Positions 1 through 64,000 of a stretch of DNA of 64,000 nucleotides are shown here, one piece after another (within the stretch, counting starts at the first letter, position 1; every line of letters starts with the position of its first letter). The notes beneath the pieces were generated by a model that worked only from the letters and a program-made list of their open reading frames with translations, ran no database searches and was not told the DNA's origin. The stretch covers positions 108,411 to 172,410 of the forward strand of contig JAHEIH010000006.1 in NCBI GenBank assembly GCA_024639455.1, read 5' to 3'. Origin of the DNA: Cellvibrionales bacterium. GTDB taxonomy: Bacteria > Pseudomonadota > Gammaproteobacteria > Pseudomonadales > JAHEIH01. Position numbers and translations under genes: made by a program.

Positions 1-457
1 CACCAATAATGGTGCGCACGTTAACCGATGCACCGCCGCCAGTGAAAATGCCGTGACGACCTTCGGGCAGCGAATAGTAGGTCGTTTCATCCGCCACGCG
101 CACATGTGCACAGGCAGCGATTTCCATGCCACCGCCGATGACCGCGCCGTGCATGGCCGCTACCATGGGCACGCCCTGAGACTGGAAGTTGGCAAATATA
201 CGGTGCCAGTTGTTAGAGTGCTTTACCACTTGGAAGGCGTTGCGCGCTTTAAGCTCAGCCAGATCGAGACCAGCGCAGAATTCAGTGCCATTGCCCGATA
301 GTACAATGACGCGAACCTCTTCAGGAATGTGGTTTAAGACGTAATCGATTTCATCGACTAAGGGGTCGTGAATGGCGTTCTTTTTTTCAGGACGGTTGAG
401 CTGAAGGTGGCCAATGCCATCTTCAACGGAAAATGTTACGAATTGAAAATCGATCAT
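1..457 (-). CDS. Enoyl-CoA hydratase/isomerase (crotonase) family protein, partial
   Basis: Reading the minus strand from the ATG at 457 gives about 152 residues with no stop; the gene runs off the left edge, so its C-terminal part is missing. Seen: an N-terminal NRPEKKNA block, the oxyanion-hole segment FCAGLDL, the GGGMEIA loop with the first catalytic Glu, and LPEGRHG with the second. Both acid/base glutamates of true hydratases are therefore present. The acyl-CoA substrate cannot be told from sequence. It is divergent from a MarR-type gene, and the start lies close to a perfect palindrome (491-515), so repression by that regulator is likely. The nearby protocatechuate genes make an aromatic or phenylpropanoid acyl-CoA plausible, but this is inference. 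Confidence 0.85.
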   Translation of the reverse strand, partial: MIDFQFVTFSVEDGIGHLQLNRPEKKNAIHDPLVDEIDYVLNHIPEEVRVIVLSGNGTEFCAGLDLAELKARNAFQVVKHSNNWHRIFANFQSQGVPMVAAMHGAVIGGGMEIAACAHVRVADETTYYSLPEGRHGIFTGGGASVNVRTIIG

Positions 458-490
458 ACAGACCTCTTAATATTTTGGGCTTCATTACAA

Positions 491-515
491 AAATTGTTTA
501 TGCTATAAACAATTT
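491..515. promoter_or_regulatory. Probable MarR operator, perfect 11-bp inverted repeat
   Basis: AAATTGTTTAT, a 3-bp spacer GCT, then ATAAACAATTT: two 11-bp arms that are exact reverse complements. It lies between the divergent crotonase start (457) and the MarR start (547), where such regulators usually bind to repress both genes. Binding by the adjacent MarR protein is inferred from position. Confidence 0.75.
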
Positions 516-546
516 ATTGATAAGCAATTTAAGGCAGCAACAACTT

Positions 547-987
547 ATGGTCAAGTCAAAAAGCATTAATATGGGGTTTTTAGACGACTCGCTCGGCTAT
601 CAATTGCGCCGTGCTCAGTTGGCTGTGTTTCATGATTTTGCTGAAAATTGCCGTAGCATTGGCACGAGTGCTGGGTTGTTTTCGATTGTCACCATTGTCT
701 ACAACAATCCTGGGCTCACTCAGTCAGCTATTGCCAAGGCACTCGGTATTGATCGTTCGGCGATGGTGGCGGCAATCGACAAATTAGAGGCGAAGGGATT
801 GATCGAGCGACGCAAGACCGAAAATGATCGCCGTTCCTATGCCTTGTTTGTCACCGGCCGGGGTAAAGACTGGTACCAGCAGGCCTTGACACAAGTGGAA
901 CAGCACGAAGCGGGGTTGTATATGGACCTTAGCGAAGAGCAGCGGCAGTTCTTAGTGGGCTTTTTGAGTAAGTTGGCTACTCGCTAG
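547..987 (+). CDS. MarR-family transcriptional regulator
   Basis: A 146-residue winged-helix repressor. Residues about 55-100 hold the DNA-binding part: the recognition-helix stretch TQSAIAKALGIDRSAM, followed by DKLEAKGLIERR and the wing DRRSYALFVT typical of MarR proteins. The open frame extends upstream to 433, but that extension would read through the palindromic operator at 491-515, so the ATG at 547 (or 571, MGFLDDS) is preferred. It is divergent from the crotonase gene and its 3' end overlaps the end of the convergent LysR gene by 11 bp. MarR repressors are usually released by an aromatic acid or acyl-CoA ligand; the ligand here is unknown. Confidence 0.85.
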   Translation: MVKSKSINMGFLDDSLGYQLRRAQLAVFHDFAENCRSIGTSAGLFSIVTIVYNNPGLTQSAIAKALGIDRSAMVAAIDKLEAKGLIERRKTENDRRSYALFVTGRGKDWYQQALTQVEQHEAGLYMDLSEEQRQFLVGFLSKLATR

Positions 988-2170
988 CGGCGTTTTGGCC
1001 AAGAAAATCGATAAAGCGTTGTTGCAGCGCGGTAGGCTGCCAGCCCTTGCGAAAACTCACCCCAATTTTACGGGTGGTGCCAGGCAATTGCAGCGGCAAC
1101 ACCGTTAACAAATTGGCCGCCACATCGTTTCCGACCTGTCGCGACGATAGAAGAGTGGCGCGATCGCTCACCATGAGAAGTTTTCTGACCGCCATAAAGG
1201 AGCCACACTCGATAATACGCTGGGGTACTTGCAAACCCGCGTCGAAGAACACTTGCTCAAATACTTGCCGCCCCGGCGTTTCGTTGTGGGGCGTAATCCA
1301 ATCGAAATCCACCAAATCCTCAACGCGAACCTGTTTGCGTGTGCATAAAGGATGTCCAGTGCGCACGACCACGCTCAGTTCATCATCGAACATGGCGCGT
1401 TGAACAATCGGCAGCCCGGATTTTTGTTCGCGCAGTGCGCCAATAATCATGTCAATGCGGCCGTGCATGAGTTCGTGCAATTGCGCCTCGTAGGGGCCGT
1501 CGTAGATCGATACATCGGCGGCGGGATAGTCGATCAGCAGATCGCTTACCGCATTCGGTGCCCAATCGCTGCGAGCCAGTGGCAAGCTGCCGATGGCGAG
1601 GCGACCGATGCTCTCACCGCGCGCTTGTTCCATGGCGTCGACCGCCTGTTGCAGTTCACTGTAAAACAACTCGATGTGCTGGGCGACGTACTTGGCCTGG
1701 CGGGTAGGTTGTGAGCCGTAGCTAGATCGGTAAAAGAATTCGGTATTACACAATTGCTCGAAGTCGGCGATGGCGCGGTGCACGGTGGGTTGACTGAGCT
1801 GTAACTGGTCGGCGGCGCGTTTGCTGCTTTCGGCACGCACGGTGTAGGAAAACGCTCGCAATAGAGTGGCCGTCACTGAGCGGCTGAAATTGTGCCGTTT
1901 GTCGATGGGGAGGGCGCTGGCAATTTTGTCTAGCAGGCCCAGCGCTCGCTCCACCCGCGCAAAAAATACTTCGCCCAAAGGGCTCGCCTGGGTGCCCCGG
2001 CGGGAGCGCTCGATGAGTTTGCAGGCAAGTTGCTGTTCTAGCTTTTTAATGCCTTGCGAAATGGCCGGCTGCGACAGGTACAGTTCCTCTGCCGCATGAT
2101 TGATGCTGTGTCCCTTCCACACTAAGTTGGTCGCGAGTAGGTGCCGGATATTCAAGGTTTCAACGTTCAT
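977..2170 (-). CDS. LysR-family regulator with two tandem HTH domains, next to the protocatechuate operon
   Basis: At 397 residues this is about 100 longer than a normal LysR protein. The extra length is a second LysR-type winged helix: HTH 1 lies at residues 5-64 (AAEELYLSQPAISQGIKKLE) and HTH 2 at about 98-157 (AADQLQLSQPTVHRAIADFE). The substrate-binding domain follows from about 187 (GRLAIGSLPLARS) to the end. It is divergent from ligK with about 110 bp between the starts, the usual geometry for a LysR activator of a catabolic operon, so it probably controls the 4,5-cleavage genes with a pathway intermediate as inducer (inference). No clear Shine-Dalgarno precedes the ATG at 2170. Confidence 0.85.
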   Translation of the reverse strand: MNVETLNIRHLLATNLVWKGHSINHAAEELYLSQPAISQGIKKLEQQLACKLIERSRRGTQASPLGEVFFARVERALGLLDKIASALPIDKRHNFSRSVTATLLRAFSYTVRAESSKRAADQLQLSQPTVHRAIADFEQLCNTEFFYRSSYGSQPTRQAKYVAQHIELFYSELQQAVDAMEQARGESIGRLAIGSLPLARSDWAPNAVSDLLIDYPAADVSIYDGPYEAQLHELMHGRIDMIIGALREQKSGLPIVQRAMFDDELSVVVRTGHPLCTRKQVRVEDLVDFDWITPHNETPGRQVFEQVFFDAGLQVPQRIIECGSFMAVRKLLMVSDRATLLSSRQVGNDVAANLLTVLPLQLPGTTRKIGVSFRKGWQPTALQQRFIDFLGQNAASE

Positions 2171-2279
2171 TTAGCCTGCAGGGTATAGAAAAAACTTATA
2201 TATATTAACGGATTTTGAACGGGATTTTACTGGCTGTCCAGCACATAATCCTAGCATCAATTTTTGTGAGGATTTAGTC
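2171..2279. promoter_or_regulatory. Divergent promoter region of the LysR gene and the lig operon
   Basis: This 109-bp gap separates the two divergent starts. It holds an AT-rich, nearly palindromic stretch at about 2195-2208 (TTATATATATTAA) that could carry LysR contacts or the regulator's own -10 element. GAGGA at about 2267-2271 is the ribosome binding site of ligK. I could not place a convincing -35/-10 pair for the lig operon, which fits an activator-dependent promoter. Confidence 0.5.
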
Positions 2280-2966
2280 ATGGGTGTTTGTGTTACCAAT
2301 ATCGCGCGCACGCCAGAGAGCGTCGTTGAAGGCTATCAAGGGGCCGAAGTGGCCACCATCCACGAAGCCCAGGGCCGCAAGGGCTTGTTGGCGTCTTATA
2401 TGAAGCCAATTTACACCGGTGTCAAAATTGCGGGTAATGCTATCACTGTCGAGGTGGCGCCAGGGGATAACTGGATGCTGCATGTGGCCGTTGAACAGTG
2501 CCAGCCAGGCGACATCTTGGTGGTATCTCCCTCGAGTCCCTGTGAAGACGGTTATTTTGGTGACCTGCTAGCGACCTCCTTGAAAGCGCGCGGCGTGCGC
2601 GGTTTGATTATGGATGCCGGAGTTCGCGACACTGCTACCTTGAAAGAAATGGGTTTCCCCGTTTGGTCTAAGACCGTATTTGCCCAAGGCTGTGTAAAAG
2701 AAACCGTGGGTAACGTCAATATTCCCATCGTCTGTGCAGGGCAGTTGGTCAACCCGGGGGACTTGATCGTGGCAGACGAAGACGGCGTGGTGTGTGTGCG
2801 TCGCCAAGAAGCAGAGAAAGTCTTAGAGACCGCTAACAAGCGTACCGCTAACGAAGAAGCCAAACGCGCCCGCTTTGAGGCAGGTGAGTTAGGCCTAGAT
2901 ATATACAACATGCGTGAGCGCCTCGCCGCCGAGGGCTTGGTCTACGTTGACCAAAAGGATTACTAA
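2280..2966 (+). CDS. ligK: 4-carboxy-4-hydroxy-2-oxoadipate aldolase (LigK/ProA type)
   Basis: Class II metal-dependent aldolase of the RraA-like fold, 228 residues, the usual family length. It performs the last step of the protocatechuate 4,5-cleavage pathway, splitting 4-carboxy-4-hydroxy-2-oxoadipate into pyruvate and oxaloacetate; family members also decarboxylate oxaloacetate. Seen: ATIHEAQGR near the N-terminus, [10 protein letters not shown], and [12 protein letters not shown] followed by IMDAGVRD, which carries the Arg-Asp pair that binds substrate and metal. It is the first gene of the operon, with a good ribosome binding site (GAGGA). Its stop codon abuts the start of ligU. Confidence 0.92.
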
Positions 2967-4051
2967 TGCAGCGCGCCATTCCATGCGCCGTTTTGCGCGG
3001 CGGTACGTCTAAGGGTCTGTACTTCAATGCCAGCGACTTGCCCGCTGACGAGACAATCCGCGAGCGGGTATTGCTTGCCGCGATGGGCTCACCCGATGAG
3101 CGCCAAATTGACGGTATGGGTGGTGCTCACCCGCTGACCAGTAAAGTGGCTATTGTGTCGCCATCGAGTCGAGCAGACGCCGATGTCGACTACTTATTTG
3201 TGCAGGTTGTGGTCGATAAAGCCGCCACGTCGACCGCGCAAAACTGTGGCAATATCCTCGCGGGTGTGGCGCCTTACGCCATCGAATCTGGTATGGTCGT
3301 CGCCAACGACGGCACGACCGATGTCCGTATTCATATGGTCAATACCGGAGCCATTGCCGTGGCACGGGTTGAAACGCCCAGTGGCCGCGTGAACTACGAC
3401 GGCGATGCTCGTATCGATGGTGTGCCTGGCACGTCAGCCCCTATCCCTACCGATTTTCTCAACATCGCCGGCTCTTCTTGCGGCGCACTGTTACCCACGG
3501 GTAACGCCGTCGATACAGTGCAAGGTGTGGAAGTGACCTGTGTCGATAACGGCATGCCGGTGGTGATTCTGAACGCCGCGGATTTCGGTCTATCTGGATC
3601 TGAGTCCCCCGCCGAGATGGAGGCCAACACCGAGTTGAAGGCGAGGGTAGAGGCTATTCGTTTAGACATCGGGCCGAAAATGTATTTGGGCGATGTCACG
3701 CTTAAAACTGTTCCCAAGATGTCGCTGGTGTCTCCGGCTGTTGCGGGTGGTTTGATTAACACCCGTACCTTTATTCCTCACCGTGTGCACGAAGCGATTG
3801 GTGTATTGGGGTCGGTCAGCGTGGCCACCGCTTGTGCCATTCCTGGCACTGTGGCGCAGCGCGTGATCGGTGAGGCATTGCCGGCGGGTGTGCACAGTCT
3901 TGAAGTTGAGCACCCCACGGGATTCTTTACCGTAGAGTTGGAATTTAGCCAATCTAACGATGGGCTCGCTATTGAGCGCGCCGCCTTGCTGCGCACCGCA
4001 CGCATGTTGATGCGCGGTGAAATCTATATTCCCGCCGAGGTCTGGTCTTGA
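2966..4051 (+). CDS. ligU: 4-oxalomesaconate tautomerase (PrpF/GalD/LigU family)
   Basis: A 361-residue PrpF-family isomerase with a two-domain diaminopimelate-epimerase-like fold. It interconverts the keto/enol or allylic isomers of 4-oxalomesaconate so that the hydratase LigJ can act. Seen: the N-terminal PCAVLRGGTSKGLYF block that is diagnostic for PrpF proteins, a GGAHPLTSKVAIV segment, and NCGNILAGVAPYAIE in the middle, typical of the active-site region. The start overlaps the last base of ligK. The equivalent enzyme is called GalD in Pseudomonas putida gallate catabolism; the lig name is used because the window also encodes LigA and LigB. Confidence 0.9.
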   Translation: MQRAIPCAVLRGGTSKGLYFNASDLPADETIRERVLLAAMGSPDERQIDGMGGAHPLTSKVAIVSPSSRADADVDYLFVQVVVDKAATSTAQNCGNILAGVAPYAIESGMVVANDGTTDVRIHMVNTGAIAVARVETPSGRVNYDGDARIDGVPGTSAPIPTDFLNIAGSSCGALLPTGNAVDTVQGVEVTCVDNGMPVVILNAADFGLSGSESPAEMEANTELKARVEAIRLDIGPKMYLGDVTLKTVPKMSLVSPAVAGGLINTRTFIPHRVHEAIGVLGSVSVATACAIPGTVAQRVIGEALPAGVHSLEVEHPTGFFTVELEFSQSNDGLAIERAALLRTARMLMRGEIYIPAEVWS

Positions 4052-4944
4052 GTCATGCCATCGCCACTATCGGTATTCTCGGCTTCGGGGAGGTCGGCTC
4101 ACGCTTGCTGGAAGATCTATTGGCCCGCAATGACAGCCACTTAGTGCTTTGGGATAAGCAGTTCACGACGGCTGACAGCCGTGCCAGCGAAAGTCTGAAC
4201 AATATCGATAGCGCCCACCGCGTCAGTGTCGCCACATCGGCATCGGACATGGCTGCAAAATGCGATCTGATCATTTCGTCGGTAACGGCGAGTCAGGCTT
4301 TGCTCGCTGCTGAAGAGGCGCTGCCTGGTATTAAAGCAGCGGCGTACTACATGGATGTCAATTCAGTGTCGCCCGAGACCAAACAAGCCATGGGTGCATT
4401 GATCAACCCTCGTGGAGGTCGTTTTGTTGAAGCGTCCATCATGTCGCCGATTGATCCAAGGCGTATTGCCTCACCGATCTTATTAGCTGGACCTTACGCT
4501 AAGGATTTTGCTCCCGTCATCAATGAGATAGGCTTTAGCGATGCAAGGGTTTGTTCGTCGGATTATGGCAAAGCGGCGGCGACCAAAATGTGTCGTAGCG
4601 TAATGATCAAAGGCATGGAGGCATTGGTGACCGAATCGATGCTGGCCGCGAAATACTATGGCGTGGAAGACGCAGTGTTGGGTTCGCTCAATAACTTATT
4701 TCCACGCCCCGACTGGCCAGAGCACGCCCGCTATTTAATTTCCCGCTCGATCGAGCACGGTGTGCGCCGCGCAGAAGAAATGCGCGAAGTCGCTAATACT
4801 GTGGCCGATTCAGGCCAAACCCCTTGGATGAGCAGCGCCTGTGTAGAACGCCAAGATTGGGCACCACAGTTTGCCGAGGCTCTGCAATACGAAGATTTGC
4901 ACGACATGCTGACCGCTATGCGTGCCCACATGGACGCCCACTAG
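4048..4944 (+). CDS. NAD(P)-dependent 6PGDH-like oxidoreductase with DUF1932 domain, role unassigned
   Basis: A 298-residue beta-hydroxyacid-dehydrogenase-like protein. The N-terminal Rossmann fold shows GFGEVG (Gly12, Gly14, Gly17); DVNSVSPETK at about 103-112 matches the substrate-binding motif; Lys180 in GKAAATKMCRS is in the place of the family's catalytic lysine. The C-terminal half is DUF1932-like. It starts at a TTG that overlaps the ligU stop (TTGA), so translation is coupled. No canonical step of the 4,5-cleavage pathway needs this enzyme. It may reduce or oxidise a hydroxy- or keto-acid side product, or serve a related substrate. The reaction cannot be told from sequence. Confidence 0.8.
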   Translation: MSHAIATIGILGFGEVGSRLLEDLLARNDSHLVLWDKQFTTADSRASESLNNIDSAHRVSVATSASDMAAKCDLIISSVTASQALLAAEEALPGIKAAAYYMDVNSVSPETKQAMGALINPRGGRFVEASIMSPIDPRRIASPILLAGPYAKDFAPVINEIGFSDARVCSSDYGKAAATKMCRSVMIKGMEALVTESMLAAKYYGVEDAVLGSLNNLFPRPDWPEHARYLISRSIEHGVRRAEEMREVANTVADSGQTPWMSSACVERQDWAPQFAEALQYEDLHDMLTAMRAHMDAH

Positions 4945-4961
4945 GTGCACAAGGAGAAACT

Positions 4962-5999
4962 ATGTTAATTATTGATTGTCACGGCCACTACACCACGGCG
5001 CCTGAGCCACATCAGGTGTTCCGCGAAGCCCAAATCGCGGCATACAAAAGCGGTGGTGAGCTGCCCAATCCGCCGGTCATCAGCGATGACCAAATTCGCG
5101 AAAGTATCGAGCTAAACCAACTGCGCCTGCTCAATGAGCGCGGTGCAGATATGACCATCTTTTCACCCCGTGCCTCGACCATGGCGCACCACGTTGGCGA
5201 TGAAAGGGTTTCAAAACAATGGACGTCTGCCTGTAACGATCTCATCAAGCGCGTGATTGATCTTTACCCTGAAACATTTATCGGTGTGTGCCAGTTGCCC
5301 CAGTCGCCCGGTGTGCCGATCGAAAATTCGATTGCCGAGTTAGAACGCTGTGTTAACGAACTGGGCTTTGTGGGCTGTAATCTAAATCCCGATCCCTCGG
5401 GAGGCCACTGGACCAGCGCACCCCTGACTGACAAGAGTTGGTATCCCTTCTTCGAGAAGATGGTTGAGTTGGATGTACCCGCCATGATTCACGTATCGGG
5501 CTCGTGTAACGCCAACTTCCATGCCACTGGTGCGCACTACATTAACGCTGATACCACGGCATTCATGCAGTTCTTGCAGGGTAATTTATTCAAAGACTTC
5601 CCCGAGCTGCGTTTCATTATTCCCCACGGCGGCGGTGCGGTGCCTTACCACTGGGGTCGCTACCGCGGCTTGGCCGACATGCTGAAACAGCCACCGCTGG
5701 ATGAGCACGTCATGAAAAACGTCTTCTTTGATACCTGTGTTTACCACCAGCCCGGTATTGATTTGTTGTTCAATGTTATCGACATCGATAACATCTTATT
5801 TGGTTCGGAAATGGTTGGCGCGGTGCGTGGTATCGATCCGCAAACTGGCTTCTATTTTGACGACACCAAGCGTTACGTAGATAACCTCAACCTGAACGAA
5901 CAGCAACGCTACCAAGTGTTCGAGGGCAATGCGCGCCGCGTATACCCCCGTTTGGATGCACAGCTGACCGCGATGGGCAAACCAGGGATGACGTTTTAA
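4962..5999 (+). CDS. ligJ: 4-oxalomesaconate hydratase (LigJ, amidohydrolase family)
   Basis: A 345-residue amidohydrolase-fold enzyme that adds water to 4-oxalomesaconate to give 4-carboxy-4-hydroxy-2-oxoadipate. Seen: IIDCHGHYT at the N-terminus (metal-binding His7 and His9), DMTIFSPRAS, NLNPDPSGGHWTSAPLTD, the metal/active-site loop IPHGGGAVPYHWGR, and FGSEMVGAVRGIDPQTG near the C-terminus. These blocks agree closely with LigJ of Sphingobium SYK-6 as I remember it. The open frame extends upstream to 4824, but AAGGAG at 4951-4956 stands ahead of the ATG at 4962, which also gives the family length. Its stop overlaps the start of ligI (TAATG). Confidence 0.93.
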   Translation: MLIIDCHGHYTTAPEPHQVFREAQIAAYKSGGELPNPPVISDDQIRESIELNQLRLLNERGADMTIFSPRASTMAHHVGDERVSKQWTSACNDLIKRVIDLYPETFIGVCQLPQSPGVPIENSIAELERCVNELGFVGCNLNPDPSGGHWTSAPLTDKSWYPFFEKMVELDVPAMIHVSGSCNANFHATGAHYINADTTAFMQFLQGNLFKDFPELRFIIPHGGGAVPYHWGRYRGLADMLKQPPLDEHVMKNVFFDTCVYHQPGIDLLFNVIDIDNILFGSEMVGAVRGIDPQTGFYFDDTKRYVDNLNLNEQQRYQVFEGNARRVYPRLDAQLTAMGKPGMTF

Positions 6000-6889
6000 T
6001 GGCTGCTTTTAGATCCGACAGTGATTGGTTGCACTGGCATCAATCGCCCAGCAAACCGTCTTACGTTCCTCCGGCGGGCGCGGTGGATGCTCACTGCCAC
6101 GTGTTTGGCCCCGGCGATGACTTCCCCTTTGCCCCGGAGCGCAAATACACCCCTTGCGATGCGTCAAAGGACCAGTTGTGGGCGCTGCGCGACTACTTAG
6201 GCTTTAGCCGTAACGTGATCGTGCAGGCGACTTGCCACGGAGCTGATAACCGCGCGCTTGTAGACGCGCTGAATCACTCTAACGGTTTGGCGCGTGGCGT
6301 TGCGACTGTCAAAGCCAGTGTCACCGATAATGAGCTCCAAGCACTCCATGACGCCGGTGTACGCGGGGTACGTTTTAACTTTGTGAAACGTTTGGTCGAT
6401 GCCTTGCCGTTTGATTCGCTGCAAACCATTGCTGAGAAAATCCAAAAGTTCGGCTGGCATATCGTCATTTATTTCGAGGCGCAAGAGCTGCCTGAGCTAT
6501 ACGATTTTTTCACTGCCTTGCCGACCACTGTGGTGGTGGATCACATGGGTCGACCCGATGTAAGTAAGGATGTTGATGGTGAGGATTTTGGCTTATTTAT
6601 CAAGCTAATGCGAGAGAATCCTAACTTTTGGTCTAAAGTTAGTTGCCCCGAGCGTTTGTCGCTACAGGGACCGCCAAGCTACGCCGATGTGGTACCGTTT
6701 GCCCGTAAAATCGTTGAGCTCTTCCCCGATCGCGTGCTGTGGGGAACCGACTGGCCACATCCAAATATGAAGACGCACATGCCGGACGACGGCCACTTGG
6801 TGGATCTCATTCCCCAGATCGCGGTCACCGAAGAATTGCAACGCAAGTTGCTAGTAGACAACCCGATGGCTCTATACTGGGCCGACTGA
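5999..6889 (+). CDS. ligI: 2-pyrone-4,6-dicarboxylate lactonase (LigI)
   Basis: A 296-residue amidohydrolase-superfamily lactonase that hydrolyses 2-pyrone-4,6-dicarboxylate to 4-oxalomesaconate. Seen: VDAHCHVFGPGDDFPFAP with His32 and His34 at the first strand, YTPCDASKDQLWALRDYLGFSR after it, VVDHMGRPD mid-protein, and LWGTDWPHPNMK with the conserved Asp near the C-terminus. It begins one base inside the ligJ stop, so the two are translationally coupled. Together with LigC it forms the pyrone branch of the pathway, and both enzymes are present here. Confidence 0.93.
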   Translation: MAAFRSDSDWLHWHQSPSKPSYVPPAGAVDAHCHVFGPGDDFPFAPERKYTPCDASKDQLWALRDYLGFSRNVIVQATCHGADNRALVDALNHSNGLARGVATVKASVTDNELQALHDAGVRGVRFNFVKRLVDALPFDSLQTIAEKIQKFGWHIVIYFEAQELPELYDFFTALPTTVVVDHMGRPDVSKDVDGEDFGLFIKLMRENPNFWSKVSCPERLSLQGPPSYADVVPFARKIVELFPDRVLWGTDWPHPNMKTHMPDDGHLVDLIPQIAVTEELQRKLLVDNPMALYWAD

Positions 6890-6900
6890 GCAGGAGATAG

Positions 6901-7845
6901 ATGATGAAATTAGCAGTAGTAGGCCCTGGCGCCTTTGGTATCAAGCACCTGGATGGTCTGAAAAACATCGATGGCGTTGACGTCGTTGCTCTGGTTGGCC
7001 GCACCTTGGCAAAGACACAAGCGGTGGCGGATCAATACGGCATTCCTCGTGTGTGTGCCTCACTGGAAGAAGCGCTGGCGATGGATGACGTCGACGCTGT
7101 GATTTTGTGTACCCCAACGCAGCAGCACGCCTCGCAAGCGATTCAGTGCATGCAGGCTGGCAAGCACGTGCAAGTCGAGATTCCACTGGCTGATTCTTGG
7201 GCCGATTCTCTGGCGGTGGTTGACGCACAAAAAGCCACTGGCCAAGTTTGCATGGTGGGTCACACCCGTCGCTTTAACCCTTCCCACCAATATGTTCACA
7301 ACAAAATCGTGGCGGGTGAATTGAATATTCAACAAATGGATGTGCAGACCTACTTCTTCCGTCGCAAAAACATCAACGCCAAGGGCGAACCTCGTAGCTG
7401 GACCGACCACCTGTTGTGGCACCACGCGGCGCACACCGTTGATTTGTTTGCCTACCAAGCGGGCAGTCCAGTGGTGCAGTGCAACGCGGTTCAAGGCCCC
7501 ATTCACCCCGAGCTGGGTATCGCGATGGATATGTCGATTCAGTTAAAAGCCGCGAATGGGGCAATTTGTACGCTGTCATTGTCGTTTAACAACGACGGCC
7601 CACTGGGTACTTTCTTCCGCTATATCTGCGACAACGGCACTTATATTGCGCGTTACGATGATCTGGTAAACGGTAAAGAAGAGCCAATTGATGTATCTCA
7701 AGTCGATGTCTCGATGAATGGTATTGAATTGCAAGACCGTGAATTCGTGGCCGCGATTCGTGAAGGTCGCGAACCCAATTCATCGGTTGGCCAGGTACTG
7801 GCGTGTTATGAAACGTTAGCTAAGTTGGAAGAGCAACTCGGCTAG
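6901..7845 (+). CDS. ligC: 4-carboxy-2-hydroxymuconate-6-semialdehyde dehydrogenase (LigC, GFO/IDH/MocA family)
   Basis: A 314-residue NAD(P)-dependent oxidoreductase. It oxidises the hemiacetal form of the ring-cleavage product of LigAB to 2-pyrone-4,6-dicarboxylate. Seen: the Rossmann motif GPGAFG (residues 8-13), AVILCTPTQQHA, GKHVQVEIPLADS in place of the usual EKP motif, and HTRRFNPSHQYV with WHHAAHTVDLF in the C-terminal catalytic domain. The AGGAGATAG just upstream is the ribosome binding site; ATGs at 6901 and 6904 are equally possible starts. The length matches LigC of SYK-6. Confidence 0.92.
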   Translation: MMKLAVVGPGAFGIKHLDGLKNIDGVDVVALVGRTLAKTQAVADQYGIPRVCASLEEALAMDDVDAVILCTPTQQHASQAIQCMQAGKHVQVEIPLADSWADSLAVVDAQKATGQVCMVGHTRRFNPSHQYVHNKIVAGELNIQQMDVQTYFFRRKNINAKGEPRSWTDHLLWHHAAHTVDLFAYQAGSPVVQCNAVQGPIHPELGIAMDMSIQLKAANGAICTLSLSFNNDGPLGTFFRYICDNGTYIARYDDLVNGKEEPIDVSQVDVSMNGIELQDREFVAAIREGREPNSSVGQVLACYETLAKLEEQLG

Positions 7846-7859
7846 GTAAGGGAAAGACG

Positions 7860-8855
7860 ATGATGAAAACCCGCATGATCAATGGCAAGACTATGCCGGC
7901 CATTGGCTTTGGTTGCATGAATGTTAGCCATGCCTATGGTGGCGTAAGTCACGAGCACGGGCTAGCTGTCATTCAGCGCGCCTACGATGTCGGTATTCGC
8001 CATTTCGATACCGCGGCCTTATACGGTCAAGGGCGTAATGAAAAATTGGTGGGCGAGGCACTAAAGCATGTTCGTCAGGACATTTTCCTTGCGTCTAAGT
8101 GCGCTATGACGTTTGCCGACGGTAAAAAGAATATCGACGGCAGTCCTTCGTCGATGCTGCGTACGCTGGACAATGCTTTGCAGAGTTTACAAACCGATCA
8201 CATCGATTTGTATTACATGCACCGTCTCGATTTCAATGTGCCCATTGAAGAGAGTGTTGGTGCGCTGGCTACGGCGGTAGCCGCGGGTAAGATTGGCGCC
8301 ATCGGTCTCTCCGAGGTCTCTGCAGAAACGATTGCACGAGCCCATGCCGAGCACCCTATTGCGGCGCTGCAGTCGGAATACTCGCTGTGGACCCGCAACC
8401 CAGAAATCGCAGCGCTTAAGGCATGCCGCGAGCGCAACATACCCCTGGTGGCGTTTTCTCCAATGGCACGGGCGTTTTTGAGTGGTGGAATTGAGTCTAT
8501 GGAGCAAATGGCTGACAGCGATATTCGACGCAACATGCCGCGCTTCCACGAGCCAAATTGGTCGAAAAATTTGAGCCTGCTGGAGCGCTATCGAGAGATT
8601 GCCGCTGACCTAAGTTGTACCATGGCACAATTGGCGTTGGCGTGGTGTCTCGCCAAAGGTGATGACATTATTCCCATCCCGGGTACCAAAAATATCGACC
8701 ATGTGGCGGAGAACTTCGCTGCGCTGGACGTGACGTTGAGTGAGCCGATCGTCGCCGAACTCGATAGTTTAATCAATGAATATACAGTAAATGGCCACCG
8801 CTACCCAGTAGGGCAGCGCGCCGAGATAGATTCGGAAGAATTCGATCATCAATAA
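7860..8855 (+). CDS. Aldo/keto reductase inside the protocatechuate operon
   Basis: A 331-residue (beta/alpha)8 aldo-keto reductase that uses NADPH. The catalytic tetrad is complete: Asp50 and Tyr55 (FDTAALYG), Lys80 (LASKC) and His121 (YYMHRLD). The cofactor-binding end is seen as PIPGTKNIDHVAEN. It follows ligC by 14 bp with an AAGGGA ribosome binding site and precedes ligA, so it is in the operon. It is not one of the canonical pathway enzymes. It could detoxify aldehydes formed from lignin-type aromatics or act on the semialdehyde pool; that is inference. Confidence 0.85.
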   Translation: MMKTRMINGKTMPAIGFGCMNVSHAYGGVSHEHGLAVIQRAYDVGIRHFDTAALYGQGRNEKLVGEALKHVRQDIFLASKCAMTFADGKKNIDGSPSSMLRTLDNALQSLQTDHIDLYYMHRLDFNVPIEESVGALATAVAAGKIGAIGLSEVSAETIARAHAEHPIAALQSEYSLWTRNPEIAALKACRERNIPLVAFSPMARAFLSGGIESMEQMADSDIRRNMPRFHEPNWSKNLSLLERYREIAADLSCTMAQLALAWCLAKGDDIIPIPGTKNIDHVAENFAALDVTLSEPIVAELDSLINEYTVNGHRYPVGQRAEIDSEEFDHQ

Positions 8856-8881
8856 TTAACCCCTCCCTAGAGGAATTGACT

Positions 8882-9283
8882 ATGGTCTGGAAAACGCACG
8901 ACTACGACAACATTCCCGGCACTTATGTGTTTGATGGCAAGCAGAGCAGCCAATCCTACGAATTGAACAAATTGTTTTATTCGTTGAATGAAGCAGGCAA
9001 CCGCGAAGCCCTGTGGAATGATCCGGAAGCCTACATGGCTAACTTTAATCTCAGCGATGAGCAGCGCGATGCATTGCGTAACAACAACTTCCTTGAAGTG
9101 GTTAAAAAGGGCGGCAACATCTACTACTTGGCTAAAATGGCGATTCCCCGTGGTATCAGTGTGCAGCACGTGGGAGCACAGTTCCAAGATATTACAGTGG
9201 ATGATTTTAGACAAAAACTCGAAGACAATGCAGAAGGCTTTGTCGAGAAATTGAACAAGGTTGGAGGTTATTGGAATGGCTAA
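8882..9283 (+). CDS. ligA: Protocatechuate 4,5-dioxygenase alpha subunit (LigA)
   Basis: A small helical subunit of 133 residues that closes over the active site of LigB in the alpha2-beta2 extradiol dioxygenase. Seen: IPGTYVFDG near the N-terminus, LNKLFYSLNEAGNREAL, FNLSDEQRDAL, and a C-terminal VGGYWNG. AGAGGA at 8868-8873 sits 8 nt before the ATG at 8882; an in-frame TTG at 8876 is too close to that site to be the start. Its last 8 bases overlap ligB, so the two subunits are coupled. Confidence 0.92.
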   Translation: MVWKTHDYDNIPGTYVFDGKQSSQSYELNKLFYSLNEAGNREALWNDPEAYMANFNLSDEQRDALRNNNFLEVVKKGGNIYYLAKMAIPRGISVQHVGAQFQDITVDDFRQKLEDNAEGFVEKLNKVGGYWNG

Positions 9284-10115
9284 AATTATAGGTGGTATTA
9301 CCAGTTCACACATCCCTGCGGTGGGCAACGCCATTACTCAAGGTCTAACGCAAGAACCTTATTGGAAGCGCTTTTTCGACGGCTACCAGCCTGCAGTGAA
9401 GTGGCTGGAAGAGGCCAAGCCTGATGTGATCATCGTGGTTTACAACGACCACGGTCTAAATTTCTTCTTGGACAAGATTCCCACTTTTGCTATTGGCTGT
9501 GCCGACAAGTACATCAACGCCGATGAGGGCTGGGGCTTGAATGCCGTAGGTGATTTTGAGGGTGATCAAGCGTTTTCATGGCACTTGGCCGAATCATTGG
9601 TCGAGCAAGAGTTCGATATTTGTACTTGCCAAGAAATGAAGGTCGACCACGGTTTTGTGAACCCCATGCGTGTGCTGCTTGAAAAAGAAAAGGACTGGGG
9701 CGTTAAGGTTGTGCCTTTTGCAGTAAATACCGTGCAGCACCCCGTACCCTCTGGTAAACGTTGCCTGAAGATCGGCGAAGCGCTCGGCAAGGCGATCGAG
9801 TCCTATCCTGAGGATTTACGGGTGGTGATCTTTGGTACCGGCGGCATGTCGCACCAACTGCAAGGTGAGCGCGCTGGTCTGATCAATGTCGATTTCGATA
9901 TTGAGACCATGGAGAGTGTCATCTCAGAGCCTGAAAAGTTTGCCTCGTTGAGCAATGCGGAAATTATCGAACAAGCGGGCACCGAAGGTATTGAGACTAT
10001 CATGTGGTTGGTCATGCGTGGCGCGTTGCAGCCCGATGCAAAACTGATTCACAAGCACTACCACGCGCCTATTTCCAATACGGGGGCTGGTGTTCTGGTG
10101 CTTGAAAACCAGTAA
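9276..10115 (+). CDS. ligB: Protocatechuate 4,5-dioxygenase beta subunit (LigB), catalytic
   Basis: A 279-residue class III extradiol dioxygenase subunit with non-haem Fe(II). It opens protocatechuate between C4 and C5. The iron ligands are present as His12 (SSHIPAV), His59 (NDHGLNF) and Glu240 (GIETIMW), with the catalytic base His193 (GMSHQL) and active-site His125 (VDHGFV). All but His12 are shifted by a constant two residues from His61, His127, His195 and Glu242 of SYK-6 LigB. GGAGG at 9263-9267 precedes the ATG at 9276, inside the ligA reading frame. It is the last pathway gene; a strong terminator follows at 10135. Confidence 0.93.
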   Translation: MAKIIGGITSSHIPAVGNAITQGLTQEPYWKRFFDGYQPAVKWLEEAKPDVIIVVYNDHGLNFFLDKIPTFAIGCADKYINADEGWGLNAVGDFEGDQAFSWHLAESLVEQEFDICTCQEMKVDHGFVNPMRVLLEKEKDWGVKVVPFAVNTVQHPVPSGKRCLKIGEALGKAIESYPEDLRVVIFGTGGMSHQLQGERAGLINVDFDIETMESVISEPEKFASLSNAEIIEQAGTEGIETIMWLVMRGALQPDAKLIHKHYHAPISNTGAGVLVLENQ

Positions 10116-10134
10116 CACTGCTTAACGCACGCGT

Positions 10135-10161
10135 AAAGCCGCATTTATATGCGGCTTTTTT
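10135..10161 (+). terminator. Rho-independent terminator of the lig operon
   Basis: AAAGCCGCAT, loop TTAT, ATGCGGCTTT: a 10-bp perfect stem that runs into a T tract at 10156-10161, 20 bp after the ligB stop. Confidence 0.9.
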
Positions 10162-10184
10162 CGTTAACTTTTAGGCGTACGTCT

Positions 10185-11399
10185 TTGAATTCGTTATTTT
10201 CTAATAAGTACTACTTGTGTTACGTCGCCATTCGCGTACTGATCAGCTTGGCGGCGACAGCGCTGGCGGTGTCGGTGGGGTGGCATATTTACCAAGCCAC
10301 CGGCAACCCGGTCGATCTTGCACTCGTCGCGCTCGCGCAGGTGTTACCAACGTGGTTGTTTTTCATCATTTCAGGTTGGGTGTCGGATAACTTTTCTCGC
10401 CGCACGGTGATACAAGTATGCCTAGCGCTCAACGGCTTGGTTTACCTCACGCTGGCTAGCACAATGCAGGGGGGCGATTTTGATACCGATACCGTGCTGG
10501 GCTTATTGTTCATTTATGGCTGTGCGCGGGCGTTTTATTTTCCCGCCATGCAATCGACCCTGCCGGTGATTGTCGACAAGTCGATCCTCACCCGCGCCGT
10601 GTCGAATGCCAGTACTATCTGGACCGTGGCGATGACCGCAGGTCCCTTGGTGGGTGGCATTCTGTTGGCTTGGTTGGATTTCGGCGTGTATTGGTTACTC
10701 GGCGGGTTAATGTTGCTGGCTTTGGTATTTGGCGCGATGTTGCCGCCGATGAAAACCGAGCAAAAGGGTGGCCGTTCAATGCATGACCTCACCCTGGGTA
10801 TTCGTTTTGTGTGGCGCAACCCCTTGGTTTTTCCTTCGATTAGCCTCGACCTATTCATCATAGTGACCGGTAGTGTGATGACGTTATTGCCCATTTATGC
10901 GGCGGATATCCTGCATCTTGGCCCCGAGGGACTAGGTTTTCTTCGTGCGATGCCGGCGCTGGGTTCTGTGGTGTCGGGTATTATTATTGAGCGTTTTGGG
11001 CACGGCCGGGCAGCGGGACGCTCGCTGTATGTTGCCTTATTGGGGTTCTCGCTATCGATATTGGTGTTTGCGCTGTCTGAAATGCTGTGGTTGAGTTTAT
11101 TGGCGCTATTCTTTTATGGCTTCGCCGACATGGTCAGTGTGATTATACGTTCAAGTATTACCCACTTAGCCACACCTGATCATTTGCGGGGTAGGGTGAA
11201 CGCCGTTAATGCTTTATTTATTGTGTCATCTAATGAGCTCGGCGACTTCCGTGCAGGCCTTGCCGCCGGCCTTATGGGTGTTGTGCCAGCCGCTGTGGTT
11301 GGTTCCTTGTGCGCCTTTGCGGTGGTTGCGGTAAGCTATTGGCGCTCACCCACACTGCGCAACCTACAAAAAATTGACGACATAAAAACCGATGAATAA
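10185..11399 (+). CDS. MFS transporter
   Basis: A membrane protein of about 404 residues with many hydrophobic segments, starting with YVAIRVLISLAATALAVSVG. It carries the MFS loop 2-3 signature in the form GWVSDNFSRRTVIQ. It resembles the MFS_3 (EntS-like) exporter group rather than the aromatic-acid:H+ symporters. The frame is open from an ATG at 10149, but that ATG lies inside the terminator stem of the lig operon; the TTG at 10185 gives a normal short N-terminal tail before helix 1 and is preferred, with low certainty. The substrate is unknown. Its place after the lig terminator suggests separate expression. Confidence 0.75.
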   Translation: MNSLFSNKYYLCYVAIRVLISLAATALAVSVGWHIYQATGNPVDLALVALAQVLPTWLFFIISGWVSDNFSRRTVIQVCLALNGLVYLTLASTMQGGDFDTDTVLGLLFIYGCARAFYFPAMQSTLPVIVDKSILTRAVSNASTIWTVAMTAGPLVGGILLAWLDFGVYWLLGGLMLLALVFGAMLPPMKTEQKGGRSMHDLTLGIRFVWRNPLVFPSISLDLFIIVTGSVMTLLPIYAADILHLGPEGLGFLRAMPALGSVVSGIIIERFGHGRAAGRSLYVALLGFSLSILVFALSEMLWLSLLALFFYGFADMVSVIIRSSITHLATPDHLRGRVNAVNALFIVSSNELGDFRAGLAAGLMGVVPAAVVGSLCAFAVVAVSYWRSPTLRNLQKIDDIKTDE

Positions 11400-11495
11400 G
11401 CGTGTTTGTCGCAATGATCCCGACCAACCCTCTGTTGGGTTGAATTGTGGTAAAATAATCGCTTTAATTCATTGTCGTACCCGTAAGGACCTATC

Positions 11496-12161
11496 ATGAA
11501 TGTCGCTGACGCCATTACTCAACGCATGTCTATCCGCGGTTTCAAACCCGAGCCGGTAGATCAGGCGCTGTTAGAAAAGATTTTTGATACTGCGCGTTGG
11601 TCGGCGTCGAACTGCAACATACAATCGTGGCATGTCAACGTGGTATCTGGTGAGCTCAAAGATCGCCTATCGCGCGCCATGGTGGCTGAAGTGGCTTCGG
11701 GCAAGGAGATTTACCCCGACTTTCACCCAGGTAATACTGGTTTGCAGGGGCTGCACAAGGATCGCCAATGGGAGTGTGCTGCGCGTCTTTACTCGACGCT
11801 AGGTATCGAACGTGGGGATCGTCGTGCACGGAACCAGCAAATGCTTAAGAACTGGGAGTTCTTTGGCGCGCCGCACGCGGCGTTTATCTCCATGCCAAAA
11901 TACATGAAGGACGGCAACATGATGGACGTAGGCGTTTACCTGCAGTCATTGATGTTGTTGATGGTGGAAAATGGCCTGGGCAGTGTGGCGCAGGGCGCAT
12001 TGAGCTTGTATCCCGGTCCTGCCAAAGAGATGCTCAATATTCCTGAGGATTACGGCATTATCGTCGGCCTGTCGTTCGGTTACCCTGATGAAGGGGCATT
12101 GATTAATGAAGCCACCATGGATCGGGTGCCGTTAGATAGTCACGTGTTCTTCGGTAATTAA
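11496..12161 (+). CDS. Nitroreductase family protein (FMN-dependent)
   Basis: A 221-residue flavoprotein of the NfsA/NfsB fold. Seen: an N-terminal QRMSIRGFKPEPVD (the R-S-x-R phosphate-binding motif of FMN), TARWSASNCNIQSWHV, VGVYLQSLMLLMVENGLG mid-protein, and IVGLSFGYPDEGA near the C-terminus. AAGGA precedes the ATG at 11496. The family reduces nitroaromatics, quinones or enones; the physiological substrate is unknown. Its stop codon overlaps the stop of the convergent LysR gene by 4 bp. Confidence 0.87.
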   Translation: MNVADAITQRMSIRGFKPEPVDQALLEKIFDTARWSASNCNIQSWHVNVVSGELKDRLSRAMVAEVASGKEIYPDFHPGNTGLQGLHKDRQWECAARLYSTLGIERGDRRARNQQMLKNWEFFGAPHAAFISMPKYMKDGNMMDVGVYLQSLMLLMVENGLGSVAQGALSLYPGPAKEMLNIPEDYGIIVGLSFGYPDEGALINEATMDRVPLDSHVFFGN

Positions 12162-13081
12162 ACACTGAATTCCTCAACTAGCCATTGTTTGAATGCTGTT
12201 GTTAGCATTCTTTCTGTACTGTTTGTGGCACTAACCGCCACATAGCTTTGCGGGCATTGCAGGGGACTGTTCACGACAATCTCAAGCTTGCCCAAGGCCA
12301 ATTCTTGCTGCAGTAATTGCTTCGACCCAAGTAATACTCCTTGTCCAGCAAGGGCCGCTTCAAGGGCGAGCAGGCCATTGCTAAATTGCATTGTCCTAAG
12401 GCCGGTTAAGTCGGTGATGCCACGTTCAGAAAACCACTCTTGCCATCCGGATAATTGGCCGTAGCAGGAAAGCGTTCGGTCGCAAATCAGCGGGAAATGC
12501 GACAGGTTCTCTGTCGCATCATGGGTAATGAGTCCTGGCTTGGCCATTGGAACGAGGTCTAATGGCATGAGGGGGATTGGTTGCAGCTCAGCATAGCTGC
12601 CATAACTGAGCCTAATGGCAACATCAATATCGGCACGGCGTAAATTGGCAGTGCCAAAGTCAGGTTGGGGAGTTTTATCTACCGAGTGAAGGCTGGCTTG
12701 TAAGCGCACTTCTGCCTCGGGGTGCAGGGCATAAAAATGTTGTAGCCTTGGCACAATCCATTTGGTCGCAAATAACGGTTCTGCGCAAACGGTGAGAATA
12801 TTATCTTTTTCTGCAAAGCGACGAATTTTTTCAACCGCCTCGTTTACCAAGCCAAAAGCGTCTTGTAGTTCAGGAAGAGCAACGCGTCCGGCGGGTGTTA
12901 AACTCACGCGGCGGTGATGGCGAATAAACAATTCTGCGCCAAGAAAATCTTCTAAGGCTTTGATTTGATGACTAATAGCCGCTGGTGTGACGTTCAGCTC
13001 AGCGGCCGCCTTAGCAAAGCTTTTCGTGCGAGCGGCAACCTCAAAATACGATAGCGCGATCAATGGTGGGCGGCTTGCCAT
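12158..13081 (-). CDS. LysR-family regulator, GcvA-like
   Basis: 307 residues, normal LysR size. The HTH is at residues 8-65 (FAKAAAELNVTPAAISHQIKALE) and the effector domain begins with ILTVCAEPLFATKWIVPRL, the pattern of the GcvA subgroup. It is the last gene of a minus-strand operon: crotonase, acyl-CoA ligase, then this regulator, with 10 bp between the ligase stop and its start. It probably controls this operon and perhaps the divergent flavoprotein gene. The effector is unknown. Confidence 0.85.
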   Translation of the reverse strand: MASRPPLIALSYFEVAARTKSFAKAAAELNVTPAAISHQIKALEDFLGAELFIRHHRRVSLTPAGRVALPELQDAFGLVNEAVEKIRRFAEKDNILTVCAEPLFATKWIVPRLQHFYALHPEAEVRLQASLHSVDKTPQPDFGTANLRRADIDVAIRLSYGSYAELQPIPLMPLDLVPMAKPGLITHDATENLSHFPLICDRTLSCYGQLSGWQEWFSERGITDLTGLRTMQFSNGLLALEAALAGQGVLLGSKQLLQQELALGKLEIVVNSPLQCPQSYVAVSATNSTERMLTTAFKQWLVEEFSV

Positions 13082-13091
13082 CGATGCTCTC

Positions 13092-14723
13092 CTAGCTCAT
13101 CTCAGCCACACGCTGGCGCAATGGAAACTTCTGGATTTTGCCAGTCGAAGTCGTTGGAATGTCCTCAAAGATAATCTTGCGGGGGGCCTTGAAGTGGCTG
13201 ATTCGCTCACGGCAAAAGGTCATCAACTGCTCTTCGGTTAGATCGCTATTAACCTTTTTCTGGACAAACGCAACGGGTATCTCCCCCCATTTTTCGTTGG
13301 GCATGGGGACGACGGCTGTGAGCTCGACATCGTCGTGACGTAATAAAATTTCTTCAACTTCAAGCGAAGAGATATTTTCTCCGCCCGAAATGATGATGTC
13401 TTTCGATCGATCGACAATTTTTAAATAACCATCGGGATGACATACGCCAAGATCACCAGAGTGAAACCATCCGCCATGGAAGGCTTCTGCTGTTGCTGTA
13501 GGGTTGTTCAGATAACCCTTCATGACGATGTTGCCACGAAACATAATCTCTCCCACGGTTGCGCCGTCGGCGGGAACGGGCTGCATGGTGTTCGGGTCCA
13601 TCACGCAGACATCTTCTTCCATGGGATAATTAACCCCTTGTCGACCATTTAAATGCACTTGCTCTTCAATAGAGGCTTCTTGCCAGGCGTCTTGCTTCAC
13701 GCAGACTGTCGCAGGGCCATACACTTCAGTGAGTCCGTAGACATGGGTGATATCGATGCCGAGCGTTGCCATTTTTTCAAATACACTAGCGGGTGGTGCG
13801 GCCCCTGCAATTAAGCCCGACAGCTTGTGCTCGAAGCGTTTTCCTTGCGAGATGATAGTGTCAGCTATCATGGCATGTACAATAGGCGCGCCACAATAAT
13901 GACTGACTTCGTGCTTTTCTATTAACGACAAAATGACTTGTGCATCGACTTTGCGCATACAGATGCTGGTGCCACCTATTGCCGCCAAGGTCCAAGGAAA
14001 GCACCAGCCGTTGCAGTGAAACATGGGTAAGGTCCACAAATAACGCACACCAAAACCCATGCCCCAAGACAGTACATTACTCACGGCATTGAGGTAGGCA
14101 CCGCGGTGATGTGTCACCACACCTTTAGGGTTGCCCGTTGTTCCGGAGGTATATCCCAGCGCAATAGCGTCCCATTCATCCTGGGGTGGGGTGCACGCGA
14201 TGGCATTATTTTGGTCTGCAAGCAGTGTTTCATAGTCATGCTCAGCCAGTGGTGCTGAGAATGACTCTTGCCTGTCATGCACAAAGATCACAGGCGGTGG
14301 ATTGTCCAACGTAGCGAGAGCCGCTTCAATCGTTGAGTTGTACTCGGTATCGCAGATAATAAGTTTGGTATCGCTATGGCGTAGAATGAACGCTACAGTG
14401 TCAATGTCTAGTCGAATATTAATAGCATTCAACACGGCACCCGTCATGGGAATCGCGAAGTGGGCCTCATACATAGCTGGGATGTTGGGAAGCATGACGG
14501 AAACGACGTCACCGCGGACGATGCCGCGCTGCTTGAGAAGTGCGCCTAGACGGGTGCAACGATCGTGGGTTTCACGCCACGAATAGTGACGGTCACCATA
14601 TATCATGGCATCGTTATTGGCATATACGGTCGCGGCCCGTCTTAAAAAGCTGAGTGGAGATAATGCCGTGAAATTGGCATCGCTCTTGGGTAGAAGATCG
14701 TTCAAGGCACACATCTCAGTCAT
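13092..14723 (-). CDS. dmdB: Acyl-CoA synthetase, probable 3-methylmercaptopropionate-CoA ligase (DmdB-like)
   Basis: A 543-residue ANL-superfamily adenylate-forming ligase. Seen: the phosphate-binding loop YTSGTTGNPKG, AHFAIPMTGAVLNAINIRLD in the N-domain, the hinge region GGWFHSGDLG, and the C-terminal catalytic Lys in TSTGKIQK. DmdB enzymes make MMPA-CoA in DMSP demethylation and belong to this medium-chain-type group. The assignment rests mainly on the DmdA-like gene 3 kb away; a general fatty-acyl-CoA ligase is the alternative. An in-frame TTG at 14744 lies upstream, but the ATG at 14723 is preferred, with AGGAG overlapping the preceding stop codon. Confidence 0.7.
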   Translation of the reverse strand: MTEMCALNDLLPKSDANFTALSPLSFLRRAATVYANNDAMIYGDRHYSWRETHDRCTRLGALLKQRGIVRGDVVSVMLPNIPAMYEAHFAIPMTGAVLNAINIRLDIDTVAFILRHSDTKLIICDTEYNSTIEAALATLDNPPPVIFVHDRQESFSAPLAEHDYETLLADQNNAIACTPPQDEWDAIALGYTSGTTGNPKGVVTHHRGAYLNAVSNVLSWGMGFGVRYLWTLPMFHCNGWCFPWTLAAIGGTSICMRKVDAQVILSLIEKHEVSHYCGAPIVHAMIADTIISQGKRFEHKLSGLIAGAAPPASVFEKMATLGIDITHVYGLTEVYGPATVCVKQDAWQEASIEEQVHLNGRQGVNYPMEEDVCVMDPNTMQPVPADGATVGEIMFRGNIVMKGYLNNPTATAEAFHGGWFHSGDLGVCHPDGYLKIVDRSKDIIISGGENISSLEVEEILLRHDDVELTAVVPMPNEKWGEIPVAFVQKKVNSDLTEEQLMTFCRERISHFKAPRKIIFEDIPTTSTGKIQKFPLRQRVAEMS

Positions 14724-14731
14724 GGTGTTAT

Positions 14732-15523
14732 TTACTCCTGCCAAACAGGCGAACGTTTTTGCAAAAAGGCGTCGATGCCTTCACCGGCATCAGCCGCCAT
14801 CATATTAGCTGCCATCACATCCCCAGCATACTGATATGCCTGTGCCAATTCCATTTGCTTTTGCTTATAAAACATCGCCTTGCCCGTACGAACCGCGGTA
14901 GGGCTTTTGCTGAGAATTTTGGCAACTTTTTCTTCGATGGCAGTGTCCAGTGTGTCATCGGAAACCACTTGGCTGGCAAGGCCGAATTCACAAGCCGTTC
15001 TCGCATCTATCATGTCACCAGTAATCAGCATGTCGAATGCGCGCTTGTTGGAGATATTGCGCGAGAGAGCGACCGCCGGTGTTGAGCAAAACAGCCCAAC
15101 GTTAATACCCGAAACACCAAACCGTGCAGATTCTGCAGCAATCACGATGTCGCAGCTCGCCGCTAACTGACAACCCGCCGCGGTAGCAATGCCATGTACT
15201 CGAGCAATGACAGGGACAGGTAAATTAACAATGCTTTGCATCACTTTGCCACAGAGCGCGAATAAGTCTTGGTAATACGCCTGCTCGGGAGTTGCGCGCA
15301 TTTGTCCAAGGTCGTGACCGGCACAAAACGCTTTGCCTGAACCACTAATGACAACACACATGACCTTGGGATCATTTGCAATCGCATCCAATTCCGCCTG
15401 TAAAGACGCCAACATTTCTTCAGAGAGCGTGTTAAGTTTATCGGGTAGATTAAGCGTGAGGTAAACGGCCTTTCCTTCGTCGTGGCGCATCACTAAGGGG
15501 GTGTGCTGAGTCGAGGCTTGCAT
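14732..15523 (-). CDS. Crotonase-fold protein of the ECHDC3 type lacking both catalytic glutamates
   Basis: A 263-residue crotonase-fold protein. The oxyanion-hole motif FCAGHDLGQM is intact. However, the first glutamate position reads GCQLAAS (Gln) and the second reads FGVSGINVGLFCSTP (Gly), so the usual hydratase acid/base pair is absent. NVGLFCSTPAVALSR and AFLQKRSPVW match the animal and bacterial ECHDC3 group. It sits where DmdD would be expected, but without the glutamates it cannot be assumed to be a methylthioacryloyl-CoA hydratase. The ATG at 15523 has a GGAGAG ribosome binding site; ATGs at 15538 and 15535 lack one. It is the first gene of the operon with the ligase and LysR genes. 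Confidence 0.8.
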   Translation of the reverse strand: MQASTQHTPLVMRHDEGKAVYLTLNLPDKLNTLSEEMLASLQAELDAIANDPKVMCVVISGSGKAFCAGHDLGQMRATPEQAYYQDLFALCGKVMQSIVNLPVPVIARVHGIATAAGCQLAASCDIVIAAESARFGVSGINVGLFCSTPAVALSRNISNKRAFDMLITGDMIDARTACEFGLASQVVSDDTLDTAIEEKVAKILSKSPTAVRTGKAMFYKQKQMELAQAYQYAGDVMAANMMAADAGEGIDAFLQKRSPVWQE

Positions 15524-15720
15524 GTGGCTCTCCATCATTGATCGTTTTAACGATTCTAGCTCGCTTTTCTGTCATCAGTAAACTGATACTTACTAAGTGT
15601 ATTGATTAGAAAAGCTAATCGATGTGCTTAAAGAAAATCGCTTTATTAATGTTTTTAGTAGTATTAATGTTCTGAGTTGTCTCGTAAGTTAAAAAATACT
15701 AATCAAAAGGGGTTGGCAAT
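15524..15720. promoter_or_regulatory. Divergent regulatory region between the crotonase and flavoprotein genes
   Basis: An AT-rich gap between two divergent starts. It holds an inverted repeat GATTAG-AAAAG-CTAATC at 15604-15620 and a direct repeat TATTAATGTT at 15644-15653 and 15662-15671, spaced 18 bp. The GcvA-like or Lrp-like regulator of the locus may bind here (inference). Confidence 0.5.
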
Positions 15721-17112
15721 ATGGTCAAACGTCACGTCGAGTACGCCGTTGTTGGCGCGGGAACCGCAGGTCTGGGGGCGTACTCTAGAATTAGTCGACA
15801 CAGTGACAGTGTGGTCATGATTCAGGACGGTCCCTATGGGACGACCTGTGCAAGAGTAGGGTGCATGCCCAGTAAATTGCTGATTACCGCCTCAGATTAT
15901 GCGCACCATGCGGAAACAGGTAGCTTTTTTGGTGTGTCTGCAAGCCATAATGTGAGCGGCCAGCGGGTATTTGAGCGTTTGCGTGACGAGCGTGATAATA
16001 AATTCGTGGCGCGCAACTTAAGTTATGTGGCCAAAATCCCTGCGCATCACAAGATGGAAGGGCGCGCAGAATTTATTGCACCAGGTCATTTAAAAGTCGG
16101 CGGCAAAGATGAGGTTATCGCTGAGAAAATTATCTTAGCTGTGGGGTCTCGGCCCTTTGTGCCAGATATTTTCGATCCTGTAAGAGCTTATGTGTGTACC
16201 AGTGATACAGTATTCGAGATCGATACCTTACCTAAATCGATCGCTGTTATTGGTTTGGGTGTTATAGGCTTGGAGCTCGGGCAGGCGATGCACCGCTTGG
16301 GTGTTAAAACCACCTTGTTTGGCCGATCTGGCCAGGTTGGCACGTTGACCCATCCCTCACTTAAATCACTTGCCAGTGAGTTGTTTGCAGCCGATGTCCC
16401 TATGTATCCCGCCGGGACCTTTGAGAAAACCTGGGAGGATAATGGTGCTTGGGTGGCTTATCGTAAGGCCGACGGTGAGCTTGTAGAAGAAGTCTTTGAC
16501 ATGATTTTAGTTGCGTCTGGTCGTGTATCAAATATTGATAAAATGAATCTTCCCGCCGCAGGTATTAGTGTCGATACCATTCGCAATGCTCACGACCCTC
16601 ATACGCTACGATATGGCGATCATCCTGTCTTTGTGGCAGGTGACGCTACTGATAGTTTGCCGGTGTGGCACGAGGCATTTGATGAGGGACGTCATGCCGC
16701 AGAAAACGCGATGCAATTCCCCCAAGCAAGCCAGGCCAAGCGACGTACTCCACTATTTATTTGTTTTACAGATCCGCAAATGGCGCTGGTCGGCTTGTCT
16801 TATGAAGAGCTATTGAGTCGAGAAGTTGTCGTGGGTGATTTGCCCTTTGAGGCTAGCCCGAGACACGTTGTATGGAATAAGACCCAAGGGCGGATGCATG
16901 TGTATCTTGAACCTGTCACTGGGCAGATATTAGGTGCAGAAATCTTAGGATATCAAGCCGAGCATTTGGCACATATTTTAGCCTTGGCCATAACGCATAA
17001 GATGACCGCAAAGCAGGTGCTTGAGATGCCTATTTATCACCCGAGTGCTGAAGAGCTGTTGCGCGATGTATTGGAAAACGCTGAGCGAAAACGCCAAGCG
17101 TTGCTAGGTTAG
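15721..17112 (+). CDS. Dihydrolipoamide-dehydrogenase-like pyridine nucleotide-disulfide oxidoreductase
   Basis: A 463-residue class I flavoprotein disulfide reductase. Seen: the FAD-binding GAGTAGLGAYS, the redox-active CARVGC in GTTCARVGCMPSKLL, the NAD(P)-binding [13 protein letters not shown], the second FAD motif VFVAGDAT, and a C-terminal YHPSAEE that keeps the catalytic His with a Glu five residues on. It is clearly a paralogue of the TCA-cycle Lpd at 56257. No lipoylated partner lies next to it. Its place between the two arms of the DMSP-type locus suggests a role there or in glycine/one-carbon metabolism, but the substrate is unknown. It could also be a mycothione/glutathione-type reductase. 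Confidence 0.8.
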   Translation: MVKRHVEYAVVGAGTAGLGAYSRISRHSDSVVMIQDGPYGTTCARVGCMPSKLLITASDYAHHAETGSFFGVSASHNVSGQRVFERLRDERDNKFVARNLSYVAKIPAHHKMEGRAEFIAPGHLKVGGKDEVIAEKIILAVGSRPFVPDIFDPVRAYVCTSDTVFEIDTLPKSIAVIGLGVIGLELGQAMHRLGVKTTLFGRSGQVGTLTHPSLKSLASELFAADVPMYPAGTFEKTWEDNGAWVAYRKADGELVEEVFDMILVASGRVSNIDKMNLPAAGISVDTIRNAHDPHTLRYGDHPVFVAGDATDSLPVWHEAFDEGRHAAENAMQFPQASQAKRRTPLFICFTDPQMALVGLSYEELLSREVVVGDLPFEASPRHVVWNKTQGRMHVYLEPVTGQILGAEILGYQAEHLAHILALAITHKMTAKQVLEMPIYHPSAEELLRDVLENAERKRQALLG

Positions 17113-17129
17113 GGACGCTACAAAAAAGC

Positions 17130-17645
17130 TTAAGGAGAGGGCGGCAGCTTCTCACGGTCGCGTTTTTTCTTGGCCAACTTCGCCACCGAAAGTTCACTGC
17201 TCTTGATCGTTTTCGTGGTCACATAGATATAGTATCTAGCTATTCCAATATCAGCATCTAACATAGATTCTATCAATTGCTGAAACTCAAGCAGTGATAG
17301 TGTGATGAATTTGAGGACATAATCATTACCACCACCTGTGGCATAGCATTCCACAATTTCATCTACTGTGTGGATGTACTTTTCAAAAATGTCGAAATCT
17401 GAACGGCGATGTGAGTCCAAGGAAACCGTCACATAGACGCTGGTAAGGTCGAACATCTTATGCAGCGCTATGCGACCACTGAAGCCTGTGATATAGCCCG
17501 CATTTTTGAGTTTAGTTAGGCGTAGCAAGCAGGGCGTTGATGACAGATTGACAAGCTCGCCAAGCCTGCTTTTGCTGACTTGGCCATGCTGCTGAACCGC
17601 ATTAAGAATACGGATATCAACGTCGTCGAGGGCAAATTTTTTCAT
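17130..17645 (-). CDS. Lrp/AsnC-family transcriptional regulator
   Basis: A 171-residue regulator. The N-terminal HTH reads VDIRILNAVQQHGQVSKSRLGELV followed by SSTPCLLRLTKLKNAGYI; the C-terminal RAM ligand-binding domain spans about residues 65-150. It ends in a basic tail (AKKKRDREK). It lies 62 bp downstream of the dmdA-like gene on the same strand and is probably co-transcribed. It is the leading candidate to bind the palindrome upstream of that gene. Confidence 0.88.
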   Translation of the reverse strand: MKKFALDDVDIRILNAVQQHGQVSKSRLGELVNLSSTPCLLRLTKLKNAGYITGFSGRIALHKMFDLTSVYVTVSLDSHRRSDFDIFEKYIHTVDEIVECYATGGGNDYVLKFITLSLLEFQQLIESMLDADIGIARYYIYVTTKTIKSSELSVAKLAKKKRDREKLPPSP

Positions 17646-17707
17646 GAAATACTCAACGCCAAATTAAATTATTATGGCGCTGAGTCTATGCATTCAGCAA
17701 GCCTGAA

Positions 17708-18868
17708 TCAAGCGGCTACTGTCGATGATGCCAAGTTCTTTTTTGGATCGTAGAAAGGTTTTTCAACGACCGTGGCGGCTAATTGACTATCGCGTGTTTC
17801 AACCACCATGTGATTGCCAATGTCGGCATAAGCCGCATCGACCATAGCCAGCGCGATATTCATGCCTAAGCGAGGAGAATAAACCGCAGATGTCACTTTA
17901 CCTACCACTGTTCCCGCAAAGGAAACCGACCAAAATTCAGTATTTGGGCCGCCCAGTGCTTCACCGTCGATAACTAAGCCTATTTGCTTTCGGCTGACAC
18001 CTTCTTGTTTGATTTTTTGCAGCGCGGCTTTGCCAATGAAGTCAGCATCCATATCAACATTCACTAGTCGGTCTAAACCCAATTCGAAAGGATTGGTGTT
18101 CATATCCATGTCGGCATGATAGGAAAGCATGCCACCTTCAATGCGACGAATGCTTGAGGTATGTCCAGGTTTCAATCCAAAAGGAAGCCCGGCAGCCATG
18201 ATGGCTTCCCAGAGCTCATTGCCTTTACTACCGTCCATCAGATAAATTTCGTAGCCTAACTCGCTTGACCATCCTGTGCGTGAGACGATTAATGGAATAT
18301 CGCCAAGGCGCATTTCTCTGCACCAGTAGTAGCGAAGGTCTAGGATGTCGTCCCCAAAGAGTGTGCGCATAATTTCACCTGACACAGGACCTTGAAGCTG
18401 CAGCGGTGAAACATCAGGTTCGCTGATCGAAACATCAAGACCAGAGTGAATAGCTACGCCTTGTGCCCATAGTAAAATGTCACTGTCAGCCAGCGACAGC
18501 CAGTAGCGGTTTTCCTCTAAGCGCAGGAGAATGGGATCGTTAAGAATGCCGCCTTCGGCGTTAGTAATAAGCACATATTTACACTGGCCAATCGCACAGT
18601 TTGAAAGATCGCGCGGGGTGAGCATCTGTACGAATTTACTCGCATCAGGTCCGGAGATTTCAACTTGTCGTTCAACGGCAACATCACACAAGATGGCGCT
18701 GTTTATAAGGTTCCAGAAATTTTCCTCCGCGCTGCCGAAGCTACGAGGTATATACATGTGGTTATAAACAGAAAAGTCTTGTGCGCCCCATCTGACGGTG
18801 GCATCGAAGTAGGGTGACTTGCGAATTTGGGTACCAAAACCAAAGTTTTTTTTCACTAACGTTTCCAT
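17708..18868 (-). CDS. dmdA: Probable dimethylsulfoniopropionate demethylase (DmdA-like, GcvT family)
   Basis: A 386-residue GcvT-fold, tetrahydrofolate-dependent protein. DmdA moves a methyl group from DMSP to THF, giving methylmercaptopropionate. Seen: IRKSPYFDATVRWGAQDFSV and YNHMYIPRSF at the N-terminus, then DVAVERQVEISGPDA, IGQCKYVLITNAEGG, ILNDP, WLSLADSDILLW, ISEPDVSPLQLQGP and GYEIYLMDG. These blocks resemble DmdA and its near relatives much more than the true GcvT encoded at 45883. Close DmdA-like proteins of unknown substrate exist, so the substrate is not certain. Downstream on the same strand is an Lrp-type regulator; DmdB-like and crotonase genes lie nearby. Confidence 0.72.
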   Translation of the reverse strand: METLVKKNFGFGTQIRKSPYFDATVRWGAQDFSVYNHMYIPRSFGSAEENFWNLINSAILCDVAVERQVEISGPDASKFVQMLTPRDLSNCAIGQCKYVLITNAEGGILNDPILLRLEENRYWLSLADSDILLWAQGVAIHSGLDVSISEPDVSPLQLQGPVSGEIMRTLFGDDILDLRYYWCREMRLGDIPLIVSRTGWSSELGYEIYLMDGSKGNELWEAIMAAGLPFGLKPGHTSSIRRIEGGMLSYHADMDMNTNPFELGLDRLVNVDMDADFIGKAALQKIKQEGVSRKQIGLVIDGEALGGPNTEFWSVSFAGTVVGKVTSAVYSPRLGMNIALAMVDAAYADIGNHMVVETRDSQLAATVVEKPFYDPKKNLASSTVAA

Positions 18869-19114
18869 CTTTGCATCCTATTATTTATGATATTGAAGTA
18901 GCGAATTGCTGATGAAATATACGTGTAGTGCAAAATTTGATCAGACTAATTTTGCTGAATTTTTAAATCTGTTTAGGCTTAAATGTGGGTTTAAAATAGT
19001 CGGCTTAGACTACGGGCGCACAGCTAAATGATTGGAAGTGCAAATGTGGCGCTGTTTTACGCGCTTCGTGAGTCGTTGGCGCTCATGATTTCGCAGTACA
19101 GCGATGCAACTTTC
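18869..19114. other. Upstream region of the dmdA-like gene, no coding sequence
   Basis: No credible gene is seen. The part nearest dmdA is AT-rich and holds the palindrome at 18930-18955; the distal part is of average composition without recognisable signals. Confidence 0.6.
18930..18955. promoter_or_regulatory. Candidate operator upstream of the dmdA-like gene
   Basis: GCAAAATT, a 10-bp spacer, AATTTTGC: perfect 8-bp arms centred about 75 bp before the dmdA start, with TGATCA inside the spacer. AT-rich dyads of this size suit Lrp/AsnC proteins, and such a gene lies directly downstream of dmdA. Binding is inferred. Confidence 0.5.
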
Positions 19115-19137
19115 AATATGGCTTAGGGCCAGGGATT
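19115..19137. repeat. Near-copy of the tRNA-Ser 3' end, 182 bp downstream of the gene
   Basis: These 23 bp match 19297-19319 (the last bases of the tRNA-Ser gene plus four flanking bases) at 20 of 23 positions; the three differences lie together. The copy is in the same orientation. Repeats of a tRNA 3' end about 180 bp downstream are known from the tyrT operon of E. coli (rtT repeats), and also arise as attachment-site remnants. Confidence 0.65.
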
Positions 19138-19142
19138 TATTC

Positions 19143-19245
19143 GAATCGCGCTGCATTCGCGATTCTCTCCCTACGGGCAGCATGCGCTTTGCGATGCTGT
19201 GCTAATTGCTTCTGTGGTCGCAATTAGTCGAACCCACCGGGGTTC
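19143..19245. repeat. Run of four small hairpins between the tRNA 3'-end copies
   Basis: Four inverted repeats stand side by side: GAATCGCG/CGCGATTC (19143-19165), CAGCAT-g-CGC/GCG-ATGCTG (19178-19199), CTAATTGC/GCAATTAG (19202-19227) and GAACCC/GGGTTC (19230-19245). With the terminator at 19264 they make five consecutive stem-loops. The function is unknown. Confidence 0.6.
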
Positions 19246-19263
19246 TCACCCTTTCCACCAGCC

Positions 19264-19296
19264 AAAAAAAAACCGACGCTTGCGCGTCGGTTTTTT
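19264..19296. terminator. Bidirectional terminator downstream of tRNA-Ser
   Basis: An A tract, ACCGACGC, loop TTGC, GCGTCGGT and a T tract. On the minus strand it follows the tRNA 3' end by five bases. Confidence 0.88.
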
Positions 19297-19300
19297 AATA

Positions 19301-19388
19301 TGGCGGTGGGCCAGGGATTCGAACCCCGGGAACCTCTCGGTTCAACGGTTTTCAAGACCGCCGCTTTCGACCACTCAGCCAGCCCACC
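19301..19388 (-). tRNA. serT: tRNA-Ser (anticodon UGA)
   Basis: The minus strand folds as an 88-nt class II tRNA. The 7-bp acceptor stem is GGTGGGC/GCCCACC with discriminator G and an encoded CCA. The D-arm is followed by the anticodon stem-loop with loop CTTGAAA, giving UGA. A long variable arm (GAACCGAGAGGTTC) marks serine, and the T-arm carries GGTTCGAATCC. A good promoter lies just upstream at 19401-19428. Confidence 0.95.
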
Positions 19389-19400
19389 GGAACGAGGCGA

Positions 19401-19428
19401 ATTATACAGACCTGCATAGGCGGTGCAA
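19401..19428 (-). promoter_or_regulatory. Sigma-70 promoter of tRNA-Ser
   Basis: On the minus strand: TTGCAC, 16 bp, TATAAT, then a GC-rich discriminator (CGCCTCG) before the tRNA 5' end at 19388. A GC-rich discriminator is typical of stable-RNA promoters under stringent control. Confidence 0.85.
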
Positions 19429-19753
19429 GCTTTTCGTGGTTAAAAACGACAAAAAAGCATGGCTTTTCTGGTGCTTGTATAGGGATTGATCAATTTGCAT
19501 AAAGCAGCATCAGTTGATACTTACGGATAGGTCAATTTCCCATACCTCGGCGTCGCGGGTTTGCTTGGCTTTATAAAGACACTACCATTCCTTAGTGAAG
19601 CTCTTTTTTTGAAAAATAACCTCGAGGAGGTATTTGGCCAACAAAATTTACATTTATAGTACCCATTATTGATATGGGAAAAATGATCTGTCTCTGACTT
19701 TCAAAATATGTAACTCGTTAGAAATAATGGCTTTACGTTAATCATCTATTAGC
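19429..19753. other. Gap between tRNA-Ser promoter and hemN promoter, nothing recognised
   Basis: AT-rich and without a credible reading frame. A GAGGAGG-like stretch at about 19622-19630 is not followed by a usable start. Confidence 0.5.
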
Positions 19754-19794
19754 TTGATGCATATCATGGCCGTCTTGTGTTACTGGGTTAGAAT
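19754..19794 (+). promoter_or_regulatory. FNR/Anr-type class II promoter of hemN
   Basis: TTGAT-GCAT-ATCAT at 19754-19767 matches the FNR/Anr consensus TTGAT-N4-ATCAA at 9 of 10 positions. A -10 element TAGAAT lies at 19789-19794. The implied start near 19801 puts the box centre about 40.5 bp upstream, the classic activating position. Confidence 0.8.
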
Positions 19795-19818
19795 CATTGC
19801 AAATCATGGAGGATTTTT

Positions 19819-21201
19819 ATGAGCTCGATAGCACAATTTGATCGACGACTTATTGCCAAGTACGACGTGGCGGGTCCGAGGTACACCACGTATCCAACGG
19901 CGGCTGATTTCAACAATGCGTTTCCGGCACAGGCATTAGATGAGGAGTTGAAGGCTCGGGCAGGCTTGGCAACGCCGCTGTCGCTGTATGTGCACGTGCC
20001 CTTCTGTGAAAGCCTTTGCTTTTATTGTGGCTGCAGCAAAATCGTCACCAAAAATACCCATCGCGCCGATGAGTACCTGCGTTACTTATATCGTGAAATT
20101 GACCACTATGGTGCATTAGTGGGTACTGATCGTCCGTTGCAGCAGTTGCATTGGGGAGGTGGAACTCCGACCTTTTTAAATGGTGACCAAATATCTGCGT
20201 TGATGACATCGTTGCGCAAACATTTTTCGTTTGTCTCTGACAGTCAGGGTGAATTCTCTATTGAGATTGATCCGAGGCGGGTAGATGCCGAGATGATAGA
20301 CCATTTACGTTTCGTTGGCTTTAACCGCTTAAGTATGGGCGTACAAGACTTTGATGCCGACGTACAGCGTGCGATTAACCGCATTCAACCTTACGAGATG
20401 ACGGCCAGTGCGCTCGAAGCTGGCCGTAACGCGGGTTTTAAATCTATCAACTTTGATTTGATCTACGGACTGCCTGAGCAGCGGGTAAGAACCTTCAAGA
20501 AAACACTTAAAAAGGTCGTGGAGTTGTCACCCGATAGAATTTCTCTGTTCAACTATGCGCACATGCCGTCTTTGATTCGCTCACAGCGTGCTATTAGAGA
20601 AGATACTCTTCCCGGGGTGGATGAAAAGCTCGATCTTTTTGCCTTGAGCAAAGATATGTTTGAAGGGGCAGGGTACGTGAGTATCGGTTTGGATCATTTT
20701 GCAAAACCACACGACCCGCTTGCTCACGCTTTGCGCCAAGGGATGTTACATCGCAACTTCCAAGGTTATACCACTGGTAGTGAGCTAGACATGCTAGGTT
20801 TGGGGCTAACATCCATTTCTAAGGTTGGAGGTGTGTACGCGCAAAACCACAAAACACTGGAAGATTATTACTCTGCAATCGCAGCTAATGGCTCGGCAAC
20901 CACCCGTGGCCATCGTTTGAGTAGTGATGATGTCATTTGCGCTGCGTTGATTAGTGATCTCAGTTGCGAAAGAGCCATTCATTTTTTTGCTTTTAGCCGG
21001 CGTTTCAGTATTGATTTTGTGAATTATTTTGCTAGAGAAATAGCCGCGCTGGCGGATTTTGTAGCCGACGGTTTGGTGGATTTAACAAGTGAATCTCTTA
21101 GAGTGACGGGCGCTGGGAAGATGTTGTTAAGAAACATCTGTATGGTATTTGATAGCTATCGTCGTGTTGAGCAGGTGCAGCGATTTTCCAAGGTGTTATA
21201 A
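19819..21201 (+). CDS. hemN: Oxygen-independent coproporphyrinogen III oxidase (HemN)
   Basis: A 460-residue radical-SAM enzyme that decarboxylates coproporphyrinogen III to protoporphyrinogen IX without oxygen. Seen: VPFCESLCFYCGC with Cys63, Cys67 and Cys70 forming the CxxxCxxC [4Fe-4S] motif, the N-terminal GPRYTTYPTA block of true HemN (absent from HemW), LHWGGGTPTF, SMGVQDFD, FDLIYGLPEQ and the C-terminal HemN domain. GGAGG stands before the ATG. It stands alone, with its own low-oxygen promoter and a terminator shared with rne. Confidence 0.95.
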   Translation: MSSIAQFDRRLIAKYDVAGPRYTTYPTAADFNNAFPAQALDEELKARAGLATPLSLYVHVPFCESLCFYCGCSKIVTKNTHRADEYLRYLYREIDHYGALVGTDRPLQQLHWGGGTPTFLNGDQISALMTSLRKHFSFVSDSQGEFSIEIDPRRVDAEMIDHLRFVGFNRLSMGVQDFDADVQRAINRIQPYEMTASALEAGRNAGFKSINFDLIYGLPEQRVRTFKKTLKKVVELSPDRISLFNYAHMPSLIRSQRAIREDTLPGVDEKLDLFALSKDMFEGAGYVSIGLDHFAKPHDPLAHALRQGMLHRNFQGYTTGSELDMLGLGLTSISKVGGVYAQNHKTLEDYYSAIAANGSATTRGHRLSSDDVICAALISDLSCERAIHFFAFSRRFSIDFVNYFAREIAALADFVADGLVDLTSESLRVTGAGKMLLRNICMVFDSYRRVEQVQRFSKVL

Positions 21202-21221
21202 AGCGCTTGTCTAGAAAAACG

Positions 21222-21245
21222 AAAGGGGGCTGAGCCCCCTTTTTT
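21222..21245. terminator. Bidirectional terminator between hemN and rne
   Basis: AAA-GGGGGC, loop TGA, GCCCCC, T tract. The T run overlaps the rne stop codon, so it can serve both convergent genes. Confidence 0.88.
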
Positions 21246-24222
21246 ATTCCGCGATGGCCGTTTCTGGCGCTTCACTTGTCTCGCGTGGTCCACGCGGATC
21301 GTTTGATGCGCGAGGTGGTTGCGGGCGTGATGGTGCAGGAACTTCCAGTGGTTTGGTAATTCGTGCAGCTAAATCAACAATTTCGGTATTAATGGTCAAT
21401 TCCGTCACTGGTGCCGGCTTGTCGCGGGGGTCATTGGCAGCGCGTAGGTTGTTGCGAACCACCACCACGTTTTCCACTGCGGGTGCTTTCTCTACGGTGG
21501 GCACTGCTTTAGCTACAGGTGCTTCTTCAGCCGCAGGTGCTTCTTCAACCACAGTTGCTTCTTCAACCACAGTTGCTTCTTCAACCATAGGTGCTTCTTC
21601 AGCCACAGGTGCTTCTTCAGCCACAGGTGCTTCTTCAGCCAAAGGTGCTTCTTCAACCATAGGCGCTTCTACAGCCACAGGTGTTTCTTCAGCCACAGGT
21701 GCTTCTTCAGCCACAGGTGCTTCTTCAGCCGCAGGTGCATCTTCAACCACAGTTGCTTCTTCAACTACAGGTGCTCCTTCAACTAAAGGTGCTTCTTCAA
21801 CCGCAGGTGCTTCTTCAGCTACAGGAGCTTCTTCGGTCTCTGCGGCTTCTACAACTGTTTCCGACTCTGTCGTTTGTTCCGCATCGTTGGCATCATCTGC
21901 TTTGCTGCGACGGCGTGAACGACGGCGACGCTTGGGTTTTTCGTCCTCGCCGTTGTCTTCGCTGGCGACAAGCTCAAGTTGCTCTGGTTGCTTAGCTGGT
22001 TCAGTGGTGGCAGCCGGCGCTTCTGGTGGTACGGCGTCGACAACTACCTCTGCCGTATCAGCCGCTTCAGCAGCATTTTTTTCAGCTGTGGCTTCTTCTT
22101 GCTCGTTTTCGCGTTGCTTGACGCTGCGTGAACCGCCGCGTGAACGCTCTTGCATTTTGCGAGGCGCCTTGTTACGTGGGCGACGGGCAGGTTTGTCAGC
22201 GCTTTCGCTATCTTCCTTAGCCGCTTCTTCATCGGTTACAACGTTACTGTCAACTAAGTTGTTATCAACGCTGTTCTCGTTTTCGTTGGTGCGGCCTCGG
22301 CGGGTGCGACGGCGGCGATTACGGCGCGGTTTGTTGTTACCTTCCTCATCGCTTTGTTCGTTGCGCTTTTCTTCCGACTTGGGCTTGTCTTGCTTGCGCT
22401 CTTGCTTGGCGCTGTCGTCGCGATCACGGCGACGATTGTTGCCGCGTTTGCGGCCATCGCGTTGCTTGGAGCGCCCTTTGTCTTTCTTCTTCTCTTCAGC
22501 CGTTTCCTCTTCAGTGCTACCAAACAGGGCACCAAAGATACGCGATAACAGACCTTTTTTCACCTCAGCAGGTTTGCTTTCTGCGGCGACAGGCTTTTCT
22601 TCGATCTGACGTGCCGGCGCGGGTGCCTTGGGAAGAACCGCAGCGACGGCGGCGACGGGGGCGACGATGGCTTCGTCTTCGATGGTCAGTGCGTCAACCA
22701 CATCCTCTGGATTAATTGTCTCGATGCGGAAGCTTTCTTGACGTTCGCTCACTAGCTCGTGGTCATCTCGCAAGCGCTCGATGCTGTAGTGAGGTGTTTC
22801 CATATTGACGTTGGGGATGATCAATAGACGTGTTTTGTGACGGGCTTCAACCTCGGCTAGAGCCGCACGTTTTTCGTTTAACAAGAAGGTAGCCACGTCG
22901 ACGGGAGCCAGTACACGTACTTCTGCACTGCGATCTTTGCTGGCTTCTTCTTCGATCAAGCGAAGCATCGCCAATGCCAATGACTTAACATCGCGGATGG
23001 TACCTTGGCCAGAACAGCGTGGGCAGGTGTGACCGCTAGTTTCACCCAAGGATGGGCGCAGGCGCTGACGGGACATTTCCAGCAGGCCAAAGCGAGAAAT
23101 ACGGCCTACTTGAACCCGCGCACGATCCATTTCTAGGGCTTCGCGGACCTTGTTTTCCACATCGCGTTGATGCTTGCTGCTAGACATGTCAATAAAATCG
23201 ATCACGACCAGGCCGCCCATGTCGCGCAAACGTAACTGGCGAGCAATCTCTTCAGCCGCTTCAATGTTGGTATTGAATGCGGTGTCTTCAATGTCTTTAC
23301 CACGAGTAGCGCGTGCCGAGTTGATATCAATAGACACCATGGCTTCGGTGGGGTCGATCACAATCGAACCACCCGAGGGCAATTTTACTTCGCGTTGAAA
23401 GGCTGTTTCTATCTGCGTTTCAATTTGGAAGCGGTTAAACAGCGGGGTTTTGTCTTCGTACAGTTTAATTTTATTGCGGTAATGGGGCATGACTTGTTCT
23501 ACAAAAGTCACTGCTTCTTCGTAGGCCTGAGGGCTGTCGATCAAAACTTGGTCGATGTCGCGCTTCAAGTAGTCGCGCACAGCACGAATAATAACGTTGC
23601 CTTCTTGGTAGATCAGGAAGGGGGCTGGTTTCTTGGCGTTGGCTTCGCTAATGGCGCGCCACAATTGGCTCAGATAGTCCAAGTCCCACTGTAGCTCTTC
23701 GCTGCTGCGGCCAATACCAGCGGTGCGAACAATGATGCCCATGCCATCTGGCACTTGCAGGTCGCGCATGGCTTCGCGTAGTTCGCTGCGGTCATCGCCC
23801 TCAATACGGCGAGAAATGCCGCCGGCGCGGGGATTGTTGGGCATCAATACCATGTATCGGCCAGGCAAGCTGATAAAGGTGGTCAGGGCTGCACCCTTGT
23901 TGCCACGTTCTTCTTTGTCCACTTGAACGATAACTTCTGTGCCTTCTTTGACTAAGTCTTTGACACTGTCGCCACCTGACTTAGTAGCCATGTATTCGCG
24001 GGCAATTTCTTTGAAGGGGAGGAAACCGTGACGCTCGGCGCCAAAGTCGACGAAGGCGGCTTCAAGGCTAGGTTCTACACGGGTAATTTTACCTTTGTAG
24101 ATGTTGGACTTTTTTTGAATCCGGGTGCGGTTTTCAATATCTAAGTCATACAGCCATTGGCCATCGACCATGGCAACACGCAACTCTTCAGGCTGAGTTG
24201 CGTTGATTAACATTCTCTTCAT
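21244..24222 (-). CDS. rne: Ribonuclease E
   Basis: A 992-residue endoribonuclease that forms the scaffold of the RNA degradosome at the inner membrane. Catalytic half: S1 domain at about 35-120, DNase I-like site with Asp299 (SIDINSAR) and Asp342 (VIDFIDM), and Zn-link Cys400/Cys403 (CPRCSGQG), each four residues before the E. coli position. The C-terminal half is disordered: Arg-rich blocks ([12 protein letters not shown]) for RNA binding, then about 18 copies of a six-residue acidic repeat of the EEAPVA type. The open frame starts upstream at 24249, but [10 protein letters not shown] from 24222 matches the conserved N-terminus. The long leader suggests autoregulation. Confidence 0.95.
21521..21844. 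repeat. 18-bp minisatellite inside rne, about 18 units
   Basis: Imperfect tandem units of the form GCTTCTTCAGCCACAGGT (plus strand) encode the Glu/Ala/Pro/Val-rich hexapeptide repeat of RNase E. Several neighbouring units are identical, which points to recent unit duplication. All changes keep the frame. Confidence 0.9.
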
Positions 24223-24696
24223 TATAGTCTCACAATTGGCGCGAGACATGGTGTGAAGGGTAGAGCGTTATCGCAATACCTCGCGTGTGCCATCTGGCAT
24301 GCGCGATTCATCGGCGCTGGGCGCTATAAGCTTGTCTGCTTCAGTCCGTACCACGATGCCCTGGTGTATGGGGCTGGCCGCGAAAACTAGCGGCGTGGGC
24401 CGTGAAACCCTTATCTATGGTGTGCTTCTTCCGTCAGTACTCGCTTGCAGCTCTCCGTGCAGCAAAGCCGACATGATTGTCAGTAGTAATTCTCTAACCT
24501 CGGCACCAATGCCGCGCGGTTAATATTATTCAGCTCGATCTCATTATCGGGCTGACACAATGTCATTGCTCGCAGTACACTATGCACTTTTACGCACTTG
24601 GCGATTGTTTCTCAATGGCGGTATCTGCGGTTGGAGAGGTCGCCTCGTCGCCTCGCTCTCACTTACGGCCGGCGATCAACTCTTTCCAACCCCTGC
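24223..24696 (-). promoter_or_regulatory. Long 5' leader of rne
   Basis: About 470 nt lie between the predicted start near 24690 and the rne ATG, with no reading frame. In E. coli a 361-nt rne leader folds into hairpins that RNase E itself recognises for feedback control. I see no sequence match to that element, only the same arrangement. The same stretch must also hold the rluC promoter on the plus strand. Confidence 0.5.
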
Positions 24697-24725
24697 AATA
24701 TAGCAGCTAAGGGCTGGGTCATCAA
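24697..24725 (-). promoter_or_regulatory. Sigma-70 promoter of rne
   Basis: On the minus strand TTGATG, 17 bp, TATATT: both hexamers are close to consensus with the ideal spacing. Confidence 0.72.
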
Positions 24726-24749
24726 TCTAAAACTGGACAGCATTTGCAA

Positions 24750-25688
24750 ATGAATCAACCACCTAACAAGCCTAGCGTCCGTTTTGTCGAAATTGGAGAA
24801 GATCGAGCCGGGCAACGGCTAGATAATTTCTTATTGGCAGAGCTTGGTCGCCCCCCCAAATCGGTCGTTTATAAAATGATCCGCAAAGGAGAGGTGCGTA
24901 TCAATAAAGGGCGCTGCAAGCCAGAAAATAAACTAAGCGTTGGCGATGTGGTACGTATTCCTCCCTTTAATGTGCCCGAGCAGTATGCGCCCGCAGCTAT
25001 TGGCAATCGCTTATTGGATGCTTTGCGCGATAGTATTGTTTATGACTGTGCTGAATTTATGGTGATCAATAAACCTTCTGGTTTGGCGGTTCACGGCGGC
25101 AGTGGCTTGAGTTTTGGTCTCATCGAAGCGCTGCGTCAAATATTCCCCGATAACAAGCAAATGGAGTTAGTGCATCGCCTCGATCGGGATACCTCGGGGT
25201 GTATTGTGGTGGCCAAAAAGCGCTCGGCGCTGCGCGAATTTCATCGCATGTTGCGCGAAGGGGAAATGGATAAGCGTTATTGGGCGCTCGTAGAAGGGCG
25301 GTGGCCAAACCGCAAGAAAGTAGTGAATGCCCCGTTGAAGAAAAACGAATTGCGCTCGGGTGAGCGTGTCGTGCGGGTCACTCCCGACGGCAAAGAATCA
25401 CTCACTGAATTTGCCGTACTGCGTCGCTTTAGTGATTGCACATTAATAGAAGCTAAACCGATTACTGGCCGCACCCACCAAATCCGTGTGCATGCCCAAC
25501 ATGCGGGGCACCCACTGATTGGAGATGATAAGTACGGAACCGATGACGTAAACCAATTGTTTAAGGGGCGCGGTATTGCGCGTTTGTTCTTGCATGCTGA
25601 GTCGCTGTCCTTTCCTTGGAAGAAGGGGCGCGTATCGGTGCAGGCTCCACTCGAGTCTAGACTTTTCGATGCCATGGAGAGTTTGTAG
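24750..25688 (+). CDS. rluC: 23S rRNA pseudouridine synthase RluC
   Basis: A 312-residue RluA-family enzyme that makes pseudouridine at positions 955, 2504 and 2580 (E. coli numbering) of 23S rRNA. Seen: an N-terminal S4 domain (RAGQRLDNFLLAELG, then MIRKGEVRINKGR), the catalytic HRLDRDTSG with Asp145, and GRTHQIRVHAQHAGHP with the motif III residues. The ATG at 24750 is preferred to an in-frame TTG six bases earlier. Divergent from rne, as in many gammaproteobacteria. Its TAG stop overlaps the GTG start of the next gene. Confidence 0.93.
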   Translation: MNQPPNKPSVRFVEIGEDRAGQRLDNFLLAELGRPPKSVVYKMIRKGEVRINKGRCKPENKLSVGDVVRIPPFNVPEQYAPAAIGNRLLDALRDSIVYDCAEFMVINKPSGLAVHGGSGLSFGLIEALRQIFPDNKQMELVHRLDRDTSGCIVVAKKRSALREFHRMLREGEMDKRYWALVEGRWPNRKKVVNAPLKKNELRSGERVVRVTPDGKESLTEFAVLRRFSDCTLIEAKPITGRTHQIRVHAQHAGHPLIGDDKYGTDDVNQLFKGRGIARLFLHAESLSFPWKKGRVSVQAPLESRLFDAMESL

Positions 25689-26320
25689 TGCTGTACATTT
25701 TTGATTGGGATGGCACGCTGGTTAATTCGGTGGCGCGCATTGTTAGTAGCCTAAAACTGGCGGCGCATGAGCTCTCTCTGGAGATGCTAAGTGATCAGCG
25801 CTACCAGGAAATTATTGGTCTGGGGTTAAAAGAAGCTGTTGACCATCTTTATTCAGGCGTCGATGATGCCATGCAATCAGCTATGCGCGATGCTTACTCG
25901 AAGCACTTTGTGGCCGCTGATGTTGCGCCGTGTCCGTTTTTTGAAGGTGTCACCGAGACCCTACAGCAATTACGCAGCGAAGGTCACCATGTGGCTGTCG
26001 CCACAGGTAAAAGTCGCCGCGGCCTGGACCGGGTCTTAGCGCAGCTTGAATGGCAGGATTATTTTCACGCCACACGCTGTGCGGATGAGACCGCCTCAAA
26101 ACCGCACCCGCTGATGCTTCACCAGATTCTGCAGCAATTAGACTATAGCCCCGATGAGGCGGTAATGGTGGGTGATACTACCTTTGATTTAGAGATGGCC
26201 AGAAACGCCGGTATGCGCCGAGTAGGGGTTAGCTACGGCGCACATCCTGTGTCGCGCTTAGCCACCTCGCAACCTATGGCCATTATCGATAACTTTGCCG
26301 ATTTGATGCACGTACTTTAA
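25688..26320 (+). CDS. HAD-family phosphatase (subfamily IA)
   Basis: A 210-residue haloacid-dehalogenase-fold hydrolase. Motif I is FDWDGTLVNS (Asp6 nucleophile, Asp8), motif II VATGKSRRG, motif III the Lys in SKPHP, and motif IV MVGDTTFDLEMA. An alpha-helical cap follows motif I, as in phosphoglycolate phosphatases. The GTG start overlaps the rluC stop, so it is coupled to rluC; this rluC-HAD pairing is common in gammaproteobacteria. The substrate is unknown. Confidence 0.88.
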   Translation: MLYIFDWDGTLVNSVARIVSSLKLAAHELSLEMLSDQRYQEIIGLGLKEAVDHLYSGVDDAMQSAMRDAYSKHFVAADVAPCPFFEGVTETLQQLRSEGHHVAVATGKSRRGLDRVLAQLEWQDYFHATRCADETASKPHPLMLHQILQQLDYSPDEAVMVGDTTFDLEMARNAGMRRVGVSYGAHPVSRLATSQPMAIIDNFADLMHVL

Positions 26321-26892
26321 GTCAGAGGGTTGATGCCTTCGTTGCGCAACATGGTGCATAGTGCAATCAAGGGTAGGCCAACAAGTGCATTTGGGTCTTC
26401 GCCATACATGGATGAAAACAGGCTTACACCTAATCCTTCGGATTTAAAGCTCCCAGCGCAGTCGAGCGGTTGTTCGAGTTCTACATAGCGCGCAATTTCG
26501 CTTTGGCTTAGGGCTCTAAATGTCACCTCATAAGTGATGACATCACCCTGTAATTGATTGCTGGTGGTGTTATAGACACACAGGCCGGTATAAAAGGTGA
26601 CCGTTTTGCCCGCGCAAAGCGTCAGTTGATCAATGGCGTTGTGGGTTGTGCCCGGTTTCCCGAGCACGTGGTTGTCGACGCTGGCGACTTGGTCGCTTGC
26701 GATAATGATGCCGCTGCGTTGCATGGCAACGGCCATGGCTTTGGCTTCCGAAAGTCGTCGAGCGAGGTCTTGTGGGCGCTCGCCGGGGTAGGCGTTTTCA
26801 TCGATATTTGGCGGGCATACTTCGCAGCTTAGTTGCAGTTTCTCTAGTAATTGGCGTCGGTAGGGCGACGATGAAGCGAGAACAATGGACAC
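26317..26892 (-). CDS. Maf-family nucleoside triphosphate pyrophosphatase (YceF type)
   Basis: A 191-residue Maf protein. Seen: the N-terminal SIVLASSSPYRRQLLEKL signature, PGERPQDLARRLSEAKA, IIASDQVASVDNHVLGKPG, and SFKSEGLGVSLF near the C-terminus. YceF-type members hydrolyse m7GTP. The frame is open to a TTG at 26937, but the GTG at 26892 has a GAGGT ribosome binding site and yields the standard N-terminus. It is divergent from yceD-rpmF and its end overlaps the HAD gene by 4 bp. Confidence 0.9.
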   Translation of the reverse strand: MSIVLASSSPYRRQLLEKLQLSCEVCPPNIDENAYPGERPQDLARRLSEAKAMAVAMQRSGIIIASDQVASVDNHVLGKPGTTHNAIDQLTLCAGKTVTFYTGLCVYNTTSNQLQGDVITYEVTFRALSQSEIARYVELEQPLDCAGSFKSEGLGVSLFSSMYGEDPNALVGLPLIALCTMLRNEGINPLT

Positions 26893-27010
26893 CTTGGATA
26901 CCTCGTTGGGTTGCGGTTTGTGTCTATTGACTAGCAAACAGCACTAAATATAGGGTTTTGCAGCAAATATCTTTGACATTCTGTGAGAGTGTCCCTATGA
27001 TTGCGCGCCT

Positions 27011-27541
27011 ATGTCAACAGGTGCTCTTCCAAATCGAGTCGACCTACGTAAATTAGCCACACACGGCACGCAGGTTGATGCTCGAATCTCTCTTAAAACG
27101 CTGCCTCGTGTGGCGCAAGCGGTATTGAGTGAAGAGGCTGAAATTGGTGTCGAACTTAAGTTCGGCCGCGACGAGCAAGGCCTTTATGTAATTGAGGGCG
27201 ATGTTAACGGAACGGTCGATATGACTTGCCAGCGCTGCATGCAGGCGGTGGCGGTTGAATTAAGTTCGCACTTTAATTTAGGCGTGGTTTGGGATGACGA
27301 GGGTGCCAAGGCATTACCGTCATATCTTGAACCACTGGTCGCTTCAGCTGAGCCCTTTGATTTGCATGTGTTGGTTGAGGACGAGCTGCTATTAAGCTTG
27401 CCATTTTCTCCCTACCACGACACCGATGTGTGCCAGGGTGGAGAATTCCAGCAACAGCAATCAGCCGTTGCGGTTGCCGATGAGGCGCCGAAACGCGAGA
27501 ACCCGTTTGCGGTTCTAGAGCAGTTGAAACGTAAAGATTGA
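27011..27541 (+). CDS. yceD: YceD family protein (DUF177), 23S rRNA accumulation protein
   Basis: A 176-residue DUF177 protein. Seen: CQRCMQAVAVEL mid-protein and a later Cys in DTDVCQGG, the pattern of metal-binding cysteines conserved in this family, plus an acidic LVEDELLLSLPFSP block. It lies directly upstream of rpmF, the usual partner in most bacteria. YceD affects 23S rRNA levels in E. coli; the mechanism is not settled. Confidence 0.9.
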   Translation: MSTGALPNRVDLRKLATHGTQVDARISLKTLPRVAQAVLSEEAEIGVELKFGRDEQGLYVIEGDVNGTVDMTCQRCMQAVAVELSSHFNLGVVWDDEGAKALPSYLEPLVASAEPFDLHVLVEDELLLSLPFSPYHDTDVCQGGEFQQQQSAVAVADEAPKRENPFAVLEQLKRKD

Positions 27542-27585
27542 ATTTTGAAAGCGTAGTGATACGCAATTTTAGTTAGGAGCTAGTC

Positions 27586-27768
27586 ATGGCTGTACAGCAA
27601 AACCGAAAAACCCGTTCACGTCGCGGCATGCGCCGTTCACACGATGGCCTGACAACAGGCGCGTTGTCAGTTGATCAAACCAGCGGTGAAACTCACCGTC
27701 GCCACCACGTGAGTGCTGATGGCTTCTACCGTGGTAAGAAAGTTGTTAACACTGGTAACGACGAGTAA
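27586..27768 (+). CDS. rpmF: 50S ribosomal protein L32
   Basis: 60 residues, the normal size for bL32. The N-terminus [20 protein letters not shown] is diagnostic; no cysteine pair is present, so this is the zinc-free form. It is preceded by AGGAG and follows yceD by 44 bp. A terminator follows at 27789. Confidence 0.96.
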
Positions 27769-27788
27769 TTACTCTTAGAGTATTTCTG

Positions 27789-27817
27789 AAAATGGGGGCT
27801 GCGGTCCCCATTTTTAT
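27789..27817 (+). terminator. Terminator after rpmF
   Basis: AAAATGGGG, 8-nt loop, CCCCATTTTT. It separates rpmF from fabD in the gap where plsX is found in Pseudomonas. Confidence 0.85.
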
Positions 27818-27859
27818 TTCTTGCGTGCTCTAATGGCCACGCTTGTATCGAGGTAATCT

Positions 27860-28792
27860 ATGTCTTTAGCGTTTGTTTTTCCTGGTCAAGGTTCACAGAA
27901 GGTGGGCATGCTGGCCGAATTTGCCGAAGTCGCCACCGTGCGTGATACCTACGCAGAAGCGTCGGCCGTGCTTGGCTATGACCTGTGGGTGCTGTCTCAA
28001 GAGGGGCCGCAAGAAGAATTAAATATGACCGAGGTGACGCAGCCTCTGTTGTTGACCGCCAGCGTCGCTCTGTGGCGACTTTGGAGCGAAAAGGGCGGTG
28101 CAATCCCTGCGTTAATGGCTGGCCATAGTCTAGGTGAATTCTCTGCGCTGGTATGCGCGGGTGTTATCGAGTTTGCAGAGGCGGTGGATTTGGTGCGCAA
28201 ACGCGGCCAATTCATGCAAACAGCGGTACCTGTCGGTGTCGGCGCTATGGCTGCCATTATTGGTTTAGAAGACGATCAAGTAGATGCGGCTTGTGCCACT
28301 GCGGCGCAAGGCGAATGTGTCAACGGAGTGAATTACAATTCTCCTGGTCAGGTCGTTATTGCGGGACATTCGGCGGCGGTAGATCGCGCCATTACAGCCT
28401 GTAAGGAAGCCGGTGCGAAGCGTGCGTTGCCATTGCCTGTCAGCGCACCTTTCCATACTGATTTGATGCGTCCTGCCGGTGAGGAACTGGCCAAGGTGGT
28501 CGAGCAAATGACCTTCTCGGCACCGCGGATCCCCGTGGTACACAACGTGACCGTGGCGCCAGAGACTGATCCAGCGGTCATTAAGTCATTGGTTATTGAG
28601 CAGATCTTTAGCCCTGTACCATGGACCCAGTGTGTTCAGTTCATGGCGGCGCAAGGTGTTGCCGAGACCGTTGAGTGTGGCGCGGGCAAAGTTTTAAGTG
28701 GTCTGAACAAGCGTATTGAAAAAACATTAAATTGCTACAGTACCGATACTGAAGCAAGCCTAAGCGGCGCCATAGAAGCGCTGTCGGCTTAA
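27860..28792 (+). CDS. fabD: Malonyl-CoA:ACP transacylase
   Basis: A 310-residue acyltransferase that loads malonate onto ACP for type II fatty-acid synthesis. Seen: the N-terminal FPGQGSQ oxyanion loop, the nucleophile Ser90 in GHSLGEFSAL, Arg115 (RKRGQFMQ) that binds the malonyl carboxylate, and His199 in APFHTDLM. The product feeds FabG and FabF encoded just downstream. A ribosome binding site GAGG precedes the ATG. Confidence 0.95.
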   Translation: MSLAFVFPGQGSQKVGMLAEFAEVATVRDTYAEASAVLGYDLWVLSQEGPQEELNMTEVTQPLLLTASVALWRLWSEKGGAIPALMAGHSLGEFSALVCAGVIEFAEAVDLVRKRGQFMQTAVPVGVGAMAAIIGLEDDQVDAACATAAQGECVNGVNYNSPGQVVIAGHSAAVDRAITACKEAGAKRALPLPVSAPFHTDLMRPAGEELAKVVEQMTFSAPRIPVVHNVTVAPETDPAVIKSLVIEQIFSPVPWTQCVQFMAAQGVAETVECGAGKVLSGLNKRIEKTLNCYSTDTEASLSGAIEALSA

Positions 28793-28810
28793 TAAATAGG
28801 AGTCATAAGT

Positions 28811-29551
28811 ATGTCATTCGAAGGAAAAGTTGCCCTAGTAACCGGTGCCAGTCGTGGTATTGGTGCTGCCATTGCCGATTTGTTGGGTGCTCAAGGTGCC
28901 ATTGTTATCGGTACTGCCACCAGTGAGCGTGGCGCGGCGGCGATCAGTGCTCGTTTTGCTGAAAAGAGTGTCGAAGGCAAAGGTATGGCGCTGAACGTCA
29001 ATGACGCTGAAGCGGTAGATGCCGCGGTGAAAGAGATATCAGCTGAATTTGGCGCGCCTACCATCTTGGTAAACAACGCTGGTATCACGCGTGACAATCT
29101 GATGATGCGCATGAAAGAAGACGAGTGGAACGACGTCATTAGCACTAACTTGACCGCGGTATTCCGCGTTAGCAAAGCTTGCCTGCGTGGTATGACGAAA
29201 GCCCGCTGGGGACGCATTATTAACATCTCTTCAGTGGTTGGCTCGATGGGTAATGCAGGGCAGACCAATTACTCGGCGACCAAGGCCGGCGTAGAGGGGT
29301 TCACCCGTTCGTTGGCGCGTGAAATTGGCGCGCGTGGTGTCACTGTCAACGCAGTGGCGCCAGGTTTTATCGATACTGATATGACCAAAGAATTGCCTGA
29401 GGCTCAGCGTGAGGCCCTGCAAACGCAGATTCCCGCCGCGCGTCTCGGACAGCCTGAAGAAATCGCGGCTGCGGTCGCGTTTTTGGCCAGCGACGCGGCG
29501 GGTTACATCACTGGTGATACCTTACACGTCAACGGCGGCATGTATATGTAA
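28811..29551 (+). CDS. fabG: 3-oxoacyl-ACP reductase
   Basis: A 246-residue short-chain dehydrogenase that reduces 3-oxoacyl-ACP with NADPH. Seen: the cofactor motif TGASRGIG at 11-18, NNAGITRDN, the catalytic Ser in INISSVVG, Tyr and Lys in YSATKAG, and a C-terminal HVNGGMYM that shapes the tetramer interface. Separated by 18 bp from fabD and about 160 bp from acpP. Confidence 0.95.
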   Translation: MSFEGKVALVTGASRGIGAAIADLLGAQGAIVIGTATSERGAAAISARFAEKSVEGKGMALNVNDAEAVDAAVKEISAEFGAPTILVNNAGITRDNLMMRMKEDEWNDVISTNLTAVFRVSKACLRGMTKARWGRIINISSVVGSMGNAGQTNYSATKAGVEGFTRSLAREIGARGVTVNAVAPGFIDTDMTKELPEAQREALQTQIPAARLGQPEEIAAAVAFLASDAAGYITGDTLHVNGGMYM

Positions 29552-29711
29552 TCTCTAAGTCCTTGAGAAAAAAGCCTTTTTGTAATTTTTTAAGTAAATA
29601 GTTCCATCTTTGCCAAAACAGGTTAAAATGGCGTCCTCTGTAAAGCACAACGGCATGTAAAATGCTGAGCAGCAGTGGTGAAAATTAAACAGACAGGAGT
29701 ACATACGTACC

Positions 29712-29951
29712 ATGAGTAGCATTGAAGAACGCGTCAAAAAAATTGTTGCAGAACAACTTGGCGTCAAAGAAGATGAAGTACAAAATTCAGCCTCTTTCGT
29801 TGAAGATTTGGGCGCAGACTCTTTGGATACCGTGGAGCTGGTAATGGCTTTGGAAGAGGAATTCGAAACTGAAATTCCCGATGAAGAAGCTGAAGCTATC
29901 ACTACTGTCCAGCTCGCTATTGATTACGTCAAAGCGAACCTCGACCAGTAA
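29712..29951 (+). CDS. acpP: Acyl carrier protein
   Basis: 79 residues, very acidic. Ser37 in the DSL motif ([13 protein letters not shown]) takes the 4'-phosphopantetheine arm. The 160-bp gap upstream holds a plausible -10 (TAAAAT at about 29626), so acpP probably has its own strong promoter, as in E. coli. A hairpin follows before fabF. Confidence 0.96.
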
Positions 29952-29969
29952 TTATTGCTGATTCGAGCG

Positions 29970-30005
29970 AAGCCGTTACTATGCATGCGTAGTACGGCTT
30001 TTTTT
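29970..30005 (+). terminator. Terminator or attenuator between acpP and fabF
   Basis: AAGCCGT-TACTA, loop, TAGTA-CGGCTT and a T run; one unpaired T in the stem. It would let acpP be made in excess over fabF. Confidence 0.8.
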
Positions 30006-30036
30006 ATGTCTAGAAATTCTGTTTAGGGAGATACTC

Positions 30037-31275
30037 GTGCAAGGTAGACGCGTCGTTGTCACTGGCTTGGGGACAGTTTCACCACTGGGAAATACTGTTA
30101 AAGATACTTGGGATGGCATTTTGGCCAGTAAAAGCGGTATTGCTCCGCTTGAAAGCTTTGATGTGTCTGCGTTTACTACAACCTTTGGTGGTGCGGTCAA
30201 AGACTTCGATGTCAGTCAATACATGGCTCCCAAAGATGCTCGTAAACTCGATATTTTTATTCAATACGGTATTGCCGCGGGTATTCAAGCTTTTGAAGAT
30301 TCCGGCCTGCAGATTACCGATGAGAATGCCGCTCGCGTGGGGTGCGCCATCGGTTCAGGTATTGGCGGTTTAGCGTCGATTGAATCGTGCAGCGACATCA
30401 TTCAAAAAAGCGGTCCACGCCGAATTTCTCCTTTCTTTGTGCCCGGGTCAATTATCAACATGATCGCCGGCAACCTGGCAATTAAATATGGTATGCAAGG
30501 CCCTAATATCGCCATTGTGACCGCTTGTACCACCGGTACTCACAATATTGGTTCTGCAGCGCGTATGATCGCCTATGGCGAAGCCGATGCTATGCTAGCT
30601 GGCGGTGCTGAAATGGCTACCACGCCGGTTGGCTTGGGTGGCTTTGCGGCGGCGCGTGCACTCTCTACCCGTAACGATGATCCGCAAGCGGCCAGCCGCC
30701 CTTGGGACCGCGATCGCGATGGGTTCGTGTTAAGTGATGGCGCTGCTGCGCTCATGCTGGAAGAGTACGATTTTGCCAAGGCGCGTGGCGCCAACATCTT
30801 GGCCGAGGTAGTAGGCTTTGGTATGAGCGATGATGCCTACCATATTACCTCGCCCCCAGCGGATGGCAGCGGTGCAGCTCGCTCCATGCAAAATGCCCTC
30901 AATGACGCCAATCTGAGTGCTGAAAAAGTCAGCTATATCAACGCCCACGGTACATCTACCAACGCTGGCGACTTGGCTGAGACGATGGCGGTGAAGTCCG
31001 TGATGGGTGCCGCCGCTGGCAGTGTGGCGGTGAGTTCTACCAAGTCTATGACCGGTCACCTTTTGGGAGCAGCTGGTGCTATCGAGGCCGTGTTCTCTGT
31101 GTTGGCCATTCGCGATCAAGTGGCGCCTCCCACGATTAACCTCGACAACCCAGATGAAAGCTGTGATTTGGATTACGTACCTCACACGGCGCGTCAAATG
31201 GATGTCAATGTGGTGGTATCGAACTCCTTTGGCTTTGGTGGCACCAATGGTACTTTGGTGTTTGCTAAGGTATAA
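30037..31275 (+). CDS. fabF: 3-oxoacyl-ACP synthase II (KAS II)
   Basis: A 412-residue thiolase-fold condensing enzyme. The catalytic triad is Cys164 ([11 protein letters not shown]), His304 ([11 protein letters not shown]) and His341 ([11 protein letters not shown]). It elongates acyl-ACP with malonyl-ACP, including palmitoleoyl-ACP to cis-vaccenoyl-ACP. It begins at a GTG with AGGGAG upstream. The active-site context is standard for FabF. Confidence 0.95.
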
Positions 31276-31284
31276 CGGCCACTT

Positions 31285-32114
31285 ATGCTGAGCCAGCCTG
31301 TCATTCTAGGTCACGAGGACCTTAGTCGCGACCAGTTGTTACTGGATCGCGGCTTTCACTACGGTGATGGTTTGTTTGAGACTATCGCTGCGGTGTCGGG
31401 TAGTATGCCGCTTCTTGAGCAGCATCTGGTTCGTTTGTCGCGTGATTCTTCACGACTGTTGGGGCATTATCCGCAGGTCTTGATTGAAGAGCGTTTACAA
31501 GCTGTGAGTCGGCTTTTGCCGTTACATCCAGAGCCCCATGTGGTAAAAATTGTTATTACTCGCGGGGTGTCGGGGCGTGGTTATGGCTACGATCCTGCCA
31601 CGCCGCTGCGTGTTTTGGCCTTTATTTATCCCTATCAGCTACCTGAGCTTGCAAAGCGCCTAACAGGACTCAACGTTATCCACTGCCAGCACCGTCTCGC
31701 TGAGCGCGGTTGGTTGGGTTCCATTAAACACTGCAATCGCTTGGATCAAGTCGTGGCTCGTGCTGAAGTGGCTCAGGCTAGTGCCGATGAAGGCTTGATG
31801 TATAGCGATGAAGGTCAGCTAGTAGAAGCGACCAGTGCCAATGTGGCGGTTAAGTTACACGGCCGTTGGCTAACCCCCGAAATAGCCCATATTGGTATTG
31901 CCGGGGTGGCACGACAGTGCATGATAGAAGCCGGTTTGTTGACCGTGGCCAATATTAGTCGCGCTAGTCTTGCCGAGGCCACTGCACTGGCACTGCTCAA
32001 CAGCGTGCAGGGTATCATGCCCGTTGGCGCTACACCGGATCGTGTCTATGACGTATCCACCGAGCAAATTCTTGACGAATTGAGCCAAGGCCTTTCGCCA
32101 CACATGCGAGGGCA

Positions 32115-32121
<7 letters not shown>
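31285..32121 (+). CDS. pabC: Aminodeoxychorismate lyase
   Basis: A 278-residue fold-type IV PLP enzyme that splits 4-amino-4-deoxychorismate to p-aminobenzoate and pyruvate for folate synthesis. Seen: DRGFHYGDGLFET at the N-terminus, the PLP Lys148 in GSIKHCNRLDQ, and EATSANVAVKL with the phosphate-binding loop. It begins 10 bp after fabF, as in Pseudomonas and E. coli, and its stop overlaps the mltG start. Confidence 0.93.
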
Positions 32122-34754
<2,633 letters not shown>

Positions 34755-34825
34755 TGGTGATATATCCAAATCCGAACTATATTGCTATGCAAAGCAACGA
34801 AGTACAGCCCGGAGATCGGTCCAGT

Positions 34826-35173
34826 ATGAGTAAACCTTCGCCGCGCAATGGCATTCTTTCCCTGACGATTAAGGACAAGGCGGTTTTGTATGCGGCCTAT
34901 ATGCCATTTATCGAACACGGTGGCTTGTTTATCCCTACCAACAAGACCTATTCCTTAGGGGATGAGGTGTTTATGCTGCTCAGCTTAATGGATGAAGCGG
35001 AAAAAATTCCCGTGGCCGGCAGGGTGGTTTGGATAACACCCAAACGCGCTCAGGGTAGTCGCGCTACCGGCATCGGTGTGCAGTTCAATGGCCAAGATGA
35101 AACGGCCAATCAAAAAATTCTCACTTATCTCGCAGGTTCTCTTGAGTCTGACCGTTCAACCCACACCATGTAA
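34826..35173 (+). CDS. pilZ: Type IV pilus assembly protein PilZ
   Basis: 115 residues, matching the 118-residue founding PilZ of P. aeruginosa along its whole length: NGILSLTIKDKAVLYAAYM, GGLFIPTNK, EKIPVAGRVVWITPK and a C-terminal DR-THTM. Like that protein it lacks the RxxxR and DxSxxG motifs for c-di-GMP. It works in type IV pilus biogenesis by contact with PilB and FimX-like partners. Starts at 34754 (GTG) and 34787 (ATG) are open, but the ATG at 34826 fits the family and has GGAGA upstream. Confidence 0.92.
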   Translation: MSKPSPRNGILSLTIKDKAVLYAAYMPFIEHGGLFIPTNKTYSLGDEVFMLLSLMDEAEKIPVAGRVVWITPKRAQGSRATGIGVQFNGQDETANQKILTYLAGSLESDRSTHTM

Positions 35174-35182
35174 TAGTGTTCC

Positions 35183-35962
35183 ATGATTGTTGATTCCCAC
35201 TGTCACCTCGACAGATTAAAGCTCGACGCCTATGAGGGCGATTTATCAAAAGCGATTGCCGCTGCCCGTGATGCGGGTGTATCGCAAATGCTGTGTATCG
35301 CCATCGATCGAGGCAATGTGCCGACAGTGGTCGATATCGCTCGCCAGTACGAGGGTATTTATGCTTCGGTTGGGATACACCCCTTAGACGTGGCAGATTC
35401 ACCCGCGGCGATCGACGAGCTTCTCGCCATGGCGCAACTGGATGAAAAGGTCGTGGCACTGGGTGAGACGGGTTTGGATTACTACTACACCAAAGATAAT
35501 GTCGCCCTACAGCAAGAGAGTTTTATCGCTCATATTGAAGCGGCGAAGCAGTGTCGCAAACCCATTATTGTGCATACCCGTGAAGCCAAAACCGATACCA
35601 TTGAATTACTTCGTGCACACAGCGACCCATCGGTGGCAGGCGTGATGCATTGTTTTACGGAAGATTGGGCGATGGCCAAGCAGGCGATTGACTTAGGCTT
35701 TTATATTTCAATTTCTGGCATTGTCACGTTTAAGAATGCCGAACAAGTGCGCGATGTAGCGTCGAAAGTGCCTTTTGACCGTTTATTGATTGAAACAGAT
35801 TCGCCTTATTTGGCGCCAGTGCCACATCGTGGTAGACCTAATGAGCCTAAGTTTGTGCGCGATGTGGCTGAATTTATGGCGCAATTGCGAGGTGTGTCGA
35901 CGGAGGAATTGGCGGCGATGACCACCGCCAATTTCCAGCGTCTATTTCATCTTCCAAGTTAG
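35183..35962 (+). CDS. TatD-family metal-dependent hydrolase (YcfH type)
   Basis: A 259-residue TIM-barrel metallo-hydrolase. Seen: DSHCHLDRL with His6 and His8, the metal bridge Glu in GETGLDYYY, HTREAKTDT, GVMHCFTED, and ETDSPYLAPVPHRGRPNEP near the C-terminus. The TatD family has 3'-5' exonuclease or deoxyribonuclease activity. It closes the conserved pabC-tatD run; only 6 bp separate it from the convergent ppc. Confidence 0.92.
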   Translation: MIVDSHCHLDRLKLDAYEGDLSKAIAAARDAGVSQMLCIAIDRGNVPTVVDIARQYEGIYASVGIHPLDVADSPAAIDELLAMAQLDEKVVALGETGLDYYYTKDNVALQQESFIAHIEAAKQCRKPIIVHTREAKTDTIELLRAHSDPSVAGVMHCFTEDWAMAKQAIDLGFYISISGIVTFKNAEQVRDVASKVPFDRLLIETDSPYLAPVPHRGRPNEPKFVRDVAEFMAQLRGVSTEELAAMTTANFQRLFHLPS

Positions 35963-35968
35963 GGCGAT

Positions 35969-38608
35969 TTAACCCGTATTGCGCATACCCGCGGCTACAC
36001 CAGCAATCGTCACCATAATGGCGTGTTCGATATCGCGATTGGTAAAGTGGCGAGAGCGCTTCAAAAGCTCTGCTTGCAGTAGGTTCAACGGATCGGTATA
36101 GATGTTGCGAAGTTCAATCGATTCTCGGCCCCAAGGCTGATCTTCTAGCAGCGACTGGCGATCCACAATACGCAGTACTGTGCTCATATCGCTGCGTACT
36201 TGATTACGCAAAGACTCACCGATTGGCTTGAGTTTTTCCTCCACCAGTTTTTTGTCGTAATAGCTGGAAAGGCGCAGATCTGCCTTTGCAAATACCATCT
36301 CCAACATCGATAAACGTGTGGCGAAAAAGGGCCATTTTGCAGCCATCTCGCGCAACATTTCGATTTTTCCCCCGTCTACTTGCTTTTGGAGCGCGGCGCC
36401 AGCACCTAGCCATGCGGGGAGTACTAAACGGTTTTGCGACCAAGCGAAGATCCATGGAATCGCGCGCAAAGACTCGATGCCGCCACCCATTTTGCGGCGC
36501 GCGGGACGCGAGCCGAGCGGGAGATTGCCTAGTTCTACTTCAGGCGTTGCCTGGCGGAAGTAGGCCACAAAATCGGGGTGTTCGCGGACTACCGCGCGGT
36601 AGGCATCGCACGAGTCGCTGGCCAATTGATTCATTACGTCACGCCACGCTTGTTCTGGCTTTGGTGGGCTGTATAAATTAGCGCGTAAAATCGCTGCGCT
36701 GTATAGCGCAAGCGTTTTCATGGCGATTGAGCTATCGCCCAATTTAACCCGAATCATTTCACCCTGCTCGGTGACTCGCAGGCCGCCCTTAAGTGATCCT
36801 GGAGGCTGGGACAGCAAGGCGTCGTGCGCAGGCGCGCCGCCGCGGCCAATGGTGCCGCCACGACCATGGAACAAGGTTAGATGCACCTCGTTGTCATCGC
36901 ACACCTTAACCAGTGCTTCTTGGGCACAGTACTGCGCCCACGAAGCAGCCATCATGCCTGCATCTTTGGCAGAGTCTGAGTAGCCAATCATAATGAGCAA
37001 ACGGTGTTTGATTAAGTCTTTATAGCCTGGCACATCAAACAGGCGCTGTATCACTTGAGGTGCACGCTGTAAGTCGTCGAGCGTTTCAAACAGGGGCGCG
37101 ACAGGCAGACCGTATTCGCAGCCACACTCCTTCAGCAGCAGTTGAACCGCTAGAATATCCGAGGGTTGGCGCGCCATAGAAATAATATAACCAGCCAGGG
37201 CCTGTTCGTTCTGTGCAGCCGCTACGTGGCAAGTATCCAGCACTTCTTGGACATCGGCTGAAGGCTGCCAGTGGTGGGGGAATAGGGGGCGCTTGCTGGC
37301 CAATTCCTGTAACAGGAAGGTCTGGCGCTGCTCCTCGTCCCACTCGGCGTAATTACCGACACCCAGTGCCTGTGTCAATTCCACGAACACCTCTTCGTGA
37401 CGCCCCGATTCTTGGCGCAGATCGTGTTGCACGAGGTTTACGCCAAAGCACTTAATTAGGCGAAGTAGGCGTTGTAATTGTTGCTCGGCGATGATTTCCA
37501 TGCCGCACTCGCAGAGTGAGCGGTAGCAGGCGTAAACAGGGTCCCACAGATCGGCTTCACATTCGATAATATCGGTTGGCTTGTGAACTTCCTCGCCATC
37601 CAGCATCGCTTTAAGGTAGCGCAGAGTAGCGTCAAGGCGTGAGCGCAAGCTTCGCATTAAGGCACGGTAGGGCTCGCGTGCGTCATCTGTCATTGCACGG
37701 AGTTCTTCATTGGCGATAGTCATTGACATTTCTTCCACCAATGAATTGACTTCACGGTGGTAGAGATCGGCAGCCTTCCAGCGGCTCAACAGTAGCACTC
37801 GCTGTGTCACTTTCGCGGTCACATTGGGGTTGCCGTCGCGGTCGCCGCCCATCCACGAAGTAAACTTCACTGGGCGTGCATTTAGCGCGACCCCTTCGCC
37901 GGTGGCGTCGCGTTTCACCTTGTCTAGGCGGCGGATAAATTCAGGAATGGCTGTCCACAACGAGTTTTCAATGACTGCAAAACCCCACACAGCTTCGTCG
38001 ACAGGAGTGGGGCGCGCTTCACGGAAGTCGTGGCTGTACCACAATTGGGTAATTAAGTTGCGCAGGCGGTTGTGTATGTCAGCGATTTCTCGTTCGGTAC
38101 GGCCGTTAAGTTCCAGTGCGTTTAGGCATTGGTCAATTTCGGCGTACTTGTGAATGTGTGAACGTCGAGTAATTTCGGTAGGGTGAGCGGTAAGCACCAG
38201 TTCAATCGACAATTCGTCGATGGCCGTTGCTATCGCACTAGGCTCTGACCCCTTGTGTAGCAACTCTTGCATGGCATTTTCAAGCGTCAGCAGGGCGGAG
38301 AATTCATGGTCCATGTCACGGCTGATAGAAAAATGCTGGTCGGCAATGTTGGCCAAGTTCAAAAATTGGCTAAAGGCGCGGGCTACGGGTACCAGTTGAT
38401 CTTCTTGCAAGTTTGAAATAAGGCTCTGTAGCTGAGTGAAAGCTTTGTCCGAGCCGCTGCGAGAGTCTTTGGATAACAAGCGAATTTCTTCAATGGTATT
38501 TAAGAAATCCTCACCGTCAGCATGTTTGATAACATCGCCTAGAATTCGACCGAGATCGCCAACATTTTTTCGAAGAGACGCGTATTTTGTGTCCGCTTGT
38601 TGCTGCAT
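35969..38608 (-). CDS. ppc: Phosphoenolpyruvate carboxylase
   Basis: An 879-residue anaplerotic enzyme making oxaloacetate from PEP and bicarbonate. Seen: the catalytic His142 in LTAHPTEITRRS, MGGDRDGNPNVTA, the second signature MIGYSDSAKDAGMM, the glycine loop FHGRGGTIGRGGAP, and a C-terminal MRNTG that is typical of the enzyme's end (allosteric aspartate site). The ATG at 38608 lies 9 nt after AAAGG; an in-frame TTG at 38617 is too close to it. Monocistronic and convergent with tatD. Confidence 0.95.
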   Translation of the reverse strand: MQQQADTKYASLRKNVGDLGRILGDVIKHADGEDFLNTIEEIRLLSKDSRSGSDKAFTQLQSLISNLQEDQLVPVARAFSQFLNLANIADQHFSISRDMDHEFSALLTLENAMQELLHKGSEPSAIATAIDELSIELVLTAHPTEITRRSHIHKYAEIDQCLNALELNGRTEREIADIHNRLRNLITQLWYSHDFREARPTPVDEAVWGFAVIENSLWTAIPEFIRRLDKVKRDATGEGVALNARPVKFTSWMGGDRDGNPNVTAKVTQRVLLLSRWKAADLYHREVNSLVEEMSMTIANEELRAMTDDAREPYRALMRSLRSRLDATLRYLKAMLDGEEVHKPTDIIECEADLWDPVYACYRSLCECGMEIIAEQQLQRLLRLIKCFGVNLVQHDLRQESGRHEEVFVELTQALGVGNYAEWDEEQRQTFLLQELASKRPLFPHHWQPSADVQEVLDTCHVAAAQNEQALAGYIISMARQPSDILAVQLLLKECGCEYGLPVAPLFETLDDLQRAPQVIQRLFDVPGYKDLIKHRLLIMIGYSDSAKDAGMMAASWAQYCAQEALVKVCDDNEVHLTLFHGRGGTIGRGGAPAHDALLSQPPGSLKGGLRVTEQGEMIRVKLGDSSIAMKTLALYSAAILRANLYSPPKPEQAWRDVMNQLASDSCDAYRAVVREHPDFVAYFRQATPEVELGNLPLGSRPARRKMGGGIESLRAIPWIFAWSQNRLVLPAWLGAGAALQKQVDGGKIEMLREMAAKWPFFATRLSMLEMVFAKADLRLSSYYDKKLVEEKLKPIGESLRNQVRSDMSTVLRIVDRQSLLEDQPWGRESIELRNIYTDPLNLLQAELLKRSRHFTNRDIEHAIMVTIAGVAAGMRNTG

Positions 38609-38822
38609 GAGAATCAACCTTTGGGTGACAGGGTGTTGAATTTGTTGCCGTTTTTTTTACAAAAATGGCCATTTATGCCTTGCGGGCGATATCTTGTGGA
38701 GCGGCAGCTTAAAAAATCTGACTGTTTTTTGCAATAAATCTAGGTCTCGCGAAATGAAACACTTATAATTACTGATTTGTTTCACGCGGGGCAGAGGCTC
38801 CGCCGATACGAGGTTGAATGCT

Positions 38823-40766
38823 GTGAATTCACCCATTACTCCGGATACTTCTGCTGATGCTTCAGGCTGGGATGTCGAAAAAAGCGCCCAGCTTTACGGT
38901 ATTAATAACTGGGGCAGCAACTATTTTTCTGTCTCTCCAAGTGGTGAAGTACAGGTAACCGTGAAGTTCGGCGAAAAGACCGCGTCGGTGTCGTTGATGG
39001 AAATCATCGATGGCATGCGTGCTCGTGGTCTTGAAATGCCCGCGGTATTGCGTGTTCGCAATTTGCTTGACGACCGCATTGATACGCTCAATACGGCCTT
39101 TGCTCGCGCCATTGAAGCGGTAGACTATAAAAACGTTTACCGTGGTGTCTTTCCGATCAAAGTTAATCAGCAGTGCCATGTGATTGAGGAGATCGCCGAC
39201 TACGGTCAGCGTTTTCACCACGGCTTTGAGGCTGGGTCTAAAGCTGAACTCATTATCGCGCTGTCGCACCTAAAGGATCATCAAAGTTTGGTGGTGTGTA
39301 ACGGGTATAAGGATGCCGAGTTCATCGAGTTGGGTCTGTATGCCAGACAAATGGGTATTCAATGCTTTTTTGTATTGGAAAGCTTGTCTGAGCTTAAAAC
39401 CATTATCTCTGTTTCTCAGCAACTCGATATCAAGCCTTTGATTGGAGTGCGCATTCGCAGCAGTGTTGAAGTTGATGGCCACTGGAGCAGTGACAGCGGC
39501 GACCGCTCGATCTTTGGTATTTCAACCACCGATTTGCTTGAAGTGGTAAACATGTTGCGCAACGAAGACATGCTCGAATGCTTGCAGTTGTTGCATTGTC
39601 ACCTCGGATCGCAAATCCCCAATATTCGCAACGTGCGTTTTGGTGTTTTGGAAGCGTGCCGTTTCTATGCTGGACTTGTTCAAGAGGGTGCTCCCATGGG
39701 CTACCTCGACCTCGGCGGCGGTTTGGCGGTTGACTATGAAGGTGCACGTGCCAGTACTACCCACTCGATGAACTACAACATCGATGAGTACTGTGCCAAT
39801 ATTTGCGAAAGCATAATCGAGACGCTAGATCCGTTGGACATTTCCCACCCGGTGATCGTATCCGAATCAGGCCGAGCTACCGTAGCCTATTCTTCGATGT
39901 TGCTGTTTAACGTATTGGATGTTCGCCACTCGGTACCTCCCGCGGTGCGCGAAGAAGATTTGCCCAAAGACAGCTGTGAGATGTTACGCAACTTGTTCGA
40001 GGTGAATCAAAATTTTGACCCTGAGCGTTATCAAGAGTGTTTCAATGACGCGTTGTTCTACCGCGACGAAGTGCGTGAGCTTTTCTACCATGGTCAGGCG
40101 TCGCTGCGTGAACGCGCTTTGGCTGAAAGCTTGCACGAGTCGGTGTTGCAAAAGGTCAATCAACTGATCCCCAGTCTGCGCAGAGTGCCGCCAGAGTTGG
40201 AGAACTTGCCCGATCAATTGTCGGATATATACTACGGTAATTTCAGTCTATTTCAGTCGCTGCCCGATATTTGGGCGATTGACCAGTTGTTCCCGATTAT
40301 GCCCGTGCATCGCCTGACCGAAGAGCCTAGCCGTAAAGCGACCATCGCTGATTTAACCTGTGATTGTGACGGTAAAATCGATAGCTTCTCGACCCCAGAC
40401 GGCAACAGCCATACATTGCAGTTGCACCCTGTGCGCGACGGTGAAGATTACTTCTTGGGCGTTTTCTTGGTCGGTGCTTACCAAGAGACGTTGGGGGATT
40501 TACACAACCTGTTTGGTGATACCAACGTAGTCAATGTGTCGGTCAATGAAGACGGTACCTTTGACTTTGTACGCGAGTTCCAAGGCGATAGCATTGCCGA
40601 TGTGTTGAGCTATGTGGAGTATGAGCCCAAGCAAATGCGCGAACAATTCCGCCAAGTGGCTGAGGCAGCGGTGCGAAGCGGTAAAATCAACGTTGCGCAG
40701 CGACAAAAAATTCTCCGTGCATTCTACGATAGCATGTACGGTTACACCTATTTCGAACACATTTAG
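38823..40766 (+). CDS. speA: Biosynthetic arginine decarboxylase
   Basis: A 647-residue PLP enzyme of the alanine-racemase fold that decarboxylates arginine to agmatine. Seen: the PLP Lys113 in GVFPIKVNQQ, RFHHGFEAGSKAEL, HCHLGSQIPNIR, YLDLGGGLAVDYEG and the C-terminal YYGNFSLFQSLPD. GAGG at 38810-38813 fits the GTG at 38823 with 9 nt spacing, better than the TTG at 38814. First gene of a polyamine operon whose last gene is agmatinase. Confidence 0.94.
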   Translation: MNSPITPDTSADASGWDVEKSAQLYGINNWGSNYFSVSPSGEVQVTVKFGEKTASVSLMEIIDGMRARGLEMPAVLRVRNLLDDRIDTLNTAFARAIEAVDYKNVYRGVFPIKVNQQCHVIEEIADYGQRFHHGFEAGSKAELIIALSHLKDHQSLVVCNGYKDAEFIELGLYARQMGIQCFFVLESLSELKTIISVSQQLDIKPLIGVRIRSSVEVDGHWSSDSGDRSIFGISTTDLLEVVNMLRNEDMLECLQLLHCHLGSQIPNIRNVRFGVLEACRFYAGLVQEGAPMGYLDLGGGLAVDYEGARASTTHSMNYNIDEYCANICESIIETLDPLDISHPVIVSESGRATVAYSSMLLFNVLDVRHSVPPAVREEDLPKDSCEMLRNLFEVNQNFDPERYQECFNDALFYRDEVRELFYHGQASLRERALAESLHESVLQKVNQLIPSLRRVPPELENLPDQLSDIYYGNFSLFQSLPDIWAIDQLFPIMPVHRLTEEPSRKATIADLTCDCDGKIDSFSTPDGNSHTLQLHPVRDGEDYFLGVFLVGAYQETLGDLHNLFGDTNVVNVSVNEDGTFDFVREFQGDSIADVLSYVEYEPKQMREQFRQVAEAAVRSGKINVAQRQKILRAFYDSMYGYTYFEHI

Positions 40767-40799
40767 CGCGGCTTAGTCGTGCCCACAAAGGAGCGAATC

Positions 40800-42020
40800 A
40801 TGTCTAAAGTTGTGATTATTGGTGCTGGCGGTGTCGGTGCAGTAGTAACCCACAAATGTGCCCAATTGCCCGACGTTTTTAGTGAAATCGTATTGGCAAG
40901 CCGAACTGTGTCTAAGTGTGATGCCATCGCTGCTCAACTGGATCGCCCGATCCGAACGGCGGCTATCGACGCCGATGACGTCCCTTCGCTGGCGGCGTTT
41001 TTGAAGGCCGAAAAGCCCGATCTGGTGATCAATGTGGCCCTGCCATACCAAGATCTGACCATTATGGATGCCTGTTTAGAGGCGGGTGTGCACTACTTGG
41101 ATACGGCTAACTACGAGCCTTTAGATACCGCTAAATTTGAATACAAGTGGCAGTGGGCGTATCAGGAACGTTTCAAAGAAGCCGGGTTGACGGCGATTTT
41201 GGGTAGCGGTTTTGATCCCGGTGCGACCAACCTGTTTACCGCTTATTTGGCGAAGCACTATTTCGACGAAATTCACGAGTTGGATATCATCGATGTAAAT
41301 GGCGGTGATCACGGCTATCCCTTTGCTACCAACTTCAACCCTGAAATCAATATACGTGAAGTCACGGCAGAGTGTCGTCACTGGGAGGGCGGCGATTTCG
41401 TCGCCACGCCTGCGATGTCAAAGAAGGCGACCTTCGAGTGTCCCGATGGCGTGGGTACTTATAACATCTACCGTATGTACCACGAAGAACTGGAATCATT
41501 AACCAAACACTACCCCTCGCTGAAGCGCGCGCAGTTCTGGATGAGTTTTGGCGAAAGCTACCTCAAGCACTTAGAGGTGCTGGGCAATGTTGGTATGACC
41601 GGTATTGAGCCGGTAGAATTCAACGGCACCGAAATCGTGCCGATTCAGTTCTTGGCGAAATTGCTGCCTGACCCCTCAACCTTGGGGCCACGCACCAAGG
41701 GTAAGACCTGTATCGGCTGCATCGTGCGCGGCCTGAAAGACGGCAAAGAGCGTTTGGTTTACCTTTACCAAATTTGCGACCACGAAGCGTGCTACGCCGA
41801 AGTTAAATCACAGGCGATTTCCTACACCACTGGCGTGCCCGCCATGATTGGCAGCAAGATGGTGGTGGAAGGTAAGTGGCGCGAACCGGGCGTTTGGAAC
41901 GTTGAACAGCTCGATCCCGATGCCTTCTTAGATGATATGAACAAGTATGGTCTGCCTTGGCAAGTCATCGAACTGGATCCAAGCTTCCAGTTGGATGTCA
42001 CTATGGGTCAGGACATTTAG
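40800..42020 (+). CDS. Carboxynorspermidine/carboxyspermidine dehydrogenase
   Basis: A 406-residue saccharopine-dehydrogenase-like enzyme. It condenses putrescine (or diaminopropane) with aspartate beta-semialdehyde and reduces the imine with NADPH to carboxy(nor)spermidine. Seen: the Rossmann motif VIIGAGGVGAVVTHKCAQ, VINVALPYQDLTIMDACL, YLDTANYEP and ILGSGFDPGATNLF. It stands 33 bp after speA with AAAGGAG upstream, and 3 bp before its usual partner nspC. The neighbouring arginine decarboxylase and agmatinase suggest putrescine, hence spermidine, as the product. Confidence 0.92.
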   Translation: MSKVVIIGAGGVGAVVTHKCAQLPDVFSEIVLASRTVSKCDAIAAQLDRPIRTAAIDADDVPSLAAFLKAEKPDLVINVALPYQDLTIMDACLEAGVHYLDTANYEPLDTAKFEYKWQWAYQERFKEAGLTAILGSGFDPGATNLFTAYLAKHYFDEIHELDIIDVNGGDHGYPFATNFNPEINIREVTAECRHWEGGDFVATPAMSKKATFECPDGVGTYNIYRMYHEELESLTKHYPSLKRAQFWMSFGESYLKHLEVLGNVGMTGIEPVEFNGTEIVPIQFLAKLLPDPSTLGPRTKGKTCIGCIVRGLKDGKERLVYLYQICDHEACYAEVKSQAISYTTGVPAMIGSKMVVEGKWREPGVWNVEQLDPDAFLDDMNKYGLPWQVIELDPSFQLDVTMGQDI

Positions 42021-42023
42021 TCG

Positions 42024-43190
42024 ATGCAATTTACCGACTTCACTAAGCTTGATCTCAGTCGCTTGCCGTCGCCTGCCTTTGTGGTAGACAAGGCCGCTAT
42101 TGAGCGAAATTTAAAAATTCTTAAGCACGTTGCCGATGCTAGTGGCGCCAAAGTGCTAGCGGCGTTAAAAGCTTTTTCAATGTGGCGCTTGGGCGATCTG
42201 ACGAGTCAGTATTTGCACGGCACCTGCTCCAGTGGTTTGCACGAGGCTCGCTTAGGGCATGAACATTATCCCGGCGAAGTGCACGTTTTTTCAGCGGCTT
42301 TTGCCGAGTCGGATTTGCGTGAAATTTTGACCTTTGCTGACCACGTGGTGTTTAACAGCTGTGGCCAGTGGCAGCGTTTTCAGCCGCTCATGCAGGCCGC
42401 TCTAGCAGAGCGCCCCGAGATGGAATTTGGACTGCGCATCAACCCCGAACACTCCGAGGGTGAGGTCCCAATTTACGACCCTTGTGCACCGGGCTCTCGC
42501 TTGGGTATTCCTCGTTCGCAGTTGGATGAGTCTGTTTTGCAAGGGATCAGTGGCCTGCATTTTCACACCCTCTGTGAGCAAGATTTTTTGCCTCTCCAGC
42601 GCACTCTGAAAGCGGTTGAGGAGCGTTTTGGTGATTTGCTGCACAGCATGAAGTGGGTCAATTTCGGCGGTGGCCATCATATTTCTCGGCCCGACTACCA
42701 AATCGACGAGCTGATTGAGGCTATCAAAGTCTTTTCCGCTAAATACGACGTGCAGGTGTATCTTGAGCCTGGTGAGGCGGTGGCTATCGGCAGTGGTGTA
42801 TTGGTGTGCGAGGTACTCGACATTGGTTGGAATACGTTGCCGCAGGCGATCTTGGATACCAGCGCCACCTGCCACATGCCTGACACCTTAGAGATGCCTT
42901 ACCGGGCAGACATTATTGGTGCTGGCATGCCCAACGATTTACCCCATACCTATCGTCTAGGCGGGTTAACCTGCTTGGCGGGTGATGTGATGGGTGATTA
43001 CAGTTTTGCCGAGCCATTGCAGATTGGTCAGCGCCTGATGTTTGGTGATATGAGTCACTACACCATGGTCAAAACCTCGACCTTCAACGGTACCCGCTTA
43101 CCAGCACTGGTGCTATGGGACTCTGAGTCCGATGAGCTTGAAGTGGTACGTGAGTTTTGCTACGAAGATTTTAAAAACCGTTTATCTTGA
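42024..43190 (+). CDS. nspC: Carboxynorspermidine decarboxylase
   Basis: A 388-residue PLP decarboxylase of the alanine-racemase fold that turns carboxyspermidine/carboxynorspermidine into the polyamine. Seen: the PLP Lys49 in LAALKAFSMW, GLRINPEHSEG, the HFHTLCEQ block, WVNFGGGHHISRPDY and YLEPGEAVAIG. Directly downstream of the dehydrogenase, as in Vibrio and Campylobacter. Confidence 0.93.
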   Translation: MQFTDFTKLDLSRLPSPAFVVDKAAIERNLKILKHVADASGAKVLAALKAFSMWRLGDLTSQYLHGTCSSGLHEARLGHEHYPGEVHVFSAAFAESDLREILTFADHVVFNSCGQWQRFQPLMQAALAERPEMEFGLRINPEHSEGEVPIYDPCAPGSRLGIPRSQLDESVLQGISGLHFHTLCEQDFLPLQRTLKAVEERFGDLLHSMKWVNFGGGHHISRPDYQIDELIEAIKVFSAKYDVQVYLEPGEAVAIGSGVLVCEVLDIGWNTLPQAILDTSATCHMPDTLEMPYRADIIGAGMPNDLPHTYRLGGLTCLAGDVMGDYSFAEPLQIGQRLMFGDMSHYTMVKTSTFNGTRLPALVLWDSESDELEVVREFCYEDFKNRLS

Positions 43191-43199
43191 GAGAAAACG

Positions 43200-44081
43200 A
43201 TGAGCGAATGCGAATTTGAAACCGATTATCCCCATTTTATGGGGTCAGAAATCCCTCAGGCTGATCCCGTCGAGGCTTTTTTTCACGTCTTGCCAGTGCC
43301 CTACGAAAAAACCGTGTCTTACGGTGGTGGCACGGCGCTAGGTCCAAGCGCAATTCTGCAAGCAAGCTGGCAGTTGGAGCTGTGGGACGGGCAGGGCAAG
43401 CCTGGTGAGTGTGGTGTTCACACGTGCGAGCCGGTTGACTGCAGCCAGGCGGCGGAAGATGTGATCGAAGCGATTGCTGACGCTACCTACAAAATTTGCC
43501 AGTCGGGTGCCATGCCCATCATTTTAGGCGGCGAACACACCGTGACTTACGGTGTGATGAAGGGTTTACGACGTGCAGGCTTTGACGATTTTGGTATTGT
43601 TCAAATCGACGCTCACGCTGACCTTCGCGATGCCTATGAAGGCGATAAGCTGAGCCATGCGTCGGTAATGAAACGCGCGGTTGATATGGGTATTCCCTTG
43701 TTACAGTTAGGTATTCGCGCTTTCTGTGAAGAGGAGTCAAACACCCGCAAAGAGTTCGGTGTCTACCACTACGATGCCGACGATTTGGTACCACAAAATA
43801 TTAGCGATTTAGTGCTGCCAGAAGGGTTTCCCATGAAGGTCTTTTTTACCTTGGATATCGATGGTATGGATCCTTCGGTGTTTCCATCGACCGGCACACC
43901 TGTGCCCGGTGGCCTTGGTTGGTATCAGACGCTAGGCTTGTTCGAATCGCTGTGTAAACAGCGAGAGATTATCGGTTTTGATGTAGTGGAATTCGCACCT
44001 ATCGAAGGTTTTCATGCCTACGATTTTGCGGCATCACTGCTGACCTACAAACTGATGGGCACGGTACTTAAGCACCGCTAA
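43200..44081 (+). CDS. speB: Agmatinase
   Basis: A 293-residue binuclear-manganese ureohydrolase that converts agmatine to putrescine and urea. Metal ligands seen: His113 (GGEHTVTYG), Asp137, His139 and Asp141 (IDAHADLRD), and the pair in LDIDGMDPS. It completes a route arginine-agmatine-putrescine in the same operon. The final gene; a hairpin at 44092 covers the convergent ends with dgkA. Confidence 0.93.
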   Translation: MSECEFETDYPHFMGSEIPQADPVEAFFHVLPVPYEKTVSYGGGTALGPSAILQASWQLELWDGQGKPGECGVHTCEPVDCSQAAEDVIEAIADATYKICQSGAMPIILGGEHTVTYGVMKGLRRAGFDDFGIVQIDAHADLRDAYEGDKLSHASVMKRAVDMGIPLLQLGIRAFCEEESNTRKEFGVYHYDADDLVPQNISDLVLPEGFPMKVFFTLDIDGMDPSVFPSTGTPVPGGLGWYQTLGLFESLCKQREIIGFDVVEFAPIEGFHAYDFAASLLTYKLMGTVLKHR

Positions 44082-44091
44082 TATAATGCTG

Positions 44092-44122
44092 ACTGGGGCG
44101 CTATAAGAAGTGGCGTCCCAGT
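44092..44122. terminator. Hairpin at the convergent speB/dgkA ends
   Basis: ACTGGGGCGC, 11-nt loop, GCGTCCCAGT: a 10-bp stem with one G-T pair. There is no T tract, so termination is uncertain. Confidence 0.45.
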
Positions 44123-44487
44123 AATACTCCCCAAACGACACCACTAAAAATCATCGCCAGAAATACGGCCGCTGAGCCAAGATCCTTGGCTCGACCACTG
44201 AGCTCGTGGTATTCAAATCCAATGCGATCAACAGTCGCTTCAATGGCCGAATTTAATACTTCCACCGTAAGCAATAACATCAAGCAAAACCACATTGCTA
44301 ATCGCTCGCCGATCGGCATATCAATAGCGAGTAAGAAAAGGGTACCGAACAGAAGAATCCACATCTCCATGCGGATGGCTTCCTCGTGTTTGTAACCTGC
44401 CGCCAAGCCTTTCAGGGAGTTTTGGTAGGCTTTAATCAAGCGTGTAACGCCAAGATGGCCTGGTTTTCCAGGGGGTGTGTCGCTCAT
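44101..44487 (-). CDS. dgkA: Diacylglycerol kinase (DgkA, integral membrane)
   Basis: 128 residues with three hydrophobic segments, the size of E. coli DgkA. It recycles diacylglycerol to phosphatidic acid with ATP. The catalytic signature is VEVLNSAIEATVDRIG; EEAIRMEMWILLF precedes helix 1. Monocistronic between the polyamine operon and the divergent symporter gene. Confidence 0.93.
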   Translation of the reverse strand: MSDTPPGKPGHLGVTRLIKAYQNSLKGLAAGYKHEEAIRMEMWILLFGTLFLLAIDMPIGERLAMWFCLMLLLTVEVLNSAIEATVDRIGFEYHELSGRAKDLGSAAVFLAMIFSGVVWGVLLGRHFL

Positions 44488-44588
44488 GTTGTCCTCGCTA
44501 TTATTTTTGAGCCTATTAGACCTTGTTTCAGGTCGCTATTTTACCTAGGATCAACTTTCTATCCTAGCACAACCATTAGGAGTTTATT

Positions 44589-45890
44589 TTGTCTGAAGCC
44601 CACAAGCTTAGCCTAAGCACAAAAATTTTCATTGGCCTCATTGGTGGTATTGTCGCCGGTTGGGTTTTATCCCTGTTCGGTCAGCAGGCTGGGCTGGATG
44701 TTGTCGTTAATACCCTCACCATTGTCAAGTCGTTGTTTGTGAATGCCCTAAAAATGATGGTTGTGCCATTGGTATTGGTATCGCTAATTTGTGGCACGGC
44801 GTCATTGAGTGATCCGAAACAGCTCGGTGCGATAGGGGGCAAGGCCTTTGGACTTTATCTCACTACCACAGCCATTGCGATTTCAATGAGCCTTACCATC
44901 GCTTACTGGGTCAGCCCGGGTGCCGGTTTAGAAAGTGCGGGCAGCAGTTACGCCAGTGCAGAGCCTCAGCCGATCACAGCGGTGCTGGGCGGTCTCGTAG
45001 CGTCTAACCCTATTCAAGCTATGGCAAGTGGCAACATGCTGCAGATCATTGTGTTTGCTATTTTGCTTGGTCTGGCAATGAGCGCCAGTGGTGACAGTGG
45101 GCGTCGCGTGGCGGCCTTTTTTAACGATCTCAACGATGTCATCTTGAAGTTAGTCACCATTATCATGAATTTGGCGCCCTACGGTGTGTTCGCCATTATG
45201 ACGTTGGTGGTTTACGACCTTGGGCTGGAAGCAATTACCAAGCTAGCGACGTATTTTGCGTTGATGCTGGCCTTACTAATTTTACACATGGTCGTAACAT
45301 ACCCAGCGTTGCTGACCGTATTTGGCTTAAATCCGCTGTTGTTCCTAACCAAAATGCGTCCGGCGATGCTGTTTGCCTTCAGTACGTCTTCTAGTGCGGC
45401 AACGCTACCGGTGACGATGGAGGTGGCGCGCAAGCGCCTTGGAGTAGGGCGTAGCACCGCGTCTTTCACTTTGCCGCTAGGGGCGACCATCAATATGGAC
45501 GGCACGGCGATTATGCAGGGTGTTGCCACCATTTTTATTGCCAACATGGCCGGCGTAGATCTTCAGTTTAGTCAGTTCATCACCATTATTTTAATGGCCA
45601 CGATGGCGTCGATTGGTACGGCGGCGGTGCCTTCGGCGGGCATGGTTACGCTGACTATGGTACTGACTCAGGTGAACTTGCCGGCAGAGGCTATTGGCAT
45701 GTTATTGGGCGTAGATCGCTTGCTCGATATGGTTCGAACCACCGTCAACGTTACTGGTGATGCGGCGGTATCTACTGCCGTGGCAAAATTGAATGGGGAT
45801 CTAAACTACACAACCTATCGCGACCCACAAGCGGGTCAAACCTTTGAAGAAGAACATTTTGAATCGATTCAGGAGAAAACCCTTGACTGA
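44589..45890 (+). CDS. Dicarboxylate/amino acid:cation symporter (SDF/DAACS family)
   Basis: A 433-residue GltPh-fold transporter. Seen: the serine-rich hairpin motif FSTSSSAATLPVTME, the transport-site motif GATINMDGTAIMQG, and LLGVDRLLDMVRTTVNVTGD with the substrate-binding Asp/Arg/Thr/Asn of helix 8. Several earlier hydrophobic helices are clear. Translation starts at a TTG with AGGAG upstream. It takes up glutamate, aspartate or C4-dicarboxylates with Na+ or H+; which one cannot be told. The 3' end overlaps gcvT by 8 bp. Confidence 0.9.
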   Translation: MSEAHKLSLSTKIFIGLIGGIVAGWVLSLFGQQAGLDVVVNTLTIVKSLFVNALKMMVVPLVLVSLICGTASLSDPKQLGAIGGKAFGLYLTTTAIAISMSLTIAYWVSPGAGLESAGSSYASAEPQPITAVLGGLVASNPIQAMASGNMLQIIVFAILLGLAMSASGDSGRRVAAFFNDLNDVILKLVTIIMNLAPYGVFAIMTLVVYDLGLEAITKLATYFALMLALLILHMVVTYPALLTVFGLNPLLFLTKMRPAMLFAFSTSSSAATLPVTMEVARKRLGVGRSTASFTLPLGATINMDGTAIMQGVATIFIANMAGVDLQFSQFITIILMATMASIGTAAVPSAGMVTLTMVLTQVNLPAEAIGMLLGVDRLLDMVRTTVNVTGDAAVSTAVAKLNGDLNYTTYRDPQAGQTFEEEHFESIQEKTLD

Positions 45891-46998
45891 TTTATTGCGA
45901 ACCCCGTTGCACAGATTACACCAAGAGCTCGGGGCTCGTATGGTGCCCTTTGCCGGTTATGAAATGCCGGTTCAATATCCTCTCGGTGTGCTGAAAGAAC
46001 ACTTGCACACGCGCCACTCGGCGGGTTTGTTTGATGTCTCACACATGGGGCAATTGGTAATAGAGGGGCCAGGTGTCGAGCAGGCGCTTGAAGCGATCAT
46101 CCCGATCGATCTGGTCAATTTACCCTTGAATAAACAGAGCTATGGCCTGCTTTGCAACGCCGTGGGAGGTATTCTCGACGACTTAATCATTACCCGTTGG
46201 GGGCATGATCGTTTTTTTGTGGTGATTAACGCGGCTTGTACAGAGACTGATATTCCGCATATTGAAGCCCATTTGCCCGACAGTGTTACACTCAACTTCA
46301 TGCAGGGGCGCGGTTTGTTGGCCTTGCAGGGGCCTGAGGCGGTCGATGTATTGACGCGTATTGCGCCAGATTGTCGAGCGCTTAGCTTTATGAGCGGAGC
46401 CCATATCTCGGTTAACGGGGTAATGTGCTACGTGACTCGTTCAGGCTATACCGGCGAAGATGGCTTTGAGATTTCAATACCAGCTGATAGTGCCGAGGCA
46501 ATTGCGCGGGCTCTGATCTCTGATGAGCGGGTCGAGGCTATTGGTCTAGGGGCGCGAGACTCGCTTCGTTTGGAGTCTGGATTGTGTCTTTATGGTCACG
46601 ACCTAGATGCCACAATGACGCCTGTTGAAGCGGGCCTTTGGTGGAGTATTAGTAAAACCCGCCGCGATGACGGTGATCGCCCCGGCGGTTTTTTGGGTGC
46701 GGAAGCTATTTTTGCCCAACGTACGGCAGGTGTGGCGCGCCGTCGTGTGGGCTTGCAAGTTAATAGTAAAGCTCCGGTGAGAGAGGGTGTTGAGCTATTC
46801 GATGCGTCAGGCAGCAAGGTTGGCGAGGTAACCTCGGGTGGGTTTGGGCCGAGTGTAGGCGCACCCGTGGCAATGGGCTATGTGATAAGCGGGAGCGCTG
46901 AGCTTGGCAGTGAACTTTATGCACAGGTGCGCAACAAGCAGGTGCCGGTAACTGTGTGTAAAATGCCCTTCGTGGTACAGAACTACTACCGACGTTGA
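45883..46998 (+). CDS. gcvT: Glycine cleavage system aminomethyltransferase (T-protein)
   Basis: A 371-residue THF-dependent aminomethyltransferase. Seen: TPLHRLHQELGARMVPFAGYEMPVQYP, AGLFDVSHMGQ, the THF-binding YTGEDGFEI, LGARDSLRLESGLCLYGHDL, and TPVEAGLWWSI. The TTG at 45883, with AGGAG 7 nt before it, gives the standard N-terminus; it lies inside the end of the symporter gene. No gcvH or gcvP is in the window, so this gcvT is separated from its partners. It makes a useful contrast to the DmdA-like paralogue at 17708. Confidence 0.92.
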   Translation: MTDLLRTPLHRLHQELGARMVPFAGYEMPVQYPLGVLKEHLHTRHSAGLFDVSHMGQLVIEGPGVEQALEAIIPIDLVNLPLNKQSYGLLCNAVGGILDDLIITRWGHDRFFVVINAACTETDIPHIEAHLPDSVTLNFMQGRGLLALQGPEAVDVLTRIAPDCRALSFMSGAHISVNGVMCYVTRSGYTGEDGFEISIPADSAEAIARALISDERVEAIGLGARDSLRLESGLCLYGHDLDATMTPVEAGLWWSISKTRRDDGDRPGGFLGAEAIFAQRTAGVARRRVGLQVNSKAPVREGVELFDASGSKVGEVTSGGFGPSVGAPVAMGYVISGSAELGSELYAQVRNKQVPVTVCKMPFVVQNYYRR

Positions 46999-47004
46999 AA
47001 CGAA

Positions 47005-47031
47005 AAAAAGGCCAGTATTGCTGGCCTTTTT
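47005..47031. terminator. Bidirectional terminator between gcvT and gltA
   Basis: AAAAAGGCCAG, loop TATTG, CTGGCCTTTTT: an 11-bp perfect stem flanked by A and T tracts between two convergent genes. Confidence 0.92.
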
Positions 47032-47048
47032 CATATTTAAAGCGACGC

Positions 47049-48332
47049 TTAGCGCTTGTCGATATTGACGTAGTCGCGCTGAACTGGGCCGGTGTAAAGC
47101 TGGCGAGGGCGGCCGATTTTCAGCGGGCCTGCCATCATTTCGCACCAGTGGGCAATCCAGCCTGGGCAGCGGCCTAGAGCGAAAATTACGGTGAACATCG
47201 CCGTAGGAATGCCGATAGCTTGCAAGATCAGACCTGAGTAGAAGTCTACGTTGGGGTACAGTTTGCGATCGGCGAAGTAGCTGTCTTCGATAGCAATGCG
47301 CTCAAGACGTTTGGCAACGGCCAGCAGGGGCTCACCTTCTTTGCCCAATTCTTTCAGAACCTCATCCGCTGAAATTTTCATGACACGGGCGCGAGGATCA
47401 AAGTTTTTGTAAACACGGTGACCAAAGCCCATCAGACGAAACGGATCATCGCGATCTTTTGCGCGGTCGATGAATGTGTCGATATTGCTCACGTCACCGA
47501 TTTCATTCAGCATTTCCAGTACAGCTTCATTGGCGCCACCGTGTGAGGGACCCCACAGTGCGGTAACACCTGCCGCGATAGCGGCGAAGGGATTGGTGCC
47601 CGTTGAGCCTGACAAGCGAACGGTTGACGTCGATGCATTTTGCTCGTGGTCAGCGTGCAGGATGAAAATACGATCCATGGCTTTCGCCAGAGTAGGGTTA
47701 ACTTTAGCGTCAGGGCTACCGTCACCAAAGGTCATATTCAAAAAGTTTTCAGCGTAGTTCAGATCAGCACGTGGCGCGATGAAGTCTAAGCCCTTGCTAT
47801 AGCGGTAGCCCATGGCGGCAAGGGTAGGGGTCTTGGCGATCACTTGCATGGCCACTTTGCGACGGCTCACGGGATCATTGTTGTCAATGTCGCTGTGGTA
47901 GCGCGCCGCTAGAACGCCGAATGCCGATGTCAATATGGCCATCGGATGAGCGTCGCGGGGGAAGGCGGTATAGACATTAGCGAACTGGTCGTCAACGGCC
48001 ATCTCTGCATTAATTTCTGCTTCGAAAGCCGCCAGTTGTTCAGCGCTGGGCAGCTCGCCGTTCAATAATAAGTAGCACACTTCCATATGGCTAGATTGCT
48101 CAGCCAATTGGTCGATTGGGTAGCCGCCGTGCAGCAAGATGCCCTGGTCGCCATCGATATAGGTCAGCTTTGATTCACATGCCGCGGTTGAAACGAAACC
48201 GGGATCATAGGTGAAGCAGCCCTGTGAAGTGAGCTTGGCAACGTCAACAACGTCTGGGCCAAGGTTACCTGAGTGAATGGGCAGTTCAATGTTGTTGCCG
48301 TTCACCGTAAGGGTTGCACTGCGGTCAGTCAT
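47049..48332 (-). CDS. gltA: Citrate synthase (type II)
   Basis: A 427-residue hexameric-type citrate synthase. Seen: [23 protein letters not shown] at the N-domain, [16 protein letters not shown] with the first catalytic His, [17 protein letters not shown] with the second, and [15 protein letters not shown] with the catalytic Asp region. The ATG at 48332 has AGGAGC upstream; the frame is open to 48362. It is divergent from the sdh-suc operon, as in Pseudomonas. Confidence 0.95.
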
Positions 48333-48725
48333 AAAAGCTCCTATTACCTCGTTGCGTAACACCGGTGCATTGCCGGGCTACTTTGGATTGGTACAAAGAC
48401 ATGTTAGGTCCTTATACGCAGAAAAAGGATGGCAAGTATAAACTAAAACACTGGGTGGCTGACTAGTCGTGTTACCATTATTTGCTACAGTCGCATTTTG
48501 GATGTGCTACCTTTTGCCGATATCCCAAGGGTTAGTGGGCTTTTGCGGAAAATTAGATGTTACTAAAGTACACATTTTAATGTGACTGAATGGGTTTTTG
48601 CTTTGTGTTTTTGTGTCTCAGCCCATATAATTCGGCCGTTTTGCAAAAGGTGTATGCCTTTATGCATTCGTTGTTCACGTCCCGTAACGTCCATTTAATG
48701 GACACTGATATAAGTGTGTATAGCC
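48333..48725. promoter_or_regulatory. Divergent control region between gltA and sdhC
   Basis: About 390 bp without a gene. A -10-like TATACT on the minus strand (about 48436-48441) may serve gltA. A perfect short dyad GTCCAT-TTA-ATGGAC lies at 48689-48703, 23 bp before the sdhC start. No CRP, ArcA or Fur site was convincing by eye. Confidence 0.5.
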
Positions 48726-49100
48726 GTGACTGATAAAAGACCCGTAAACTTAGATTTGAATGCGTTTCATTTCCCCCTCCCCGCCATTGCTTCAATCTCG
48801 CACCGAGTGTCTGGTGTTGCCCTTGTCGTAGGTATTGGCATCCTTATTTACATGTTAGATCAATCCCTCGCTAGTGAAGCCAGCTTTAACGCGTTGAAAG
48901 AGTGTATGACGTCTTTCTGGGCCAAGCTCATCGTTTGGGGTGTGTTGTCTGCATTGATTTACCACTCTGTTGCCGGTGTTAAGCACTTGGTAATGGACGC
49001 CGGTTTCGGTGAGACCCTTGAAGGTGGTCAAATGGCAGCCAAAATCGTCTTTGCCGTGTCGGCAGTGTTGATCGTCCTTGGAGGTCTTTGGATATGGTAA
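48726..49100 (+). CDS. sdhC: Succinate dehydrogenase cytochrome b556 subunit
   Basis: 124 residues with three membrane helices. Seen: RPVNLDLNAFHFPLPAIASISHRVSG at the N-terminus with the quinone-site Ser/Arg, and LIYHSVAGVKHLVMD with the haem b His. The GTG at 48726 gives the family start; a GTG at 48714 is the alternative. No strong ribosome binding site is seen. First gene of sdhCDAB-sucAB-lpd-sucCD. Confidence 0.92.
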   Translation: MTDKRPVNLDLNAFHFPLPAIASISHRVSGVALVVGIGILIYMLDQSLASEASFNALKECMTSFWAKLIVWGVLSALIYHSVAGVKHLVMDAGFGETLEGGQMAAKIVFAVSAVLIVLGGLWIW

Positions 49101-49462
49101 CTTCAATTACTAGCTATGGCCGCAGTGGTACTGCGGACTGGTTGATGCAGCGTGTTAGCGCCGTCATCCTGTTGGCTTACTTTTTGTGTATTGGTGGCTT
49201 CCTTGTCACTACTCCTGACCTGAGCTTTGATGTTTGGTCTTCCTACTTTAATACACGCGCAATGCGTATTTTTAGTCTGTTGGCAATCATTTCTATTGCA
49301 GCGCATGCGTGGATCGGTATCTGGGGTGTGTCGACTGACTACCTGACTACCCGCATGGCTGGCGCCAATGGCGATACATTACGTTGGATCTTTCAAGCGG
49401 CTTGTGCCGTACTGATCTTCGTGTATTTTGTTTGGACTATTGAAATTCTCTGGGGCGTCTAA
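49094..49462 (+). CDS. sdhD: Succinate dehydrogenase hydrophobic membrane anchor subunit
   Basis: 122 residues with three hydrophobic helices. Seen: [16 protein letters not shown], typical of SdhD, and [16 protein letters not shown] with the haem-ligand His and quinone-site Asp-Tyr. The ATG at 49094 overlaps the sdhC end by 7 bp, with GGAGG upstream. Confidence 0.92.
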
Positions 49463-49464
49463 TT

Positions 49465-51237
49465 ATGGCAACTATCAGAACAATGACATTTGACGCGATC
49501 GTTGTCGGTGGCGGCGGTGCAGGCATGCGTGCATCGCTGCAGATGGCACAGTCTGGTTTCAAGACAGCGGTTGTGACTAAAGTATTCCCAACCCGTTCGC
49601 ACACAGTATCTGCCCAAGGCGGTATTACTTGTGCGATCGCATCTGCCGATCCCAATGACGATTGGCGCTGGCACATGTACGACACCGTAAAAGGTTCCGA
49701 CTACATCGGTGACCAAGACGCGATCGAGTATATGTGTAGCGTAGGCCCTGAAGCTATTTTTGAGCTTGAGCACATGGGTCTGCCATTCTCGCGTACCGAA
49801 GAAGGCCGTATTTATCAGCGTCCTTTCGGCGGTCAGTCAAAAAATTTCGGTGAAGGTGGTCAAGCGGCGCGCACTTGTGCAGCAGCCGACCGTACTGGTC
49901 ACGCTTTGTTGCACACCTTGTACCAAGCGAACCTGAAAAATGGCACCACGTTCCTCAACGAGTGGTATGCGGTAGATTTGGTTAAAAATGCCAAGGGCGC
50001 TGTGGTGGGTATCATTGCGCTGTGTATCGAAAACGGTGAAACCGTCTTCATTAAGTCAAAAGCGACCGTGCTTGCGACCGGTGGAGCAGGTCGTATTTAC
50101 GCCTCAACTACCAACGCGCACATTAACACTGGCGACGGTATAGGTATGGCTTTGCGTGCTGGCTTCCCTGTGCAAGATATCGAAATGTGGCAGTTCCACC
50201 CAACCGGTATTCACGGTGCTGGCACCCTGGTAACCGAAGGTTGCCGTGGAGAAGGTGGCTACTTGATCAATAAAGATGGTGAGCGCTTCATGGAGCGTTA
50301 CGCGCCAAATGCCAAAGATTTGGCAGGTCGTGACGTTGTGGCTCGTGCGATGACGCTGGAAATCCTGGCTGGTCGCGGCTGTGGCCCAGAGGGTGATCAC
50401 GTGATGCTGAAGTTGGATCACTTGGGTGAGGAAGTGTTGGAAAGCCGCTTGCCAGGAATTTGCGAACTGTCTCGTACTTTCGCACACGTCGATCCAGTAA
50501 AAGCGCCGATTCCTGTGGTTCCCACCTGTCACTACATGATGGGTGGCGTGCCCACCAATGTTAACGGTCAGGCGTTGACCTTTGATGTCGATGGCAATGA
50601 TGTCGTTGTCGACGGTTTGTATGCCTGTGGCGAAGTGGCTTGTGTATCTGTTCATGGCGCTAACCGCTTGGGCGGTAACTCTTTACTCGACCTTGTTGTT
50701 TTTGGTCGTGCAGCGGGTATTTACATCGAAAAAGCGCTGCGTGAAGGCATCGAGTTAGATGAGGCATCACAGAGCGATATCGAAGCGGCCATGGCGCGCT
50801 TGAACAAAGTTAACGCTAGCAATGATGGTGAGTCGGTCGCGGCACTGCGCAAAGAACTGCAAACCATTATGCAAAACTACTTCAGCGTATTCCGTAATGG
50901 CGAATACATGAAAAAGGGTGTAGAGCAACTGGCGCAATTGCGCGATCGTATATATAACGTGAAGCTGGAAGACAAGAGCGATGCCTTCAATACTGCCCGT
51001 ATTGAAGCACTTGAATTGGCCAACTTGTTCGAAGTGGCGGAAGCAACGGCGATTACCGCAGAAGCCCGCGACGAAAGCCGCGGTGCACACGCGCGTGAGG
51101 ATTTCACTGAGCGCGATGACGAAAACTGGTTGTGTCACTCCGTTTACTCGCCTGTCGACAAGTCTGTTGGTAAGCGCGCAGTAAACTTTGCGCCCAAAAC
51201 CATGGACGCCTTCCAGCCCAAAGTACGCACCTACTAA
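49465..51237 (+). CDS. sdhA: Succinate dehydrogenase flavoprotein subunit
   Basis: A 590-residue flavoprotein that oxidises succinate to fumarate. Seen: the FAD-binding [16 protein letters not shown], His46 in [11 protein letters not shown] for covalent [32 protein letters not shown], and [19 protein letters not shown]. It starts 2 bp after sdhD. Length is normal. Confidence 0.96.
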
Positions 51238-51253
51238 AGAGGATGTGAGATAG

Positions 51254-51958
51254 ATGTTGAACGTAAGTATTTATCGCTACAACCCAGCGACTGACAAAGC
51301 GCCCTACATGCAAGACATCCAGGTAGATACTGGTGGTCGTGACATGATGGTGTTGGATTTGCTGGAAATGGTTAAAACCAATGACACCACCATGTCTTAC
51401 CGCCGCTCATGCCGTGAAGGCGTGTGCGGTTCAGACGGTGTCAATATGAACGGCAAAAATGGCTTAGCCTGCATCACGCCGCTGTCTGAAGTGGTTAAAA
51501 ACAACAAGCTGGTGTTGCGCCCGTTGCCAGGCCTGCCCGTGATTCGCGACTTGGTTGTCGACATGGGTCAGTTCTACAAGCAATACGAAAAGGTCAAGCC
51601 TTTCTTGTTGAACGATACCCCCGCGCCCGCCATCGAGCGTCTTCAATCGCCTGAAGATCGCGCCAAGCTGGATGGTCTGTACGAGTGTATTTTGTGTGCA
51701 TGCTGCTCGACAGCTTGTCCTTCGTTTTGGTGGAACCCTGATCGCTTTATTGGTCCATCGGGTTTGTTGCAGGCCTATCGCTTCTTAGCAGATAGCCGCG
51801 ACGAAGCTACCGAACAGCGCCTGGCTGATTTGGATGACCCCTTCAGTGTTTTCCGCTGCCACGGTATCCAAAACTGTGTTTCAGTTTGTCCCAAAGGTTT
51901 GAATCCTACCAAGGCAATTGGTCACATTAGAAATATGTTGTTGGGAAGAGCGACCTAA
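51254..51958 (+). CDS. sdhB: Succinate dehydrogenase iron-sulfur subunit
   Basis: 234 residues carrying the three clusters: CREGVCGSDGVNMNGKNGLAC for [2Fe-2S], CILCACCSTACP for [4Fe-4S], and CHGIQNCVSVCPKGLNP for [3Fe-4S]. It passes electrons from SdhA to ubiquinone. A stem-loop follows before sucA. Confidence 0.96.
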   Translation: MLNVSIYRYNPATDKAPYMQDIQVDTGGRDMMVLDLLEMVKTNDTTMSYRRSCREGVCGSDGVNMNGKNGLACITPLSEVVKNNKLVLRPLPGLPVIRDLVVDMGQFYKQYEKVKPFLLNDTPAPAIERLQSPEDRAKLDGLYECILCACCSTACPSFWWNPDRFIGPSGLLQAYRFLADSRDEATEQRLADLDDPFSVFRCHGIQNCVSVCPKGLNPTKAIGHIRNMLLGRAT

Positions 51959-52004
51959 TCGCTTAACAGCAGTTAAAAATTGCTTTAGAATCCCGCATCT
52001 AACT

Positions 52005-52029
52005 TGGGTCGCTCTCGGGCGACCCATTT
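52005..52029 (+). terminator. Stem-loop between sdhB and sucA
   Basis: TGGGTCGC, loop TCTCGG, GCGACCCA, TTT. The short T run suggests partial termination or an mRNA processing/stability element inside the operon. Confidence 0.55.
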
Positions 52030-52126
52030 ACTAATAGCAATTCCTAAATTGTGGTGTTGCGATAATGTTGGCGGCGATCCCGTTGACGTGATTTTAGTAC
52101 TGACCGTAAAGGTCTGAGGAACCCAA

Positions 52127-54970
52127 ATGCAAGAGGGCATGATGGAGCTTTTTTTTAAGAGCTCGCACATCTCAGGCGGCAACGCCGCTTACGTCGAAGA
52201 TTTATACGAACAATTCCTCGTTGACGCTAATTCTGTCCCTGAAGAATGGCGCAACTACTTCGAACAACTCCCCGTTGTACAAGATGCTCTTCCTGTACAA
52301 GACATACCTCACTCAACAATTCGCCAACAATTTGAACTTCTCGCTAAACAGCGTTTGCGTCCAGTTGCCGCGTCTATTGAGTCGCATCACGCCACGGAGT
52401 ACGAGCGTAAACAAGTACGCGTATTGCAGTTGATTAGCGCCTATCGCCAGCGCGGCCACCAAAAAGCCAATCTCGATCCTCTCGGTCTCTGGCAGCGTCA
52501 AGTCCCCGCCGATTTGGAGCTGAGCTTCCACCAGTTGACTCAAGCCGATTATGACACGCTGTTCCAAACTGGCGTGTTCTACATAGGAAAGGAGGAGGCG
52601 ACCTTTAAAGAAATTCACGAAGCGCTGGAAAAGACCTATTGTCAATCAGTCGGTGCTGAGTTCATGCACATGGTGTCGACCGAAGAGCGCACCTGGCTCC
52701 AACAGCGTATGGATAGTGTTCGTTCTGCGCCAGATTATTCAAAAGAAGCCAAGTTACACCTACTGGAGCGTTTGACGGCTGCAGAGGGTTTGGAAAAATA
52801 TCTAGGTTCTAAATACCCCGGCACCAAACGCTTTGGCCTTGAAGGTGGCGAGAGCTTAATCCCCATGATGGATGCGCTGATTCAGCGCGCCGGTTCTTAC
52901 GGCACCAAGGAGCTTGTCATCGGTATGGCACACCGTGGTCGTTTGAATGTGCTGGTAAACATCCTAGGTAAAAACCCCTCGACGCTGTTCGATGAGTTCG
53001 AAGGCAAGGTCGAATACAAGGGCTCAGCTGACGTTAAATACCACCAAGGTTTCTCATCTAACGTGATGACCGAAGGCGGTGAGATGCACTTGGCGATGGC
53101 GTTTAACCCTTCCCACTTGGAAATTGTTTCACCCGTTGTTGAGGGCTCTGTAAGGGCTCGTCAAGACCGCCGCGATGATAAAGATGGCAGTTTAGTGGTT
53201 CCTGTCTGTATCCACGGTGACGCAGCGTTTGCCGGTCAAGGCGTCGTTATGGAAACCTTCCAGATGTCACAGACCCGCGCCTATGGCACCGGTGGTACTG
53301 TTCACATCGTCATTAACAACCAGGTAGGCTTTACTACCAGCAAGCAAGAAGACGCGCGCTCTACCGAGTACTGCACAGACATTGCCAAGATGGTTCAGGC
53401 GCCAATTTTCCACGTCAATGGCGACGATCCAGAAGCGGTGCTGTTTGTGACCAATTTGGCGGTCGACTTCCGTCAAACCTTCAAGAAAGACGTGGTGATC
53501 GATTTGATCTGCTATCGTCGCCGCGGCCATAACGAAGCTGATGAGCCGTCAGGCACTCAGCCGTTGATGTACCAAAAAATTAAGGTGCAAAAAACTACCC
53601 GTGACCTGTACGCTGAAAAATTGATTGCGCAGAATGTTTTGAGCAAAGCTGATGATCAAGACTTTGTTAACGAGTACCGTGATGCGCTCGATACCGGTAA
53701 GCATGTAGCTAAGAGTCTGGTGTCTGAGCCGAACACTGAGTTGTTTGTTGACTGGACGCCTTATCTTGGTCACGAATACTGGGCTTCAGAAGTCGATACA
53801 TCAATGCCTGTGCCCAAGTTGCAGGAATTGGGTAATAAATTGTTGCAGATCCCCGAGGGCTTCTCGGTGCAGCGTCAGGTGCAGAAAGTGTACCAAGATC
53901 GCGCCCTGATGGCGGCGGGTGGCGAGCCGATTAATTGGGGCTTTGCCGAATTGTTGGCGTACGCCTCGTTGTTGGATGCCGGTCAACCTATTCGTTTGAC
54001 CGGTCAAGATGTGGGCCGAGGTACGTTCTCGCACCGTCACGCCGCGTTACACAGTCAGAACGATGCCGACACGTATGTGCCACTGCAGAATTTATCTGAC
54101 GATCAACCTAGCTTTACTATCCACGACTCCTTCCTATCGGAAGAGGCGGTCTTGGCCTTTGAATACGGTTACGCCACCACGACCCCAAGTGCACTTGTCA
54201 TTTGGGAGGCGCAGTTTGGTGACTTTGCCAACGGTGCGCAGGTGGTTATCGACCAATTCATTACTAGCGGTGAGCACAAGTGGTCGCGAGTTTGTGGTTT
54301 GACCATGTTGTTGCCACACGGTTACGAAGGTCAAGGCCCGGAGCACTCCTCGGCTCGTCTTGAGCGCTTCTTGCAGCTGTGCGCTGAGCACAACATCCAA
54401 GTAGTGGTGCCGTCTACGCCTGCGCAGGTATACCACATGCTGCGTCGCCAGGCGCTGCGCATGATCCGCAAGCCCTTAGTGGTGATGTCGCCCAAGAGTT
54501 TGCTACGTCATAAAGAAGTGACGTCAACCTTGGACGAGTTGGCCAATGGTCGTTTCGAGTGTGTGTTGGCTGAAACTGACAATCACGACCCTGCCAAGGT
54601 GACCCGCATGGTCATTTGCAGCGGCAAACTTTACTACGAGTTACGCGCGGCACGCCGTGAAAACAACATGGAACACGTGGCGATTATCCGTCTGGAGCAG
54701 TTGTATCCCTTCCCAGAAGAGGATATGGCACGCGTTCTGGCCCCATACACCAATCTCAAAGAGATCGTATGGTCACAGGAAGAACCACAAAATCAAGGTG
54801 CTTGGTACTCTAGCCAACACCACATGCGCAATGTGATCCACAAGCACGGTTCGAATCTGTACCTTGATTACGCCGGTCGTGCCGCTTCGGCATCGCCCGC
54901 CGCAGGATACATGGCATTACACGTAAAAGAACAAGAGCACGTTGTTAATAGCGCGCTTGGCTTAGCATAA
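52127..54970 (+). CDS. sucA: 2-oxoglutarate dehydrogenase E1 component
   Basis: A 947-residue thiamine-diphosphate enzyme that decarboxylates 2-oxoglutarate and succinylates the lipoyl group of SucB. Seen: the N-terminal [18 protein letters not shown] helix for E2/E3 binding, [31 protein letters not shown], the ThDP motif region [20 protein letters not shown], and [14 protein letters not shown] in the pyrimidine domain. GAGGA lies before the ATG at 52127. Confidence 0.96.
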
Positions 54971-54999
54971 GTTACATCGCAACAAGGAAACTCAACGAC

Positions 55000-56196
55000 A
55001 TGGCGATTGAAATTAAAGCTCCTCAGTTCCCCGAGTCTGTAGCGGACGGCACCGTTGCTACATGGTACAAAAAAGTTGGCGAATCAGTGTCGCGTGACGA
55101 ACTGATTGTCGATATCGAAACCGATAAAGTGGTTCTCGAGATCGTAGCTCCCGAAGACGGTGTTATTAGCGAAATTATCAAAGGCGAAGGCGATACTGTT
55201 CTTAGCGAAGAACTGATTGCCTTCTTTGAAGCGGGTGCTGCCGGTTCTGCGGCGTCTGCCCCAGCTGCCGAAGAAGCTGCCCCTGTAGCCGAAGCTTCTG
55301 GTGACGTTAAAGCTAGCCCAGCGGCGCGTCAGATGATTGAAGAGAAAGGGCTCGATGCGAGCAAAATCGCGGCAAGTGGCAAAGGTGGCGTCATTACTAA
55401 AGAAGACGTGGTAGCCGCCGTTAGCAACGCCCCCGCCGCAGCGCCCAAGGCGGCACCTGCAGCCCCCGTCGCTCCGGCAATTCCCGCAGGTGAGCGCGTT
55501 GAGAAACGCGTCCAGATGACCCGTATGCGCGCACGTATCGCTGAGCGCCTGCTAGATGCCAAGCAAAGTACAGCGATGTTGACGACGTTTAACGAAGTTA
55601 ATATGAAACCGGTCATGGATTTGCGTAACCAGTATAAAGATCTGTTTGAAAAGACCCACAACGGTACTCGTCTGGGCTTTATGGGCTTCTTCGTAAAAGC
55701 CGCCACTGAAGCGCTCAAACGTTTCCCCGCGGTTAATGCCTCGATCGATGGTAACGACATCGTTTACCACGGCTACCAGGATATCGGTATTGCCGTTTCT
55801 ACCGAGAAAGGCCTGGTGGTACCCATTTTGCGCGACACCGACAACATGGGTCTGGCTGACATCGAGAATAAAGTGCGTGAATACGGTTTGAAAGGCCGTG
55901 ATGGTAAATTGACCATTGAGGAAATGCAGGGCGGTACTTTCACCATCACCAACGGCGGTGTGTTCGGTTCACTGATGTCTACTCCCATTTTGAATCCACC
56001 CCAGTCTGCTATTCTTGGTATGCACAAGATTCAAGAGCGTCCCATGGCGGTAAACGGCAAGGTAGAAATATTACCCATGATGTATTTGGCGCTGTCATAC
56101 GATCACCGCTTGATCGACGGTAAAGACTCGGTGCAGTTCTTGGTAACCATCAAAGAATTGCTAGAAGATCCAGCGCGTATCCTGTTGGACGTGTAA
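55000..56196 (+). CDS. sucB: Dihydrolipoamide succinyltransferase (E2)
   Basis: A 398-residue E2 core protein. An N-terminal lipoyl domain carries Lys43 ([10 protein letters not shown]); an Ala/Pro linker (80-100) leads to the peripheral subunit-binding domain ([16 protein letters not shown]); a second linker leads to the catalytic domain with SYDHRLIDG holding the His/Asp pair. It starts 29 bp after sucA. Confidence 0.96.
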
Positions 56197-56204
56197 TTAT
56201 ATAG

Positions 56205-56226
56205 AACCCGCTACGGCGGGTTTCTT
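56205..56226 (+). terminator. Stem-loop between sucB and lpd
   Basis: AACCCGC, loop TACG, GCGGGTT, then TCTTC. A stable 7-bp stem with a weak U tract, likely a partial terminator. Confidence 0.6.
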
Positions 56227-56232
56227 CGTTAG

Positions 56233-57699
<1,467 letters not shown>

Positions 57700-57744
57700 T
57701 GAGTAGATTTTCGATTCGATAACAAGATAAAACAGTCGATTGGG

Positions 57745-57768
57745 GGCCCCGCGACAGCGGGGCCGTTT
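57745..57768 (+). terminator. Stem-loop between lpd and sucC
   Basis: GGCCCCGC, loop GACA, GCGGGGCC, GTTT: an 8-bp GC-rich stem with a short T run. Confidence 0.65.
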
Positions 57769-57811
57769 AATGATAATCGCCACAAAATGGCGAACATAAT
57801 GGTAGGAAATT

Positions 57812-58975
57812 ATGAACCTTCATGAGTATCAGGGCAAACAACTGTTTGCTGAATACGGCTTGCCCGTTTCGGTCGGTTTCGCTTGCGACACACCCGAAGA
57901 AGCCGCACAAGCAGCCGATCGCATCGGCGGTGACAAGTGGGTAGTAAAAGCACAAGTACACGCAGGTGGTCGCGGTAAAGCTGGCGGCGTGAAACTGGTA
58001 GACAGCAAAGACGAGATCCGCGCGTTTGCACAGCAGTGGTTGGGCAAAAACCTGGTAACCTACCAAACGGATGAAAACGGCCAGCCTGTAAGCAAAATTC
58101 TAGTTGAATCGTGCACCGACATCGCTGAGGAATTGTACCTCGGTGCTGTTGTAGATCGCTCAACTCGCCGTGTTGTTTTCATGGCTTCTACCGAAGGTGG
58201 TGTTGAGATTGAGAAAGTGGCTGAAGAAGCCCCTGAGAAAATTCTCAAAGCAACGATCGACCCTCTGACTGGCCCGATGCCTTTCCAAGGCCGTGAGCTG
58301 GCTTTCAAACTGGGTCTGAAAGGTCCCCAAGTTAACCAGTTCGTGAAAATTTTCATGGGCTTGGCGCAGATGTTCGAAGACAAAGATTTGGCGCTGATCG
58401 AAATTAACCCATTGGTGATCACCGATGAAGGTAACCTGCACTGCTTGGACGCTAAAATTGGCGTCGACGGCAACGCTTTGTACCGTCAAGCGCAATTGCG
58501 TGAAATGAATGACCCCAGCCAAGAAGATCCTCGCGAAGCACACGCGGCGCAGTGGGAACTTAACTACGTAGCGCTGGATGGCACTATCGGCTGTATGGTT
58601 AACGGCGCAGGCTTGGCTATGGGCACCATGGATATCGTGGCTCTGCACGGTGGTTTCCCAGCTAACTTCCTCGACGTAGGCGGCGGTGCAACCAAAGAGC
58701 GTGTTACTGAAGCCTTCAAGATCATTCTGTCTGACAGCAATGTAAAAGCCGTTTTGGTTAACATCTTCGGTGGTATCGTACGCTGTGACCTGATTGCAGA
58801 AGGCATCATCGGCGCGGTGAAAGAAGTAGGCGTAACAGTACCAGTGGTTGTGCGTTTGGAAGGTAACAACGCCGACTTGGGTGCCAAGGTTCTGGCTGAT
58901 TCAGGCCTCGACATCATCGCAGCTACCAGCTTGACCGATGCGGCTCAGCAAGCTGTTAAAGCAGCTAACGCATAA
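57812..58975 (+). CDS. sucC: Succinyl-CoA synthetase beta subunit (ADP-forming)
   Basis: A 387-residue ATP-grasp subunit. Seen: [35 protein letters not shown] with the nucleotide-binding loop, [15 protein letters not shown] with Mg-binding residues, and [16 protein letters not shown] at the CoA-ligase-like C-domain. It makes ATP from succinyl-CoA with SucD, encoded 17 bp downstream. Confidence 0.96.
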
Positions 58976-58992
58976 GTAGGGGACACACAGTA

Positions 58993-59874
58993 ATGAGTAT
59001 TTTGATCGACAAAAACACCAAAGTGATTTGCCAGGGCTTTACTGGCTCACAGGGTACTATGCACTCTGAGCAATCTATCGCTTACGGTACACAAATGGTT
59101 GGTGGTGTAACCCCCGGTAAAGGTGGCCAAACCCACCTCGGCTTGCCTGTATTCAACACCGTTGCTGAAGCGGTTGAAACCACTGGTGCTGATGCCTCTG
59201 TGATCTACGTACCTGCACCTTTCTGCAAGGATTCCATCCTGGAAGCGGCCTACGCGGGTATCAAGCTGGTAGTATGTATCACCGAAGGTATTCCCACCCT
59301 GGATATGCTGCAAGCGAAAGTTAAGTGTGACGAGCTGGGCGTTCGCCTGATCGGCCCTAACTGCCCCGGCGTAATCACTCCCGGTGAGTGTAAAATCGGC
59401 ATTATGCCCGGTCACATTCACTTGCCTGGCAAAGTGGGTATTGTGTCTCGTTCCGGTACCCTGACTTACGAAGCGGTTAAGCAGACCACTGACGCTGGCT
59501 TCGGTCAGTCTACCTGTGTAGGTATTGGTGGCGACCCAATTCCCGGTTCTAACTTCATCGACATTCTGGAAATGTTCCAGAAAGATCCCGCCACTGAAGC
59601 GATTGTGATGATCGGTGAGATTGGTGGTACTGCTGAAGAAGAAGCGGCCGCTTACATCAAAGCAAACGTAACTAAGCCTGTTGTGTCTTACATTGCCGGT
59701 GTGACAGCGCCTAAAGGCAAGCGTATGGGCCACGCCGGTGCGATCATCTCTGGTGGTAAAGGTACCGCTGATGAGAAGTTTGCAGCACTGGAAGACGCGG
59801 GTGTGAAAACTGTTCGTAGCTTGGCCGACATCGGTTCAGCGCTGGCAGAGATCACTGGTTGGGAAATGAAGTAA
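58993..59874 (+). CDS. sucD: Succinyl-CoA synthetase alpha subunit
   Basis: A 293-residue CoA-binding subunit. Seen: [17 protein letters not shown] with the CoA-binding fold, [29 protein letters not shown], and the phosphorylated His in [13 protein letters not shown]. Last gene of the operon; a strong terminator follows. Confidence 0.96.
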
Positions 59875-59894
59875 TTCATCCTCTCCGCAAGATG

Positions 59895-59920
59895 AAAAGG
59901 CAGCCTCGGCTGCCTTTTTT
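59895..59920 (+). terminator. Terminator of the sdh-suc operon
   Basis: AAAAGGCAGC, loop CTCG, GCTGCCTTTTTT, starting 20 bp after the sucD stop. Confidence 0.92.
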
Positions 59921-60223
59921 GTCTACAGGGATGTAGTTATGCCGCGGAGGGCAGGGCCGTTTTTTGCTCCTGCAAAAACGGCATACCCGCCATCCAGAAT
60001 CCCAGTCTTAATGATGCCACTGAATACACCGCCGAACCGCCGTGAATCCATCCATGGAGGCTTAACGGCAGCTTCCATGCGGCCGATTTTTGGCCTGTGT
60101 ATGTGAGCGGCATCTTGAAACCACGTGCTAACCTGATGGACTCTATGGTCTAGCGCAATGTTGTAATGGATCTCAAGCTTTGCGAGCGGGTTCCCAAAGG
60201 AGAAGTGTCACAAAAAATTGTTC
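59921..60223. other. Gap between sucD and htpG, non-coding with inverted repeats
   Basis: No reading frame is credible. A long hairpin GCCGTTTTTTGC/GCAAAAACGGC (one-base bulge) lies at 59956-59982. At about 60038-60085 there are several short palindromic pieces around CCATCCATGGAGG and GGCCGATTTTTGGCC, which look like a dispersed REP-type repeat, but only one copy is in the window. Confidence 0.45.
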
Positions 60224-60229
60224 TGACAC
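60205..60229. promoter_or_regulatory. Inverted repeat overlapping the htpG promoter edge
   Basis: GTGTCA, 13-bp spacer, TGACAC. It ends at the first base of the heat-shock -35 region, where a regulator could modulate the promoter. The binding protein is unknown. Confidence 0.45.
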
Positions 60230-60257
60230 CTTGAAAGCCCAAACAGCGCCCCCATTG
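60230..60257 (+). promoter_or_regulatory. Sigma-32 (RpoH) heat-shock promoter of htpG
   Basis: CTTGAAA, 13 bp, CCCCATTG: an exact -35 and near-exact -10 of the RpoH consensus at allowed spacing, about 40 bp before the htpG ATG. Confidence 0.9.
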
Positions 60258-60296
60258 TTGAACCATTGGCAACATCAACAGGAGGAATAAGGACAA

Positions 60297-62204
60297 ATGA
60301 CCGCCGCCAAACAAACCATGGGCTTCCAAACAGAAGCCAAGCAGCTTCTTCACCTGATGATTCACTCGCTGTATAGCAACAAAGAAATTTTCCTGCGCGA
60401 GTTGATCTCAAACGCATCTGACGCGGCAGACAAGCTACGTTTTGAGGCGTTGAAAAACGCTGAATTATTCGAGAACGATCCCGATCTAGCCATTACCGTC
60501 GAATTCGACAAAGACGCCAAGACCATTACCATTAGTGACAACGGCATTGGTATGAGTCGCGATGAGGTGATTGCCAACCTCGGTACCATCGCTAAGTCGG
60601 GCACGGCGCAATTCCTCAAAGAACTGAGTGGAGACGAGAAAAAGGATTCGCAACTGATTGGTCAGTTTGGGGTAGGTTTTTACTCCGCCTTTATCGTCGC
60701 TGACAGCGTGACGGTAGAAACGCGTCGTGCCGGTGCGGCTTCAAACGAAGCGGTGCGATGGCAGTCGAGCGGTGAAGCTGAATTCAGCGTGGAAGCCATG
60801 GAGCGTGAAGCGCGAGGTACCTCGATTACGCTGCACCTGAAAGACGAAGCCCTAGAATTCGCTGACAACTACCGTCTACGCAATATCATCAAGAAGTACT
60901 CTGATCATATCTCGCTGCCGGTGAAAATGGCCGCGTTGCCTGATCCTTCGGCCGAAGAGGGTGAAGACAAGCCTGCTGAAACCGCCCTAGAAGCCGTTAA
61001 CGAAGCTAAAGCCCTGTGGACTCGTCCTCGTGCAGAAGTGAGTGACGAGGAGTACCAGGCCTTCTACAAGCACGTGAGTCACGACTACGACGATGCGGCA
61101 ACGTGGAGTCACAACAAGGTCGAAGGTAAGCTCGAATACACCAGCCTGCTGTATGTTCCCAAGCGCGCGCCATTTGATTTGTGGAATCGCGACGGTCAAC
61201 GTGGTTTGAAACTCTACGTCCAACGTACTTTTATCATGGACGAAGCCGAGCAGTTCCTGCCCATGTACCTGCGTTTTATCAAGGGTGTGGTCGACTCTAA
61301 CGATTTGTCGCTCAACGTATCCCGTGAAATCCTGCAGAAGGACAGCGTAGTAGAGTCGATGAAGTCGGCCTTAACGAAGCGTGCCTTGGACATGCTGAGC
61401 AAATTGGCCAAGAGCGATGCAGAGGCCTATCAAGGTATCTGGGATGCTTTCGGTGAAGTGCTAAAAGAAGGCCCTGGCGAAGACTTTGCCAACCGCGAAA
61501 AAATCGCCGCGTTGTTCCGATTTGCCACCACTACATCGGAAGGGCAGGTGCATAACCAATCGCTGGCCGACTACATTGGCCGTATGAGCGAAGGTCAGAG
61601 CAAGATTTATTACATCACCGCGGAAAACTACAACACTGCTATCAATAGCCCCCACTTGGAAGTGTTCAAGAAGAAGGGCGTAGAAGTGTTGTTGTTGACC
61701 AATCGCATCGACGAGTGGATGATCTCGCAACTGAATGAATTCGACGGCAAGGCTTTCCAAGATGTTAGTAAAGGCAAATTGGATCTGGGTGAGCTGGAGA
61801 CCGAGGAAGACAAGCAGGAGCAGGAAAAACTCTCTGAAGAGAGCAAAGACCTGATTGAACGTGTTAAGAATAGTTTGGGTGAGCGCGTTGCCGACGTGCG
61901 CGTTACCACGCGCCTGACCGATTCTCCTGCTTGTTTGGCGGTGGGCGAATTCGATCTTGGCTTGCAGATGCGCCGCTTGCTGGAGCAAGCTGGGCAGGAC
62001 GTCCCCGATACCAAACCGGTGTTTGAGATCAACCCCCAGCACCCCTTGGTAGAACGTCTTGACCAAGAGAGCGATGAGGATCGTTTCCACGATTTGACGG
62101 CTATTCTGTTCGATCAGGCGCAGCTTGCTGAAGGTGGCAACTTGAATGATCCTGCGGCCTACGTCAATCGTCTCAACAAGCTACTGTTGCAGATGAGCGC
62201 CTAA
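60297..62204 (+). CDS. htpG: Molecular chaperone HtpG (Hsp90)
   Basis: A 635-residue dimeric ATP-dependent chaperone. GHKL ATP-site motifs: [38 protein letters not shown] and [16 protein letters not shown]. The middle domain carries [10 protein letters not shown] with the catalytic Arg; the C-terminal dimer domain follows. GGAGGAATAAGGA precedes the ATG. Its promoter is of the heat-shock type. Confidence 0.96.
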
Positions 62205-62209
62205 GCCTT

Positions 62210-62662
62210 ATGCGGCTCGCTATCATGCGGCACGGCAGTGCCGCCATGGTTGCCCCCAGCGATGCGCTTCGCCCCCTCACCGAAAGCGGTGAAACAGAAG
62301 CGCACCGTGCGAGCCGCCAATTTCCTTTTCAGCCAGCAGTGATCTATCACAGCTCACTGTTGCGCGCCGAGCGAACCGCTCGAATCCTTGCATCGTATTA
62401 TCCTCAGGCAACATTGATCCAAGTCGATTGGCTGGTGCCGGAGGCAAACCCCGCGGATGTGGTCGCGCAACTAGAGTGCGTCGAGGGCGATATCGCGCTC
62501 GTGTCCCATCAGCCGCTGGTGTCCTCGCTAGCCGCCGTGCTCGTGCACGGCAGCGCGCGCTACAGTCACGATATGCCGTTTCTGCGGCCAGCCAACTTTT
62601 TAGAGCTTCACGCCGAGGTTTTTGCGGCGGGTTGCGCCGATTTGGTCAATACTTATCTCTAA
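62210..62662 (+). CDS. sixA: Phosphohistidine phosphatase SixA
   Basis: A 150-residue member of the histidine phosphatase superfamily. The RHG motif is at the N-terminus (IMRHGSA, His8), with LRPLTESGETEA, YHSSLLRAERTARIL and VSHQPLVSSL carrying the second His. In E. coli SixA removes phosphate from His in Hpt/phosphotransferase proteins. It starts 5 bp after htpG and may be co-transcribed with it. Confidence 0.9.
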   Translation: MRLAIMRHGSAAMVAPSDALRPLTESGETEAHRASRQFPFQPAVIYHSSLLRAERTARILASYYPQATLIQVDWLVPEANPADVVAQLECVEGDIALVSHQPLVSSLAAVLVHGSARYSHDMPFLRPANFLELHAEVFAAGCADLVNTYL

Positions 62663-62680
62663 AACCTAAGGAAAGAGACC

Positions 62681-63505
62681 ATGCGATTTGGCTTGTTTGC
62701 GTTATTCAGCTTGTTTTCTGTTGCACTGCATGCAACACCTATGTTCCCTGGTGCCAGTGTCTTCGAAAGTACCAAAATGACCGATACGCGCTTTGATCTG
62801 GCCGTGGGCGGTATGGAAAAGCAAGACGGTGTTTGGCGGCCTGAGAGAACTTTCAAACTGTCAGTAAGTGGTAGCCGGCATACCCATGAAATCGGCTATG
62901 AGGCGAGTACGCAAGAAGTGTTCGAATACTATTCAAACGCCTTTAAGCCTGTCGTGGTGAAGCAACTGTTCAGCTGTGAGGCGCTGGACTGCGGCAGCAG
63001 TGCCCAGTGGGCTAATGGCTATTTTGGTGTGCGAGAACTTTACGGTCCAGATCGAGGCCAATACCTAAATGTGTGGCTGACTGAGGAGGCTGGTCAGCAG
63101 CAAGTGGTGTCGCTTTACGTCATTCAACGCGGTAACCGTAAAGTTTATGCCCATCTGGATCAATTTGATCTTATGTCTCCTATTCTGGTCGAAGCGCCAC
63201 GCGCACAGATGCTTGCTACCGTTTATGATGTTGAGGCGATGCGCAGCGATGAAATCCGTGATTTGGCGCGTCAAATTCGTCTTGAGCAACAACAAGACGG
63301 AGATATATGGTTGGTGGGTCACGCCTACGGCAGTGCTGTTCAAGCCGTTAATGAAGAGACGGGTGTATCTCTGGCGTCAGCGCTAGACGAAAAATTAAAC
63401 ATGCTGGGGCTGCAAGATTTACAGGTGGCGTCCGTTGGGATGTTAGCCCCCCTTGGGGAAGCCAGTGTTGACCGAGTGGTGATATTGGCGGTTAGGAGAG
63501 ACTAA
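62681..63505 (+). CDS. DUF4892 domain protein, exported
   Basis: A 274-residue protein with an N-terminal signal peptide (MRFGLFALFSLFSVALHA, probable cleavage after ALHA). The mature part resembles the DUF4892 family of gammaproteobacteria: VWRPERTFKLSVSG, YYSNAF and LFSCEALDCGSSAQWAN with two close Cys residues that may form a disulfide. The function is unknown; a periplasmic place is inferred. AAGGAAAGAG precedes the ATG. Confidence 0.75.
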   Translation: MRFGLFALFSLFSVALHATPMFPGASVFESTKMTDTRFDLAVGGMEKQDGVWRPERTFKLSVSGSRHTHEIGYEASTQEVFEYYSNAFKPVVVKQLFSCEALDCGSSAQWANGYFGVRELYGPDRGQYLNVWLTEEAGQQQVVSLYVIQRGNRKVYAHLDQFDLMSPILVEAPRAQMLATVYDVEAMRSDEIRDLARQIRLEQQQDGDIWLVGHAYGSAVQAVNEETGVSLASALDEKLNMLGLQDLQVASVGMLAPLGEASVDRVVILAVRRD

Positions 63506-63528
63506 GTTTTGCCATTTAATGGCATATA

Positions 63529-63550
63529 AAAGGCTGCCGAAGCAGCCTTT
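63529..63550. terminator. Terminator between the DUF4892 gene and folE
   Basis: AAAGGCTGC, loop CGAA, GCAGCCTTT. The longer T run is on the minus strand, so it serves folE best. Confidence 0.8.
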
Positions 63551-63566
63551 GAGCAATCCTGCGATA

Positions 63567-64000
63567 TTATTCGCGGATAAGCGACATGAACTCCGCCCGG
63601 GTACTGATATCGGTTTGGAAAGACCCCTTCATCGCAGACGTTTTCATCGACGAGTTTTGCTTCTCAACACCGCGCATCATCATGCACATGTGTTTGGCTT
63701 CAATGACAACGCCGCAACCCAGTGCACCGGTCACATCCATAATGGTGTCGGCGATTTGAGAGGTGAGGTTTTCTTGGATCTGCAGGCGGCGAGCGAACAT
63801 ATCGACGATACGCGCTACTTTAGATAAGCCGAGCACGTTGCCATTGGGAATGTAAGCGACATGGGCTTTGCCGATAAAGGGCAGCAAGTGGTGTTCGCAC
63901 AGCGAATATAGCTCAATATCTTTCACGACAACCATCTCACTCGAGTCAGAGGGAAAGAGGGCATTGTTGACCACTTCTTCCAACGACAGGTCGTAACCGC
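63567..64000 (-). CDS. folE: GTP cyclohydrolase I, partial (5' end beyond window)
   Basis: The 3' part of folE, about 144 residues in frame up to the right edge with no start in the window. The enzyme turns GTP into dihydroneopterin triphosphate for folate. Seen: the zinc ligands in [10 protein letters not shown] and the later Cys in [35 protein letters not shown] (substrate site) and the C-terminal [11 protein letters not shown]. Convergent with the DUF4892 gene. Confidence 0.93.

Follow-up and report, generated by a model that had tools for sequence, protein, structure and literature searches.

The gene at positions 977 to 2170 on the minus strand of the window (the entire 64,000-nucleotide stretch of DNA that was analyzed) encodes a LysR-type regulator in which two complete winged helices, both with a linker helix of their own, are followed by one effector-binding domain. 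Our reading, held at a probability of about two in three, is that this protein is a LigR-type activator of the divergent protocatechuate 4,5-cleavage operon that extends from position 2280 onward and that it has two functional DNA-binding heads per chain. The original prediction was right in seeing two heads and too narrow in implying a one-off architecture: the arrangement is that of a conserved subfamily that is widespread across gamma- and alphaproteobacteria and includes LigR-type regulators.

Few families of bacterial transcription factors are as abundant as the LysR regulators, and how effector binding shifts the tetramer on DNA has long been asked. Two heads per chain, in a conserved subfamily, provide a natural experiment on which DNA and oligomer contacts are important, and such a subfamily with LigR-type regulators in it would be notable to LysR specialists. 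Protocatechuate is a lignin-derived aromatic, and LigR is of interest for engineering lignin breakdown; the relatives described below widen the LigR group well beyond sphingomonads.

Two winged helices and one effector domain in the predicted protein

The following features were assigned to the regulator gene.

977-2170, minus strand: gene of the two-headed LysR-type regulator (LigR-like); 397 aa, ATG start, without internal stop
1985-2149, minus strand: head 1, winged helix, residues 8-62 (Pfam, HTH_1 scan, AlphaFold2, fold match)
2027-2071, minus strand: recognition helix of head 1, residues 34-48 (S38 Q39 here; T38 Q39 in most of the family)
1913-1981, minus strand: linker helix 1, residues 64-86, with R72
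1706-1870, minus strand: head 2, winged helix, residues 101-155 (HTH_1 scan, AlphaFold2, fold match)
1748-1792, minus strand: recognition helix of head 2, residues 127-141 (H131 R132 here; H or Y and then R in most of the family)
1622-1702, minus strand: linker helix 2, residues 157-183, with E172
983-1603, minus strand: effector-binding domain, residues 190-396 (Pfam, AlphaFold2, fold match)

Pfam placed HTH_1 on two stretches of the regulator, with a whole-protein score of 94.4 bits (cut-off, 26.6), and assigned residues 185 to 394 to LysR_substrate. A genome-wide scan scored the two HTH_1 domains at 56.2 bits (residues ~9 to 67) and 48.0 bits (~103 to 159) with the same cut-off, and the regulator was the only one of 13 proteins, with 14 domain matches between them, to carry two. 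An AlphaFold2 model, for which the input alignment had 39 rows (38 homologs plus the regulator), reached a mean pLDDT of 91.8 and a pTM of 0.86. The first unit comprised helices at residues 8 to 20, 23 to 30, and 34 to 48, strands at 53 to 56 and 59 to 62, and a helix at 64 to 86; the second repeated this order, with helices at 101 to 113, 116 to 123, and 127 to 141, strands at 146 to 149 and 152 to 155, and a helix at 157 to 183. Two complete winged helices ahead of a single effector domain had been read from the sequence originally, and Pfam, the model, and the fold matches agree with that reading. The second segment, on whose fold the original prediction had staked its case, was a winged helix in the predicted structure, from helix 101-113 to strand 152-155. 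The pTM only hints that the placement of head 1 relative to head 2 may be confident.

Modeled alone (pLDDT, 88.5), head 1 superposed on the DNA-binding domains of BenM and CbnR, including the DNA complexes 4ihs, 4iht, and 5xxp. The match to the BenM complex 4ihs had a Z score of 14.4 (2.2 Å over 88 residues), and that to CbnR in 5xxp had a Z score of 13.9 (2.3 Å over 86 residues). Full-length LysR chains, BenM and CbnR with their one head per chain among them, aligned with residues 98 to 397 of the regulator; one example was 3fxu_B (Z score, 21.6; 3.7 Å over 264 residues). Head 2 and the effector domain thus make up the standard LysR fold, and head 1 is therefore the added part. The protein has the N-terminal HTH_1 winged helix with linker helix and the C-terminal LysR_substrate domain of the LysR family. 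One head per chain and about 300 residues are usual for this family, a norm that lies outside the Pfam definition. With two HTH_1 domains and 397 aa, the regulator departs from the canonical single-headed form and was therefore classed as a variant of the family.

Distribution of two-headed relatives

Relatives were detected in at least 35 of 293 genomes of the order (E ≤ 1e-40) and in at least 35 of 398 genomes of the phylum (E ≤ 1e-35), tallies that are lower bounds because scoring was limited to the best 6 or 4 candidates in each genome. In two of the 35 phylum-level genomes (G465 and G468), the match was confined to head 2 plus the effector domain. On plasmids, 242 records matched, with coverage of the query reaching 80% or more in 138; Azospirillum, Agrobacterium, and Sphingobium were represented. 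Genome contigs scanned with the regulator sequence alone yielded no relatives; a profile of closer relatives yielded 266 matching stretches, and the best 80 of these loci (L060 to L139) came mostly from Vibrio, Marinomonas, Marinobacterium, and Amphritea, with some alphaproteobacteria. No full-length match was present in nine genomes of one family taken as Pseudomonadaceae, and no linkage of the regulator to viruses was found in viral contigs. Two HTH_1 stretches were assigned by Pfam to nine of nine relatives from distant branches, plasmids, and named loci. The two-headed set used below leaves out L002 to L004, which were single-headed matches, and the single-headed set leaves out L142 (a short open reading frame) and L152 and L153 (the regulator itself).

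Two-headed regulators beside protocatechuate 4,5-cleavage genes were common in marine gammaproteobacteria among L060 to L139. In a 2025 LigR paper, colocalization of ligR is described as mostly confined to Sphingomonadaceae under that paper's own criteria (PMC12710314). No LysR protein with two heads was described in the literature searched (PMC5882156 included), which lay outside subscription journals; records of this kind may exist there or in UniProt or Pfam architecture lists.

Conservation and origin of the two heads

Across 56 two-headed homologs, conservation was highest in head 1 (mean pairwise identity, 0.48) and lowest in linker helix 1 (0.24), with values of 0.41 for head 2 and 0.42 for the effector domain. 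Each recognition helix had its own signature. Positions 38 and 39 of head 1 were T in 50/56 and Q in 45/56, and positions 131 and 132 of head 2 were H or Y in 51/56 and R in 51/56; at the first of these recognition-helix positions, single-headed relatives (n = 59) had S in 45 cases and T in 12. Typical LysR head residues were kept in both heads (Q34/Q127, R55 and R/K148, and T63/T156). The arrangement has been kept across many proteobacteria that degrade protocatechuate, and this conservation of architecture therefore suggests that both heads matter for promoter reading.

The linker helices each carried a head-specific charge. R72 of linker helix 1 was present in all 56 aligned homologs, the equivalent residue of linker helix 2 was mostly A, and 9 of the 59 single-headed relatives had R. 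At position 172 in linker helix 2, E was found in 54/56 homologs and D in 2/56, the equivalent in linker helix 1 was mostly H, Y, or F, and E or D occurred in 12/59 single-headed relatives. These opposite charges hint that linker helices 1 and 2 pack together, and R72 and E172 could lie near each other if the helices pair antiparallel. The invariant charges would also suit an alternative in which DNA is read by a single head and the other, with its linker helix, is an assembly module that replaces the ordinary contacts of the LysR tetramer. We regard this alternative as unlikely, since both heads retain the typical LysR residues together with family-wide recognition-helix signatures, all of which a pure module could lose.

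In a tree of effector domains, all 29 two-headed proteins used (of 56) formed one group with a support value of 94, next to single-headed proteins of the PcaQ type (TIGR02424), regulators of pca genes and the nearest single-headed relatives of this protein. PcaQ was also the best NCBIfam match of the regulator; at 219.7 bits against the curated TIGR02424 cut-off of 303.8, identity with PcaQ was rejected. Members over the cut-off have one head and about 310 to 325 residues, and the regulator, unlike PcaQ, adjoins genes of the 4,5-cleavage branch. Head trees, the first of them with the same 29 proteins, grouped nearly all first heads together and likewise the second heads. In an approximately unbiased (AU) test on 88 columns, with 18 of the 56 proteins and with the long branches L143 and L148 also left out, heads as sisters had a p value of 0.84, and the alternatives with PcaQ heads had a p value of 0.90 each; the test thus rejected neither an internal tandem duplication nor a fusion with a related head.

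The two heads of one protein were identical at 0.313 of positions on average (0.283 here), as against 0.310 for heads taken from different proteins, and the split of the heads is therefore old. This result bears on the proposal that the regulator is an ordinary LysR protein whose N-terminal segment is spurious or recently duplicated and functionally meaningless. LysR-type regulators are numerous, and both gene fusions and wrong starts do occur, but an old split, retention of the architecture over many genera of alpha- and gammaproteobacteria, and the highest conservation being that of head 1 make this proposal extremely improbable.

The divergent protocatechuate operon

The regulator gene is adjacent to and divergent from the gene for a LigK-type aldolase, which is followed by further pathway genes.

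2280-2966, plus strand: 4-carboxy-4-hydroxy-2-oxoadipate aldolase (LigK/GalB), first gene of the operon (NF006731 and TIGR02798 over cut-off)
2966-4051, plus strand: 4-oxalomesaconate tautomerase (NF033377 over cut-off)
4048-4944, plus strand: 6-phosphogluconate-dehydrogenase-like protein with DUF1932, a frequent neighbor of the two-headed regulator
4962-5999, plus strand: amidohydrolase-type protein, probably 4-oxalomesaconate hydratase (LigJ), from its position and as a conserved neighbor; without NCBIfam match
5999-6889, plus strand: amidohydrolase, probably 2-pyrone-4,6-dicarboxylate hydrolase (LigI); NF042924 below cut-off, conserved neighbor
6901-7845, plus strand: Gfo/Idh-type oxidoreductase, probably LigC; IolG-type matches below cut-off, conserved neighbor
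8876-9283, plus strand: protocatechuate 4,5-dioxygenase alpha subunit-like protein (NF009918, 115.5 bits; cut-off, 161)

The neighboring operon had been taken for a protocatechuate operon, and these assignments bear this out and place it in the 4,5-cleavage type. Five of the pathway genes were then counted at ≥50% identity within up to 8 kb on each side of the best 80 of the 266 loci. At least one was near 78/80 loci, two or more were near 57/80, and four or more were near 54/80; at L067 and L120, none was found at this identity and distance. Some two-headed relatives lie elsewhere, for example, beside ABC transporter genes in Agrobacterium, as would be expected if the regulator controlled something else and its adjacency to the operon were incidental. 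The frequency of pathway genes in the close group and the position of the predicted operator within the shared intergenic region argue against this explanation, which we consider very improbable.

A candidate two-part operator

Upstreams of the two-headed genes had a common box, TAT-N11-ATA (TATTAGTTTTTGATATAG-like), which was found together with a second, weaker element in the intergenic region.

2184-2200, minus strand: predicted operator box A, TATAAGTTTTTTCTATA, TAT-N11-ATA, common to upstreams of two-headed genes
2212-2224, minus strand: element B, a candidate operator element, TCCCGTTCAAAAT, at a constant offset (-24 to -12, counted from where box A starts)

Box A lies 13 bp before the ATG of the regulator and 79 bp before that of the operon. 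It was the only match at ≤3 mismatches in the window (mean expected by chance, 0.39), and a search of the window for a second operator at this threshold found none. It was also the only exact match in the genome; one further match, with 2 mismatches, was found elsewhere (L206), and a reversed-pattern control gave 6 matches, versus 2 for the box itself. The box A matrix was trained on L060 to L139, and 10 of the 56 upstreams, which were near the training set, were left out. Among the 46 distant upstreams that remained, box A scored above the 99% null in 27, the regulator's own locus included, and above the 95% null in 29, with 17 below. Because box A abuts the regulator's own start, autoregulation is likely.

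Element B (consensus, about CTATTTCAATTT) lies upstream of box A at a constant distance. It was derived from 111 of 136 rows (about 67 effective), and its offset was the best of 51 in 26 held-out rows (z, 2.95), a test from which L015, L016, L019, L020, L032, and rows without a box A score of >9.5 were also dropped. The element is weaker than box A: its mean held-out score was about 0 bits, and several rows were without it.

Box A was present in 39 of 50 proteins with the H/Y-R signature in head 2 and in 1 of 6 without it; the rows are related, and the comparison therefore reflects one or two events and is no statistical proof. In L053, L057, L058, and L059, the recognition-helix signatures were changed in both heads and box A was absent; this branch probably has other targets.

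Relationship to LigR

By homology, gene order, and predicted operator, the regulator belongs with LigR. LigR of Novosphingobium aromaticivorans and Sphingobium SYK-6 is likened to it by the pathway controlled, by a divergent position beside ligK, and by a T-N11-A box near the regulator start. In PMC12710314 (with Kamimura 2010 as cited there), LigR is the activator of the protocatechuate 4,5-cleavage pathway. The likeness in architecture runs through the syntenic FldY. FldY of Sphingobium sp. TomTYG65, which is two-headed by Pfam, is 34.6% identical to the regulator over 97% and sits between ligK-U-I-type genes and 6-phosphogluconate-dehydrogenase-ligJ-A-B-C-type genes. The same paper describes a ligR gene arrangement that matches the one around FldY, and it names Vibrio fortis as a ligR carrier (PMC12710314). 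The V. fortis locus in our set (L063) is full-length and two-headed by its match. Synteny and these homologs, FldY and L063, indicate that LigR itself is probably two-headed; a second head goes unmentioned in the searched text of PMC12710314.

The footprint motif given there as common to the published LigR sites is TT-N-GC-N6-TTAT (PMC12710314). On the other strand this motif reads ATAA-N6-GC-N-AA, and in that form it matches box A of the family. The box at the present locus departs from it at 2 of 8 fixed positions (T for G and T for A), and the regulator further differs from LigR in its gammaproteobacterial host and its one-operon layout. The LigR operator is placed 50 to 85 bp upstream of the target transcription start site in the same text (PMC12710314). 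GalR of Pseudomonas putida, likewise a LysR activator, is encoded beside galB, and predicted LysR sites lie 62 to 97 bp upstream of galB (PMC9942251).

Proposed mode of action

For a LigR-type activator with two functional heads per chain, the following sequence of events is proposed. The regulator would occupy box A without ligand, while at least one further head would touch element B, some 25 bp closer to the operon, the small assembly spanning a compact site of 30 to 40 bp. Protocatechuate or gallate in the effector domain would then shift the complex toward the operon promoter and turn transcription on, as published for LigR.

LysR tetramers typically have footprints of 50 to 60 bp. The LigR footprint is about 30 bp, and that of SYK-6 LigR is cited as extending downstream with protocatechuate or gallate (both in PMC12710314). 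This shorter LigR footprint is in line with a smaller two-headed assembly, and it could equally be expected from an ordinary dimer; head 1 or head 2 could also serve solely in assembly. The original prediction had proposed that two heads per chain would change oligomer geometry and site spacing, a plausible interpretation for which the constant offset of element B from box A, the short LigR footprint, and the head-specific linker-helix residues provide indirect support. A specific form of it is possible, and we advance it tentatively: the linker helices would pack via R72 and E172, either within a chain or between two, and a dimer with four heads would read box A and element B as a rigid two-part operator of about 40 bp, two chains replacing the usual four and the heads having fixed, different sequence preferences.

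The consistent difference between the recognition helices of the two heads would also fit a regulator with two regulons, each head reading different promoters in place of one composite site, and published LigR does bind two promoters (PMC12710314). The published LigR sites nevertheless have one common motif (PMC12710314), and box A has a single exact match in the genome. Two separate regulons are, accordingly, quite improbable, and the activator with both heads acting at one operator is the reading that we retain.

Other genes in the window

The DUF1932/6-phosphogluconate-dehydrogenase-like gene (4048 to 4944, plus strand) had counterparts with similar annotations or matches beside two-headed regulators in Vibrio, Azospirillum, Sphingobium, and possibly Agrobacterium. 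Its product is a candidate for an extra step or a side reaction of the protocatechuate pathway. A MarR-type regulator gene (433 to 987, plus strand) is convergent with the LysR gene and overlaps its 3' end by 11 bp; its best NCBIfam match, below cut-off, was the Saro_0803 family. A long open reading frame at 21244 to 24249 (minus strand) was RNase E-like by eye and had a C-terminal run of short repeats.
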